From Scolanthus callimorphus (Eukaryota; Cnidaria; Anthozoa; Actiniaria; Edwardsiidae): a DNA stretch of 64,000 nucleotides. The first letter of the stretch is position 1; the number at the start of each line of letters is the position of its first letter. A program made the position numbers and the translations under genes. Shown in pieces: positions 1-64,000 of this stretch. A model generated the notes under the pieces. That model saw only the letters and a program-made list of their open reading frames with translations, had not been told where the DNA came from and did not search any database. The stretch is taken from positions 1,566,856 to 1,630,855 of the forward strand of contig CM066922.1 in NCBI GenBank assembly GCA_033964015.1. The letters are read 5' to 3'.

Positions 1-2273
1 ATTGATTTCGTTTTGCTGCATTCATAGTTACTAACCACTTACTGGCCCAGGAGGAAATAGAAGATAAATCGCTATTCAACTCGCTAGCAGTAGCTTCAGG
101 GGACACATCCACTTCATTTAATAGCAGCGTGTCGTCAGCGAATAGAAAGCAGCCGCTCTCAAGCCCAACCTGGATATCATTGATATAAATGAGAAATATG
201 AGCGGACCTAAGACGGAGCCCTGAGGCACACCGGCTTTGATAGTTTGGCACGAGGAGCTGCTTCCTTCGATAACAACCTGTTGCTTTCTTTCACTTAAAT
301 AACTCTCAAACCACTTATAAAGATCACCCCTCACACCAACCCTTTTCAATTTGAGGAGCAGTCCCTCGTGCCAGACCTTATCGAATGCTTTGGATATGTC
401 CAAAAACACCGCGCGTACTTCAGTCCCCCTATCAAGTGCTTCATGTATTTGGTTCACGATATAAACCAACTGCATTACAGTCGAATCATTTAAAGAAAAA
501 CCAGATTGAAAACGATAAAAAAGTCCTATCCGCTTTAAAAAAGAATTCAATCTGAGAAAAACAATTTTTTCACATATTTTACTAATACTAGGCAGGAGAG
601 AGACCGGCCGATAATTTACTTTGAATTGTCGGTTATCGCGTTTAAACAATGGTATAACATTCGCTAACTTCCAATCACTTGGGAGTTGACCAAGAGATAG
701 AGGAAGGTTAATTAAATTTGATAATGCAAGTGCGAGCCCACTCTTACAAAGCCTTAGTACCCTATTGCTAATTCCGTCAAAACCACACGCTTTATTCACA
801 TATACAAGGTCCAGCAACTTGTACACCTCGTCTTCACTAGTCGACACGCAAGAAATGGTAGAGTGTGTCGCGTCTTCGATTTCATTTGAAATAGGGCTAA
901 CAGTCGCATGATCATCAGTAGCTGGTAATTGTGATTGACTTACAAAATAATTATTAAAAACCTCAGCTTTTTCTTTCGGGTCTGAATATATTTTACCATC
1001 ATCATGTATTGGTGGTATGGAGTTAAATCCTTTTGAGCCATAAAACGACTTGGCGACCTGCCACCATTTTTTACTTGGCGTTGCTGGGTCACTTAGTATT
1101 TCATTGACATTATTATTGTGATCCTGTTTCGCTTGCCTAATTAATGAAGTTACCAAATTCCTCTGAGTGCGGTACGCCTCCCAATTTTGAGGCAATTTAT
1201 TATGAATAAAAAATTTTAAAAAACGATCTCGTTTGCGAATTGCACAACGAATATGGCCACGCATCCAAGGCTTGTCGTTGGGACGAATTGTGACAACTTT
1301 GCTTGGAATGAAGCAGTCAATAACAAATTTAAACAATGAAAACCACTTTTTATAAATAGCATCAATTCCGTCTGTCGTATCAGAAAATACACTATTCCAA
1401 TCCGCTTCACTCAAAGCACGATTCAAACCATCTTCGTCGACATTTGAAAAATTTCTCACCTGACGCTTAAAACATTTTTGCCTATAAACAGGGATTGCTA
1501 AATTTCCATAAATAACATTGTGATCACAATTCGAGGGAGGACTGAGTGTCCCTAAACGTGTAAATATTTCCGGGGAATCGGTTATCAAAACATCTAAAAT
1601 TGATTCTGACGTGTCCGTTATTCTTGTGGATTCCTTAATGAGCTGAGAAAGCGAATTGCATTCTAAAAAATTCCATAGCTTCATACCCACACTTGTATTA
1701 GGTGTTGATGTTTGACAGAAATTATAATGGGCGTTTAGATCCCCAATTAAAACAATAGCCGAATAATGCATTGGTTGAATTACATTAAGGCGATCTTGTA
1801 ACCTCGCAAAAAAAATAATCTTCCAGATCGGCACAAGAATCGGGTCTATAATATACTCCACAAATAATCTTAAATTTGTCCAAACTTAATTCAAGCCATA
1901 TGCATTCAATATCGTCACATTCTAGCTCAGGTTTTCTTTTGAAAGATAAATGTTCCGCAATATAAACTGCCACACCCCCAGCTCTAATTTCCGAGCGGTC
2001 TTTTCTCAATGGACTATGATACCCTTCAATATACAACTTGTCACCAGGAATGCGATTATTCAACCAAGTTTCAGAAACTGCAAAGATATCAAACTTATTC
2101 GACTGGACCAGAGAAGAAATTTCAGTGAATTTTTCGTTGGATCTATCCGAAAAACGAAAACTGCGTACATTTGCGTGTGCAATAGAAAGACCTGGTTGTC
2201 TGGGGCCTGGATTCGGATGAACCGTACCCGAAGCGAGCAACATAATTAACAAAACGAGAAAATGCATTACCAA
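1..2273 (-). pseudogene. LINE ORF2: endonuclease-reverse transcriptase, frameshifted
   Basis: ORF2 copies the LINE RNA into a nicked genomic target. The start at 2273 gives a hydrophobic leader and the HPNPGP motif, followed by endonuclease blocks (AHANVRSFR, AVSETWLN, GGVAVYI). An A8 run at 1808-1815 (T8 in the gene) shifts the frame, so the first reading frame stops at 1785. The other frame resumes at once with GDLNAH, then the RT domain. RT motifs seen include FLDISKAFDKVW (around 400), GVPQGSVLGPLIF (around 210) and LFADDTLL (around 140, the catalytic aspartates). I see no further break down to position 1. The single homopolymer frameshift could be a sequencing error or real decay. Confidence 0.85.
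2202..2273 (-). other. Signal-like leader with 2A-like NPGP motif
   Basis: The first 24 residues of ORF2 are a hydrophobic stretch (residues 2-14) ending in SGTVHPNPGP. The NPGP codons are 2213-2202. Active 2A sequences have D-V/I-E-x-N-P-G followed by P; here the D and E positions are T and H, so ribosome skipping may be weak or absent. 2A-like leaders are known in APE-type LINEs of other marine invertebrates, where uncleaved forms can act as signal sequences. Confidence 0.6.
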
Positions 2274-2598
2274 TTCACCAATTCAAAGACCCACAGAAAA
2301 ACCGCAAGATATAATTATTTCCTTATTATTAAATAGCCCTATAGCTGCTCGGTACGCTTGTAAATCAACCCCCATCTAAAAGTATCAAGCATGACTCACC
2401 TCTAGTCGAAGTTGCAGGAAAGTAAGAACAGAAATAGAAAAATAATAAAGTAGTGGCCAACATTACACATACACATACACATACAAACACAAAAACATTA
2501 ATCGTTCTGTTGTAGACAACTACGCACAACTGATCTAACGCTATAAGCATAGAGCTTGAGTCACAAGAGGAGCGGTGAGGCCAATTCTCGGCATTCAA

Positions 2599-3268
2599 TT
2601 AGATAAAGCCAAGCTTTTCAAAATCTTCGTCGTCGCGGATTCGCGCAATTCTAAATTTGGAAGGAGCAGACTCATCCTTCCATCTGGCCATAACATATCC
2701 ATCTGCTGTATACACATACGCCTGATCTTTACAAACTGCTCTTGCCCGCTTATACATCTGCTGAGTTTCCCAGGTAAAGTCCTCGTTAACATAGAGTTCT
2801 TTTCCTTTCAGCTTTCTCCTTGCACGCATGACAGCCCTCTTTGCATCGTACGTCGAGAATTTCGCAATAATCGCTCGATTTACTTGACTACTCTTCTGCC
2901 CGACACGGTGGGCCCTATCAATCAGCTCCGGCCTCAGTGTTAATTCAAGATGTTCATCAAAGAAGGCCAAGGCTTTCATCTTATAATCTTTCCTTCACGC
3001 CAACTTCTTCCAATTCACGCGAAACTCTACCAATTTCCTCCTCTTCGTCACTCATTTCACTTTCGGCATCGACCACACGCCTCGGACTAGGCTCAATTTC
3101 ACTAATTCCGTAAATACGAATGTTCATTCTCCGAGAATACTGCTCATTGTTGGACGCTCGTTTCTCAGCAGCAGCTACCCTTGTCTCGAGGTTAACAATC
3201 TTCACTTTCAATGGCTCGACCTCGGCTTTCAAAAGATTCTCGAGTACATTGGTAATTGAGCTTGAAAT
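2599..3268 (-). pseudogene. LINE ORF1, coiled-coil RNA-binding protein, broken
   Basis: ORF1p of this LINE type binds element RNA. The upstream part (down to 2981) is a heptad-like coiled coil (LLKAEVEPLKVKIVNLE) followed by NNEQYSRRMNIRIYGI, the usual start of the RRM-like domain, then an acidic linker. It ends in TAA at 2983-2981. The next frame starts at ATG 2979 and carries the C-terminal part (DRAHRVG, RAIIAKFSTYDAKRAVM), which ends at 2599. A one-base frameshift around 2980 explains the split. The N-terminus is replaced by satellite sequence, so the ORF1 start is missing. Confidence 0.75.
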
Positions 3269-3271
3269 AAG

Positions 3272-3655
3272 GAGTTTTAAATAACATTTGCGTGGGCTTG
3301 TGGATAATGAAATGTGCACAACATTTTCAATGCCTAGTCAGGAGGATTTTCATTACACCTTTGCACTCTTTCGCGACCCATAGTAAAATTAACAAGAGTT
3401 TTAAATAACATTCGCATGGGCTTGTGGATAATGAAATGTGCACTACATTTCCAATGGCTAGTCAGGACATGTCAGGAGAGATTTTCACTACACCTTTGCA
3501 CACTTTCACGACCCATAGTGAATTTACGAGAATTTTGAATAGCATTCGCATCTGCTTGCGAATAATGAAATTCGAACCATATTCCCAATGGCTAGTCAGG
3601 AGAGATTTTAACTACACCTTTGCACATGCATTTCGTGAGCCATAGTAAAATTAAG
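3272..3655. repeat. Three-copy tandem repeat, about 124-132 bp unit
   Basis: Units start near 3272, 3396 and 3528 with GAGTTTTAAATAACATT-like sequence, followed by a shared GGCTTGTGGATAATGAAAT block and a CTACACCTTTGCAC block. The second copy carries an extra CATGTCAGGA-like insertion. The array abuts the truncated 5' end of the LINE, so the LINE breakpoint lies at the array edge. Confidence 0.85.
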
Positions 3656-4497
3656 GTGGCTCCCGAGTATTTATTTCAGAAATAGACCTCAACTTCTAGC
3701 GTACGTTTGACCCTGAAAAAATCTTCCGATTTCCATAATTGTTTTCACAGAGCTTAAGCAACCTCTGCACTACCAAATGGTGTAGTTCATTTGATATATT
3801 AAGCTCGTCTGTCTTGGGTATTTTAAATTTTCCAAAGGAGGTGTTTTTAGAATAATTGTTATAACTTGAAAATTCGAGCGTGAATGCTCTTATTACCAGC
3901 TAAAATCGCATCCATAGTAATAAGGGTTTACTCAGAGAAATGCACAGGTCAGCTTTTACCATGCGATTTAAGTTGTAAACGATGTAATAATTTTGCCTCT
4001 AAAAATGTCTTATTCCGCTTCTGTTTAATGTGCCGAGCGCGGATATCAGAAAAGTAGGAGAGCTCTTCGGGATTATATCGGCTAATGTTCACTCTTAATT
4101 ATATAAAAGAGAAAATAGAATCGAGTATCTACAGAAAGCGATATTTAATAAACGAATGAGAGCAGCTTCTTGTCCAGCATGTGCTGTTGCTATAACATTC
4201 AATTCGAGCTCGAAACAACTAAATTGCTGGAATTGTTTCGTAAGTTTCTTTCGTGAGAGGTAGAGTACAACTAACTGAGAAGACTTACCAAGTTTGGGCT
4301 CGTCGTAACACGATATTACCATTCAATACATTTTTATTCAAAATAAATTCAAGACTTTCTTATACACATAACTCACTCACATAGGCATTACTAAATTGTA
4401 GATAAAATCATAACATTAACGCATAAATGTATGTTATAAATGTTATACATATTGTTTTAAAAATGTCTAACAGTAGTTTTCAAAAAGTGTCCTATAG
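3656..4497. other. No gene seen
   Basis: AT-rich DNA with no convincing coding region, RNA gene or repeat on either strand. Short open frames here (for example 4095-4322, minus) have no recognisable motif. Confidence 0.5.
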
Positions 4498-4783
4498 TTT
4501 ACCACTGTACATGCATTGCTACGCGAAAAAAAAATTCAATGTTGCGATGGGCGATTGGCAATTTTTAGCCGTCAAACAAACCAAAACGCTGGATTCGGCC
4601 ACTTCAGTGGGTCCAAATTGATTGCCATATCAACCAAAATGGTTTTAAGCTACCCTTGTATACTTTGCCTCGAATGTTGATCTTTCTGGTTGAAGAAAAT
4701 CATCACTTTACAATTGTCTTGCGTAAAATTGCCAATCGCAATAGTGAATTTTGAGGCCGCGTAGCAATGCATACCGTGGTAAA
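4498..4783. mobile_element. MITE with about 60-bp inverted ends (family M1)
   Basis: Left end TTTACCACTGTACATGCATT and right end ...ATGCATACCGTGGTAAA are inverted copies. The inverted similarity continues inward through CATTGCTACGCG and the GCGATT-GGCAATTTT block. There is no coding potential. A second copy of the family lies at 36337-37075 and is itself interrupted. The autonomous partner is not visible. Confidence 0.85.
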
Positions 4784-5497
4784 CATTCATTATCACGAAA
4801 TAAACCATATACACCACTTTCACAATTCAGTTTTTCTTATCACCCAGACACACCCAAGAGTCTGATATAACAGCCAACAATCCCGTTTTGTACTACCCTG
4901 AGTATCAGGCTTTCTTGGGAAAAAAATAAAAACAAAGTAAGGCTGCCCCTGCCTCATTTTGCCGAGGAGAGGAAGGGTCTGATGCTCAGGCTAGTGTTTC
5001 TCTTCATGACTTAACATCTAATTGATTGTAGAAGGCCCGTATAGCAGGTCATCAAAGTGGCAGTTTAGATTCTGATGCTGGATGACTACCAACTCTGTCT
5101 TGTCCGAACTCACAAGAGATTTGTGGACGGCTTTTTTCCTTTGCTGGTCGACTCTTTTCCTTCATGGGTAAGGGTCTCGTCTCGTCTGGAAACAAAGGAC
5201 AATGAAAACAAATTAAAAAATTAAAAGCTGCTTTCAGTTTTGTTGATGTTGTCATAACGTCTTTTGAATTCTTCAGGGAGTCCTTTGTATTTCACTACAG
5301 AAATCTCCTGCTCCCTCCTATTTTGTTCTATCCCAAAACCAAAAAAAAATCGTATGTCAAACTTAGGGAGTGTATCTATAAAAATTGCGTCCAACAGATA
5401 ACGTCTGACGCGCGTCATATAAGAATAACTCTGATTCAAAAACAAGAACTTGATTATGGAAATCGCAAAAAGTTGTTTACTATAGTATCGACTCACT
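4784..5497. other. No gene seen
   Basis: No supported gene or repeat. Small minus-strand open frames at 5052-5496 lack motifs. Confidence 0.5.
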
Positions 5498-6262
5498 GAT
5501 CGGTTATTATACGGGGTTTATTTTCCCTGCATTTTCTGACCAGGAAAATGTTTAGACTATTCGCGTAATCTTTCCAAGCACGCCGGGAAAACACGACGGA
5601 ACACTTCGAATATTCCTTTGTTGAGAAAATGCGAGGAAAACGCGAACAAAGGGGGTTATTATACGGGGTTAATTTTCCTTGCGTTTTCTGACCAGGAAAA
5701 ATGTTTAGACTGCTCGAGTAATCTTTCCAAGTAAACGCCAGGAAAACTCAGCAGAACACTTCGAACATTCCTGTTCAAGAAAATGCGAGGAAAACGCGAC
5801 CAAAGGGGGTTATTATACGGGGTTAATTTTCCCTGCGTTTTCTGACCAGGAAAATGTTTAGACTACTCACGTAATCTTTTCAAGTAAACGCCAGGAAAAC
5901 TCCAAGGAACACTTCGAATATCCCTGTTCAAGAAAATGCGAGGAAAACGCGAACAAAGGGGGTTATTATACGGGGTTAAGTTTCCCTGCGTTTTCTGACC
6001 AGGAAAATGTTAAGACTTCTCGAGTAATCTTTCCAAGTAAACGCCAGGAAAACTCAGCAGAACACTTCGAATATTCCTGTTCAAGAAAATGCGAGGAAAA
6101 AGCGACCAAAGGGGGTTATTTTACGGGCTTAATTTTCCCTGCGTTTTCTGACCAGGAAAATGTTTAGACTACGCGCGTAATCTTTCCAAGTAAACGCCAG
6201 GAAAACTCGACGGTACACTTCGAATATTCGTGTTCTAGAAAATGTGAAGGAAACGCTAGGAA
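5498..6262. repeat. Minisatellite, five copies of a 153-bp unit
   Basis: Units begin GGGGGTTATTATACGGGGTT at about 5498 (partial), 5651, 5805, 5958 and 6111, so the period is 153-154 bp. Each contains GCGTTTTCTGACCAGGAAAA and ends in AAATGCGAGGAAAACGCG. Copies differ by scattered point changes. Degenerate pieces of the unit (CAAGGAAAACTCCACGG) continue to about 6345, just upstream of the zinc-finger exon at 6572. Confidence 0.95.
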
Positions 6263-6571
6263 TATCTAAGATTTACCCGACATAATACGTAAGGGATGAC
6301 ATCGAGTTTAACGACACGTAAAATGCAAGGAAAACTCCACGGAAAATGTCGTATTTTCCCGAGATGGCAAAACGTGAAGATTATACAAGAATATTTGGAA
6401 TTTTACGAACATTTTGCCACCTTCAAAACTACTGGAAAACGCGGACTTTTTTGCCGTGAAAGTCAAGTTCTGATTGGATAAAAAGCGCTCAGCAGGTCCT
6501 CAGCACGTGAACACAGCATGAACCAAACTCGGTGGCTCAGTAAACGAATCAGTGGTATACATATTCATAAG

Positions 6572-6812
6572 ATGGCGGACGGCAAGAAGACAAGATTCTG
6601 TGAACCTTGTCACGAATATTTGAATTTAAAAACTTATCGTCGGCACTTAGATTTGTATTTTGATAGAAGAACGAAGAAATGGAATCAGCGCGACGATTCA
6701 TCAAACGAAAAACTACTAAATTTAAATTGTGGCGACACTTTTAGAAATGATGGTCAGTCAGAATCAAGCTGTACGGTGTCAAATGAAGAACCATCTCAGA
6801 TCGATGTACCAG
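6572..6812 (+). CDS. Zinc-finger-like first exon, probably of a CACTA-type transposon gene
   Basis: The ATG at 6572 gives MADGKKTRFCEPCHEYL followed by KTYRRHLDLYF. This is a compact C-x2-C-x(n)-H-x3-H pattern, then a Ser/Glu-rich tail. A splice donor (CCAG then GTAAAT) sits at 6813, after which the frame has no further motif. In cnidarian genomes I have seen such exons at the start of tnp2/CACTA-type proteins, but that link is from memory. No downstream exon is recognisable before the RTE fragment, so this is probably an orphan first exon. AAGATGGCGG at the start codon is also a YY1-type motif. Confidence 0.5.
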
Positions 6813-7774
6813 GTAAATTGATGACACTGAATACGACTAGGGCATGGATACCAATAGTAGTTTATTTACTCAAACTAACCGGGGACGCTCGGGAGTTGTC
6901 TCTTCTGTTCGGTATTTGTTTCAGACCTACAATCTGACGAAGAAAATAAAATGTCCAGTTTCATTTTCTGACAGAATTTTTCCTCCCCTCCTTAATATTG
7001 TGAAAAATGAAGTCACATTTTCAGGCGCAAAACGGGCTAAATTTCTAATCCCAGTGCTCTCAACATTGAAAGTAGGGGGCGGTGAAAGTGGACACTTTAT
7101 TATGCGATCAGATTGTATTTGTATTCGATACTACGGGATGTAACGCAAAACGGGGCAATTTCGAGTTGTAATGACCAACAGCGAAGCGCAAAGTTAACGG
7201 ATTTATATTTGTGTAGCAGCGCATAGTTATGGTGTGTAAACTTGTTGGTGTAATTACTTAGTTTAGTAGCTCTAAGTAATATAAGGAAAAACAATGAAAA
7301 GAGTCGAAATATGTGTTTTTTTCTGGCGCCTTTTCTTTGTATGAATTTCCAGAGAACATATTCTCAGAACATGCTAAAAACCGGCGAACAAATTGAAACT
7401 TACTTTATTGTGTCGTGAGGGTATTGAGCATTACATGTGTTGTGGTTGATACACGTTTGCTGCTAAATGGTTTCCGAGGGGAGACAGAAACTAGAGTTTT
7501 GTCACTAGTTGTAGATTGAGACTTCGCAGAACTCATTCTCCTTTCCTAGAAGATCCTCTTAAACACGACCAGAATGCTTGAAACCAAGTTTTAGTCTTTT
7601 TAGAGATAAATAGCAAACAAACAAACATAAACGTGTCAGTTAAAGTTATTTATGCTAATGCGCTCTGTACTTTTACATGCCTTGTAATCGAATTTGACGG
7701 TGCGCCATTCTTCAGAATACAATTATTAATATTCCTGCAAATATATTCAGTTATGTCCTATAAATCCAACCCTA
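6813..7774. other. No gene seen
   Basis: No supported coding region or repeat. Several short frames are open without recognisable motifs. Confidence 0.45.
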
Positions 7775-7865
7775 CGTCCTTGTCGTGGGAGGCGGAAACG
7801 GGTAATGCCGGCTAACAGGGCTCTGGTAAAACCTGGTAGGCCAATCACCTGCTAGGCGGATATCT

Positions 7866-9289
7866 ATGATTACGGAAACATTGACGAATACTACTACCGA
7901 CGTCTTGGTAAGAGGAGGCCCTTCAAGGAGCATGACGCAGCAGGGGGAAAGCCAGAAGGAACCTCGGCGGCCGATCAGCCTTCTCACGCCTAGACAAACA
8001 ACCAAGATTGGTACTTGGAACGTTAGATCTATGTATCAGACAGGGAAAACATCAACAATCGCAGCAGAAATGAGAAGATACAACTTAGAAGTCCTTGGTC
8101 TCAGCGAAGTCCGGTGGACGAAATCGGGTAAGTTGAAGCTCGCCATAGGGGAGACTCTGCTATACTCTGGGCACGAGGACCAGAATGCCCCACATACCGA
8201 AGGAGTTGCGTTTATGATCTCCAAGCACACCCAAAAGTCGTTAATTAGCTGGGAACCGATTAACTCGAGGCTGATTACTGCATGTTTCAAGACCACGCAC
8301 CGCAGGATCAAGGTCCGGGTCATTCAGTGCTACGCACCAACCAACGAGGCAGAAGAGTCGGTAAAAGAGGAATTTTACAACACATTGCAAGGTCTTATCA
8401 CCAGACTAAAAGAGAAAGAGCTAACAATCCTTATGGGAGATTTTAACGCCAAGATAGGTTCGGTGAACATAGGATACGAGCTTGTCATGGGAAAACATGC
8501 CCTTGGGGAGATGAACGAAAATGGGGAGTTATTTGCAGATTTGTGCGCCAACAACGAGCTCGTCATAGGAGGAAGTATTTTCCCACATAAGAAGATACAC
8601 AAAGCAACCTGGCGGTCCCCAGATAACATCACGGAAAATCAAATAGATCACTTGTGCATCACTCGTAAGTTTAGAAGATAATGATGTCAGGGTCATGAGG
8701 GGAGCAGACGCCGGCAGCGACCACCATCTCTTAGTAGCGACCATGAAATTGAAGCTCAAAAGATGTTATGTTCAGCGGCGGTCTAGAGTTAAGTATAACG
8801 TTGCATACCTTGAAGATCAACCAATTGCGGAAGCCTTCCAGATCAACTTAAAGAACAGGTTTCAGGCCCTTCAGAACACCGAAGAAGAAGATGGTACAAT
8901 TGACACGCATTGGCAACACCTGAAGAACGCGTGGATGACTACCTGCGAAGATACACTGGGAAAGAAACAGACCCGGCACAAGGAATGGATATCAGCGGAG
9001 ACCCTGCGTAAAGTACAAAAGAGAAAGTAAAAAAAAGACCTGCTGAATAATTGCAGAACACGCGCCGCGAAGAAGCAGGCCCAGCAAGAATACTCTGCGG
9101 CCCATCAGGCAGTAAGAAGGAGCGCAAGGAACGACAAGAGAGAATACATCGAGAACTTAGCGAAACAAGCCGAGGAAGCAGCGACAAAGGGAAATATGAA
9201 AGACCTTTACCACACTACTAAGAAGCTAGCTGGGAAGTTTCACCAGGCAAATCACACGATCAAGGACGAACCATTTTGCTGTGCAGGAA
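7866..9289 (+). pseudogene. RTE-type LINE fragment: endonuclease region only
   Basis: This is the 5' part of an RTE-like (BovB-related) LINE ORF. The APE endonuclease nicks target DNA. Motifs in order: IGTWNVRSMYQTGK, LGLSEVRW, VIQCYAPTNEAEE, LMGDFNAKIG, ENQIDHLCI. A frameshift at about 8679 moves GSDHHLLVA, the catalytic histidine block, into the next frame (8695-9030). An in-frame TAA follows at 9028-9030, and coding similarity continues (KKQAQQEY, KKLAGKF) to about 9280. It then stops at a C14 run (9296-9309). No RT domain is present, so the copy is truncated at its 3' side. 5' UTR-like sequence probably starts near 7775. Confidence 0.8.
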
Positions 9290-9814
9290 AAAGCCCCCCC
9301 CCCCCCCCTCAAGAGTTAAATGGTCGGCCCCTTAGATTTTATTTCACTTGAGTCTAGGGTGACAATGCTCAATCCAGCATCCATAGAAGTCACGAAACGT
9401 TTGCTGTCCACCGGAGTAACACCTAACTGCCGAACTATTCTACAATGAAATACACGATATTGCATAATTTCTAAAAACATTTGGGCGCATTCCTAGTTAC
9501 CTCCCCAAAAATTGCCAAACCCCTAAAAGGGAAAATACAATATTTGACAACAACAACAATAAGCCTCGCCTGTCGCGCGCACACTGTCATACAAATTATA
9601 AGACATCTACACGGTTTTGTATAGCCCTATAAATCTGAAAACCGGTTTCTTATATTTTGTATTAATAATCGCCGCCTGTTAGAAAGCGCAGCTACAACAC
9701 AGACAACCGTACTGACGAAGTGCCTCCGCCCTCGGATTCTCCCTGATCTGCCTGGGACGCTGCGGTAGATGCGCAAGTCTCCGATGCGATTTTCTGCCCG
9801 TACCCTTGCTCTCC
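9290..9814. other. No gene seen; poly-C run at the left
   Basis: A 14-bp C run marks the breakpoint of the RTE fragment. The rest has no supported feature. Confidence 0.5.
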
Positions 9815-10623
9815 CTAGCTCAATATTTGCAAATTGAGGAAGTGGAATCCTCGATCTCGTCTGTAGTATAAGCGCTGCACAGCACGGCCCTGTGGTCTGC
9901 TTATTTGTACTGCAAATGCGTCGACAGCCCCGACGGCATTCGGGAATTCTTGAAACTCATTTCTTTGACTCTCCCATGTTTCCTCGTCGTTCCATGTGAC
10001 ATATCGGTGGTAATAAGCCTCATATAAAATAGGTACAATCGTATGTATGACGTCATTAACATTACTGACGGATATACAAAAACTGCGTATGTATGATGTC
10101 ATTAACATTACTGACGGATATACAAAAACTGCTGGCTGAGGGCAATCAGTGTATGGTAATTTCTGAGCCACAAAAATGTCAACAACATCCTGTCGTGTAA
10201 GCACAGAGCATAGGGTCGCGTTCGCCTCACACGCCTTCGGGGGTTCCACGGGTCCCGCACGCGGGCCTCAACCTCAAGCCGAGTTCGCTCCACTACTCTC
10301 GTTAGACTCCCGGGAGTGTCACCTGTTAAAAGCCAGAAATTGCCTGGGCGAACAACCAAGTTGTTCCACACACTGTCTTCGTGGATTCTCCAGCGATTTC
10401 TGTCGTAGTTTTGGGCGAGTATCCTATGTACGGGAACCTCCAATTCTATCAATTCTCTGATTTGACGAATTATCTGTTCAATGGCTGTTATCAGAACTTC
10501 AATCGGTAGAAATGGTGGCGGAGGAAGTTGCCCGCGGCTTGCTATGCTTAGGTACTCAACCAGGAAGGCGAGAATCGAAAAAATAAACGTAGGGACGGGA
10601 GGAATCATTTCTACATAGCGCAA
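9815..10623 (-). pseudogene. DDE_4-type transposase (PIF/Harbinger or ISL2EU-like), broken
   Basis: The minus strand encodes a helix-turn-helix region (LCLHDRMLLTFLWLRNYHTL) in the frame starting at 10623. The continuation lies in another frame: SVSNVNDVIHTIVPILYEAY, a W-rich stretch, then the first catalytic block FPNAVGAVDAFAVQISRP and YYRRDRGFHFLNLQ. This order is typical of DDE_Tnp_4 transposases. The frame switch coincides with a 46-bp tandem duplication (10041-10132), whose length is not a multiple of three. Catalytic blocks after the first aspartate are missing, so the copy is a truncated relic. Confidence 0.7.
10041..10132. repeat. 46-bp tandem duplication inside a transposase relic
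   Basis: Two adjacent copies (10041-10086, 10087-10132) start GTATGTATGA and differ at one position (GACGTC versus GATGTC). The duplication shifts the transposase frame by one base. Confidence 0.95.
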
Positions 10624-12140
10624 TTATAGAATTTCAGGAATCATTGACATAATACTGCATTATAATTTTACGCTCAATTGACTCCATTCAAAAAATGCAA
10701 ATGTGCTCAGTCACCGAAACACAGAGGCCTGTGAAAAACAGAGGATACAGAAAAACTCTAATAGGTACATCGAGTATATTTTTTACAAACGCATACAGAT
10801 ACCGTAATGTAATAGAGTTTTCAAGGAAATAATAATTGTGCGTAGCAGCTAGCCAAAGCATCGTCATATGCTCTTTGAATCATAGATGCGGCAACAGCGG
10901 CGTGAAGAATGGAAAATACATTCAGAATTTTGTTTTGTATTTGTGATACAAATTTTATATAAAATAAACAGGACTGATAAAACGAGTCATTCTAACAATT
11001 ACTGTATTTGTGTCACTTACTGGTGGATGCTCGGCGTTTTGCTGATGATTGTTTTCTCCTATCAGGCTTTTCGTTTTGCGAAGAAGTGATCCCTTGCTGG
11101 GTATCTTCGGAGACTATTACTCCTTCTATTTGGGGGAGGAAAGTATACAAAAGCTCTTTCTTCTTGGCCGGGATCTGCAGCGTTATCTAGAAAACATTGA
11201 CGAGGAGAATCCTCAGGACTTTGCACGCGATCGCAACGGGCTAACGTACGATAATACAGTATCATCAAATACACTCACCAATAAGGAATCTGAATTGTTG
11301 GCCATGGTATCGTTATGGTTTTCTTCTAAAGCAACAATATATTGGTAAAGCTATTTCGAAAGAGCGAAGACGAAACGCGCGCTTATCTTTTATTATCACA
11401 AGACTTGTGCAATGTTGGAACCGTAACCTTTATTGCAGGATCAAATTATGACAAATTTCTGCAATTATTAACTGTCCGAGTGGCGATAAACATTGAATGG
11501 AACTTTGCAGATTCATACCCTTTACTAGCAAAATAAATAGAAGCAACTAAAGCTTTGTTGTTAGGTCTCGTCCTAGAGTAAAAGGAGTAAAAGCGGTTAC
11601 ATCATGAGAGCGCTAACAGGAACGACCGTTACCGAACGAGGTTGATTGGAAACTGAGAGTAGGGTTAGACTGCCCCAGGCCCTTTTATAGCGCGGGTCCG
11701 TGTTTAAGCGAATTCGATGTTTGCTTCGAATGCGCTCTGCTAGCGACACTGTACGTCCGGTTCTACGTCTGATAATCCCACGTGACCTGGAGTATGACTT
11801 AGGTTTCCGCTCTGATCGAGTGACGGTTTGTATTCATTCGAATTTGAGCGCCATTGAAGGCGGACTTTTGACCGTATGTCATAGAACTTTATCACGTAAA
11901 TTGTTGCGTTTGCAGGGGTGTACTCGCAACAAAAGTACCACATGTAATGATTGCTAATTTCACAAGCAACAGGACACTCACATGGCACTGCTTTGTGGCA
12001 ATCCAGCGAGTACAGGACGGTTATTTCAAGGTAAAAATGAACGGGTTTATGTGCCACAGAAGTTTATCTACAACACTCACGTGAAGAGACTTTTGCGTAT
12101 TTTTGCTGCCGAAAGTAGACACAATTCAACCGAAAATTGA
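10624..12140. other. Unassigned region with a TATA-like box
   Basis: Open frames at 10886-11348 (plus) and 11062-11274 (minus) overlap one another in several frames, and none has a motif I recognise. CCTTTTATAGCGCG near 11682-11695 resembles a TATA element and could belong to the LTR element downstream, but no transcript structure can be shown. Confidence 0.35.
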
Positions 12141-12200
12141 CAAAGTCAAAATGCTGCTAGTAATTTATAGGCTTTAATTTGAGTTGTGCAGTCAGAAAAC

Positions 12201-12256
12201 CTGATTCGTGGTAACACCTAACGAATCAGACAAACATGGCATTCGCCATGTTTGTC
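12201..12256. promoter_or_regulatory. Two adjacent stem-loops in the LTR leader
   Basis: Stem 1 is CTGATTCGT (12201-12209) paired with ACGAATCAG (12220-12228). Stem 2 is GACAAACATGGC (12229-12240), loop ATTC, then GCCATGTTTGTC (12245-12256), a perfect 12-bp arm. They are directly abutting. Function unknown. Confidence 0.7.
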
Positions 12257-12389
12257 AGCTGCAGTTAGCAATAAACCGGAAAAGCTTTAAACAAGTGTAG
12301 CCGGTTGTCACGCTTCAGATAACGTGACGTGCGTACGTCATAGCTTGCAGCCGCAGCGGTTTGTGGGACAGCAGGAGCCTGGGAATTCA

Positions 12390-12587
12390 CACTCGTGCTT
12401 CTGTTGTTCTGGCCTTCAGGTATTTTACCTGTTATCTCTAGTCATTTTTCTTGAAAGCACTACTACAAACACAACGCAATGCACTGTGTGCAAGGCTGGC
12501 TGTGGAAGGCCACAAAGACAGTGTTTCAACATGATTTATTATGATTTGTAATAAAGCCACTCGTACTTCTGTTGTTCTGGCTTTCAG
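12390..12587 (+). repeat. Direct 30-bp repeat around the LTR polyadenylation signal
   Basis: CACTCGTGCTTCTGTTGTTC at 12390 recurs, with one change in that stretch, at 12558; each full copy is 30 bp and ends in TTCAG. The AATAAA lies directly before the second copy. This may be an R/U5 duplication. Confidence 0.7.
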
Positions 12588-12625
12588 TTTGATTCAGTTT
12601 ATTTTTCGTTCGCCTGGGTCACATC

Positions 12626-12643
12626 TGGTGCCGTGACCAGGAT
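12626..12643 (+). promoter_or_regulatory. Primer-binding-site-like sequence
   Basis: TGGTGCCGTGACCAGGAT lies just after the LTR-like end and directly before the gag ATG (12646). A TGG-initial tract of about 18 bp complementary to a tRNA 3' end is the usual form of an LTR-element PBS. The tRNA species is not assigned. Confidence 0.6.
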
Positions 12644-12645
12644 TC

Positions 12646-13425
12646 ATGGAAATCAAGCAAGAGCCAGGAGAGGATTTAGACGGCGTTGGGACAAGTTTTG
12701 CTTTTTCTGTAATGGAAGAAAACGCTCGGTTGAGAGAAGAAAACGAGAAATTTAAGCGAAGATTTGAAGCTATCGAGTTCACTCGTTCAGCAGCCCCTTC
12801 GTTGAGCACGACTGGGAATGTTCAGACTTCTCATCAGATAAAACAAGTGCATACCTACTCTGGAAGAGAGAGTAAGGTTAGTGTAAACGACTGGGTGCGA
12901 GAAGTGGATTATTTAGTCAGACTTTGTAAATTAGATCATGATGATAAAAAGGCGCTAGAACTGATCGAGAGATATGTGTCAGGGCAAGCCGCCAAAGTGT
13001 TTAGAGGGGAGGTCGGGAAGAATAAAACTTACAAGGAAGTTTTGCAGAGATTACAAGTCATGTTCGGTGGTATTGAGTATCAAGGAAGGGATCCCCTTCA
13101 AGTATTTTATTGTCGGGCGCAGAAAGATACCGAGACTCCCGAGGAGTATGCAATTGAACTCGCAGAACTTTTGGGCATTGCAGAGAGAGAGGGCAATTAT
13201 GGGGCTAGGTATCCGAATAGAGAAAAGATGTTGACTGATGTCTTGATAGCGGGACTGAAGGATGAGCGGGTGATCATGCAAATTCGCCCTCTCCTAGCCA
13301 TGGATGTATCTTTTGAGCAAATCCAGGATGAAATATTGAAATTGCCATATGATACAAAGAGAAAGGGGGGCCCAGTAGTTACAACCCCAACTACTTCCCA
13401 AGTCATGTCCAGTCAGACAGACTAG
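12646..13425 (+). CDS. Gag-like capsid protein of an LTR retroelement
   Basis: The 259-residue frame starts three bases after the PBS. Residues 1-50 are acidic with a coiled-coil stretch (MEENARLREENEKFKRR). Residues about 70-230 are the retrotransposon gag core (YSGRESKVSVNDWVREV, ELIERYVSGQAAKVFR, FYCRAQKDTETPEEYAIEL). Gag assembles the particle that packages element RNA. The usual C-terminal zinc knuckle is absent, and the frame ends at a stop with no pol frame after it, so the protein looks C-terminally truncated. The family (Gypsy-like or another metazoan LTR group) is not resolved by gag alone. Confidence 0.75.
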   Translation: MEIKQEPGEDLDGVGTSFAFSVMEENARLREENEKFKRRFEAIEFTRSAAPSLSTTGNVQTSHQIKQVHTYSGRESKVSVNDWVREVDYLVRLCKLDHDDKKALELIERYVSGQAAKVFRGEVGKNKTYKEVLQRLQVMFGGIEYQGRDPLQVFYCRAQKDTETPEEYAIELAELLGIAEREGNYGARYPNREKMLTDVLIAGLKDERVIMQIRPLLAMDVSFEQIQDEILKLPYDTKRKGGPVVTTPTTSQVMSSQTD

Positions 13426-15404
13426 AGCCAGACCATGCCCCTCAACCTCTACGTACACCTTCACCTCACCATACCAACTGTTGTTGCCTCTAACTTGCAC
13501 AATGGAGCTACATGACTTGCCAGCCCGTTTGTAAGATGTTGAATGGTAAACTACTTCTTTGTACTTCATCCTCTCAGAGAAAATAAACTCCTGGTTGTCA
13601 AGTAAAGGCCTATCATGCAGCTCATGCAGTTGATTGAGTGCGCGGACTTCCTCTTGGCGAGCCACTCTCCTTGTCTGGGGGTTTGACATGGAAACACCAG
13701 CAGATGCCTCATTTCAGTCTGATCTGCAGTCACAATGTAAAGAGATTAAAACATTGAACAGTTCAAACCCTGAAAAAAATAAGCATTAGCACCATGCTAG
13801 CAAGTACAATTCATTATTATTTTTTTCATTTCTTATAGTTATTTCAATTGCCAGAATCCCAACAATCGCCTTCCGGCTTTTACAGTTTAGTCCAAAGCAG
13901 CTGGCACATTTCATGCAAAATGTTATTCTGAAGTTTTTTTTCATAATTGATTGATTGTAATCAGCCACATGATCATGTAGTATGTCAATAAAATGTAATA
14001 GATTTAGACATGTGCACATGGCATTTTCCTTGTGTACCTTTGCTTTGATATGGCTAGGTTGGCTGACAATGTCTTGGCTTCTGGTTGTTCAAAGGTAGAT
14101 TCCTTCTGCATCTTTTGCCTAAGTATGCTTAGTTCTCTCTCCAACTGGTAATTTCTCACCATCTGTAAACAAATTGCAACCTCTTATGAACAAGATTTGT
14201 TTTATTAATACAAGAAATTATTTTGAAATGAAAATATTAAATATCAAGTTTGGGGATGTTATGTAACAACAGCTGCCTCTATCCCTAAACAGAATAGACT
14301 TCATTTATGGAGAAGCTAACAGAACATTAGCTTGGTTCACCGTCCAGTCGGAAAATTATCTGAGACAAGGGTTAGCCAGAGCATAAACTAAGTACATACC
14401 TGATCTCCCAGCCCAGCCACTTGACGTTCTGCCTGGGTGACCTGATTCTTCAGCAGAATCCACATTCCAGTGACAAGCAAGGCCAAGTGGTGAAAGTAGT
14501 CTGGATCCAAGTACTCTTTCAAGACAGGAAGCCCATAATACAACAGGAAGTGTTGCACTTCAGTTGCTGAACAAAATAGAAACAAAGAAGTACAAAACAG
14601 CATTGAACAGCTGTATTTTTGGGGTTACAGTTATTATAACAATGCAAGTTGTAATCCAGCAAGATGATATGCGCCCATAATATAAGAGTAGCAATTTGAA
14701 AATAAACATAGAGCATTGCTTCTGCTTGCTTGGTGTGGAATCTCATGGGTGATGTGTTGTAAAAGGGTGTGGATCAGAATGTCAGTGTGTTCTTATTGTG
14801 ATAAATAAGTCTATAATAATTTCTCAAACATACCTTTCCAGTACTTCAGGTAGTCTAGAGATCTGGGTTTTCGGTCCATGTCATGGGAAACACGAATTTC
14901 AGATATCTTTAAATTAATCTCTCGTTGATCAGCTCTGGAAATGTAGTACGGCTCATCCTTGTTCTTTGGTTTTGTAAGCATATCGATTACCCACTTGCCA
15001 GTACCTGTTCCAGCAAAATATATGATACAAGTGCAGGAAAAAACAATATTTCAAATTGATGTATTCATATAGCCAAATCCATAACACAAAATCCAGGGGA
15101 TTTAAGATGGGAGCCCCGCCAAGATTGGGGCCTTTTATTTGGAATTTGGTGCTTTTGAAAAAATCATTTGGACACACATTTTGGCATCTGTTTTTTTTAT
15201 TTTGTTATGTATTACAAGTCTTACAATAATTGTGTGACATCATTTGGACAGTACCTTGGAAAATGCAGTGCATGTAATCAACTGGAACACCATCAGGGAT
15301 TTCCATGAACGTATGGAGTGATGAATAGCCTTTCAGTCCAAATACATAACATATAATGTTCAAATCACAATAGTGGTCTATTGTCAATGCAGTGTTCTGA
15401 TTGG

Positions 15405-15650
15405 TTGAGCTACTAGTAGGCTATTTAACAATTAGAGTATCTACTAGTAGTAGCTACTAGTAGGCTATTTAACAATTAGACCTACGGGCCAATAGACCTA
15501 CGGGCCAATAGCCCATGAGGCTGCATGCCGAATGGGCTATTGACCCATGGCCCTTGAGGGCGAGAGGTCTAATTGTTTTAGTATCACCCAACTAGTATAC
15601 TAATATACTAGTATACTTCTAGTATACTACTAGTATACTAAAGTATTGGA
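15405..15650. repeat. Palindromic MITE-like repeat with AT-rich CTAGTATAC tail
   Basis: AACAATTAGACC (15471) and GGTCTAATTGTT (to 15577) form inverted ends around a GGGCCAATAG-rich core. A partial duplicate of the left end lies at 15426, and alternating ACTAGTATAC motifs follow to 15640. The right end TCTAATTGTTTTAGTA recurs at 23417, 38706 and 39000. It sits in an intron of the CACTA-like gene. Confidence 0.75.
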
Positions 15651-16035
15651 TTTGAAAGCCAAAAAAATGGCAAATGACACAACCACAGCAAATGTTTTGG
15701 CTACAAATTGACCTAACTAGTGTGATTCAACTACGTAGAACAATTATTGCTCCCTCGCCCTCATTATGGCCTGAGTTAATAGTCCACTCGGCCTTTGACC
15801 TCCGATCATGGGTTATTGACAACAGAGCCCATCTGCATTAAAGTGTTTGTCTGATTCTAACTTACTGCTTCTCCAGTCTGCAATGAGAGCAATGCATAAG
15901 CTTTTGTCTCCTGTGGATTTCTAGTTTCATGGCCATCTCTTGAGTAAGGATACACCCTCACATTGCCACGAACATTCAATCTTTGACCTGGGTGCACACA
16001 AACCTGAAAATATAAGGTAAACACTTAAAATGTAT

Positions 16036-16368
16036 GATATCAGAAACATATAACTTAGTTGAAACATGTAACGGCGAACCAAGCTGTGAATTATTCGAGA
16101 TGAATTTATGACCATATTTGGTCAATAATGAACTCTCGACTGCTAACCCAAGTAGGTTTTCTCTTCATAATATTTCATTTTTCGCTCATATAAAGTAGAG
16201 CAACAGTGGTAAGCGTTATATACTAACATTTAACATCTTGAAGTCTTACAAACACACTATTTTCAAAATCTGTTCAATTGTTTATTCTGCGAATATTCCG
16301 CAGCTTGGCACTAAAGTAATGTATGTTTGTTACACGTTTCAACTCACTTATATGTTTCTGATGATATC
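16036..16368. mobile_element. MITE with GATATCAGAAACATATAA ends (family M2)
   Basis: Left GATATCAGAAACATATAACT and right TATATGTTTCTGATGATATC are inverted, and the similarity extends inward through GTTGAAAC. The same ends occur at 23535-24073. It lies in an intron of the CACTA-like gene. Confidence 0.8.
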
Positions 16369-18198
16369 TAATGTATTCGTGTGTACTCTGGGAACATATC
16401 TCTGGCAACCATGCAAAGCAATTCATGTCAGTTTGACAAAGTAAGAGCCCATTGTTGGTATGTCACCAATCATGACAATAAAACTCTGGCAGCAGTTTGG
16501 TGCCTTCAAAATAACCAGATTGGGCTCTACCTCGGTGTAAGAACTTGTGTATTGTTGTTGACGAGTTGTGTCACGAAGATTATTTAGTTTAGTAGAATGA
16601 ATCATGATGAAATAAGAACTTAACACAAAGGGGTCCTCTGGGAATGGTTATTTCACTGAAGTAAACCCCCAGATTGATACTTAACTGTATATCCAAATTT
16701 CCCATTGTACTGCTTGTGCTTCAAAACAAGAGCCTTGGCTGGTAGATCGAAAACAAAGCAGTTTATATGGACAAGGAAATTCAATGATTCACCATCTTCC
16801 AGCTGACAACTTGACCCTAAAGAAAAAAGTAAAAATAAAGACTGCCAGAAGATGTTCTAATCCAGTTCTCCAGCCATGATAAAGTAAGCTTTTCCTATAA
16901 AATCCTATAAAAACACAATTTTCCGGTAAGATATTGTATGCCATGCTATTGCCATTATACTACTGCAGCATTTGGCCAATTCAAATTCCTGCCATCCACT
17001 TGGATTTTCAGAAGAGCGAGTCACATTGATATTATGGATCAATATATCAAGTGCTACCTCTCAATAAATAAAGGAAGGGCAGGAATTACCTTGTACTTGC
17101 AATCGGCCAGTTTCATGTAGAACAGGACTATAAAAAAGATATTGGGATCTGGTTTCTTTTTGTCATACCAAAGCCCCACAAGAAGTACATTCTTAACGGT
17201 GTACCTAATAATGAAAGAACATTATTCTGGGACAACTGAAGGGTTTACAGCAAAATATAGTTGTTGCATTCATGATCCATAATCAGGGCATTGAAATGCA
17301 ACCAGGTTTGTTTGTTGTGGTTGCCTGAGCTGCTGGTGGCCAATATTCTAAATGCTCCAGAAACAAAACAAAAAAGGAGTGCAAAAGAAGAAAAGCTTGG
17401 TGATGGTGACTAGTTTGTCATGCACAGGCAACAGGGTAAGACCAATGTTCCATCTTCATTTAAATTATTTTTACTTTAAAATTAAATTACATTTTGTCTG
17501 GTCGTATTTGATCTGGACACCACTATTTCAATGATACAAAAGCTGTATTGGTTCTTGGACATTACTACAAGCGTGATTTTTTCGCGTAACTTTGGCTGGA
17601 TAATTATTTTCCAGATGACCAAATGCTTTTTGCTCCCAGGTGAAAATGGAGAATGGACGACAGCTAGGGTTTCTGGTTTCCATTCAATGATGCTGGCTGG
17701 AGATCTGGGATGGATCCACTCTCAAGTCAAAAATCATTGAACAATATCTAAAAATCCCACCTCCTAGGAACCAAACTCCATTTGCACCAGGGCAGTTCTG
17801 TTTACTTTTGATCTATTCTCACCTTTTATTGGAGGGAAGTTCCAGAATGCAAGCATAAAGAGGCCAAATTGAGGTGTTCACTGACTTGAAAACTGGTGCT
17901 CCATCTGTGCTCATCATCAAGGTAATGTGTTTCTTATTCTGGCTTTGCAACAAGTGCTGCCTATACAAGGTACCATCTGTAATATCACAGTTTGGCCTGT
18001 TGATGTTATCCTGGAGGTTCTCTGGTGTCTGCTTTTTCCAGCTGCATTGAACATCTCTGATATTATCTGGTTTCAAATTATACAGCAAAAATTACAGTGT
18101 AGCCAAAGGCAAACTTATTCACACTCAGGCTCAGTGATCATTGTAGAATATGTATATTTTGATTTAAATAAAATTGTTGTTAAAAGTTTGTTCATTAT

Positions 18199-18441
18199 TT
18201 ACTACCATTTTCGAGCTAGCATGAACAGCAAACATTTTCCCGAGTTTTTAGATGCTTCAAACGTTCATGTGTTGTCGATAAACAGTCACGTTTTTCGCAC
18301 GCTGATTGGCTGCTGTTTTGACCGTTATTTTTCAGCCAATCAGAGAGCGAGAGACTTTTTTCCGACAAAACATGCAAATTTGAAGCGTCTAAAAACTCGG
18401 AAAAAAGTTTGCTGTTCACGGTAGCTTGAAAATGGTAGTAA
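18199..18441. mobile_element. MITE with about 60-bp inverted ends
   Basis: Left TTACTACCATTTTCGAGC and right GAAAATGGTAGTAA are inverted. Inside, GAACAGCAAAC...CCGAGTTTTTAGATGC is mirrored by GCGTCTAAAAACTCGG...GTTTGCTGTTC. It is intronic in the CACTA-like gene. Confidence 0.85.
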
Positions 18442-19205
18442 CCATTATCCTACACAGAATATCGTCTGATACTTAGCTCACGAAGTCTGGAGGGCACATC
18501 ATAAAAACGCTATAAAACAATATTTAAAAATTAGGGCAGGTCAACTTCTTTAAGTGCATATTTTGCTTACAAGCTCCTTTCATTCCGGAGAACAAAATAT
18601 CAAAAACAACTTTGATTGTCCTTCTTCTATGAATTTTATATATAGGCTTTAAAGTTTGTTTTTGTTTCATTTTTGCTATTCAAAGTATCACCCCTCCCCC
18701 ACCCAACCACCGTCTGGCCTTAATATATCAAGTTCATATACTATATCGAATTTCTTTAAAATTGAGGTTTTGGTCAGACATCCCTGAATACATTGTTGTC
18801 AGTAACAGCTTCTTCTTCAGACGGATTTCCATCAGACATAGATGTGACACTCTCTGACACAACTATGTTACTTTCGTGTTCATCGTCAGATTGTTGAAAG
18901 TTTGTATATTCTGGTTCAGCAACTGCTCGATCAATAACTACACTGGGCTGAATATCATTCGTACTTGCAAATGAAGAATCAGAATCACTGCTATCTTCGC
19001 CATTACCTATAAGCAATCGGCCCGTACGTTTGTATTGAGGTGTACTCGGTGGCGTTTTCTTTCTCCGAGGCGTTTCGATGGTTCGGCATAATTTCCTCTT
19101 ATCTCTTGTATAGCTTGCATCACTGTCCCTTCTTCTTCCTCTTCCTCCTTTCAGCTCACTTCCTTCCTTATCGTCGCTACTTTCGTTACTACTAGACTCT
19201 TCCAT

Positions 19206-19511
19206 CTTGAGAGCTCTAGTAGTAGTGCATTATTTATCTTCCCGATCTAGGTGCTATTTTCCCGCGTGAAGGATTGATTTACAGGAAATGACGTCACAAC
19301 TTTAAGCACAGTGAACGTGATCAGCATGTTGAGATTGCTTCTGTTTAACCAATCACGGGCTTCACTTTTACTCACGTGACTTATTTGACTTTACTGACCA
19401 CACGAGGAAAGACGACCAGACCGCATTATGCTGCTTGCCTTCGTGCTTTCGAGATTGTTTTATTCGTTATTCCTACAGCAAAGTCTATATTACCCTTTCC
19501 GCAGCTCCATT
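19206..19511. promoter_or_regulatory. Divergent intergenic region
   Basis: About 300 bp separate the minus-strand CACTA-like exon 1 (starts 19205) from the plus-strand BEN-like exon 1 (starts 19512). It contains a CRE-type TGACGTCA near 19290 and an E-box CACGTG near 19374. A shared bidirectional promoter is plausible but inferred only from position. Confidence 0.35.
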
Positions 19512-22500
19512 ATGTCTCTTCGTAACGCACTGAAGAACAGCCTTAAAGGTAAGAGGTATTGTGCAATATGTAGACCTTTTAGAGGAATTTAGAGCTGTAA
19601 ATATAGAGCTCTTCCGATCTACAAACCACTCTGAGACATTCGGGACCGACTTTGGAGTCTTCTTCAATCAAATGTCAAAATATTGTTAACATTTTGGACT
19701 TTTTATTATTACACTGAACAGTTTAAAAGGGACTTTGGTATTACATGTATAGGGACTACAGTAAAAGTTGTAAGGTTCGAGAAGTCATCGATTCAAATTT
19801 AGGATAGAACGGGCATAGAATGGTGGTTTCGTTGCAGCGCTCGCCGTTGAGATTGTGCCGCCTTCCCGCTGCCCTGCGGAGGAGGCTAGGGCAAATCGAC
19901 GAAGAGAAACCGGTGAAGATTCTGCATTGGGCTCGAACTAATTTTCATTTTTTCTAGCAGTTTGGATATTCCAAGGCTTCAGCGGCTCAGTTTTTGGTTA
20001 TTCCATACAGGCTTAAGCGGCTTCCTAGAAATATCACACATTGGCCGCAAGCCGCCATTGATGTATTGATCTATTTCAAACCTTGCCAAATTCAACATTT
20101 TGGCCTGACTTGTTTTTAGGATAGGTTTTTTAAAAGTATCTTACAATGATTTGACAGTTATTTGCGTTATGTCTCTTCTGAGCTGTTAAGCTGTATAATT
20201 CACTGATTCAAAGAATTTAAAGTGCAAATGCAATATTGCCCATCATATCATGTTTTTCGGTGCAAAAGAAGATAACTTGAAATAATCATGCACGTGGAAA
20301 AATATATATTTGCAATAAATACTTCTATTTAGCAGGTGTGGAGGAAGAACAATATCTGGTTTTCTTTGAGGGAGAGAATATGCCAGCAATAGCCTCCAGG
20401 GCACAACTGGTACATGGGCCCAATGAGGACGATCCCATTCCTGGCAAACAAGTGCGCGTGAGGGATGGCAATCATGTCTATGATGCCAAAGTACTGTCGA
20501 AAGGTAGAAAGCTAGAGCCTTTTTCATATGGTGTGATTTGGTCGCTGATCTAGGCGACTCTGAATCACATTGTGCAGACTCGAAATTGTACCCTGGTCCC
20601 AGGGTGAAGTTTCTGTGTTTTTGTAGTTTGAAGTCGTATTTTGGTTATTCCAATGGTATTTCGTTTTGCCTCAGAGATTCTAGTCTTGCTCTGTTTCTTG
20701 CTGAAAATTCACCCTGGGGACACTCACTAGGATTCTCAGTTCAATCAATCAAAAACATCAGTCCCAAAGGTGGAGATGTATAGTGCCTGCTTATTATTGC
20801 ATGGTGCATTTAGCGCCTTCTCATTGGCAGCAGGATTATTTCCAGAACAATATCGCATTAATGGACTCCCCTCGGGACCATTGTATCGAAATTGTCTGAT
20901 GGGGCCGTAAATATATGCCTAGATTTGTAGGTTTTATTCCTAACGTTTTTCATTTAGGCCCAAATTTATGCCAAGCACTTGAGAAAATTGAAACTTTGTG
21001 CCTCGTTAGAAGCTGGTGAATTTTATTTTGATGCCACACACTATGTAGAACACTAGGTTTTAAAGCAGAGAAAAGAGCAAAGTTTTCTGCACTGCCTTGA
21101 CCGAAAGCAGGACATAAAAGGAGTAAACTTACTCATTTTACCTGATGGGGTATCAATCAATCAAAAACTTACTCCTTTCACACCTAGCATTTCTTGATTT
21201 ACTCAAAATTTCAAGATTACGATTGAATTTTTGCAATTACACCTAAAAGTTTGCAATTAGGTGCAAAATTATACCTAGTACTAGGCCACTGCTTGTTAGC
21301 TTACTCTCAACATAACAACCACTGTGGTAACTCACGTGAGCTAAAAGACATTCCATTTTTCCACAGGAACTAAGCAGGCAATGGAGGCCATCTTGAGCAT
21401 TCAAGGTGCTTTTGTGGAAGGTAAATGAATGTAGGAAACATGTGTTTGAAGAAACATCCTAAACAATTTCTACAATGTCCAATCTGCCCTGTGACAATGA
21501 TGTAAAATATATTCCATGTCAGCTTGAAAGTTATTCAACCAAGAACAGATTTAATAAAATAAATGCAGGAACAATTTGATAACTATATAGACCCATGTTT
21601 TATCAAGTAAAAGTAATCTATAAGTCATCCAGCAGACTAAGTACCGGTACTTGTTAGGGGCAAGAATATAATTATAAATAAGTTTGAATTAGAGTTGTGG
21701 GAATCATAAGGGTTATGATTCTAGAGTAGTTAAACTGACTTTATCTTTACGCTTGCAGCCCAAAAAGAGACTCGTAAAAGGAAGCCTGGCAAGAAAACTG
21801 CTAAGAAAAGGGCCATTGAATCATCTGACGAAGATGAAGAAGCCCCACACCAAAACAAAAAGACGAAACAGGACGATGACGATGATGACGATGACGATAG
21901 TGGGAAAGGTGACATCATGACCATGTTTGTCAAGGACAATTATATAATAAACTTGAATTAGTGTAGTTTAATAAAATATAGCCTGCTTGCAGGCGTTGAG
22001 TCTCTCACTGGCACAGCAGACAAGGCAACACAAAAAAACATTGCACAGATGCTGACGATGAATGATGACAGGGAGGAAATATTTGTAAGTCCAAATATAG
22101 TTAATTTGAAATTCCATGTTCGGAAAGTCAAAAAGGTGGAGGTGATGGACCAAATGTTGTGGCTTATCGAGGAACTTCAAGAAAAGGGCCCTAATACTCC
22201 TCAGACCATAGTATTTTGCTGCAGTTTGCGAGACATAGCAACAGTTGTGAATTGGATGCTAATGAGACTGGACAGCAAGGCTTTTTGTCCCTCAACATCT
22301 ACTAGAAGGGGCATTGCTTGATTGGAATTTATCATTCACTTACACTAGAGAATAACAAAAACAGGCTAGCGAAAGATTTAAAGGAAGGAGGGATCACCAG
22401 AGTTGTACTGGCCACAACAGCACTCAGTATGGGAGTGAATTTTCCTGAAATCCGAAGAATCATAATGTATGGGCCACCCAGAACGATTATGGACTTCCAC

Positions 22501-25500
22501 CAAGAGGCAGGGCGTGCAGGTCGAGATGGCTTGCCTGCACAGGTTCTGCTAGATTACCATGGACAGCAAAGCACCCATTGTGAAGAAGAGATCAAGGACT
22601 TTTTGAAGAGCCCAGGCTGCATTCCTGTTGCAGCATACCACCCCTTAGATGAAAACGTCAGTCCACTTCCAGTTCTTCATCAATGCTGCAGCACATGTGA
22701 AGTTGCAACTGCGGAGCAGAAGACTGCAACTCAAGCACAACTGTGAACATTAACATGTTGCCTGAAAATGCAGACTCTGTCAGAGATGTGACTCCTGATG
22801 ACTACAAGCTTGTCAAGGATGCTCTATTGGAGTTACAGAAGTCTTTTGACACAAACACAATGCTTGCATTTGGGGGCTCTCATGGATTCTCAAGTCAGCT
22901 TATTGAGGAGGTGTTAGATCACTGTGACAGCATCTTTTCTTTGGAGGATTTAACAAAACTAGTTCCTGTGTTCTCAAGGAAGCATGCCATCATGATCTTT
23001 GAAATTTTGAGTGATATATTTGATGACTGCCAAGAACTGACATGTGAAAATGTATCTGGTGAGGTTTCACAGAGCACTTGTGATATCGAGTATTTGCTTC
23101 GCAGTGAGTATGAAGAGGAAGAACTTGAGTGCCATGAATTAGATGTCCTTTAAGAAAGAGGGTTACTTGATGCAATAGAAGCTGTTTATTGCCATCATGC
23201 TGTACAACACCTCTAGCATTCATATTGACAAATGTGTTTTCTTTGGGTCTGGAAGCTGATGTATAGAAAAAGCAACCAGAACTTTGATATGGCCCCATAA
23301 TGTCATATTTAACAATTGGACTACTAGTTTGAATTGTCTATGAGTCAATAGATAGTTTACAAGGTGCGTAGCGCTGAGTTGACTATTTGACTCATAGAAA
23401 ACAAGAACAAGTAGTCTAATTGTTTTAGTAGGAACCCACTAGCATACTACCTTCGATTTGCTGCTAAAACATATTTATTTTCAAGATTTTAGAAAGTTTT
23501 GCACAGCATTTTCGCTACTCACTACCTATTACGTGATAGCAGAAACATATAAGTGAGTTGAAACGTGTAACAGCGTGACAACCTGCGAACAACTCGCATT
23601 CAATAAACACCATATTTGGAAAGCATCAGGTTCTTCACTTAGCCAATCAGCAATGGGAGATTTGATTCGTCATATTTTCTTAAACTAAGGCGCGCTACTC
23701 CTCACAACAGAAGAGAAGCACAAAATGAATTTAGTTTACTGTTTTACTTCCATGCTCAAACCCCACCAAAAAGATTGTTTATCATAACTTTGGCTGATAA
23801 CTTTTTATCATAACTTTGGCTGATAACTTTTTATCATAACTTTGGCTGATTTGCCATGGTAAAAAAGAGTGCAAACAACGCTGTTTGCATCAACACGCGC
23901 GCGCGCTTCTAAACCAACGGAAAACAGTTCGAATGCGCGTGCAATCCCAATGGAAAAGTCTTCATTGTTTTCAAAATATGGTGTTTAGTGATTGCGAGTT
24001 GTTCATTGGTTGTCACATCAGATTCATTTGTCTGATACACGTTTCAACTAAGTTATATGTTTCTGGTGATAGATAGTGTGTAGCGGAGCCAATCAGATTG
24101 CAGGATTTGTGATAGTATGCAAGTGGATTTCTACTAATATAACTGTAGTTTATCAAAGTTTTGCTGCCTATCACATGTGATTTGGAACCTATTTCATTCA
24201 CATAAAATCATGTTGCAATGGCTTGTGGCGAATAATAGCAGACAAGTTTTATTTAAAGGCAGTCAACTGTCAAGTAGAGATAGAAGAACTTAAGTACATA
24301 ATCAATGTGTTTTTCCAGGAAAAATCCATACCTGCCCTGTGAAAAGGATTGGAAATTCCAGAGGGGTAGGGTAGTCAAATGCCTTAAATTTCCCATTCAA
24401 TCAATGTATTTTTACTGGAAATTCCAGATGGAGCGGGGATTATATCTCACACCCCTTCTGTGGGAGAAGTATGGATAGTTCCTGGAATTACACAATGCAA
24501 GTAGGAAAACAATTTTAAGGGTCATTGATAAAGTCTTTTTAGAGATTTTACCAGGACCCGAAGAAATATAATTCAGATTTTTAATGACTGGTGAATCAGA
24601 ACTGTTTACACATATTATATAGCACTAGCTGATGCCCGTGAAAAATTCACGGAGTGTAAGGGAGAAATTTATTTTACTTAAAGCGATTCTCTGTTTAAAA
24701 AAAAACGGAAAAAGAAATCACAATGGCCATATGGATGTGGGGAGGGGTTCATGATTTCCCCCTTCCATAAACTGCTGGATTTACATTACTAATAACCTCC
24801 CCCATCAGCATGAGTACCCGTCCCACCATGCCGAAATAAATGAAGTGAGCCCAAAAGGATTTTTTTTGCACTGGTCTCCCTGATTGGTGCGACAAAATCA
24901 AAGAACCCGTGAAAATCGAAAGCGCAATTTGACTTCGGAATTGTTTGTATGTTTATCATATCTCAGTAAGGGGAGAGAAGAAACAGGTCAAGTAAAAATG
25001 GTCTAAGGACTAAGAATTTTTTTAGTTTATATTATTTATATTTTTTCGGCTTTATCCCTCGCTTAAAAAATAGCTTGAATTAGAACTTAGCCCACTGGAG
25101 GGATTCCTCTTTCTCTTCGGGATTGTGTCCTTCGTTTTGCGATAGAGCCGTAAGGATACATACATACATACATACATAACATTTATTTAAACACGGTAAA
25201 ATCATCAGTCGTACAGATAACAAATAAAAAAGTTACAAGACACTGGTTTCCATGATTGCCGTGTGTGAGCCCGGTATTGGGAAATACTTATCATAGCTTC
25301 TTTTCAAATTTGGAATAGTTTTAGCACTCCTCATTTCACTTGGAAAATTGTTCCATAGCTTTGCCCCGCAATAACTAAAACTATGTTTTCCATAGTTTGT
25401 TTTAGGCAATGGGAGAGCTAGCTTATTTTCGCTGTTTCTCAAATTGTATTTAGAGTCACAGGAGACGAATATGTCGATTAGATATGAGGGAAAGAGACCG

Positions 25501-28500
25501 TGCAGTGTTTTAAACATCGCTATCCCTAGATGTTTTCCTCTCCTGGTGGCAACATCGTCCCACTGCAGGAGTTCTCTAAGGGTAGCTGATCTAGTATCAT
25601 AACCTGACTTGGATTTATACTTAGAGAACATTATTCATGACTTTGACGGACTTTGTTTTGTAAATGTGTCACTTCGACTTAGCATGACTTAGCGCGTGAT
25701 CCGAGGGAAGCAAGGTAGTTGCACGTTTGTTGAAACTTGAATGAAAATTTTTCTCAGCTCAAAGCTTTCGAATTAGAATTATCCCTGCACATTCCTGTGT
25801 GTAATCTGTAAGAGAACCATTTAGGTTTCAATGTCTGGTGCTTTCGGCTGCGCGAACCGAGTTCTTTTTTAGTTTCAGTGGGAGAATTCAACATGGCGGC
25901 GATGGCGGCTTTGTCCCTCGCTTAAGAAATCGCTTGAATTAGAACTTAGCCCGCGGTGAATCTTTTCCAACAAAAACACGCTCATGGTCCAGATTTCCAC
26001 CTTCCCTTCGGGTTTGCGAACTTCTTTTGGCGGCACAGCTTCAGGGCTGAGCGGAGCGAGTGTCGACACGATTTTCCTTACGGTATTAATATATAGATGT
26101 TATTAAAATGAGCTTTTTGCTCAGATATAGCTGTTCATTTTCCTCAGTTCAGACAGGTGCTTATTGATCATTGTAGTTAAAACAATATACTGTCTGAGTA
26201 GATGGGAATCCATTTGACCAATTTATCTGTTATGTGTGATCCCCAAAAAATATCCATAGCCCCCAACCCTATGCAATTCTGCTAAATTGTTACAGAGGAT
26301 GTATGAGAAAAATGGGCCAAAATTGACCCCTACACCCCTTCAATCCCTCTGTGTGAGATGGGGGAATGTTTTTTTCTGGAATCACACTATTTTAATAGCC
26401 AATCTTTTGTATTGGTTGGAATCCTGGTGTCCATTTAAACTTTAATTTCAATTAAAGTTTACAATTTCAATTTCTCCACCTTGTACAAATGTCATCTCGA
26501 ATGGATTGTTTTTGTATCTGATAGTTAATTACTTTTCGTGTCTTTCACAGTTGGCATGAGATCTGGTTTTAATAGTCTGTTTGCTACATAAATGCAAAAA
26601 AGTCTAAGCCCAGTCAATTATTTCTTCTATCTATCTGGAACAAAACTGAACAATGCGTACTGGTAATATTGAATATGTCCTAAAATACAACGCATTCACA
26701 CTATTAGTATGGTATACTAAACATCCAATATGCTGTCTTTGTAATGCTTCCTTTGTGATCATCATAAACAGTAACAATATTTTGGACCATGCATTGCTTG
26801 AATATCTGAAATAACCTGTGTTAAAAAAGCCAATCACATCATATAATTTGTATTGTAAATTGTGAGCATTGCATTCAGTTTTAAACATTGTATATACAAA
26901 GAAGAAGAATGATTATGCAGTTCAGGTCAATAAACATGATTTGATTTCATTCCTGATTTGTTCTTTGGTTATGAGATCCCAAATGTAAAGATCATGCTGT
27001 TTAGCTCATGTTCCTTAGACATGTTTTGCTGAAGAAATATAGCAAACATTTTAATATAGTAGACCAATTTCAGTTCAAACTTAGTTACCATGGCCCAGTT
27101 CCAATAACAAGGATTTATCCTAGGGATAAATGTTTTTCTAACAAATAAAGTTTGTTAAGAAATCCTTAGCACTAGAATAACATATCCCTTGTTCTAGGAA
27201 CCATATATAATAAAAAAATGGATTTTTTTCATTCCCCTGTAATTATTATACTTAGCATCACCTCCTTGTCTGAGTGTTAATTTTGAGAGTGGTCTATAAG
27301 AAAATAGTTTGCTAACAATATCATGTTATCTCCTGGGCTCCTAAAAGTACCTTATTTCTCCTTTACTTATGTGGCACTTATTTCTCTTTTTCAAACAGTG
27401 GACTATATCACCCAAAAAATCCTAATGAAACATGACAATACTATAGAGTAGCAGAACTACGAGGAAGAGCATTGCCTGGCTACAAATTTTTGAATTTTAT
27501 TTCCCTCCAAAACACAAATTGCAGATAATCATATTGCAAAATCTAAGTGCTTGGAAAAAAGGAATAAGGTAATGCCTTTTATATTGTTACCTAGTCTGAT
27601 CGCAATTTATAAACTGATTCCCATAGTTTCATGTCATCTTTCATCCATGAATGGAGGTCACGATAATCAAGCTTCTTCAGGAGATTGGAGGGGAAATCAT
27701 GAAATGATGGGTGCCCCTGCCTGCCTTGAACGAACTGGAAGGCCTTGAGCCTAGTTAAGTCCTGGGTTACCTGCGCAACTGCAATCTCAGGACTTCCTGC
27801 AGCACGAAATCCAACCGAAGCATTCCTGTCACAGTCATGGTCAATTCCATCAATAATCAACTCAACTGGCTCAACAGTGTTGGCCACTCTCTCAGCTGAA
27901 GTCTCGTTGATGTTGGACCCGAGCGCTTTCCACATTGTCTTCACAATCTTGTTCAAGTGTTCCATTCTAAGATCCAAGGGATATTCCCTCCCTTGACCCC
28001 ATGTTTATTGAAAAACCTGTTCCATTTAAGGTCATGGGCTTCCTTTGCTGACATCAGTCCAGCCATTTTCACAAGATAAAGTAGAATGACATAGGAGTAC
28101 TTGGATTTACCATTGGCTTTGTAAAGTAGTAGGGCAAACTTGTAAAGCTCATGTAGCCGTTCTCCGTCACCCTCCTTTATAGCGTCATCAAATTCAAATA
28201 ATGTTAGCCCCATAACTAGCTTCGACCTGTGATAGTTGAAGAGATAGTCTTCACTTGTTGTAGTTCCTTCATTATTCTCTGTTGGGAGCTGAGCAATTGT
28301 AATCTCAGGGTGTGCATTCATTCCATGCCTTAAAAAAAGGAGAAAGAAATTTTAATCACAGAGACAAAACTCCCCTTTTCAATCCCTTCCCAGGGGTGGG
28401 ATAACCAGCGAAAGGGCCCAGAAGGCTCTTTTCGAAGCCAAATATACAGGAAATGTATAAAACAAAATTTGAAACACAATAGAAATATTATTTTATGAAG

Positions 28501-31500
28501 TGCACCTTCGGCCCTCTCCTGACAAAAAGCTCCCCCTTCCTCCTGCTGTTGGAGTACAGAGAGTTCCAATGGCCACAAGACAAACAGAGACACCCTTGCA
28601 TGCATGTATGGCCCAAGTACACATGATCTGTATGTATAAATAGTGTTGAATTGAGTGTGGATGTGCACATGATGACTTACTTGTTACGTATTGCTCTTGT
28701 TGAATACACAAGCCCACAGGCAGCACGACAGTAGAAATAGCCATAACCATCACGCTCGTCTGTTTGGTATGGGCTGTAAATACAGGAGTGCATCTGTACT
28801 TCATGCCTGAAACATAAATTGATGACATCAATTCTACCATTGAAATCATAGAAATGCATATTTGTTTCAGAAACTAGTGTACTAACAATGAAAAAATGAT
28901 TTTATCACTCACTTCACCCTTCCAGAATGAAATGCATATGTCTTGCCACAATCATGGCATGCTCGACAAGGAAACCTGTTCTCTCCACATGCATCCAGTT
29001 CCTGGACTTGCTCAACTAATGGCTGAATCCCCTCTCGTTCTATAACATACTTCTCAACAAATGCAATGCAGAGTTCTAGAAGCCATTTCCGTCTCTCGTC
29101 CTTAGATGCAGTCTTGTTGGGAAGAGGACAGCTAGGCACATCTAAAGTTGAAAATCATAAAAACATATACGAAAAAGCCTATGTTGCTTTTATCTTTAAT
29201 TTTACCTTCATTATGTACCATACATCTGCATAAAGGCAGCACAAATGTGGCCATTCACTTCACAGTTGTGGAAGTCCTTGTACTCATTATAGTGGTTATC
29301 AACCCCCTTGGCAGCATTTGTTTTTGCTGTCCTGTTTATACTCGCTCGAGTTGTTCCAACTTCTTTAGATGAGAGATCTTTAAAAAACATGTCAAATTCT
29401 ACCTGCAAAATTAAATCAACAAAACAGCTATTAGTGCTTGAGTATATTTCTGGAAGCAGATGATACATCAACAAGGCTTCCAAAATTACCTTGTTGAAAA
29501 TGGTAAATTCAAGAAAATATTCATAACACCTGTGAGTGGCACTTATGCTGCCCATAAAGGGAATACATCATATTATTAATTATATTTTCTGGAATTGCTC
29601 AAAACACTATATTTCATCTTTATTGAAATTGGCATGCTTTTGAAGTTAAAAGTGTAATTTATTTTACTTATGCCTGGTGCACACTTGCGACATAACGACA
29701 TAAGAAAAATATCACACGAACACAATTTAGTGGTTTCAAAATGTTGAAGTTCACAAAAAATACCATAAGATTGCTTTGGTGAAGTAACCTAATGATGATC
29801 CATGGAAAATATTGATTATTTCTTATGTGGTTATGTCGCTAGTGTGCACCAGGCTTTACCATATATAGATTGTATTTGGCATGCCAGTCAGCAAACTCTG
29901 TGTGAAATGCTTCCAGTCTTTCAAATGGAGTGTTTCCTAGCTGGTATGTCCATTGGACGTTCCTGGCTCTCTCCTCGAACAACTGGTCTCCATGAAATGC
30001 TACTGTTCCAAGTATACATTTGCCATTCTCTGTTTCTGTTGATGGAACATACTGATCTTAGTTCTTGATAAGCAGTTGAGCCATGTCGCCTGCCATATTT
30101 GGGTTTAGAAATTCCACACCAAGAGAACACTGCAAATAGTAAAAAAATCCTTGAATTTGTCTGGGGCGCTAATTTCAAATAATACAGCCATTACTAGCTA
30201 GGAAACTGGTGTACATCATGCATAAACACACCCTGGCCATTGGACATTTCAAAGAAATGTAAACCGTGTTTATTTGAGGAAATAGGGTATACTGATTAAA
30301 ATGCATGATGTGCAACATTTTTTCATTAATAAGAAACACTTGGAAGGGATGGGGTGGGGTGCTCATTTTAGCCAGCACATAGGCTATCTTATTTCAAAAT
30401 AAGACCTTTGAGGAGGGAGAGGGGGGGGGGGGGGGGGTAATCAAGGGGACAGAATGAAATTATGCAAATCACATTTTCATTCCCCCCCCCCAACCTTTCA
30501 CTCTCCTCCCTGCAGTACGTTTTCAAAACTTACACTTTCTGATTTGGTTGCCATGCTACTGGAATATTCATGAGGGATGTGATGAATCACAACATCACGT
30601 AATGCCTTGAAGCTGCCAAGGTATTTGGTGACAACTCTGCTGACAAGCACAGCCTGTGTACAAGGTTGTTTTGGACTGCTCTATCAGGAAAAAGATCACC
30701 GAACTCTATATGTCGCATGGCCTTCCGTGGACTGGTTTGGTCAAGTAGGGGGTTAACAGCCCTATTGCACACAGCATACTGTTGGGTCCAGTGCAGCGAG
30801 CGGTTGGTATGCTCTTTTGTTTGGATTCTTGCATGGACCATTAAATCGATGTTATCACCAACCAATCTGTCAAAATTGCATGTGAAATGAACACAAATAG
30901 AAAAATTAATATTGTAACATATTCATATTTAAACACATGTATGTTTGTTGAGTTCTGATTCAAAGAAATGAACAACCTATATCATTATTTTACCAACATT
31001 TAACTTTCGAGGGGGGGGGGGATTTCTACATGATCTCCGAAAAAAATCATATACAGCAACATGAAGAATTGGGCAATTCCAGAAAATACATGTACCCCGG
31101 GGATGGGCGGCATTTGGAAATTCTGAATGGGAGGGGGGGTTTTCAAGCTCGGAATTCTGCCTGCAAGGGGGGGGGGGGGGGGGGGTGCTGAAGCTGGAAG
31201 CTAGGTTAACCTCTCAGGAATTCTATATGCACGGGGGGGGGGGGGGATAAGCCATTTCGGTAATTCTGGATGCATGGGGGGGGTCAAAAACTAGTGCCGC
31301 CCGTAGTGGGGGTGCATATAATTTCTGGAATTGCCCATTTTAATAAAAACCCTTATTCCTTATTAAAAAATACAAAATTCTCACTGCATACAGGAGGTGA
31401 ACGGAACAAAACGCCCATCCCCCCTAAAGTGACAAATGGTCGAGCCCTTAGTTCGTACCATACAAGCAATGGTGATCGATACGTAAACCACTTACTTGTA

Positions 31501-34500
31501 TTCAGGGAGAATAGTGGCTTCACACTGGTTGAAAGCCGATGTAACAACGTGTTGCACGCATCTTTCGCGATGTCGGCCAGCAGATCGTTACAGTACTGGG
31601 ATACATTCTCGTCATAGTGAGCAGAATCTTTCAAAGCCGGATCTGACATATTGATTGCTTGTGCATTGAACTGAATTTCCAAAACATCCTTCAAAAACAG
31701 GACACTTTTCTTCTCCCTCTCTATTTCGCCCTTCCATACAAGTACTTTCTCTCTGCAATTTTCGCCCATTTTCCGCTGGAAATCGACAGTTGAGTTGTTC
31801 GACATGCTAACTCCCAGTTTGTTGAGACGTTCAATATCATCACTTTTGGCCCCACTGTGAAATAATATCGTGGACATCCTGTACGCCAGAGCTGACATCT
31901 TCTGGTTTCTGAATTTGGCGAGAGCAGCAGTTGCGAGGGCCAAGGCATTTAATTTTGCTTCAATTCCACTTTCCTCGGTTACGCTCTGAACCCCAGAAGC
32001 GCCCTTCAGCGTTGCTACCCAATAAGGGCACAAATCCTTAACAACCTCGGCTAACAGTTTTTTGCTCGTAAATTCGGCGATTTCCTTCGGGGACTTAGAC
32101 AATAGAATTGACTTCGTGTTATCTTTACAGTAAGCTTTAAACTCGCATTCTATTGCACGCCGTAAAGGCTCTTCGAGTTTCTGCTTAAGCTCTGGGTGTT
32201 TAAACACAGTATTCGCGACTGTTTCCCACTTGTTACGGAAAATATTGAGAATCAGGGATTTCGATTCTTCTGAGAATTCGCTCTTCGTCTCCGTTCGCTG
32301 ATTTGGATTGACAACTAGCACTTTCACCTGGGTCGTCGATTTTCCTACAAGTTCGTTTATGCTCAGGTCTGAAAGACTTCGATCTCTGGCCTCCTTTGCA
32401 TCCGACTGTCCGAACTGCAGTGACTTTTTTGCCTCCGAAGACTTCTGCCTTTGAGAGCTTGTGCGGGTTGGCGAAATTGTTGTCGGCAGACCTCGCTTGA
32501 ATCTTCGCACCTCGCTCGAAAGCGAATCCCCTCTTCGATGCCGCCAACAACGTTCTCCTTCTCTCCTTCTCTTTCTCTGTCCAAGGCCTTTTGGATTTGC
32601 TTGTAAAACTGATGCGTTCTTCTGATACTTCTGCCGCACGTTTTGCAGACTCGTTCAGAATACTGAGAGGATCTTGGAAGGGAAAAACCGATTTCCTTGC
32701 AGAGATCGGCCAACGAAGCAGTGTCGTTAAACTCTTGTCTTGTCTCTATACAAGTTTTCCCACGAAGGCCTACTAAATGTTCCGTATCTAACAGAAAACG
32801 AGAAAAAACAAAAACGGCAGCTACTGTTTGCAGTTATTTTAGCAGATAGATTTGTATCTTTAGCGGGTTTTGTCGGTGTTGATACCGGTGTTGCTACACT
32901 CATTTCTAAGCATTGTGAGAAAATAGTAAGCCCTGCACTTTTGACAGTGCTCCCCGTGAATTTGTTTTGAACGGTACGCTTTCAAATGATTGATAGCTGT
33001 CAATTCTGTCACGAAACGCAGCGAAGTGTATCGCTATTTGACATGAACCGGAAGCGTCACGGACGTTGGGCGGCTACTCAGAAAAGCATAGTTTTCAGGC
33101 AGGCGTTCTTTTTCCTCCTCTCCCCGCCCCCCTCACTTTGTCACTCGCTCCAGGCATTTCCGGCGCGCGTCCAAGCGTCCAAGATGGCGGCCACGACTAC
33201 GAACTCTGGGGTTTTCGGGGTTTTCGCGATAAAAACCGACGCCTGCAAGCAGGCTAAATAAAGTGGGAATCAAAAGGGTTATGATTCTAAAGTAATTAAA
33301 CTGAATTTTTTTGTTTACGCTTGCAGCCCAAAAAGAGACAAGGAACATGAAGCCTGGAAAGAAACCTATAAAAAAGCTCAAGTATGGCGAAGATGATGAG
33401 GATGTTGAGAAAGAGAAGAAGCGGGTAGCTTCTCTTGCCAGCAAGCTAGACAGAAATGTATGTGAAAAAGATTGCCCAGTTTTACACTGATCAGAAACAA
33501 ATAGCCCTTTTCATTGGAAAGTAGCCATCAAATTAAAATCCATGGTGATGACTGGCAAACATCAAGTTAAAGGTCACCTTTTTTTGTTGGCTTCTGCTTT
33601 CAAACTGTTAATGTTTATAATTGTTTGCCAGGCTATTCTAGATTTCCACATACCTAGCCCGCCCCCTTCAAACTGTAGACCAGGAGGTAGTGGCCAGGAA
33701 GACGACCAAGGGAGGATCTCAAGATTAGAGCAAATGGTTGCTCAATTGCAGCATGAGCTGCAGCAACTTAGGGTAAGCATTTATCATATGTTACAATATT
33801 TTTAGTTTAGAGTCTTATTTTGGTGGAGGTTCTTTTTCATTTTGATGACCCAAACTCATAATTATGGGTGCAAAGGGCACATAACTCCATACTTTACACG
33901 GTATACTATTTTTTACAGCCGAAGTATTTTTTACGCAATGTAATTTTCAAAACATTGATTAATTTATCTGCTGTTTACTTCTTTGACAATAGGGCTCTTG
34001 CCCTGTTTTGCCTACGTGCAAATGACTGGCTTACTCACAATGGAAACCAGACCAATGTTGCAACAGAAGCAACAAAAACAGGGCAAGAACCTGATTGGCT
34101 CTAATGATTTCAGTGTCAGAACAAACAAAGTTTTGAAAACACTCCACCAATGTGTAACAACCAATTTGGCTGTGACAACACGTTTTTTAAAGTTTGACAA
34201 TGACGCATTATTTTTTTTATTTAAGGAACAGAATAACAGACGCCCTATGACTCCACGAAGTGGTAGGCCGGTAGAACAGTCTGGAAGCCCTGCAGACAAT
34301 GGCACTCCAGGGAATGATGTTTCTGTGGTGCGTTTATGACTGACAGCCAAGGTGGTTGCAATATTCCTTGTGACAACTACTTATGGCATTTCGAAACCAG
34401 CCAGGAAAGCATAGTGGTAATATTGTATCGAACTATATAAAATGTCCAATAAACCATTCCAGCTGTAATGGGGAGCGCGCTTTAACAATTGAAATGTCTC

Positions 34501-35442
34501 AGAACTACTAACATGCAGTGTATACTTTATTAGGATAGTGTCCAGTAAAGCATGCATTGCATGCTGGCAGCTGTGGGATATTTGAATTGTTAGAGGGCAT
34601 GCCTCATTTAAGCTGAACTTGTTCATTCTAACAAAGTGTGTTTGTCAACACAAGAGGGCACAATTAAATTGAAATGCTATTGTGTGTCCTAAATAGGAAA
34701 CCTGTAAAAAATCATTTTATCCAAAATTACTAATTCACTGTATTCTTGGTTTCAGATGTACAATGAGACGAATTTAATGAATGTAACTGCACCCCCCAAA
34801 TAACCCCACAAGTGTGCATTACACTTGATAGACATACTTTTTACAAGGGAAGAACGAAGGGAGTGTCTGCTGTACAGCAGCAGTAAAAGCAAAAAGGCAG
34901 CCCTTGACCCAGTGCGGGTCGAACTAATGTTCCGTAAGTGTACTACCGACCCTAGGGGGGTAGTTGTTTTAGTATTATACTAAATCAGTACAATAAAATA
35001 TGGCAGATTGAAAGATTCAAAAGTCACTCACGAGAGCGAGCTGCTTTTGAGAGTAAATAGTGTTGGACACTTACTATTTCAGGAATCAATTGGAACAGGC
35101 AAAAATGGCTATTCACTGATTTGGTTAACTAGAACACTGAATATTTAAAAAAAACTACAATTTCTTGTGTTGTGGGTTTTTACCTTTACCTAGACCTTAA
35201 GAGCCATTCTTATGATGAGCTTATCTAAATCAAATGAAATGAAGCTGCTTAATTCCTTTGTTGTGTTATTGTACTAAATGTTGACCACTTAGTTCTAACC
35301 TGAAATTCACTTAAGATTTATTTTCATTGCAGGTGTTCTTAGATTGAAATACGGCTCTGAGAGGGTAGAAAGATGCATAAAAGATATAAAAGAGGCCTGC
35401 AACCAGAAGTGCAGGGACTCAAGGAAGCAAAGGGATGATTAA
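19512..35442 (+). CDS. BEN-like multi-exon gene, split by transposon B
   Basis: Exons left of the transposon: 19512-19548 (MSLRNALKNSLK), 20336-20503 (EEEQYLVFFEGENMPAIA, a small folded domain), 21367-21420, and 21759-21908 (Lys-rich then a run of Asp). All these junctions are phase 1 with good GT/AG sites. Exons right of it: 33327-33457 (a diverged copy of the last left exon), 33632-33772 (coiled coil ISRLEQMVAQLQHELQQLR), 34226-34327, and 35335-35442 ending in a Lys/Cys-rich tail and TAA. The layout resembles BEN-domain proteins expanded in cnidarians, but the central BEN helices are not visible, so the family is tentative. A normal product would need splicing over 11 kb. The gene may be split or dead. 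Confidence 0.45.
21979..21995 (+). repeat. Left terminal inverted repeat of element B
   Basis: TAGCCTGCTTGCAGGCG, 17 bp, inverse of 33240-33256. The core GCCTGC-TT-GCAGGC is itself a hairpin. Its CAG (to 21992) doubles as a splice acceptor for the helicase fragment. Confidence 0.7.
21993..23153 (+). pseudogene. RecQ-family helicase, C-terminal half, from element B
   Basis: RecQ helicases unwind DNA 3' to 5' using ATP. Present here: a degraded motif III (LTGTAD, normally LTATA), TIVFCCSLRDIATVV (motif IV), VVLATTALSMGVNFP (motif V), HQEAGRAGRDG (motif VI) and the Cys cluster QCCSTCEV of the zinc subdomain. The C-terminal tail is acidic (EYEEEELECHELDVL) and ends at 23153. Motifs I and II are absent, so it cannot be an ATPase alone. 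Frame changes near 22318 and 22743 break the frame. The first exon base follows a CAG acceptor and is in phase with the upstream BEN-like exon. Confidence 0.8.
23311..23424. repeat. Short palindromic repeat
   Basis: AACAATTGGACTACTAGTTT (left) pairs with the inverse of GAACAAGTAGTCTAATTGTT (right). It shares the TCTAATTGTTTTAGTA end with the repeats at 15471-15577 and 38706. Confidence 0.75.
23535..24073. mobile_element. MITE family M2, longer copy
   Basis: GATAGCAGAAACATATAAGT (left) and the inverse ...TTATATGTTTCTGGTGATAG (right) frame about 540 bp. Inward similarity includes the GTGTAACAG / GTTGTCAC and GCGAACAACTCGCA / TGCGAGTTGTTC blocks. The GATTTGCCATGGTAAA-to-GCGCGCTTCTAAA segment recurs at the right edge of the window (from 63935). 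Confidence 0.75.
24306..24494. mobile_element. MITE family M3 copy (TGTGTGGTTCCAG ends), divergent
   Basis: Ends TGTGTTTTTCCAGGAAAAAT and CCTGGAATTACACA, with the family's internal TTGGAAATTCCAGA block twice. See 47054-47244 for the best copy. Confidence 0.65.
24617..26096. repeat. Composite repeat region with duplicated block
   Basis: The block GGCTTTATCCCTCGCTTAAA through GAATTAGAACTTAGCCC occurs at about 25048 and, slightly changed, at about 25906. An L2-type LINE tail lies between the copies. The left edge has AGCACTAGCTGATGCCCGTG and the right edge TATTAATATATAGATG. The element class is not recognised. Confidence 0.5.
25152..25631 (-). pseudogene. L2/CR1-type LINE ORF2, C-terminal fragment
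   Basis: The minus strand encodes the region after the RT domain: LLQWDDVATRRGKHLGIAMF, LFPSYL, YNLRNSENKLALPLPKT, FSYCGAKLWNNFP. The stop is at 25233, followed by a short 3' UTR and a (TATG)n tail, seen as CATA repeats at 25158-25181. Such microsatellite tails replace poly-A in L2/CR1 elements. It is strongly 5'-truncated, at about 25631. Confidence 0.85.
26233..26388. mobile_element. MITE family M3 copy, divergent
   Basis: TGTGTGATCCCCAAAAAATA at the left and TTTCTGGAATCACAC at the right are inverted ends of the family seen at 47054-47244. Confidence 0.6.
26389..27590. other. No gene seen (interior of element B)
   Basis: AT-rich DNA between the helicase remnant and the 3' end of the transposase. 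Nothing is supported. Confidence 0.45.
29672..29854. mobile_element. MITE with GCCTGGTGCACAC ends
   Basis: GCCTGGTGCACACTTGCGAC at the left is the near-inverse of GTCGCTAGTGTGCACCAGGC at the right, and CATAAG pairs extend the arms to about 34 bp. It is intronic in the element B transposase. A distant relative with CCTGGTCCACACTAG ends lies at 46721. Confidence 0.8.
31070..31337. mobile_element. G-run-rich MITE
   Basis: TGGGCAATTCCAGAAAATAC and the inverse of TATAATTTCTGGAATTGCCCA frame a segment with several poly-G tracts (up to about 17 bp). It is intronic in the element B transposase, and probably a relative of family M3. Confidence 0.7.
33240..33256 (-). repeat. Right terminal inverted repeat of element B
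   Basis: CGCCTGCAAGCAGGCTA is the exact inverse of 21979-21995. Just inside lies AAGATGGCGG (33181-33190), a YY1-type motif, upstream of the transposase start at 32713. Confidence 0.7.
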
Positions 35443-36282
35443 TGGACGATTCCAGCTATATAATAGTCCCGTTTTGAATTATCTGCTCTACTGCTGAATA
35501 GGCACCAAATTCGAAAAACTGATGAAGCTTGAATAGGCCGTTATCACACAAAATTGATTAATGATATTTAATAGTTATCACAAAATGAAATCCAGTTTTC
35601 AATTGTACATATCCGTATTAGTAAAATTGCAAAGTTTCAAAAGAATTACTTGAACACTGGCTGAGATATGAATATTCAAAACTTTGTATTCTGATTGGTA
35701 TTCACAACTTTTTCGGCTTTAAATTGAGGCCGCTGCTGTATTTGTGCCGATGAGGCCTATTCAGTGGTAGAGTAGAGAATTCAAAATTGGACTTTTAAGC
35801 ACACAATCAAACAAAATCAGTTTTGTGCTTTCCATAAAGATTACTATCAGTGAAATACCCCTTCCAAATTTGAGCACGATCCAATGGGCAGAAACCCACG
35901 TTTGAATTTCATATTTTTGGACTTGGCTTACACTAGAGCAAATATCTCTGGAGATAGAATTTTTATGGAGACAGATTTTTGAGTATACCGATAGGACAAC
36001 AGTTTAAACTACAACTAGACGCATGAAATGCGTGAACTCGGGCTTCCCTTTAGGTCTACAAAGGTGTGCAAAAAGGTCAAAAGCAGAAACACGTGACCAT
36101 CTCAGGAATCTAACCTGGGATTAATGGTCTTTCAGTCTTCCCAATTACTGATGACGAAGGTTCATTTTATGTATTATACTGTATGGCTTTAATTTATTTT
36201 ACACATAAATTTCAATTGTGTGAATGTATAGAATTTCAAGTTTGGGTACATGAATTTATGGCACTCAAGAAATTAGGCATAA
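35443..36282. other. No gene seen
   Basis: AT-rich DNA downstream of the BEN-like stop codon. No supported feature. Confidence 0.45.
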
Positions 36283-36336
36283 ATTCCTTTTAGGCATAAA
36301 TTTCTTTTGTGCATATAAATTTCTTTTTGTGCATAT

Positions 36337-37075
36337 TACCACTGTATGCATTGCTACGCGACCTCACAATTCACTGTTGCGATGGGCGATTGGCGATTGG
36401 CAATTTTTAGCCGTCAATCAAAACCAAAACGTTGGATTCGGCTACTTCGGTGGGTCGACATTAGGGAACATTCATTATTTATTCCAGGGGGTGGGCTGGC
36501 AAGATTTTTCATAAAGCCCCAAAAACCTCCTAACCCCCTCCAATTATCAATAAAAACCTCAAAGCCCCATCAGGCAATTTTTATAATGATGAAAGCCACC
36601 CCACCTTCCCCCTAGATCAGGATGAAATGTTGGGGCATGTAGATACCAAGACCATTTCCTGTATTTAATTAGGAATTTAGGAATTAGGAATTTCCTGTGA
36701 CTGCACCGCATGAACAGTTTGTTGTAATTTTACAGGCGTGCATCCTCTTATTCAATTAATGTCACTGCTTCCAAAAAATGTAGATGACCCCTCACAGAAG
36801 TTTTCAAATTTTCTTGTGACCCCCTACTTGAACGTGCCAAATGTAACATGCCCCCCCTTAATTCTTGCCAGCCCACCCCCTGGCAAAAAAAATGAATGCT
36901 CCCTTAATTGTAAAATCAACTAAAATAATTGTAAGCTATCCTTCGGCTTTCTGTCCTAGAATTATGAACTTCCTGACTCAAGAAAATTGACATTACAATT
37001 CCTCTGCTGAGAATCGCCAATCGCAACCGTGAATTTTGAGGTCGCCTAGCAATGCATACAGCAGTTTAGTGGTAA
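36337..37075. mobile_element. MITE family M1, second copy, itself interrupted
   Basis: TACCACTGTATGCATTGCTA at the left and the inverse ...AGCAATGCATACAGCAGTTTAGTGGTA at the right match the copy at 4498-4783, including the GCGATGGGCGATTGG block. The interior is split by a separate MITE at 36464-36903. Confidence 0.85.
36464..36903. mobile_element. Nested MITE with TTA target duplication
   Basis: GGGAACATTCATTATTTATT...CCAGGGGGTGGGCTGGCAAG at the left is inverted at the right (CTTGCCAGCCCACCCCCTGG...AATGCTCCC). TTA is duplicated on both sides (36461-36463, 36904-36906), the 3-bp duplication usual for PIF/Harbinger-type elements. Confidence 0.85.
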
Positions 37076-37407
37076 AATAAAATTTCTTTTGTGCATACAA
37101 AATTTATTTTTGTGCATATACAAATTAATCCTGTGTATTCATACATTTTTAGAAAACATACAGCAATCAGTCGCAACATAACACAACACCACAGCTAGTT
37201 GTAGACAAAGGTATAAATTTGAAGCTAATTGTATACACAGAAACTGTACAGTTTCAAAAAGTTTAGAAATAAATAAATTGATTTACTGTCTATTTTTGTC
37301 TATTTTTGTCTATTATGGTGCTTACTGGGATGACATTCCTGATAAAGAGACATGGTGGTTAAATCCTAACATTTTGGGTTTCCAATCTATGAAACTGTGC
37401 CTAAAAG

Positions 37408-37461
37408 GTATAGCAAGATCTTAGCAGTAGATGACAAGATTTTTCAAGATCTTAGCAGGAC
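37408..37461. repeat. AAGATCTT-rich array, left part
   Basis: AAGATCTTAGCAG units. The array continues at 52231 on the far side of the LINE, so it was the LINE's target site. Confidence 0.75.
37446..37461 (+). repeat. Left target-site duplication of the L1-like LINE
   Basis: AAGATCTTAGCAGGAC, identical to 52231-52246 directly after the LINE's A-rich tail. The last two A's could belong to the tail, so the duplication is 14-16 bp. Confidence 0.85.
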
Positions 37462-37704
37462 TTATTGTCCTTTATTTAGTACCGGCATGGAATTGGTTTG
37501 ATCCAAGGCTTTAGGTTATTTGATTTCCTTTTAGTAGTCTTGGGCATAATGAATGCACTAGTTTCGACCGTGCTATTCATTCAACAAATGTGTGTGTGTT
37601 TGTGGTTCTGTGGTATTCGTAGTTTTTATGTTTTGACCAGAGGTATAAGAAATAAGGTAACTTTAAGGTTGTTTTTGAATGGGTAGCAATTTCGAGTTTA
37701 GCAT

Positions 37705-37713
37705 GCTTTCTCT
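37705..37713 (+). repeat. Left 9-bp target duplication of element A
   Basis: GCTTTCTCT, identical to 48561-48569. Confidence 0.9.
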
Positions 37714-37782
37714 TAGGCTCTATTTCCAGCCGTTGTTAGGCGTCCGGTCTTGCGATCCTCCCCCCACAGACGGCTGGATGAC
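37714..37782 (+). repeat. Left terminal inverted repeat of element A
   Basis: It starts TAGGCTCTATTTCCAGCCG and ends near ACGGCTGGATGAC, so it contains its own inverted CCAGCCG/CGGCTGG pair. It pairs with 48499-48560. Confidence 0.9.
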
Positions 37783-37933
37783 TGGTCGAGACTGCTTGTC
37801 CGTGACGTCACTGTTTCGAGCGTAACGCAATATTGTAAATTGATACACTTTGGCGCGCGTTCGAGCGAGACGTCACATAATAGAAATATAACCCCACTGA
37901 GTTCTTAGCTATTTTTATCCGGATTACACGCAT

Positions 37934-40900
37934 ATGGAAGATGATACTCCAGTTAAGCCAGTAAAGGAGGTTTCCCCTGAGTTCTCCTGTTGTATCTGCG
38001 GTCAGGACCTTCCCGATTCAAGGAAACGATCGCGGATAACGCCAGATATTGCCAGGCGAGTGTCCGAAATTGTCACTGTTGTACCCGAAAAAAGTAGTTT
38101 TTTGTGCAACGATTCGTGTTCAAAGGCAGTTTCAAAGTATAAAAAGGCAAAGGAAACCATTCAAGAGGTTGAATATATTTTAAAGGAACGTTTTACGCAG
38201 CACAGTTTGCGAACTGCCAGAGTTAAGAGAGGAATTCCTACGGATGTTGGTGATCATTCCCCTGCGCGCCAAAATGTAAAGAGAAGGTCAGCTTTGCAGC
38301 CAAGAACTTTGGCGTTCTCAGATACCTCGAGTGAACAGAAACTCCTTCCCAATTATCATCCATTTCTCCCTGTCCTACCAAGGCCGGCAAGTTCAAGTTT
38401 CTCAGCAATCTTACCGGTCCTTCATTGTGCTGTCGGCGCACCGCTTGGAGCACCGCCGGTAGTTCCTACTTTTCCTGGTTCAGTAAACAACATTAAAGGA
38501 TCGGCTAATCTCACCCCCAACTTTCAGAACGTTGTCTCTGTCTCTGGATCGTCAGTTGATACAGTCAAGGTAGGTTTAAATTGTGGATACTGTATACTTT
38601 CTTTCATACATCGCGCGCGAATGTTTCCTCGGTGTTTAACAAATCGACACAAAACTGTATTTATCACGGGACGATTTGCCGATAATCACGAAGCCAGAGG
38701 CGACTAATTGTTTTAGTATAATTGCTCAAGTGATTCATAAGGTTTTTAGGCAGAAAAACATTATTTTGTTGGACTTTTTCAACATTCAAGGATCGGCTAA
38801 TCTCATCCCCAACTTTCAGAACTTTGTCTCTGTCTCTGGATCGTCAGTTGATACAGTCAAGGTAGGTTTAAATTGTGGATACTGTAGACTTTCTTTCATA
38901 CATCGCGCGCGAATGTTTCCTTGGTGTTTAACTTACAAATCGACACAAGTATTTATCACGGGACGATTCGCCGATAATCACGGAGCCAGAGGCGACTAAT
39001 TGTTTTAGTATAATTGCTCAAGTGATTCATAAGGTTTTTAGACAGAAAAACATTTTTTGTTGGACTTTTTCATCATAACAAATCTCGCGCGCGCACTCCC
39101 TATCCTTTCAATGTTATAATCACATGTATTATAGCGAGAGAAAACGAACCCCTCTATCAGCGCGCGGAAATTCTTATAATCACTTGAGCAATTTTATACA
39201 AAGCATAGTACCATCCTTTGGTGGAACGCCTTATTTACCTAGCAGAGTCCTAGTAATATATTTGTTCTCCTAGAAACCTGGGAGTAGCTTGCAAATCCTC
39301 CCAATTGTCTACCCCGTCGAGCCACCATCACATGCTCCTAGCCTCAATCCGGACGAGCTTTTAGCACCAGTTTGCACCGTCGAGGTAAGTTTTGTGCAGG
39401 CGACGAACAACGAACTTGTACATAAAAGCCATCTATATTGGAAGTGGCTTCAACAAACCATGGAGTTTTGCCATTTTAGTGTTTGTAATCCCTTTGTATT
39501 CTTTTGTTTGTCTACTGAGTACTAGCCCATTTTCCAGATTTTTGAAAACTCTAATCTACAAATGAGCCTATAAATCCAGGGTTGGGTTGGGGGGGGGGGG
39601 GGGGGAGTCTGCATAAAAATAGACATGATGTATTTTCAACCTAAGGGATAGCAAAGTGGGTGTGGTCAAAGTAATTTTAAATCCAGAGAGCAGATAAGAG
39701 AAACTTCTTTTCAGTTCCACTGGAGTTTATGGCCCTTAACAAATAACCCCTATGGAAACAAACCTCTATGGAAACAAAATGTTGAAATTCTTATTGTTGA
39801 AATTTTAGGCCACCCTTGGTGCGAGACCCCCTAAGGGGTAGCAGACTCTCAGAACACCCTACAGGATAGAACAAGTAGCCTCCCCGGCAGTGTCAAGGCC
39901 CCTAATAATGATGTGGGGGAGGCTGTAGGACAAGCACCCCACATATTTTATAGGGATCCACCCAGCCTAAAAAATATTATCATGTTAAAATGTCATCTAT
40001 TGAAAATATGCACTCTCAGTTTCATTTCAGTTTTATCTCCCTCAATGAAAACTGAGAGAACAATTATCCTTTCATGTGTACTTCATGTTTCAAGTTTCAG
40101 ATTCTACAAAAATATGACTTTTTTGGTCAATGTTTTTTCTTTTGATTTTCCTAACATTAATTTCTTCTATCATTTTAGGTCAAGGTTATTTATGAAAGTG
40201 GGAGTAAAAAGGTTAGAAAACTTCCAAGTGAAATGTTCAGGCTGGGAAAGGCACTAGCAAGAGGAACTACTTTAAGTGTTGCACAAGCTGCATTAGAATG
40301 CACTGAGCTCCGTGCTCACATCGAGGATCTAGTGATTAAATCTATGGCAACAGAAGCTAAAAATTTGACTGCTCTAAATGACCCTTCCATTCTTCGATGT
40401 ACAACAAAGAAAGCCATACAAGAGTTTACATGGAAAGCTGTATCAGATGAGTTCACAAGTCGCACACCCCTGTTGTACAGAGCACTCCATGCAGCTGCTG
40501 GTGTTGCACCAGATAAAGGGATCAGTCCAGCTGTGTTAATGGCACAGTCTATTCTACAAAAGAAACGGGATAAAGCTATGTGTCTAGTCCAATATGTGAC
40601 AGGGCTAATTTTAAAAATTGGCAGGACACCCAAAAAGGTAATATACATAATTTGTGTTCACTGCATATAAATGTCTGAACCAATGCAGGATCAGTGGCTC
40701 TTAGAAAAAGATGAAGGGAAAGCATATTGACGAAATGCTAATAACAATGGGCTTTCCATTTAAAATCAATACCCCCTCCTCCTTTTAGAGAAGAATGGGA
40801 TTTCTTCAGGGCTCAAGCATTTTAGGGTTGAAATTTATTCAGGAGTCTGCCTTAAAAGTGGGCCTCCTCAATAGGCTTAGGGTTGGGATTTTACATGAAA

Positions 40901-43900
40901 CAGCCCAATGTCACCAGTTTATGATATGAAGCAATAGACATTTTTTAAGAAAATGGAGCATCTGGCATGGAAACAAGGCTGGAAATATACATTCCTCAGA
41001 AGTTCACATTTTCAACTACTAAATCATGTTCAACTACATATTTGCAACCTTCACTTATTTGCCATCCAAGAACGACAGAAAACACTAGAAATTCATCAGC
41101 GGACAGAGGCTTCCCTGAGTAGTGGCAATGTTTGTTTATATTTTCAGCCTCATTTCCATGCAAGATTTGTAAGCGGAGTGTACTGCCAATGGCATATAAG
41201 CCCCTGTCTCTAATAAACTAAATAAAATTCCCCATGGCTAGGAGCCTTAAAACAAATACCCCCACCCCAGCCCACTTTTTGTTATATACACTCATTTCCA
41301 TTTTGTTCATAGGGCATCACAAGGATGAACCACTTGGGTGTGACAGTCTCCACCAAAACTGTGAATAAAGCTCTAGATAATATTGGAGAGGACTACAATG
41401 CTCCATTATTAAATTGGCACAAGTCATTATCATCTCATCTCAAAGCCTCCCCAACTGATGACACTACCACTTCAGCTCCCCAGCCACAAAATTATGCTAT
41501 GGTATTGGACAATTTCGACTTGCGGATTACAGCAGCTGACATGACCTCTGATAACCAGAACAAAGACCATCATTGGTGTAATCACAATGTAGTCCTAGAT
41601 CGTGTGAGTGACTCAAATCTTGATGACAGTCATCCAACAGCTGATCTGTTAGAGGTACCAAATGCTACATTTCTGCCCACAGCCACTGACCACCAGGCAT
41701 TAATGAAGGATTATGCTATACTTGTGTCACGAGTTCTGGTGGAGCACTGTCAAGCATTTCGAGACACATTCAAGGATATTGTTCCCCAGCACATACCTCA
41801 TAAGTACAGTGACATTTTGAAGAAACAATCTGATAAAGTGAATCTTGGCATACTCTTCAAAAATGAGAATAAAGGAGAAGAAATTATAGATATCGTAAGG
41901 TATCTCCATCAGTTTGTACCAAGCACTGGAGAAGAAGACAACGAACAGTTTGGAAGGATGCCTATTGTTGGGGACCAACTCACAATAGAGAGAGGTGTAG
42001 AAGCCCAATTCAGTGTCACTAATGCTTACACTCCAGCTAGACGACTTGAGGGTATATTCTTCCAGTTAGCTGACTGGCATCATGAGAACAAATTCCTTGA
42101 TGTAAGCAATGACATACTCGTAGACACATCCCCAATTGAAGCATTTAATGCAATTTAGCATAATTTTTGCCTGTAAATGTAGAGATTCAAGCATGTTGAT
42201 TGGCCAATAATTATGTTGTCTTTAGCCATTACTATATATTTTGGTTACTGGCAGTGATCTTTTCCAAGTTGTGACCGAAATATCAAAGAAAATCAGGTTT
42301 TATTCCCCCTTTTTATTTCTCTGATATTTACTGGCAAAATTATACTAAACATTTGCACTGGGGCTCAGTGACTATTCAACCATTATCCTGCGAGATTGTG
42401 CAGAATATTGTCTGATGCTAAATCAGACAATATTCTGCAAAAATCGAGCAGGCGATAATGGTTTTATTATTCAGCACATCGATAGCAAAAAAAATCCCAG
42501 AAATGATGTACTTTTGTGTATTAAATATGAGCTCAACACATCATATTTCCCTCAGAGATGGATATCACAGGATATATGTCATGTACAGAAGACAGCTATT
42601 GGCGTTCCAATGACCATATTTTGCCAGTGCATCGATGTGCTGAATAATAATATAGAATATAACCTGCTACTGTATATTTTTTGTTTTAGATAATATTTGG
42701 CAGGTTCTACAGTGGTGCCTCAGCATGTGACAGAACTTCATTGTTTGCTATTCGCAACCAGATAAATTGGCGTAACATTGTCACAGACAGTCACAGCAAG
42801 CCTGCTGAATGCAAGCGTTTTGTAAACCTTGTTCTTGATGCAGATATTCTTGCTGCTGCACTACATTTCTTTGGCATGCAGTTGCTGGACGACAAACCAT
42901 CCAGAGGAGGATTTCCTGCTACCTTGCAGGCAGCCACATTAGGGGTAGTTAGAGAAAGATACTTAACCAATGTTGTAAGGGAGTTTCTGAGTACTTATGT
43001 TGCCAACAGACAGCTGTACTTAGCACATGCTGCCAACATAAATGCCCTCCAGCAATGGGAGTATGCTCAAGACAACCAGCCTCTCACACCAGAGGGGCGA
43101 TATCCCTGTAGATTTACTGGCTGTACATCATCATACAAAGTTGACGGAGCATGCAGACGAAGGCATGAGATGTCACATGATCCACCACCAGATGTTCAAT
43201 ATGCAGTCAATCTCACGAACACTGTACCTGACCCAACAGATGAAAACCCTGATGTCAAAGATGACGTATTCGATTACCACTGCTCTTTCATGGGCATGGC
43301 TCTCCTACTGAGAAATTTTCGTGATGCCGGAAAGGAAGGTGACGGGGAACGTTTACTGAGGTGTATAAAGTTCTTTTTGCTACACTTCTTCCAAGATGGT
43401 GCTGGGAGTACAAAGTATGCTTTAGAAGCACTCTATATTAACTTCCAGGTAAATGCCCTCCTAACTCCAAGAGAAGCTGAACGAATGATTTGGAATCGAA
43501 CAATTAATAACAAGGGAGGTCTTGGAAACAATGTTTTCCTAGACCTAGATTTAGAGCATGACAATCATCTGTTGAAAGATATGTTGAGAGGACTGGGAGC
43601 AAATGTGGCAGAGGCGTCAGTAGAAAGGATGTCTAAGGCATTTTTGTCATGAAGACACTATGTGAAAGGTATGACACAGAGATGGAAGTGAAAAAGGTCT
43701 CTGGAGATCACACCTCCAAAAATGTTAACAAGGACCTCTACACTGTGGTGAAATTGTTACACAAGGAAGAGGTATTCTCAGCTGCCCCAACTGCACGCAC
43801 CCTGAGGGCCTTTCCAGACTGCCCAAGAGATTATCTGCAGCTGTTAAATACAGAGGAACTATTTAAATGGATCAATGAGCACAAAAAGAAGATTCATCTT

Positions 43901-43918
43901 GGGTCACGACCAAGGTAG
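37934..43918 (+). CDS. DUF6589-type (AcademH-like) DDE transposase of element A
   Basis: A transposase would cut the TIRs and join the element to a new site. Exons by GT/AG: 37934-38569; 38791-38861 (duplicate of the end of exon 1); 39274-39384; 40179-40637; 41313-42101; 42690-about 43648; remainder to 43918. In order: N-terminal zinc finger (FSCCICGQDLPDS with NDSCSKAVSKYKKAK), helical region (LRCTTKKAIQEFTWKA), first catalytic Asp in MVLDNFDLRI (about 41507), second in IVGDQLTIERG (about 41970), a C2H2-like insert (YPCRFTGCTSSYKVDGACRR, then RHEMSH), KEGDGERL (about 43336, candidate third acidic residue) and DLEHDNHLLKDMLRGLGAN. A T5 run at about 43643 shifts the frame near the C-terminus; a one-base sequencing error would suffice. 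The same blocks occur in element B and, as I recall, in fungal DUF6589 proteins. Confidence 0.8.
38487..39076. repeat. Tandem duplication of about 295 bp including an exon
   Basis: 38487-38782 and 38783-39076 are near-identical. Both contain the coding block GSANL-PNFQN-VSVSGSS, its splice donor AAG/GTAGGT, and intron sequence ending GTTGGACTTTTTC. The second copy lies behind an acceptor-like CAACATTCAAG. Confidence 0.9.
39009..39199. repeat. Short inverted-end repeat
   Basis: TATAATTGCTCAAGTGATT is inverted as AATCACTTGAGCAATTTTATA at the right. It lies in intron 2 of the transposase; its left end was copied in the 295-bp duplication. Confidence 0.65.
42401..42437. repeat. Perfect 16-bp hairpin
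   Basis: CAGAATATTGTCTGAT, loop GCTAA, ATCAGACAATATTCTG. It forms the centre of a larger imperfect palindrome with a TTTTGCCAGTGC/ACTGGCAAAAT pair, intronic in the element A transposase. Confidence 0.85.
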
Positions 43919-44695
43919 ACATGATAATCACCTAGGCATATAGTTTAACACAGAAACATGTTTGTTAGCTATATTTCAAACAAGTTCTCAAAAGTGAGAA
44001 ACACCCTATACAAAAGACAAAAACAGTATCTGAGTCAAGAGTAATATAGCTGTAATATGGCTTACTAATAATGGCCACTTCCAGAAAATGTTCCTACTTG
44101 CACGATGGACAATGAGCCATTATCTCTAATATATTAATTGCCGCATATAGATTTTTAAACAAGAACTCCAAACTTGACCCCAGACAACCCACCACCACCA
44201 CCCTAACCTTTCGGAATTCCCAAAATTGTACTGTGGTGGGGATATATATATTTTATGGAATGGCCATGTTAATATTATGGTTATGAAAGAAGAAGCTAGA
44301 AATACTTGTGATATGGGACAATAACTTGATCAATGTCTCCAAAAATAGTTACTCCTATCACTGAGCATGAGCTGTTCTTCTTCTAGCATTTACATAATAA
44401 ATATTTAGGCTGAAGTTGTTAGTTACACTGTACATTATTAACATTTTGCACTGGTCACTTTGTTCTGTCAAACCAATCAATCCCTGTTTGGAACATTTAT
44501 GACAATGGATGACATTAGTGTGACCATTTGTCCAATACAAAAAACCTTGTATAAAACATCCTTTTTTAATTAGTCTGAAATATTTCATATAAATTTACTG
44601 AAGGTTCTAAAAATGTGTATCTAAAATGGGAACTTTTTGCCTACAATGTTATTATCTGCAGGATTTTACTGTATCACAACAATTATATCTTTGAG
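43919..44695. other. Spacer between convergent transposon genes
   Basis: No gene seen. Part (about 44160-44265) resembles a decayed MITE with CCACCACCACCCTAACC and GTGGTGGGGATATATAT ends. Confidence 0.4.
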
Positions 44696-44801
44696 TAGGC
44701 GTAATTTCCAGCCTTTGTTTTGAGCCCACAGTCCATCCCTCAACAATGGGGTGGATCCCATGGCTGGATGCCTAACGAAGGCTTGAAATACATAAAGCCT
44801 A
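44696..44801. mobile_element. 106-bp mini-element made of two element-A-like ends
   Basis: Left TAGGCGTAATTTCCAGCC...TGAGCCCACAGTCCATCCC matches the right TIR of element A in reverse. The right end, read inversely, is TAGGCTTTATGTATTTCAAGCC followed by TTCGTTAGGCATCCAGCC, which matches the left TIR. It looks like an AcademH-derived MITE sitting between the two genes of element A. The 9-bp flanks match only weakly. Confidence 0.65.
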
Positions 44802-44894
44802 ATACTTACAGCTGTAGCAGGATCCCTCTCTTGTGAATTCCCACAGCATTGTCAATGAGAGACTTGCCAGAGCCAGTTATCTATGAATGGACAA

Positions 44895-45005
44895 TCCTAG
44901 CCTCATTCCCAGGCTACCCCTTGCTGTCAGCTCGTGCAAGCCAATGACGTCATAGCCGGGCAAAGCATGACAGGCCCGCCGAGTAGCCTGGGGACGAGGC
45001 TAGGA
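44895..45005. repeat. Short MITE with TCCTAGCCTC ends
   Basis: TCCTAGCCTCATTCCCAGGC and its near-inverse GCCTGGGGACGAGGCTAGGA frame about 110 bp. Confidence 0.8.
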
Positions 45006-45302
45006 CAATCCCAGAAAACATTTGTACCCTCGAAATAGGCCTAGGGCAAACAGCTGAATGTTAGTGGTGTTGAATTCATTTTTTTTTTTCAAAAGATGCT
45101 TTGCAATTATCACTTTGTAATTAATCGGTGTATTTTGAAAAAAATAAATCTACGTGATTAAAATTCAGTGGTTGCCCTAGGAGTTAGACAGCTTGTTGAG
45201 GGAACAATTTTTTTCTGGAATTGACCAACACAATAGTCTAGACTGCAAGGTGACACTTGATTTCAAGAATAAATGAACAAAATTGTTTTTGACTTTCTCG
45301 TC

Positions 45303-48300
45303 TTAGTCATCACTGTCAACTTCAAGATCCATTTCAATGTCTTCAGAGTCTGCTAAAGTTAGAAATTCCAAGGGGATATTCCGGAAAATGTCATCATCCT
45401 GATCTTTGTCCCATGACCAGAAGCACAATAGGTCATTGTTATCGAAAGCTTCCTCCTCCTCATCATCCTCATTGTACTCATATCCAGTGTCCCCAAAGCA
45501 TTGCTCTAAGGCAACAAGGATTTCCTCCGCAATAGGAGGCTGCCAAATATCCACATACTTGTGAATATCTTCAGAAGTGAAGAGTAAGTGAGAGTGTTCA
45601 ATAACTTGCTTGATTTGTACCTCACCAAACCCTGTCAGTAGCTCTGGTGGAGTAAAGAGCCTGGAAGCAGTGTTCTGTCTCATAGTATTGGCCATTGCAT
45701 GTTTAATGTATTGCAGCTTCTTTTCCAACTTTTCTTTCTGGGAAGCACTCACGACTCTGGTCTTGTCCTGCTGTATGGGTCCTTGTGGCAGTTGTGGTAA
45801 TGGTATGTACACAAACGAACAGCCATTGCCTGTACATTTGCATTTTGCCTGGCAAATGTCACAGCATTCATGCAGAATTGTGTACTTGTCATCCTCCTTT
45901 AACTCTTCACCAAACTGTGCAAGAAGAACAACTCTGCGGCAAACAGTGTTATTGTGGACGTACTGCTTCATCTCCTCACTGCAATGCTGTAGCATTACAT
46001 TTGAGTACAGGATAACAGCCTTACACACATTGTTGGTGTCCCTGCCTGCCCGGCCACTTTCTTGCATATAGGCCTCCATATTTCTTGAAGGTCCATAATG
46101 AAGAATTGTGGACACACTGCGGCAGTTAATGCCCATGCCATACGCAATAGTTGCAACAAGCACTCTGACTTTCCCTTGAGGGTCCGAAAAGTCTTTTATT
46201 ATGTTCTCCATGTTAAGCTTATCCACTCTTGCATGGTACATCTCCACCATACTGGTGCGCAAGTCTCCTTTAGTCAGACACATATCATCTCCCAGTGCTG
46301 CCTTGAATGTGCCATAAACTTGCGCTGCTATCTTGATAGTTTGGCAATAAATAATTAGCCTATCTGAGGCCTCCTTGTTGTCCCTTAACAAATTGATGTA
46401 GGGCGCAAATGTTGTGATTGGGCTTCCACCCATTGTCAACACTGCGTATGTGATGTTCTTCCTGTTTGGGCTGGAGGAGATCATCACAGCATGCTCCATT
46501 TCCAGGGCTCTTACTATTTTCTCCCTGGTTGTCTTGGTGGCTGTTGCGGTAAGGGCTAAAATGGGTACATGTCCAACCAAGGAGCGAATTTCATTAATTC
46601 TTGAAAACCATTTCCTGAAAGCTATTTCACCTTTCTTTACAGCATATCCCCTAGAAAAAAGATAATTCAGATTATTATAAAAATGACACTACTTTGCTAA
46701 AAGATTGCAGGGGACCACTGGCCTGGTCCACACTAGGACACAAGCATAAGTTTAACGTAATTGGAATACACAATGCAAGCATAAGCACAAGCTTGAAGCA
46801 AGAAGAACAAAACTTGCATTTGTGCTTGCATATCAATGAGGGCGCTCAAAATGCAATGCTTGTGTTTATAACAGCACCAACAAAATCAGTGTGTAAGAAG
46901 TTCCTTATGCTTATGTCACTAGACACAGGCATGACAATAGTGGAGGGGTATATCCTGTAGACATATAGATTACAGAAAGAGTCTGAGGTGACTAGTACAT
47001 TGCTTTCAGTTATTCTATCACTGGTAGGTTTGACAATAATTCATGATACTTATTGTGTGGTTCCAGAAATTATCCATACCCCCCTATGGAAGGGCATTGG
47101 AAATTCCGGAGGGGTGGGGGTTCAATTTACCTGATCATTTCCATACAAATACTGTATTTTTCCTTGGAAATTCCAGAGGGATGGGGTGGTCACTTTTCAA
47201 CACCCTTCCGTGGAGGGGGTATGGATATTTTCTGGAACCACACATTATGGCTCTATTTTCAGCCATTGTTTAATATTGTTTGAAATAAAGTTAAAGCAAT
47301 AGATCAAGCCCAAGTGAGTGTAGTTTGCATTGAGTGAAGTGTCAGGTAATTTGTCAAATAGCTAATAATAACTTTATTTAAACATTTTAAACAACGCAAA
47401 GTCAAGCAGAGCGTTCAACAACAGTCACTATATAAATATTTCAATAGAGCGGTTTTCATATGACTGTCGTGAAGCCAATCGCAAAGTAATTACACCAATT
47501 CTGAACAAAACCTATAGGAATAATTACAAAGTAATTGCGAATTAGTCACGACAGTCATCTGAAATCCGCTCTATAGACATTTGTCAATAGCTGTATTCAC
47601 ACTAGAGACGGAAAACTCGTATGAGACGAGTTTCTCGCCAGAAAAAGTTCCTGTCTTATGTCAATTCTTCTCAGAAACACTTGCTTGTTATCTGTCTAAA
47701 CTTTCTTCTTCAAAAAAATTGTTTTCGCGTGATCACAGAAGAACAGGGAACCATATTCAAGGAGAGAAACTCGTCTCAGACGAGTTTTCCGTCTCTAGTG
47801 TGAATACAGCTAATGTCTGTAGAGATCAGTCGGAAAACATACAAGCCATGGGCATGATATAACATTTCCAAAATTATAAAATAAGAATTGTTTCTTACCA
47901 ATGCTGAATACAGTGTGCCTCATCTACGGCGACAAGGCACAGGCGCTCCTGATAAATTTTGCTTGACAGCATGGTTCTCCAGCGTGGAGTAGCGAGGAAT
48001 GACTCGGGGGATCCAAACACTAGCTTGTATTTGCCTTGCACCACATTTCTTTTTACAGTTTCGTCAGTCTGCTCTTCCCCAATAAATGCCGCACTTATTC
48101 CGATAGAATTCAGGTAATTCACCTGATCCTGCATGAGTGAGGACAGTGGCGAAATAACAAGCGCGATGCTGTGACTTTCACACTTCGCAAAGGCATCGTG
48201 TAACAAAGGAAAGGCCTGAAAAATAAGCGATTTCCCGGAGCCTGTGGGCTGGATAACAAGAACATCCTTCTTCAGAAGTAGATTTTTCAAAGCTCTCGCT

Positions 48301-48385
48301 TGAGAATCACGAAAACTTTGCAATTTGAAGAGACTAAGGACAGGTTTGAAAGCGCATCGAAATCTTGGAGCAAGTCGTCCGCCAT
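45303..48385 (-). CDS. RecQ-family DNA helicase of element A
   Basis: ATP-driven 3'-5' DNA unwinding, presumably in the nucleus during transposition. Exon 1 is 48385-47899 and exon 2 is 46650-45303; they join at a Trp codon (CATTG/GTAAG, CTAG/GGGATATGC). Motifs: I QPTGSGKSLIF, Ia ALVISPLSSL, II VAVDEAHCIQHW, III LALTATAT, IV DRLIIYCQT, V VRVLVATIAYGMGI, VI QESGRAGRD. After these comes a Cys cluster (HECCDICQAKCKCTGNGC) like the RecQ zinc subdomain, then a long acidic C-terminus with no HRDC domain seen. The ATG at 48385 (MADDLLQDFDAL) is in a different frame from motif I. The two meet near 48335, so either a one-base indel or a different start is involved. The intron holds four MITEs. Confidence 0.85.
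46721..46930. mobile_element. MITE with GCCTGGTCCACACTAG ends
   Basis: GCCTGGTCCACACTAGGACA and the near-inverse TGTCACTAGACACAGGC, with ACAAGCATAAG / CTTATGCTTATG next inward. It lies in the helicase intron. Confidence 0.75.
47054..47244. mobile_element. MITE family M3, best copy
   Basis: TGTGTGGTTCCAGAAATTAT and the inverse TATTTTCTGGAACCACACA, with CCATACCCCC/GGGGGTATGG inside and a duplicated GGAAATTCC block. TTAT lies on both sides. It is in the helicase intron. Confidence 0.9.
47445..47574. repeat. Palindromic MITE with TAGAGCGG ends
   Basis: TAGAGCGGTTTTCATATGAC and GTCATCTGAAATCCGCTCTA are inverted. ACTGTCGTGA/TCACGACAGT and GCAAAGTAATTA/TAATTACAAAGTAATTGC extend the arms. Confidence 0.85.
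47588..47812. mobile_element. MITE with about 50-bp inverted ends
   Basis: TAGCTGTATTCACACTAGAG with GACGGAAAACTCGT at the left, mirrored exactly as ACGAGTTTTCCGTC with CTCTAGTGTGAATACAGCTA at the right. It is in the helicase intron. Confidence 0.95.
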
Positions 48386-48498
48386 TTGATGAATGTGTGA
48401 CATTCTAGCTGAGCCTCGATAAAATGGTCAGCGGTCTTTCGCGGAGAACTAGGCAGGCTCTTTTCTGATTGGCTAGTTTGATAATCGTACCGATCAAG

Positions 48499-48560
48499 TG
48501 TCCAGCCGTTGATGTGGGGACGGACCGCGGGCTCACAGAAACGGCTGGAAATCGAGCCTA
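48499..48560 (-). repeat. Right terminal inverted repeat of element A
   Basis: It ends CGGCTGGAAATCGAGCCTA and pairs with 37714-37782. Confidence 0.9.
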
Positions 48561-48569
48561 GCTTTCTCT
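48561..48569 (+). repeat. Right 9-bp target duplication of element A
   Basis: GCTTTCTCT, identical to 37705-37713. Confidence 0.9.
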
Positions 48570-51500
48570 AAATGTTCGAGGTTTGCGAGATAACAAAAAA
48601 TGCAATAAAATTTTTCATTGGATTACAAAACACAAAGGCGATAGCGGAGTGTCATTCTTGCAAGAGACCCATAGTACTCCAGAATTGGAAACTTGCTGGG
48701 CTAATAGGTTCCGAGGTGATATTATCATGGCCCACGGAAGCTCTCAGAGTAAAGGCGTTGCGATTTTTTTTGGACATAAGTCAGACCATAAAATACACAG
48801 TAAGATAGTGGATAACAATGGGAGATTTGTTATAGTTCACTGCACGATGCAAGGTAGTGATTTTTTGTTCATTAATTCTTATGCACCAAATGATGAGGCC
48901 TCGCAGATTACTCATTTTACTGAAATACAAAGTAAAATACAGTCCCTGGATTATCCCGCGACAGCCAATATTGTATGGGGAGGAGATTTTAATTGTTTTT
49001 TTGACATCGACCTCGAAGCGGCGTTTGGAAATCCTAAGTTAAAATTGAAAACAATTTCAACCTTGGAAACAATAATGGCTGAATTTAATTTATGTGACAT
49101 TTGGAGACTCCGTAATCCGTTGGTAAAACGATATACATGGCGCGGTCACGCGCAGGGTATTCGCAGCACCCGTGGACAAATTCTACATAGGCGTTTAGAC
49201 TACTTCTTGGTTTCAGACGATCTTCAAGCTTTTACAAACAAGTGTGATATTATTCCTGCACCCTCTACTGATCACTCAGCAGTAACCTTAATTTTGCGCG
49301 CTGCTTACGACGATCAAAGGGGCCCTTCGTATTGGAAATTTAATAATTCTCTTCTCGAAAAAGCGGCCTATGTGGAGGGTTTGAAAGAGTCTATCAAAAA
49401 ATGGAAGACTAATTTAGATAGTGAAGACATTAGTAATCCTCAATTAAGATGGGAATTGTTAAAATATGAAATTAGGAAATTTACAATTAGGTACTCCAAA
49501 TCTCTGGCACGTGAACGTAGAGATAATTTCAGTAAGTTGGAGGAGCAAATAAAAAATATTGAGGAAATGGATAATTGGACTAAAGATGAGGAGCTGGTAT
49601 TAAATCACAATCAACTTGTTAGGGAATTGGAAGAGTATAGTAATTATGTTACGGAGGGAATCATAATTAGGTCTAGTTTTATTTAGTATGTTGGGCTTTG
49701 CTCGGTAACGATCTCGTTAATTCTCTTAATCATGCCTTTAAAGAAGGTCGATTGTCTACAACACAACGTCAAGTTATTATTTCGTTACTCGAGAAGGCAA
49801 ACAAAGACTCCAGATTTTTGAATGCCTGGCGTCCTATAAGTTTGATAAATGTGGACGCAAAATTGTGTAGTAAAGTTTTGTGTAAACGCCTGGCGGATAT
49901 TCTTCCTTTGTTAATTCATCCAGATCAAGCTGCCTTTGTAAAAGGGAGAACTATCGATGAACCTATTAGGTTAATCGATGACATTATGGAATATGTAAAG
50001 AAAATAGATAAGTCGTATATTCTCTTCGCAGCGGATTTTGAGAAAGCCTTTGATTCGTTAGACCACAGTTTTATATTTGCTACCTTGGATCGTTTCGGTT
50101 TTGGAGTTGAGTTTATCAAATGGATTCGTGTTATTCTCTCAGATAATTTTGCTTCGATTATGAATAACGGTAATATGACTCCCAATTTCTGTTTAGATAG
50201 AGGCTCTAAACAGGGTGACCCAATTTCGCCCTACCTCTTTATATTAGTGTTAGAGATCATGGCAATAAGGGTTAGAAATTGCAGCAGTATAAATGGTGTT
50301 AATATTGGCGGTAAGGAAATTAAATTGACAATGTTTGCTGACGACACTACGTTCTTTTTAAAGGATTCTACCTCGCTAAAGAATCTATTGAATCTTCTAG
50401 GAGATTTTTGTAATTTTTCCTCACTTAAAATAAACTTATCAAAGTCAGAGGCTGGGTGGATAGGAATGGAAAATAAAGTTGATAAGAAAGTACGAGGCAT
50501 TAAGTGGGTTGATTTTCATGTTAAGGGCATTACTGTTTTAGGAGTGTTTTTCTCTTATAACGATAAGTTGCGCTATGATAACAACTTTAGGCGAGTCCTA
50601 GATAACTTTAAAGCAGTTTTGTCTATTTGGAAGTCCCGGACCTTGACTGTGTATGGTCGAATTCAAGTGTTAAAATGTTTGGCTTTATCCAAATTAAATT
50701 ATATTTGTTCAAAGTTAGTAGTTTCTAAGGAGTTCATTAAGGAAGTGGAGGTAGCTATCAAGGATTTTGTGTGGAGAGGGAGGAAACCGAAAGTAAAATA
50801 TTCCACTATTATAGGTGATTACGAAGACGGCGGGTTGAGATGTCCTGATTTTTCGTCCTCTGTAAAAGCGAGTAGAATAAAATTTGCTTTTCAACTTTCG
50901 TTGGTTGAGGACCGGACATTCACGTTTTTGCCTCATTATTTACTGAAATCTATAGGTGGTATGAAGACTATTCGGGAGAATTTTGATGTCTCTCGAATAC
51001 CCATTAATTTACCCGAGTTTTATAAGGATGTTTTGATCACTTGGGCTGACCTTTTCTCGTCCTCACTTGGTGAGGCTGAAGTAATAGATCAATATTTGTG
51101 GAATAATAAATATATTAGAATAGGAGGTGAGGCAATCGTTTACCGTAGTTTCTACAGGTGTAATATTCATACAATAGCTGATTTATGTAATGAAGAAGGA
51201 GTTTTTGAGTGGGAGAGAGTTAGAAGAAAAGGTGTTTCAGAGTCTGATTATTTTAGATGGTTAAGTCTTGTGCATGCTATCCCAAATCAATGGAAAACAA
51301 GGTTAAAGAACGAGGTTTTAGGTAGCTCCTTTTCAACATCACGGGTACGTTTGGGGGATAAATATTTAGAAATAGAAAAAGTTTCGACTAGGATTGTGTA
51401 CAATTATATAGTACATAGTAAATTTAAACTTCCTTCAGCGCAAGTTAATATATGTTAAAGAATAAATGCAAGCATAAGCGAAAAAATAGATTGGACACAA

Positions 51501-51995
51501 ATTAATAAGAGAATTTATACCACTTCTAACGACACATATTCCAGATTTTTCCAGTATAAATTGCTTAATAACGGTCTTTATCTTAATAACGACTTGTTTC
51601 GTTTCAAGTTGGTGAGTAGTCCTAGTTGCTCCTTCTGTTTTTCTCAATTAGAAACTGTCGAACATATGTTCGTAGAGTGCAGTGAATCAAGGAACCTGTA
51701 TCTTGAGATTCGTGAATGGTTGAATGACATTGGGTGGGTTCTGCCAAGCATTAATTTTAGGAATATTTTATGTGGGGTTGAGTCTGATACCTCTGCAATC
51801 AACTTTGTGCTTCTTATGTACAAAATGATTTTATATAAAGGAAGGGATCGATACAAGGTCCCCTCTCTGGCGATGTTTAAACAACACCTTGTTTACATGG
51901 AGAAAGTAGAGCGACATGCGGCTAAATTGGCTAATAAGCTACCTGTTCATCTTGAGAAATGGAAGTTTTTGAATTTGGCACTTAACTCTGGTTGA
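48570..51995 (+). pseudogene. L1-like LINE ORF: endonuclease, RT and zinc finger, deleted in the middle
   Basis: The ORF begins upstream of element A at ATG 37703 (MLSLNVRGLRDN across the junction). Endonuclease blocks: FLQETHST, FINSYAPND, WGGDFNCFFD, RRLDYFLVS, STDHSAV. At about 49680 the frame ends after EGIIIRS and RT sequence starts in another frame at LLGNDLVNSLNHAF. The usual endonuclease-RT linker is missing, so an internal deletion is likely. RT blocks: RPISLINVDAK, AADFEKAFDSL, GSKQGDPISPYLF and FADDTTFFL (catalytic Asp pair). An in-frame TAA at 51456-51458 precedes an open C-terminus (to 51995) with a zinc finger, CSFCFSQLETVEHMFVEC. A dead copy. Confidence 0.9.
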
Positions 51996-52230
51996 AATAT
52001 GTATTGTGTATTGTTGTATTGTGTCGTAGTGTTTTGTGTTTTTTTTTCTTTTCGTTATATCATACCCACAAAGAAAGTTCAAATGAAAAAAAAAGTGTTT
52101 TTAAAGCAATGAGTTATATTTATGTAAAATACAAATGTAAAAAAACAACAAGCGAAATGTATATGGGTTTTTGGTGTTGGGTTAAGAATGTATTGTATAA
52201 AATGTGAAATAAAATAAAAAATAAAAAAAA

Positions 52231-52407
52231 AAGATCTTAGCAGGACATGGCAAGATATTTCCAGATCTTGCAAAATATAGCAAGATTTCTCAGGATTTTT
52301 TAAAGATCTTAGCAGGATTATTTCATGAAAAATTATTCGTAAGATCTTTGGTAAGATCCGGTAAGATCTTGCAAGATCTTTACAGGAACTTGCAAGATCT
52401 TCCAAGA
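52231..52407. repeat. AAGATCTT-rich array, right part
   Basis: Degenerate units such as AAGATCTTGCAAGATCTT and AGATCTTAGCAGGA. It starts with the LINE's right target duplication (52231-52246) and continues the array left of the LINE. Confidence 0.8.
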
Positions 52408-52414
52408 TATTTAC

Positions 52415-52607
52415 AGCCAAAGACGCTCAAGCGTCCCCCCCCCCCCTAGAGCGCAATAATGAGTTGATCCTTGGAATATTGGATCCATTATTCGATTCAA
52501 TAATGCATTCGGCTTGGGAAAACGTCTTTCAATTTGAACTTGGTTTTCGGCTTTTGATTGGACGATAAACGAGGGAGGCACTTCCATATATAATAAAATC
52601 AACAGGG
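52415..52607. repeat. End of a paired-domain Tc1-like element (left end only)
   Basis: AGCCAAAGACGCTCAAGCGT followed by a C12 run, ATTCAATAATGCATTCGGCT, GGGAAAACGTCTTTCAATTT and GAGGCACTTCCATATATA. It matches the left end at 58403 in the same orientation and the inverted right end at 58926. No right end is seen nearby, so it is a solo end or the outer end of a larger element. Confidence 0.75.
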
Positions 52608-52649
52608 AGCTCATGCATCCAGCACACAAAACACATATTCAGAAGTACT

Positions 52650-55600
52650 ATGGCGTCGTCTCACACGAGTTCGAAGGTAAGAAGACATCAATTTAGTGAA
52701 TTTTGAATCATTTCCCCTCTTCTTTTTTGTCCTCTTTGAACATTTTTCAGTGATTTCTCCGATCTTGTTTGAAACCAGAACACTTACTGGGGAAGGCCAA
52801 GTCGGAAAAGTGCTTTTCTTCGACCCCGATCCGCACGATTCACTGCTGTCATAAACCCGCCATAAAATGCCACGTGCATTTCGGTCGTAATTTTAATCTC
52901 AACCAAATTGCAACAGGATTTCCTTTCTCAACCTTTAACAAATTGCAACAGGATTTTCTTTATAATATTGTTCTTAACACCCTTTAGTGTAACTGGGCAA
53001 AAGGGTATAAGACTTAATTTGAGCTTGGGAAAGTCAAAATTTTCATTTCTTTACCGCTTTTGGCGCGACGAAATTCGGGATCCAATGTAAGAATTCGCTT
53101 GACTATGCAGCAAAAACACTTCAACTCTGTTGGATTCAAAACCCATGTTTAGCACCATGCATTATATTTATTCTTGGTTAACCGTGACACACATAGATCT
53201 AACTAAGAGGCTTAAATATTTAAATCTTACCTTAAATCTGACCTTTTGATTTTCGGAAAATGTGTGGTTCCAGAAAATATCCATCCCCCCTCACGGAAGA
53301 GATTGGAAATTCCGGAAGGGTGTGTGTGTGGGGGAGAGGGGTCAATTTACCTGATTTTTTCCCATACAAATACTGTATTTTTCTTTGGAAATTCCAGAGG
53401 GGTGGTGGTCCCTTCCCAACACTTCCATCGGGGTTAATGGATATTTTCTGGAACCACCCAATTAAAAAAAAGTATGCTTGCCTTTCGTAAGCTTATGTAT
53501 TTTTATAAAAAAACATAACTTAAAATGTCTACAAAAGCAATTTTATTGCCAATATGATTTGAAATCCTTTGTTTTTATGCTTTTGCTTTTTTGGGCCTGA
53601 CTGAAAGGTGAACTGGAAAGGAAAGAAACAGAGTTTGTATTCAAAATACACATGGTTATCACACTTTGGGTTATCTTAGAGGTGACGTTACAAACACTAG
53701 AAGTCAAGGTTATTAAATTTTGAACCCAAGAAAATACAATACTGTACCTTTGTTTAGCCATAAAAAATACCCCCAAAAAGCCCTATGAAAACAAAACCTG
53801 AAAATTTCAGTCTCAAAGAAATACACCAGACCTCCCTGTCACTCTCTTACCCGATTATAGGCTCAGCCACAATAGCTATCAAAATACATGCCATTTTGAG
53901 TTACCATGCTTAGATTCTTTTGTTGATTTTGGATGTTACAGAGAATTACATTTATGCCAACCGACCGGATTTGTTGTTTTTCTTTGTAGAAATGCAGAAC
54001 TGTACTTCTGGAGTTCAAGGGTGTTAGAAAAGCATGTCGTATTGAAGCTGAAGATGACAAAGTTTAACTTTATCGTCGCACGTTCAATTCATCAAACCCT
54101 CCTAGCACACTGTCATTTCTGGGAAGAATTCATAGATGTCGAGATAGCAGACATAGAAGACCATGACAAAATACGGATTGAAGTGATTAAAAATACACCA
54201 ACACGTACCAGAGAGACACCTAGCAATTCTACTACTATTCATGATGAACATAAACTAGGTGTGAGCCAGCTCCTTGAGAACCTACAGAATGAAAGGAATA
54301 ATATAGAATACAAGCTTAGGCTAGCAAAAGCAACACTTGAATCACTGAAGGAGAAACCTATGGCAAGGGCAGGTGCAGGAAGAAATCCGCATTTTACTTG
54401 TAGCAAGTGTCACTATAAAGGTCATCGGGTGACTACTTGCACCCAGCCACCTTGCAGAGGTTACTTTGAATGTTGTCTGCTAAATTCACATAAAGAACAC
54501 AGAGATGACCTGAGACAAGTATGTGTTTGAGATTTATTTACAGAAAATCAGGCTCGGCTAGGGGAGTCTAAAGAATAGTACCCAAATATTATTTTTTCCT
54601 TGGGATACCAAATACCCAAAATTCAGGAGGCACTTAGTTAGCCTTTAAAATTTATCACAATACTGCCCTTCAAAAAAGATACCAAATACCATAATTCTGT
54701 CATTGAAGATCATGATACCCGAAACCTCAGGGGCAGGGCATTGAAAATACTGTGATGGGAAAGGTATCCCCCATAGTATTATAGCTGTTAATGAGCCATC
54801 TCACAAGCATTGGACTATTCCATTTTCCATGACGCCCACACCCTACGGACGGGCAATGAAAATTCCGGAGGGGGGGGGGGGGGTGTCAATTTACCTAATC
54901 ATTTCCTTACAAATACTGTAATTTTTTTTGGAAATTCCAGAGGGGTGGGAGGCTTACTTTTCAACACCCTTCCGTGGACGGGGTATGGATATTTTCTGGA
55001 ACCACACATTCCTGAAAAAATATTGACCCCACCATGAAAGGTATACATGGAACTGGCTTGAGAAATGTGACATTCCCTAAACTTTTAAGAGAAGTTTATA
55101 TTAAAAACCATGCACCATTGACCCCCACTCCCTGAAATTGTCAGTAACTTCCATGAGGAGACATGGATATTTTCTGGTACCACACATACATGTAAAAGAG
55201 AGTGGGTGGGGATCATTATAATGCAAGATCTTCTTGTAACCACCATTTTCACAAAGTCTCATATAGCCCCTTATATACAGCCCATTCTATATTTTATTTC
55301 CAAATTTGTTAGTCAGACTATATAAATTACAAGGATGCTAAAAAATATATATGAAATAAAGTGGCTAGTTGGTAAATAATTTAATTTCTTTGCTATAGGC
55401 TGAAGCTGAAGTAAAGGAAATACAGAAGCAACTAAAAAGCAACTCAGATGAGATGGAAAATGTCAATTTGCTCAAGTATGTACATTTTCACTGGTAGATA
55501 ACTTTATTTTGTTCTATAACTATGAAAGAACAAAAAACTGCTTTGATGTGACAGGCGTGGATCCAGAAAAAAATCTGACTTATTTATGGTCGGCTTTTTT

Positions 55601-57419
55601 GAGTTGAATTTCGCAAATACAAGAGTATTATTTTTTTTAAGAAAAGATGAAAGTAATAAGAATGTAAAACATACCAAAAATTTGATCTGCTTCTGTAAAC
55701 AGGTGTAAATAGGTCTGGATCCACGCCTGTGTAACAAACATCACCCCATAACATTGATTCAAGCTCAGCTGTAGCTAACAGATCGTTATGGGTCATAGCT
55801 TCTAAATGAGCCATGGAAATTATTATGTTTGACCGATCCTCATCCCCTGTTCCTCTTGTCACGTCATTGCTGCTGGGATAATTAAATCTACTGAAAAAGA
55901 AGCTTGAAGAAAATAGAAAGCTTCATAAATGCTCTTCAAATGTAATTATGTTTTGATTGATTTTTTTGTTAGAGAAAGATCAAGGACAAACTTTTTTGCT
56001 CAAACAAGGAAGAGGCTGCAAGATCTTAATCCCATAAAATATTCAAGTAAGCCACAGCTTCACAGGGATCTACGTGTGTTAGCAGCTGCATGTAATCATA
56101 AAGTTCCTTCAGATAATACAGATCTGGAAATGACCACTAGGAACTATCAAAACAAAGTATGTGTAAACAGCCCATTTCCACTCATGCATCAAGGAGTTTC
56201 TAGTACTTCAGGCCTTCCACACTACATGATGCACCCCTCAAGACCAAATCTTCCTCAATGCCAGCCATCCTTCATCAACAATAAAACCAATGGTCCTCAA
56301 AGCAGACCTTCTATTGGTAGTATGTACAATATGAGCCCTGGTAACCCACAGATCCAACCTTCTAACATTTTTAGTCTGAGCCCAAACCCACAAAGCCGAC
56401 CTTATAACAGGCTAAATGCAAGCCCTAACTCACAGAACCACCCTTACAAGAGCTTTAATGTCAGCCCTTACCCACATAGGAGACCTTTCAACAGGCTTCA
56501 TGTGAACCCTTGCCAACAGAACCAACCTTATAACATGTTGAATATTAGCCCTAACTCACAGAGCCCACCTTATAACAGGATTGATGTGAGCCCCTACCCA
56601 AAGATCCAGCCATTTAAAAGGTTTGATGTGAGCCCTGACCAACAGAACCAACCTCATAAAAGGTTTTACGTGAGCCCCGACCCACAGAGCCGACCTTATA
56701 ACAGGTTTGACATGAGCCCTGACCCACAGAGTCGACCCTATAGGAGGTTTGGCACAAGCCCTGACCCACAGAGCCGATCCTATAACAGGTTTGGCACGCG
56801 CCCTGGCCCACAGAGCCGACCTTATAACAGGTTTGACATGAGCCCTGACCCACAGAGCCAACCTTATAAAAGGTTTGATGTGAGCCCGAACCCACAGACC
56901 CGACCTTATAACAGGATTAATGTGAGCTCTGACCCACGGTGCCAACCTCATAAAAGGTTTGATTTGATCCCTAATGCAGAGAGCCGACCCTACAACAGGT
57001 TTAAGAGAGGAACAAGGCATACTAATCAAGATCAGTCAAGAAAGAAACTTAGATATGACACCATAACATCCTCTAAGGAAGGTGGCAGAAAGTTCAGGCA
57101 GACACTACCTATTGAAAGTAAGAAGGATTTGTCAGATGATGAAACACAAGATTGTACAGCCTTTGAGAGCCCTGTCAAAACTAGTGATGTTAGTGACACA
57201 GATTCACCTAGTATTCTTGAAGGTGTCAACACAGCACAGGTTCCTGCTTCAAAGACATCAGATGATTTAAAGTCACTTGATGATGATTCCTTCAATTTTG
57301 AAGCTTGGGTAGGTGAGCAGAAAGCTAAATTAAAGGAGTTCTCAGGTGTGTTAAGGCCTGACTTGGGGCTTATATGCGGGCAGAAAAGAATTTTGCCAAT
57401 ATCTCTAATACGAAAATAG
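52650..57419 (+). CDS. Zinc-knuckle protein with sixteen 14-residue repeats (unknown function)
   Basis: Exons by GT/AG: 52650-52676 (MASSHTSSK), 53990-54518, 55399-55475, 55973-57419. Exon 2 opens KCRTVLLEFKGVRKACRIE, then needs a frame change near 54060 to reach HFWEEFIDVEIADIEDHDKI. It ends in a Cys/His cluster (FTCSKCHYKGHRVTTCTQPP, then CRGYFECC and NSHKEHRDD). Exon 3 is a coiled-coil piece. Exon 4 starts FFAQTRKRLQDLNPIKY and LHRDLRVLAAACNHKVP, then sixteen 14-residue Pro/Arg/Asn-rich repeats (56349-57020), an acidic Ser-rich tail, and EAWVGEQKAKLKEF. I recall coral proteins with the same head, knuckle and FF...RL...N-P-KY order, of unknown role. The last residues come from a MITE. The exon 2 frameshift leaves its activity in doubt. 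Confidence 0.65.
53261..53460. mobile_element. MITE family M3 copy
   Basis: TGTGTGGTTCCAGAAAATAT and the inverse ATATTTTCTGGAACCACC. It is in intron 1 of the zinc-knuckle gene. Confidence 0.85.
54826..55008. mobile_element. MITE family M3 copy, left end decayed
   Basis: The right end TATTTTCTGGAACCACACA is intact. The interior has GGAAATTCCAGAGGGGTGGG and a G13 run. A further lone right end (ATATTTTCTGGTACCACACA) ends at about 55187. Confidence 0.8.
56349..57020 (+). repeat. Sixteen in-frame 42-bp coding repeats
   Basis: Exactly 672 bp, 16 units of 42 bp with no indel. Consensus residues are QSRPYNRFDMSPDP. Conserved are P at position 4, R/K before F, and the S-P pair. Units vary by substitution (for example RPYNRLNASPNS, QPHKRFYVSPDP). 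Confidence 0.9.
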
Positions 57420-58034
57420 CTACAACAATGAAACTTTGCATCAGTGTTAATTCTAGTACCAGCAAAATTTTGACAGTTGATGTTTCCATGACAACCAAAT
57501 TAAAGTGGCGTGTACGATATTTATCCATTTTGGGGACAAAACTTAAAATGGGGAACAGAAAACCTCCTCCTATTCTGAAAATACGATGGAATTTTCCTTT
57601 ACTGCATTGATTCCTTCAATAGAGCGTCTTTTAAGGCTGACCACCTTGAAAATTAGTGGAGATAGGAGAGAAACTTGGTTGCTAGGGCAACATTTCTCAC
57701 GATCACGTGACCCTGGACACGATTAAAAAACGCTATGAAATGCAGAAGTCCATGAAGATTACGAATTTAGGGTAAAAAAGTAGGAAAATTGGCAGTTAGT
57801 TTTCCCCGTTTTTGATTGAAAGTAAATTTTAAACGGTACTTACAGATACTATAAAATTGTGTCTCCATAGCAACTAAATGCATGGAACAGTTAAGGTCCG
57901 GGGACGTGTTACTCATACCAAGTTCCATTTCGGTAGCTATTTTGCTAATGTAGTTATTTGCAAAAACAGCTTTTTGCCTTAAGAATCCGCGTATAAGCCC
58001 CACCTCCTTTCAAGTCAGGCCTTAACATGCCTGA
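57341..58034. mobile_element. Inverted-end element that supplies the 3' end of the zinc-knuckle gene
   Basis: CTCAGGTGTGTTAAGGCCTG at the left and the near-inverse CAGGCCTTAACATGCCTGAG at the right. GGGGCTTATATGCGG is mirrored by CCGCGTATAAGCCCC. The host reading frame runs into it and stops at 57419. Confidence 0.75.
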
Positions 58035-58219
58035 GCTTTCCAAAAGTGAGAAGTCAGATTGAGTGCAACATGCTATTTTCTTAACCTTCTTCGTGCATAA
58101 CAAGCTCATGCTGGTACTTGTCTTCCCATTATGTATACTTAGGGTGCCACAATAAGGCAGCCAGGCATTTTAACTTAATTTGCATTTCATATTGTTAGTT
58201 ATGGAAGGACAACTGGACT

Positions 58220-58396
58220 GTGTGATCAAGAAAATACCATACCCCCAACACAGAAGGGTGTTGGGATTTGATCCCAACTTCACCCCTGTGGAATTTCTAA
58301 ACTATTTAAGAAACATCCTGGCCACATTAACCCCCACCCCTTTGGAAACCCCCACACAATCCCTTCCATGAGGGGGTATGGATATTTTATGGAGTC
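58220..58396. mobile_element. MITE family M3 copy, divergent
   Basis: TGTGTGATCAAGAAAATACC and the right GGGGGTATGGATATTTTATG share the family's CCATACCCCC/GGGGGTATGG core. Confidence 0.7.
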
Positions 58397-58402
58397 TTGT
58401 TT

Positions 58403-58926
58403 AGCCAAAGACACTCAAGCATCTCCCCTGGAGTACAATGAGTTGATTCTTTGAATAATTTTGTATCCATTAGGGTATTTGATAATGGAATCGGCTTCAG
58501 AAAAAATCTTTCAATTCGAACTGCGTTTTGGTTTTTGATTGGATAGATGACAGAGGCACTTCCATATGTAGAAAAATCCACATGGAGCCTATTTGCCTAG
58601 TTTGTTACCAATATGGTGACAAGAATACAAGAAACCAGCAGGGTAGACTTTACGAGCCTGGTAAACCTCTCCCCTATTCGTTTAGAGAAGAAATTGTGAA
58701 ACAGTATTATGAGGGACATTCCAAAAAGCATATAGCCTGTGATTTAAGGGGGTTGGCGAGTGGTGTCAGGAAGACAATCATTAAAATCATTTTGAACCAA
58801 AAACACAGTTCAAATTGAAAGACGTTTCCCCAAACCGATTGCATTATTGAATTGCATAATGACTCCAATAATTATTTCAATAATAAATGAACTCATTAGG
58901 GGAGGTGCTTGAGCATCTTTGGCTTT
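58403..58926 (+). mobile_element. Deletion derivative of a paired-domain Tc1/mariner element
   Basis: Inverted ends AGCCAAAGACACTCAAGCAT and the inverse at 58926 (AGCCAAAGATGCTCAAGC), with similarity extending about 150 bp inward (CTTTCAATT, AATCGG). Inside, 58579-58818 encodes only a DNA-binding head: GRLYEPGKPLPYSFREEIVK, YYEGHSKKHIACDL, RKTIIKIIL. This is the paired-like helix-turn-helix that binds Tc1-type ends. No DDE domain is present between the ends. Confidence 0.75.
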
Positions 58927-60778
58927 AAATATTATTTATGTTGGTTCTAAATGCCACATTATTGCTATGACCTTTGCATAGTTGCAGGGTATAGTGTTCA
59001 GTTGCTTAGAAAACAAGTCCTGCTTTGCAAAAAATTCAAAATATGAGGGTATATGGGCGTGGAATGGGAGAAGGGTGGTGGTGGAAGGGGCTTGTTAAAA
59101 CAGAAAAAATTCCATTATATAATTAATTATAATGAACATTATATTGCTTACTTCCCTAAGCACACATTTATAATATTTTTATACTGAAAATGGTTTATAC
59201 CAACAGTACTGTATGTTCTGCTGTGCTTGTGAAAGACCTATTCACCTTTGTTATGCAAATCCCCCGTTTCATATCAATGTTATTTTATCATTTGCTATGT
59301 CTTTAGGAACACTTGAATTCATTTCTCATAGATAAGAAGAAAACATTTAGAAGAGGTAATCTTTTCAAAGGCATGATATTAGCATCACTGGGAAATTTGC
59401 AGACAATGGCGAGTAGGTTTATTGGCTGTCAAATCCCTTGCTTTTGCTAAGGGTGCTGTCATTAATATGGAAAGAGTAAATAATCCTGGAACTCGGCAAA
59501 CACGACACTAGATTTAAAGTACATGTTATTTAGTCCTATTTTTTCACACCTTATTTAGAAATTCCGATTTTTGTGTTTCAATGGAATTTTTTGATCAGCA
59601 TGTAGTTAGGCAGCCAGCATAATTAGTCACCAAAGCAGTGCATTCTTGAGTTGTGTTCTTGGTATTCTGCATAGTACGCTTTAAGTGATTACTCACTGAA
59701 TACACTAGTTTGAACATGTTTGACTGGTTAACTGCTGAGGCGATTGTGTAGCAGTTGAGACACTGTAAATCCAGCCTGTAACTGGTTTGCTTGTTTTGAC
59801 CTTCTTGTACAAGCACACATAATTTATAGCTTATTTTTTGTTGAGATTCTTTAGTAAGTTTCCAGGAGTCATCTGCCTAGAACGAAAGGCCATGTTTTCA
59901 GAATGTTATTTTGTGTTTTCAGGACAGAGCAGTTGGCTGCAATCCAATTAATTGCAGAATAACAATGCAGCATTAAATCATGTTGTGTTGTGAAATAACT
60001 GACAAGTAAAAGAATCAGTTCAAAAGTGATGAAATGAATAAAAGATATTGTGGAGTTGAAATAAAGTGTTTTAATATCACTTTCAAACTGACCATTGGAT
60101 AATATATGCTTAGTGTCCCACTCTGAATGATGGGCGGTACCAGCTACAATGAATGTGCACACTGCATGTCGGTAGTTGTTACATTATATGGTAGATGTGT
60201 TACATCCCATAGGCATTTTTAAGAAAAAAGTGTGTGCACGTTTATAGCTGGAATCATCCATTTAAGCCGTTGGTTTCATTTTTCACCCCTCTTCCTTTTA
60301 TTTTATTTTATGAAAAGCACGGACAATACATGATGAAATGTCTAATTGGTTACAAGCACACTGTATACTTTTATAGTTGTGTGTTAAAGCTACACAGTCT
60401 TGCAAAGCCCCAGGATGGATCCCATATTTTTTTGTCAAGGATGATCATCCTTATCTTTTAGGAGCTAAAATCATGGGTTTTGGTCTCTTTTAGGGGTTAT
60501 CTTGATCTGCATAAATTTAAGGGAGATTAGTATCTTTTAGGGCTCTAACATAGAGAGATGCTACTTGATGACAAGATGATCAAATTAGACAACATTAAAT
60601 GCAGCATTTTATCCAAAGACAGACATTTTAGGATGGGTATCTTTTAGGGTACCGTAAATATAATATTATTATCTATGCCATGCCCTTTTTGGTACCTTTT
60701 AGGGGTGAAACTGAAAATTCTCGACGATCATCCCAAGCAAAAAGTATCGTAAGCTTGTGGGATGGCCACAGGTAATGT
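58927..60778. other. No gene seen
   Basis: AT-rich DNA. CTTTTAGGGGT motifs recur at 60460-60720, with an AAGGATGATCATCCTT palindrome near 60434-60449; no element borders could be fixed. Confidence 0.4.
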
Positions 60779-61065
60779 TTACAGAATATAACCACAATGC
60801 CTAAAATAGTTCACAGAATTAGTTGGTGTGATGTTGTCAAGAGCATCCATTATAGCCATTTCTGTGTATTCCTGTGAGTAGTTCTCATTGTGTCTAAGGC
60901 CCACTTTCATTTGGTGAAAACAGTATTCACAGGTGTTCAGATGTGGCGAATATGGTGGTTGAAACAGTAATTCGACTTCCCTGGTAGCAAGGATTTCTCT
61001 GACTGCTTGTTCAGTGATTCTCCCATGGTGAAAGCCACAGTTATTCATTATTAGCGGAGCTCCTC
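60779..61065 (-). pseudogene. Tc1/mariner transposase, C-terminal fragment
   Basis: The minus strand reads GAPLIMNNCGFHHGRITEQA then LLFQPPYSPHLNTCEYCFHQ and MKVGLRHNE. These are the second and third catalytic blocks of DDE_3 transposases. The second block normally reads D-N (for example MDNCGFHH) but has N-N here, so the catalytic Asp is lost. The Glu of the third block (CEYCF) is present. The N-terminal half is missing: a different repeat starts at about 61051. It may derive from the same family as the paired-type head at 58579. Confidence 0.8.
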
Positions 61066-62787
61066 AGCGGCCGAAGGCCGCAGAGCGGAGCACCATAGGT
61101 ATCGCAGGAAGAATACAATAGCTCGAAGTAGAACTCATGTATATTATCGACTTCATTTTTCAGCGTTCAGCGGTATTCCCATTTGGGTATCGCTGGCGCG
61201 TCCGTGCGTGTCGGCGTGCCCCACCACAGGGAACCCCGGAACCTTAGATCATTTTTCTGCAGGACTCTGTCTGTACCTCCGTACAGAGTATTTTTTTCTT
61301 CTTCTAACTGTTAAAAAAATCGATGACAAGACGAGAAAAATGAAGAGAGAATTTTAATAGAAGACCAGAAAGACGAGCAGAGAGCTAGAAACAGCGACGG
61401 GAAGAAGCCGGGCAAAGCATGAAATGCAAAGTGAACAAACGACACAACGCGCGACGGTTTTCACTCTTCGTCAAAAAGTGAAACGTTTGATCAAGTTGAC
61501 AAAACGATTTTAGTGAATGAAGTCATGATTACGAAAAAAATGTTTGTCGAGGGAAAGAAGCAAACCGGGTAGAGAAGAATACCACAGTACATGTAGAGGG
61601 AAGTCGAAAAAGACGAACAAAGAAAGAGCTAGCGCCTTAGCGCGCGTGAGAAAGACGCAAACAACGACCAGAAACCCATTTTCAAGGTAGGTACTTGAAC
61701 TTTGTAGCTAAAGTATAAAGGGGGCATTCAGTAGTAATCATTTCTTATCTATCACAAACTTTCTTTTGCGGTCTTTCAATCGATTCGCTCGCTACGCTGG
61801 TTTGAAAAAGGAGAAAGTTGAATGCGACGATCGTGCAAGTGGCCGCTCGGGAAATTAGTCGTTTTTACACGCTCGACCATTGGCATTGTGGTTTAAGCTT
61901 TTTTTCTGGATTGCAATCACAATACCGTACTTTCTAATGCTTTAAAAATATATAGTAGAGCTGACAACTGGCGTGGCTGTGTTTATACTTTTGGCGGGGA
62001 GACTGGAGAAAGTCATGTAAGAAAATAACTAGTGTCACGCATAGCAGCCATCTTGAACTCGCGAGTTTGGTCGTCACAGAAGGGCAAAACATCAGTGAAA
62101 GGTTATAATCTCCAAGCCCAAGCGGCTCCTTACTTCAGATTTAGATAATGGTACAATGATTCTTGATTTCCTAATGTATCGATAAGCTATTTATTCTTAA
62201 AATTGAGACATTTTCGGCTTTTCAATTTGGTTCGGGTACAACGATTTTTCAGGAGAGAGAAAGACGGGTTGATTAACGAGCGTCGGACCGATTCTAAACC
62301 TTTCGTGTTTAATTTAATTTTGTAGAAATTCCCAAGATGTATTCCTGGCTGCAGGGGATGCTTCACAGAGTATTTCACATATGACAGGCAAGTGGAGATC
62401 TATATTGGGATAATTATTGCTCTTAATGCACTGGCATTTTTTTTCTCTGTCCGATAGTGTCAGAAGGCATGAACTTAGAAGTGGAAATGTATAAATTTTG
62501 CTCAACATAGATGTTAATTTTGCTCAAAACAGGCACAAGTCATAGTCTATTAGTTACAAAATATTGCTTGAAGTTTTGACAGGCCCCTGAAATAATTTCA
62601 TAACATGGTAATCATCAGGCACTCCTATCATTTTTTCAATAATAATAAACAAATATTGCCTTCCAATAGAAGACTACTTTGTGAGGGTCCCTAAAATGCT
62701 ATGGATCATCTGCATCCCAAAAGCTGGAAATGCATCAGCATTTTGGGAATCCCAAAATTTTTATGAAATTCTCCCTCAATCTTATGC
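61051..62787. other. Repeat-like region without a gene; hairpin at its edge
   Basis: CTCAGCGGCC-GAA-GGCCGCAGAG (61063-61085) is a GC-rich hairpin within GCGGAGCTCC...GCGGAGCACC. The following 1 kb has purine-rich, AGA/GACGA-rich sequence with no open frame of note. Confidence 0.45.
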
Positions 62788-63388
62788 ACCAGTCAATTGA
62801 CAGCCCCACACCCCCCCATTCGCGCATTAGCGGGGTACAAGCGGGGCTTTCGTACAGAATTCACACTACATTACCGCCCTGTTGGTCGGGTGATGCGCTT
62901 TCTTTCACGGCTTCCACACAGTACATCAAGCGGGGAGTCACTCTCTTCCCTGGGACACAAGACAACAGAAACCATCCCGCTTTCTGGGTTGTCTCACCTC
63001 CATATGATCAGCCCCTTACTTCACAAAAGACGTGACAAATACAGATTTTTGTTGTACTTGAATTACACATATTGAATTTTAATCTACACTAGCGAAAGTA
63101 CATGCAAGTAGAAAAATATGGTTTTATTGCGCTTTGCGATCGGCAACGGCTGCATTGAAAACTGGGCACCATTGTCTTTTCAGTGAGTAAAAAATTTTTG
63201 TGTTATTTTTCTAAATTTGTTGGGCAAGGAGCGCATTCACTCTTAATTGTTACCCTGGGGACGGTGCATTCACCTCTCAGATTGTCCCCGCAAACCGAGG
63301 CACCCACTGCCTTTCACTTGCCAAAAAGGTGAATGCCCTGCTAATGCGCGAATGGGGGGGGGGGAATGCGAGGTTGTCAATTGACTGG
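62788..63388. mobile_element. MITE-like element of about 600 bp
   Basis: ACCAGTCAATTGACAGCC with CCCCCCATTCGCGCATTAGC at the left is mirrored as GCTAATGCGCGAATGGGGGG with GTTGTCAATTGACTGGT at the right. Two short overlapping open frames inside lack recognised domains. Confidence 0.9.
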
Positions 63389-63817
63389 TACATTAGTCTC
63401 ATTCAAGGTTGCAGATCTCTTTGTTAATTTGTTGTTACATAATCACTTTTTGTGAATGGAATATACCTTGAATATACTAAAAAATACATCGAAACATGTT
63501 ATTTTTTAGAATAATGTTTGAATAAACAAAATGAATATTATTCATTTTCTTCTGATTGGCATTCTGTCACAACGTTGTTTGGTTATAGTTAGAAGAAAAG
63601 CCATTTGACTGCACTAGGCAAGAGTTTCATTGGCCAGCTCAGATAGTTTGATTGGCAGAACAGCAAAGCCAAAAACAAATTCATGTTTTGAAAATGGTCA
63701 CGATGCAACGGTTTTAGCTGTAATTTTGAATGAACAACAATACAATTGAAAGTTTGAATGAATAATAAAACAATCAATGAATTCAGCTTTGTATGTTATG
63801 GATAATATAACATCTCC

Positions 63818-63861
63818 GGGGTGTTATCCACATCAGCCTTTGCCCCAATGGATAACACCCC
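63818..63861. repeat. Hairpin GGGGTGTTATCCA
   Basis: GGGGTGTTATCCA (63818-63830) and TGGATAACACCCC (63849-63861), a perfect 13-bp stem. Confidence 0.9.
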
Positions 63862-63904
63862 GTCCATCTAATTATCCATATATTAATTATTGCTAAAGCA
63901 TAGT

Positions 63905-64000
63905 GGTTACATCCAAAGTTTATTGTTTATGGTTGATTTGCCATGGTAAATAAGATTGCAGACAATGCTGCTTGCATCAGCATGCGCGCATGCTTCTAAA
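63905..64000. repeat. Edge copy of a repeat seen at 23840-23915
   Basis: GGTTGATTTGCCATGGTAAA through GCGCGCATGCTTCTAAA matches the interior of the M2 element at 23535-24073. Cut by the window end. Confidence 0.75.

Follow-up and report, generated by a model that had tools for sequence, protein, structure and literature searches.

In the Academ superfamily of DNA transposons, AcademH elements encode a helicase and generate target duplications of 9 or 10 bp, whereas AcademX elements encode a nuclease instead and generate duplications of 3 or 4 bp; the available text of PMC10045372, from which these features are taken, suggests that in Academ the length of the duplication is linked to the partner enzyme, and the title of Kojima 2020, as cited there, places AcademH in animals and fungi. 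The coupling of a transposase with a RecQ helicase also characterizes KolobokH, according to the accessible part of PMC9587614. In the P element, the staggered cut measures 17 nt, which is described as unusually long, and in Drosophila the Bloom helicase contributes to repair once a P element has been excised (both from excerpts of PMC7776569). Beyond the remark on duplication length in PMC10045372, we found in the available portions of this literature no stated reason for the presence of a helicase in some cut-and-paste transposons.

Here we describe a helicase-bearing element in a 64-kb stretch of DNA (the window, to which all positions refer). We propose, with a probability of roughly 0.4, that AcademH elements leave the donor by helicase-assisted excision with an extra-long stagger, leaving private scars, mostly of 52-116 bp, at the abandoned sites.

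Structure of the element

A single DNA transposon spans positions 37714-48560 of the window (10,847 bp). It is nearly intact, and both of its genes have a broken frame. Its ends are organized as follows.

37705-37713, no strand: left copy of the target-site duplication, GCTTTCTCT, identical at 9/9 positions to 48561-48569
48561-48569, no strand: right copy of the target-site duplication, 9/9 against 37705-37713
37714-37734, plus: left terminal inverted repeat (TIR), 21 bp, 95% complementary to 48540-48560, recurring genome-wide
48540-48560, minus: right TIR, 21 bp, 95% complementary to 37714-37734
37726-37733, plus: left box 1, CCAGCCGT, end positions 13-20, inverted partner of box 2
37770-37777, plus: left box 2, ACGGCTGG, end positions 57-64; footprints mostly stop at or before it
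48502-48509, minus: right box 2, positions 52-59 counted from the right end

The perfect 9-bp target duplication claimed in the preliminary description is thus confirmed. The inverted ends of about 65 bp given there hold as an imperfect TIR, with 48 matches over 67 alignment columns (gaps counted) between end regions of 64 and 60 bp, but not as an even repeat of 65 bp, the tract at 95% being 21 bp long. Box 2 is the inverted box, ACGGCTG, and starts at position 52-58 in all eight end references from longer copies. Allowing up to two mismatches, the TIR pattern has 579 matches in its own genome, some of them within a tandem array, versus 2 for the reversed control. A perfect 9/9 duplication was found at 7 of the 10 long copies checked (the window copy and 6 of 9 others). 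Further copies with the same TIRs and 9-bp duplications, whose absence the preliminary description had named as a refuting outcome, do occur in this genome. At locus L016 the ends are present and no adjacent duplication was found; at L010 neither convincing ends nor a duplication were found in 14.5 kb of joined sequence.

The plus-strand transposase gene comprises the following parts.

37934-38569, plus: transposase exon, N-terminal, with a Cys-rich start (splice-site and phase join)
38780-39058, plus: repeat of 38488-38766 as unit 2 of a 292-bp tandem duplication, reproducing the end of the first exon
39274-39384, plus: transposase exon (canonical splice sites)
40179-40637, plus: transposase exon (splice-site and phase join)
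41313-42101, plus: transposase exon containing the DNFD and GDQLT blocks, DUF6589 (Pfam match, conserved residues)
42690-43649, plus: transposase exon containing the EGDGER block and a C2H2-type finger, DUF6589 (Pfam; YY1/ZIC3 profile match)
43650-43918, plus: apparent C-terminal stretch in another frame, with the frame break near 43650

Seven exons had been proposed for this gene; we find instead five coding blocks, joining in one phase at canonical splice sites, and an exon-like sequence copy inside the tandem duplication. The DNFD, GDQLT and EGDGERL blocks are present as reported. DUF6589 (PF20231), which we take to be the Academ transposase, matches two exons, with scores of 38.3 and 81.3 bits against a cut-off of 27, and is the sole Pfam family above its cut-off in the transposase pieces. 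Across the 12-21 rows compared, D468, N469, D471, D623, G882, D883, G884 and R886 are invariant and the conservation of E881 is 0.9. Profile search against solved structures with the two main exons found the zinc finger (YY1 and ZIC3 chains) and no transposase, and no relatives of the last full exon were found in viral and prokaryotic contigs. The blemish suspected near 43645 is real: the frame ends at a stop at 43652, and its apparent tail continues in a different frame up to 43918.

The remaining part of the element holds the helicase gene and a short copy lying between the two genes.

44696-44801, minus: diverged 106-bp mini copy with a right-type and a left-type end, reversed; its flanks agree at 4/9 positions
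45303-46650, minus: helicase exon 2, Helicase_C and RecQ_Zn_bind (62.6 and 28.8 bits)
47899-48404, minus: helicase exon 1 region, DEAD domain (71.7 bits), frame broken near 48335

The helicases known from AcademH are RecQ-like. The two-exon minus-strand helicase recognized earlier by its SF2 motifs is upheld by the three domains and by five motifs (TGSGKS, DEAHC, TATAT, GMGIN and QESGRAGRD), and its RecQ type is borne out by the RecQ_Zn_bind domain and by its best matches among solved structures, which are WRN, BLM and RecQ (E values starting at 2.3e-45). The second anticipated blemish, near 48335, is consistent with the helicase frame, in which no ATG precedes the DEAD domain, whereas in five relatives an in-frame Met start lies about 20-25 residues upstream. 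No nuclease match was obtained in the seven scanned pieces of the element (introns and 43919-45302 excluded). Because the helicase and the 9-bp duplication match the description of AcademH in the available text of PMC10045372, the element is almost certainly an AcademH-type transposon and a new member of this known lineage, in line with its original assignment to the Academ group.

Co-inheritance of transposase and helicase

A RecQ-like helicase is present at 17 of the 20 DUF6589 loci sampled in the same genome, 7 of which belong to three sets of nearly identical copies, and at 16 of these 17 it is convergent with the transposase. At the other three loci, where the extent of the element is not settled, no helicase lies within 10 kb. 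The distances between transposases and between helicases are congruent (Mantel r 0.964 for 16 elements, 0/10,000 permutations), also after removal of near-duplicates (r 0.903 for 12 elements, 0/10,000 permutations). Two further DUF6589 loci, L148 and L149, which share 99.6% identity, were considered as a helicase-free family and rejected, each encoding a helicase; at L011 and L024 the lists of open reading frames were inspected by eye. One end motif lies close to the helicase start in 6 of 20 loci, from three families. Estimates of dN/dS are saturated in 8 of 13 pairs and in the other five (ten values) lie at 0.40-0.72, save 1.39 for one helicase pair, with too few substitutions for proof of constraint. 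Linkage and joint divergence show that the plus-strand transposase and the minus-strand RecQ-type helicase form one co-inherited unit; in this genome they contradict the unlinked, single-copy genes that the preliminary description had named as a refuting outcome for related species.

Short copies of the element ends

The sizes of element copies were assessed from the first 100 TIR matches listed for each of three families (of 579, 296 and 473 matches), taking as pairs convergent matches no more than 20 kb apart. Among the matches listed, 37 of 48 pairs measure 52-116 bp, 8 of 48 are long (7.6-10.8 kb) and 3 of 48 are of intermediate size. Families 1 and 2 contribute 29 pairs between 67 and 116 bp, 7 between 8.9 and 10.8 kb and single pairs of 390 and 558 bp; family 3 contributes 8 pairs of 52-105 bp and single pairs of 206 and 7,558 bp.

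Within the same matches listed, a perfect 9/9 duplication flanks 28 of the 38 pairs that measure 52-206 bp (10/15, 12/14 and 6/9 in families 1, 2 and 3) and is missing at 10. When flanks were exchanged among 16 family-1 loci as a control, agreement reached at most 6/9, barring 6 of 240 combinations, all between loci with one common duplication; pairs of loci with an identical duplication were counted as one duplicated site, and 69 perfect family-1 TIR matches were examined. Short copies recognized from unpaired ends carry a 9/9 duplication less often, in 4/10, 4/16 and 1/5 cases, though copies of greater age and divergence are to be expected among them.

The retained part of the element was measured in 132 distinct ends. 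By a gapped count it is no longer than 58 bp in 112 of them, 59-69 bp in 7, 70-99 bp in 2 and beyond 100 bp in 11; the count over-extends some of the values at 59-69, which leaves the exact boundary uncertain by a few bases. Box 2 is absent from nearly all short copies, the exceptions being L101 (125 bp, with 79 bp of one end and a 9/9 duplication) and L126 (223 bp, duplication 7/9). Of 39 tabulated short copies, with those of other subfamilies excluded, 12 are poor fits or duplicates; the 27 distinct and well-assigned ones have no junction in common, and microhomology at their junctions is 0-3 nt.

Excision model and alternatives

What could be the origin of these short copies? They are probably the footprints of a staggered cut resembling that of the P element, of about 57 nt versus 17. 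The transposase would free the 3' end precisely at the tip of the element, and the opposite strand would be cut some 50-58 nt inside, at the start of the inverted box 2. The terminal duplex would then be peeled apart, one strand travelling with the element and the other left at the donor, and host end joining would fill, trim and join both left-over tails, producing scars mostly of 52-116 bp with the old 9-bp duplication on their flanks; insertion would proceed through a 9-bp staggered target cut. A staggered cut of about 57 nt would require a helicase to part the strands, and the carriage of a helicase could therefore be explained by unusually long staggered cuts during excision. We tentatively assign the peeling, and with it the separation of strands at excision, to the RecQ-type helicase encoded by the element itself.

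Another explanation is that the short copies arose as internal deletions when gap repair following excision was aborted, a repair that the helicase would normally promote. Junctions private to each copy and formation in place are compatible with it, and the Bloom helicase is involved at P-element breaks, according to the available text of PMC7776569. However, pairs longer than 116 bp but short of full length are few among the matches listed, a size distribution on which we reject broad abortive repair, and in three families the retained tracts mostly end at one sequence boundary, which aborted synthesis would not produce. We consider this explanation unlikely. For the helicase, which the preliminary description took as a partner for transposition or for repair of the excision site, the footprints speak more for a part in separating the strands at excision than for one in restorative gap repair.

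Somewhat less likely still is an abortive or mistaken excision in which both strands are severed about 57 bp in from each end, by a nuclease or by the transposase, with no stagger. Such cuts would leave identical scars, but they would be dead ends, since an excised piece without its ends could not reinsert, and against this stands the excess of short pairs over long ones (38 versus 8 among the matches listed).

Intact TIRs and, in paired copies among the matches listed, the mostly present 9-bp duplications would also suit ordinary MITEs transposing as units of 52-116 bp. This reading is improbable: the 27 distinct copies display no common junction at different target sites, and box 2, which the eight reference ends taken from longer copies all contain, is missing from nearly all of them. 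Amplification as MITEs was rejected on account of the private junctions. That the transposase and helicase are unrelated, belonging to two neighbouring elements or including a chance host gene, is scarcely credible despite the diverged TIR-like copy at 44696-44801, being contradicted by linkage at 17/20 loci, congruent divergence of the genes and the single outer duplication that encloses the window copy and further long copies.

The size pattern of TIR pairs and the scar-like short copies are new here. Natural excision scars in such numbers, ending at a sharp boundary, would make helicase-assisted excision a testable mechanism, in which the ends of a long staggered cut could not come apart without unwinding. 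If this is true, most MITE-like TIR copies in these families would document earlier excisions rather than represent mobile units, and many MITE-like sequences in such genomes could be reclassified as footprints, giving a count of excision events.

Comparison with known systems

The window element agrees with AcademH in the helicase beside the transposase and in the 9-bp duplication, without a difference among the features compared, and shares with KolobokH the pairing of a transposase and a RecQ helicase. It departs from AcademX in duplication length, 9 bp as against 3 or 4 bp. With respect to the P element and THAP9, the profiles of the main transposase exons of the window matched no solved transposase, and the likeness lies in the proposed staggered cut, which would similarly leave transposon-end sequence at the donor. 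Their stagger is 17 nt, with GTP, in the part of the literature available, whereas the footprints point to about 50-58 nt in the present element; if true, this would place a much longer example beside the 17-nt stagger of the P element.

The window element and its genes

The window holds a DNA transposon of 10,847 bp, whose outermost 21 bp form inverted repeats, 95% complementary, while an alignment of the larger end regions gives 48 matches in 67 columns; a perfect 9-bp duplication, GCTTTCTCT, lies on both sides. The features of the region are as follows, a mini being a short copy of the two element ends.

37714-48560: AcademH-type transposon, DUF6589 transposase (plus) and RecQ-type helicase (minus)
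38488-39058: 292-bp tandem duplication, 96-97% identical, repeating the terminal part of transposase exon 1
44696-44801: diverged 106-bp mini, reversed, between both genes; flanks agree at only 4/9
about 44813-44880 (minus): short open stretch, Walker A-like TGSGKSLIDNAVG, splice-like borders
47585-47815: fold-back repeat in the helicase intron, arms of 55 bp, 95% complementary
48562-49686: open frame matching Exo_endo_phos, directly adjoining the element

In the transposase, canonical splice sites join five coding blocks in a common phase; two of the blocks score above the DUF6589 cut-off. Its frame ends at a stop at 43652, and an apparent tail continues in a different frame up to 43918. Residues D468, N469, D471, D623, G882, D883, G884 and R886 are invariant across the aligned relatives, 12 to 21 rows, and the last full exon contains a C2H2-type finger (profile match to a YY1 chain, E 7.5e-4). 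One other close copy of this exon, 97% identical and split, is present at C4:33078684-33080980. The two-exon helicase matches DEAD, Helicase_C and RecQ_Zn_bind, its best solved relative being WRN (E 2.3e-45); its frame, unlike those of five relatives, has no ATG before the DEAD domain.

The internal mini may derive from a member of a related family that jumped into the window element and then out again, and the neighbouring open stretch is, by its sequence, perhaps a captured exon. The adjoining Exo_endo_phos frame is presumably a LINE-like endonuclease. About 50 kb upstream of the window (C12:1566856-1630855), the same contig holds a related element, L013 (G000:C12:1511000-1520999), with DUF6589 and an incomplete helicase.

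Linkage of transposase and helicase

The pairing of both genes, proposed in the preliminary description, recurs across the genome (597 Mb, 302 contigs searched), which has at least 103 scored DUF6589 matches, counted per exon. Of these places 20 were taken as 10-kb loci, and tblastn found a RecQ-like helicase at 17, convergent and downstream of the transposase in 16; the helicase of L023 is a fragment on the opposite side, and none was found inside the 10-kb loci L011, L024 and L028. Near-identical copies occur among the 20 (L010/L015/L027, L016/L020, L017/L025). Transposase and helicase distances are correlated with r 0.964 over 15 loci and the window, and with r 0.903 over 12 elements once near-duplicates are removed, 0 of 10,000 permutations being as high in either case. 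Such agreement would not arise with a helicase that was captured or lay there by chance. Judged from these sequence comparisons, the pair is one unit.

Long and short copies

Ten long copies were checked, seven of which have a 9/9 duplication; L010, where no ends were found, was left out.

Long copies by state of the flanking duplication
9/9: window; C2:5781126 (L020, 8,936 bp); C9 (L019, 10,126 bp); C1:23393959; C2:24057618; C4:16415407; C2:1668597 (L027)
Without 9/9: C36 (L016); C1:23418057; C3:31522054 (7,558 bp)

Genome searches with the terminal inverted repeats (TIRs) gave 579 matches for family 1 (window copy; up to 2 mismatches; control 2), 296 for family 2 (L020; exact; control 0) and 473 for family 3 (L019; up to 1 mismatch; control 0). 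Pairs, defined as convergent matches up to 20 kb apart, and minis were counted among the matches listed, 100 for each family. A tandem array with 80-bp spacing on C5 (G000:C5:1567789-1570185) supplies 8 (family 1) and 14 (family 2) of the 100 matches listed; its unit includes the AcademH TIR, and it seems to be a mini turned satellite.

We observe two size classes. Among the matches listed, families 1 and 2 yield 29 pairs of 67-116 bp and seven of 8.9-10.8 kb, with two further pairs: one of 390 bp (L048), which has no duplication and by eye resembles a mini holding a foreign insert, and one of 558 bp with an end in the C5 array. Family 3 yields eight listed pairs of 52-105 bp, a single one of 7,558 bp and a single one of 206 bp; in the last, which has a perfect duplication, filler of about 90 bp separates 56 bp of one end from 59 of the other. 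Among the 20 listed unpaired family-2 ends, 16 have a partner at 68-125 bp (up to 4 mismatches), none has one at 126-310 bp and four are partnerless; the 16 include six copies of one site and two of a second. An identical mini with identical flank GACCATCTA occupies six places (L090, L092, L093, L095, L098, L100), probably as a scar carried inside another repeat. In family 1, reading 36 of the 38 listed ends that match perfectly but are unpaired revealed partners for 16, at 57-94 bp for 15 and at 223 bp for L126; the other 20 have none inside about 280 bp.

The boundary at box 2

Each end contains two boxes: box 1, CCAGCCGT or a close variant, lies from about position 13, and box 2 (ACGGCTG), inverted relative to it, starts at position 52-58 in 8/8 end references. 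In 132 distinct ends of short loci, the length retained from the tip is below 30 bp in 28, 30-39 in 20, 40-49 in 41, 50-58 in 23, 59-69 in 7 (several of them over-extensions into the opposite end or filler), 70-99 in two and at least 100 in 11. The lower limit is imposed by the search, which required about 18-21 bp; the upper limit is not. The two at 70-99 (L101, L126) are exceptions to the boundary. Seven of the nine unpaired family-3 ends break off on one side after about 23 to 59 bp and two are minis, box 2 being kept in 0/9. Sorted by eye, the 20 partnerless family-1 ends comprise nine that continue past an intact or similar box 2, two that continue with an altered one and nine that depart from the known end sequence earlier.

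The main rival explanation, that minis arise from aborted gap repair, predicts broad sizes without a fixed boundary; the sampled copies differ, and we consider it unlikely.

Junctions and duplications

Among the 38 listed pairs measuring 52-206 bp, 28 are flanked by a 9/9 duplication (10/15, 12/14 and 6/9 in families 1, 2 and 3). Four locus pairs among the 38 have one common duplication and were counted as copies of a single site; when flanks were swapped among 16 family-1 loci, agreement reached at most 6/9, except at loci with a common duplication. Minis from unpaired ends retain the 9/9 duplication less often (4/10, 4/16 and 1/5 in three sets). From families 1 and 2, 39 minis were tabulated; the fit to the references is good for 29, or 27 without duplicates, and among these well-fitting minis no junction recurs at two different sites; the table left out minis of other subfamilies (L051, L052, L057, L061, the L090 group, L094, L096, L099, L102, L105, L106). 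Junctions show microhomology of 0-3 nt, with short fillers in a few. Spread as MITEs, which predicts junctions in common where the sampled copies show otherwise, is improbable. In their sequence, the minis look like scars of excised elements.

Proposed excision mechanism

Our favoured reading, to which we give a probability of roughly 60%, is that the minis are footprints of a long staggered cut of about 57 nt. The transferred strand would be cut at the element tip and the non-transferred strand just outside box 2, leaving each side of the donor site with a tail of at most about 57 nt; trimming followed by end joining of both tails would yield scars of the observed kind. A nick at either side would leave about 57 bp of duplex that does not come apart unaided; parting it would be a direct task for the RecQ-type helicase. 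We advance this role in strand separation at excision tentatively.

Comparison with known systems

No mention of DUF6589 was found in the literature searched, and the part of the literature covered yielded no report of such scars in Academ elements. According to the excerpts consulted, AcademH elements have 9-10 bp duplications and a helicase, and AcademX elements 3-4 bp duplications and a nuclease (PMC10045372); AcademH also occurs in fungi (PMC10799480), and KolobokH carries RecQ (PMC9587614). The P element, in the portions of the sources available, makes a 17-nt staggered cut (PMC7776569, PMC10983969), and Bloom helicase takes part in repair after its excision (PMC7776569). Set against this 17-nt stagger, that of the AcademH-type element would, by analogy, be about 57 nt.
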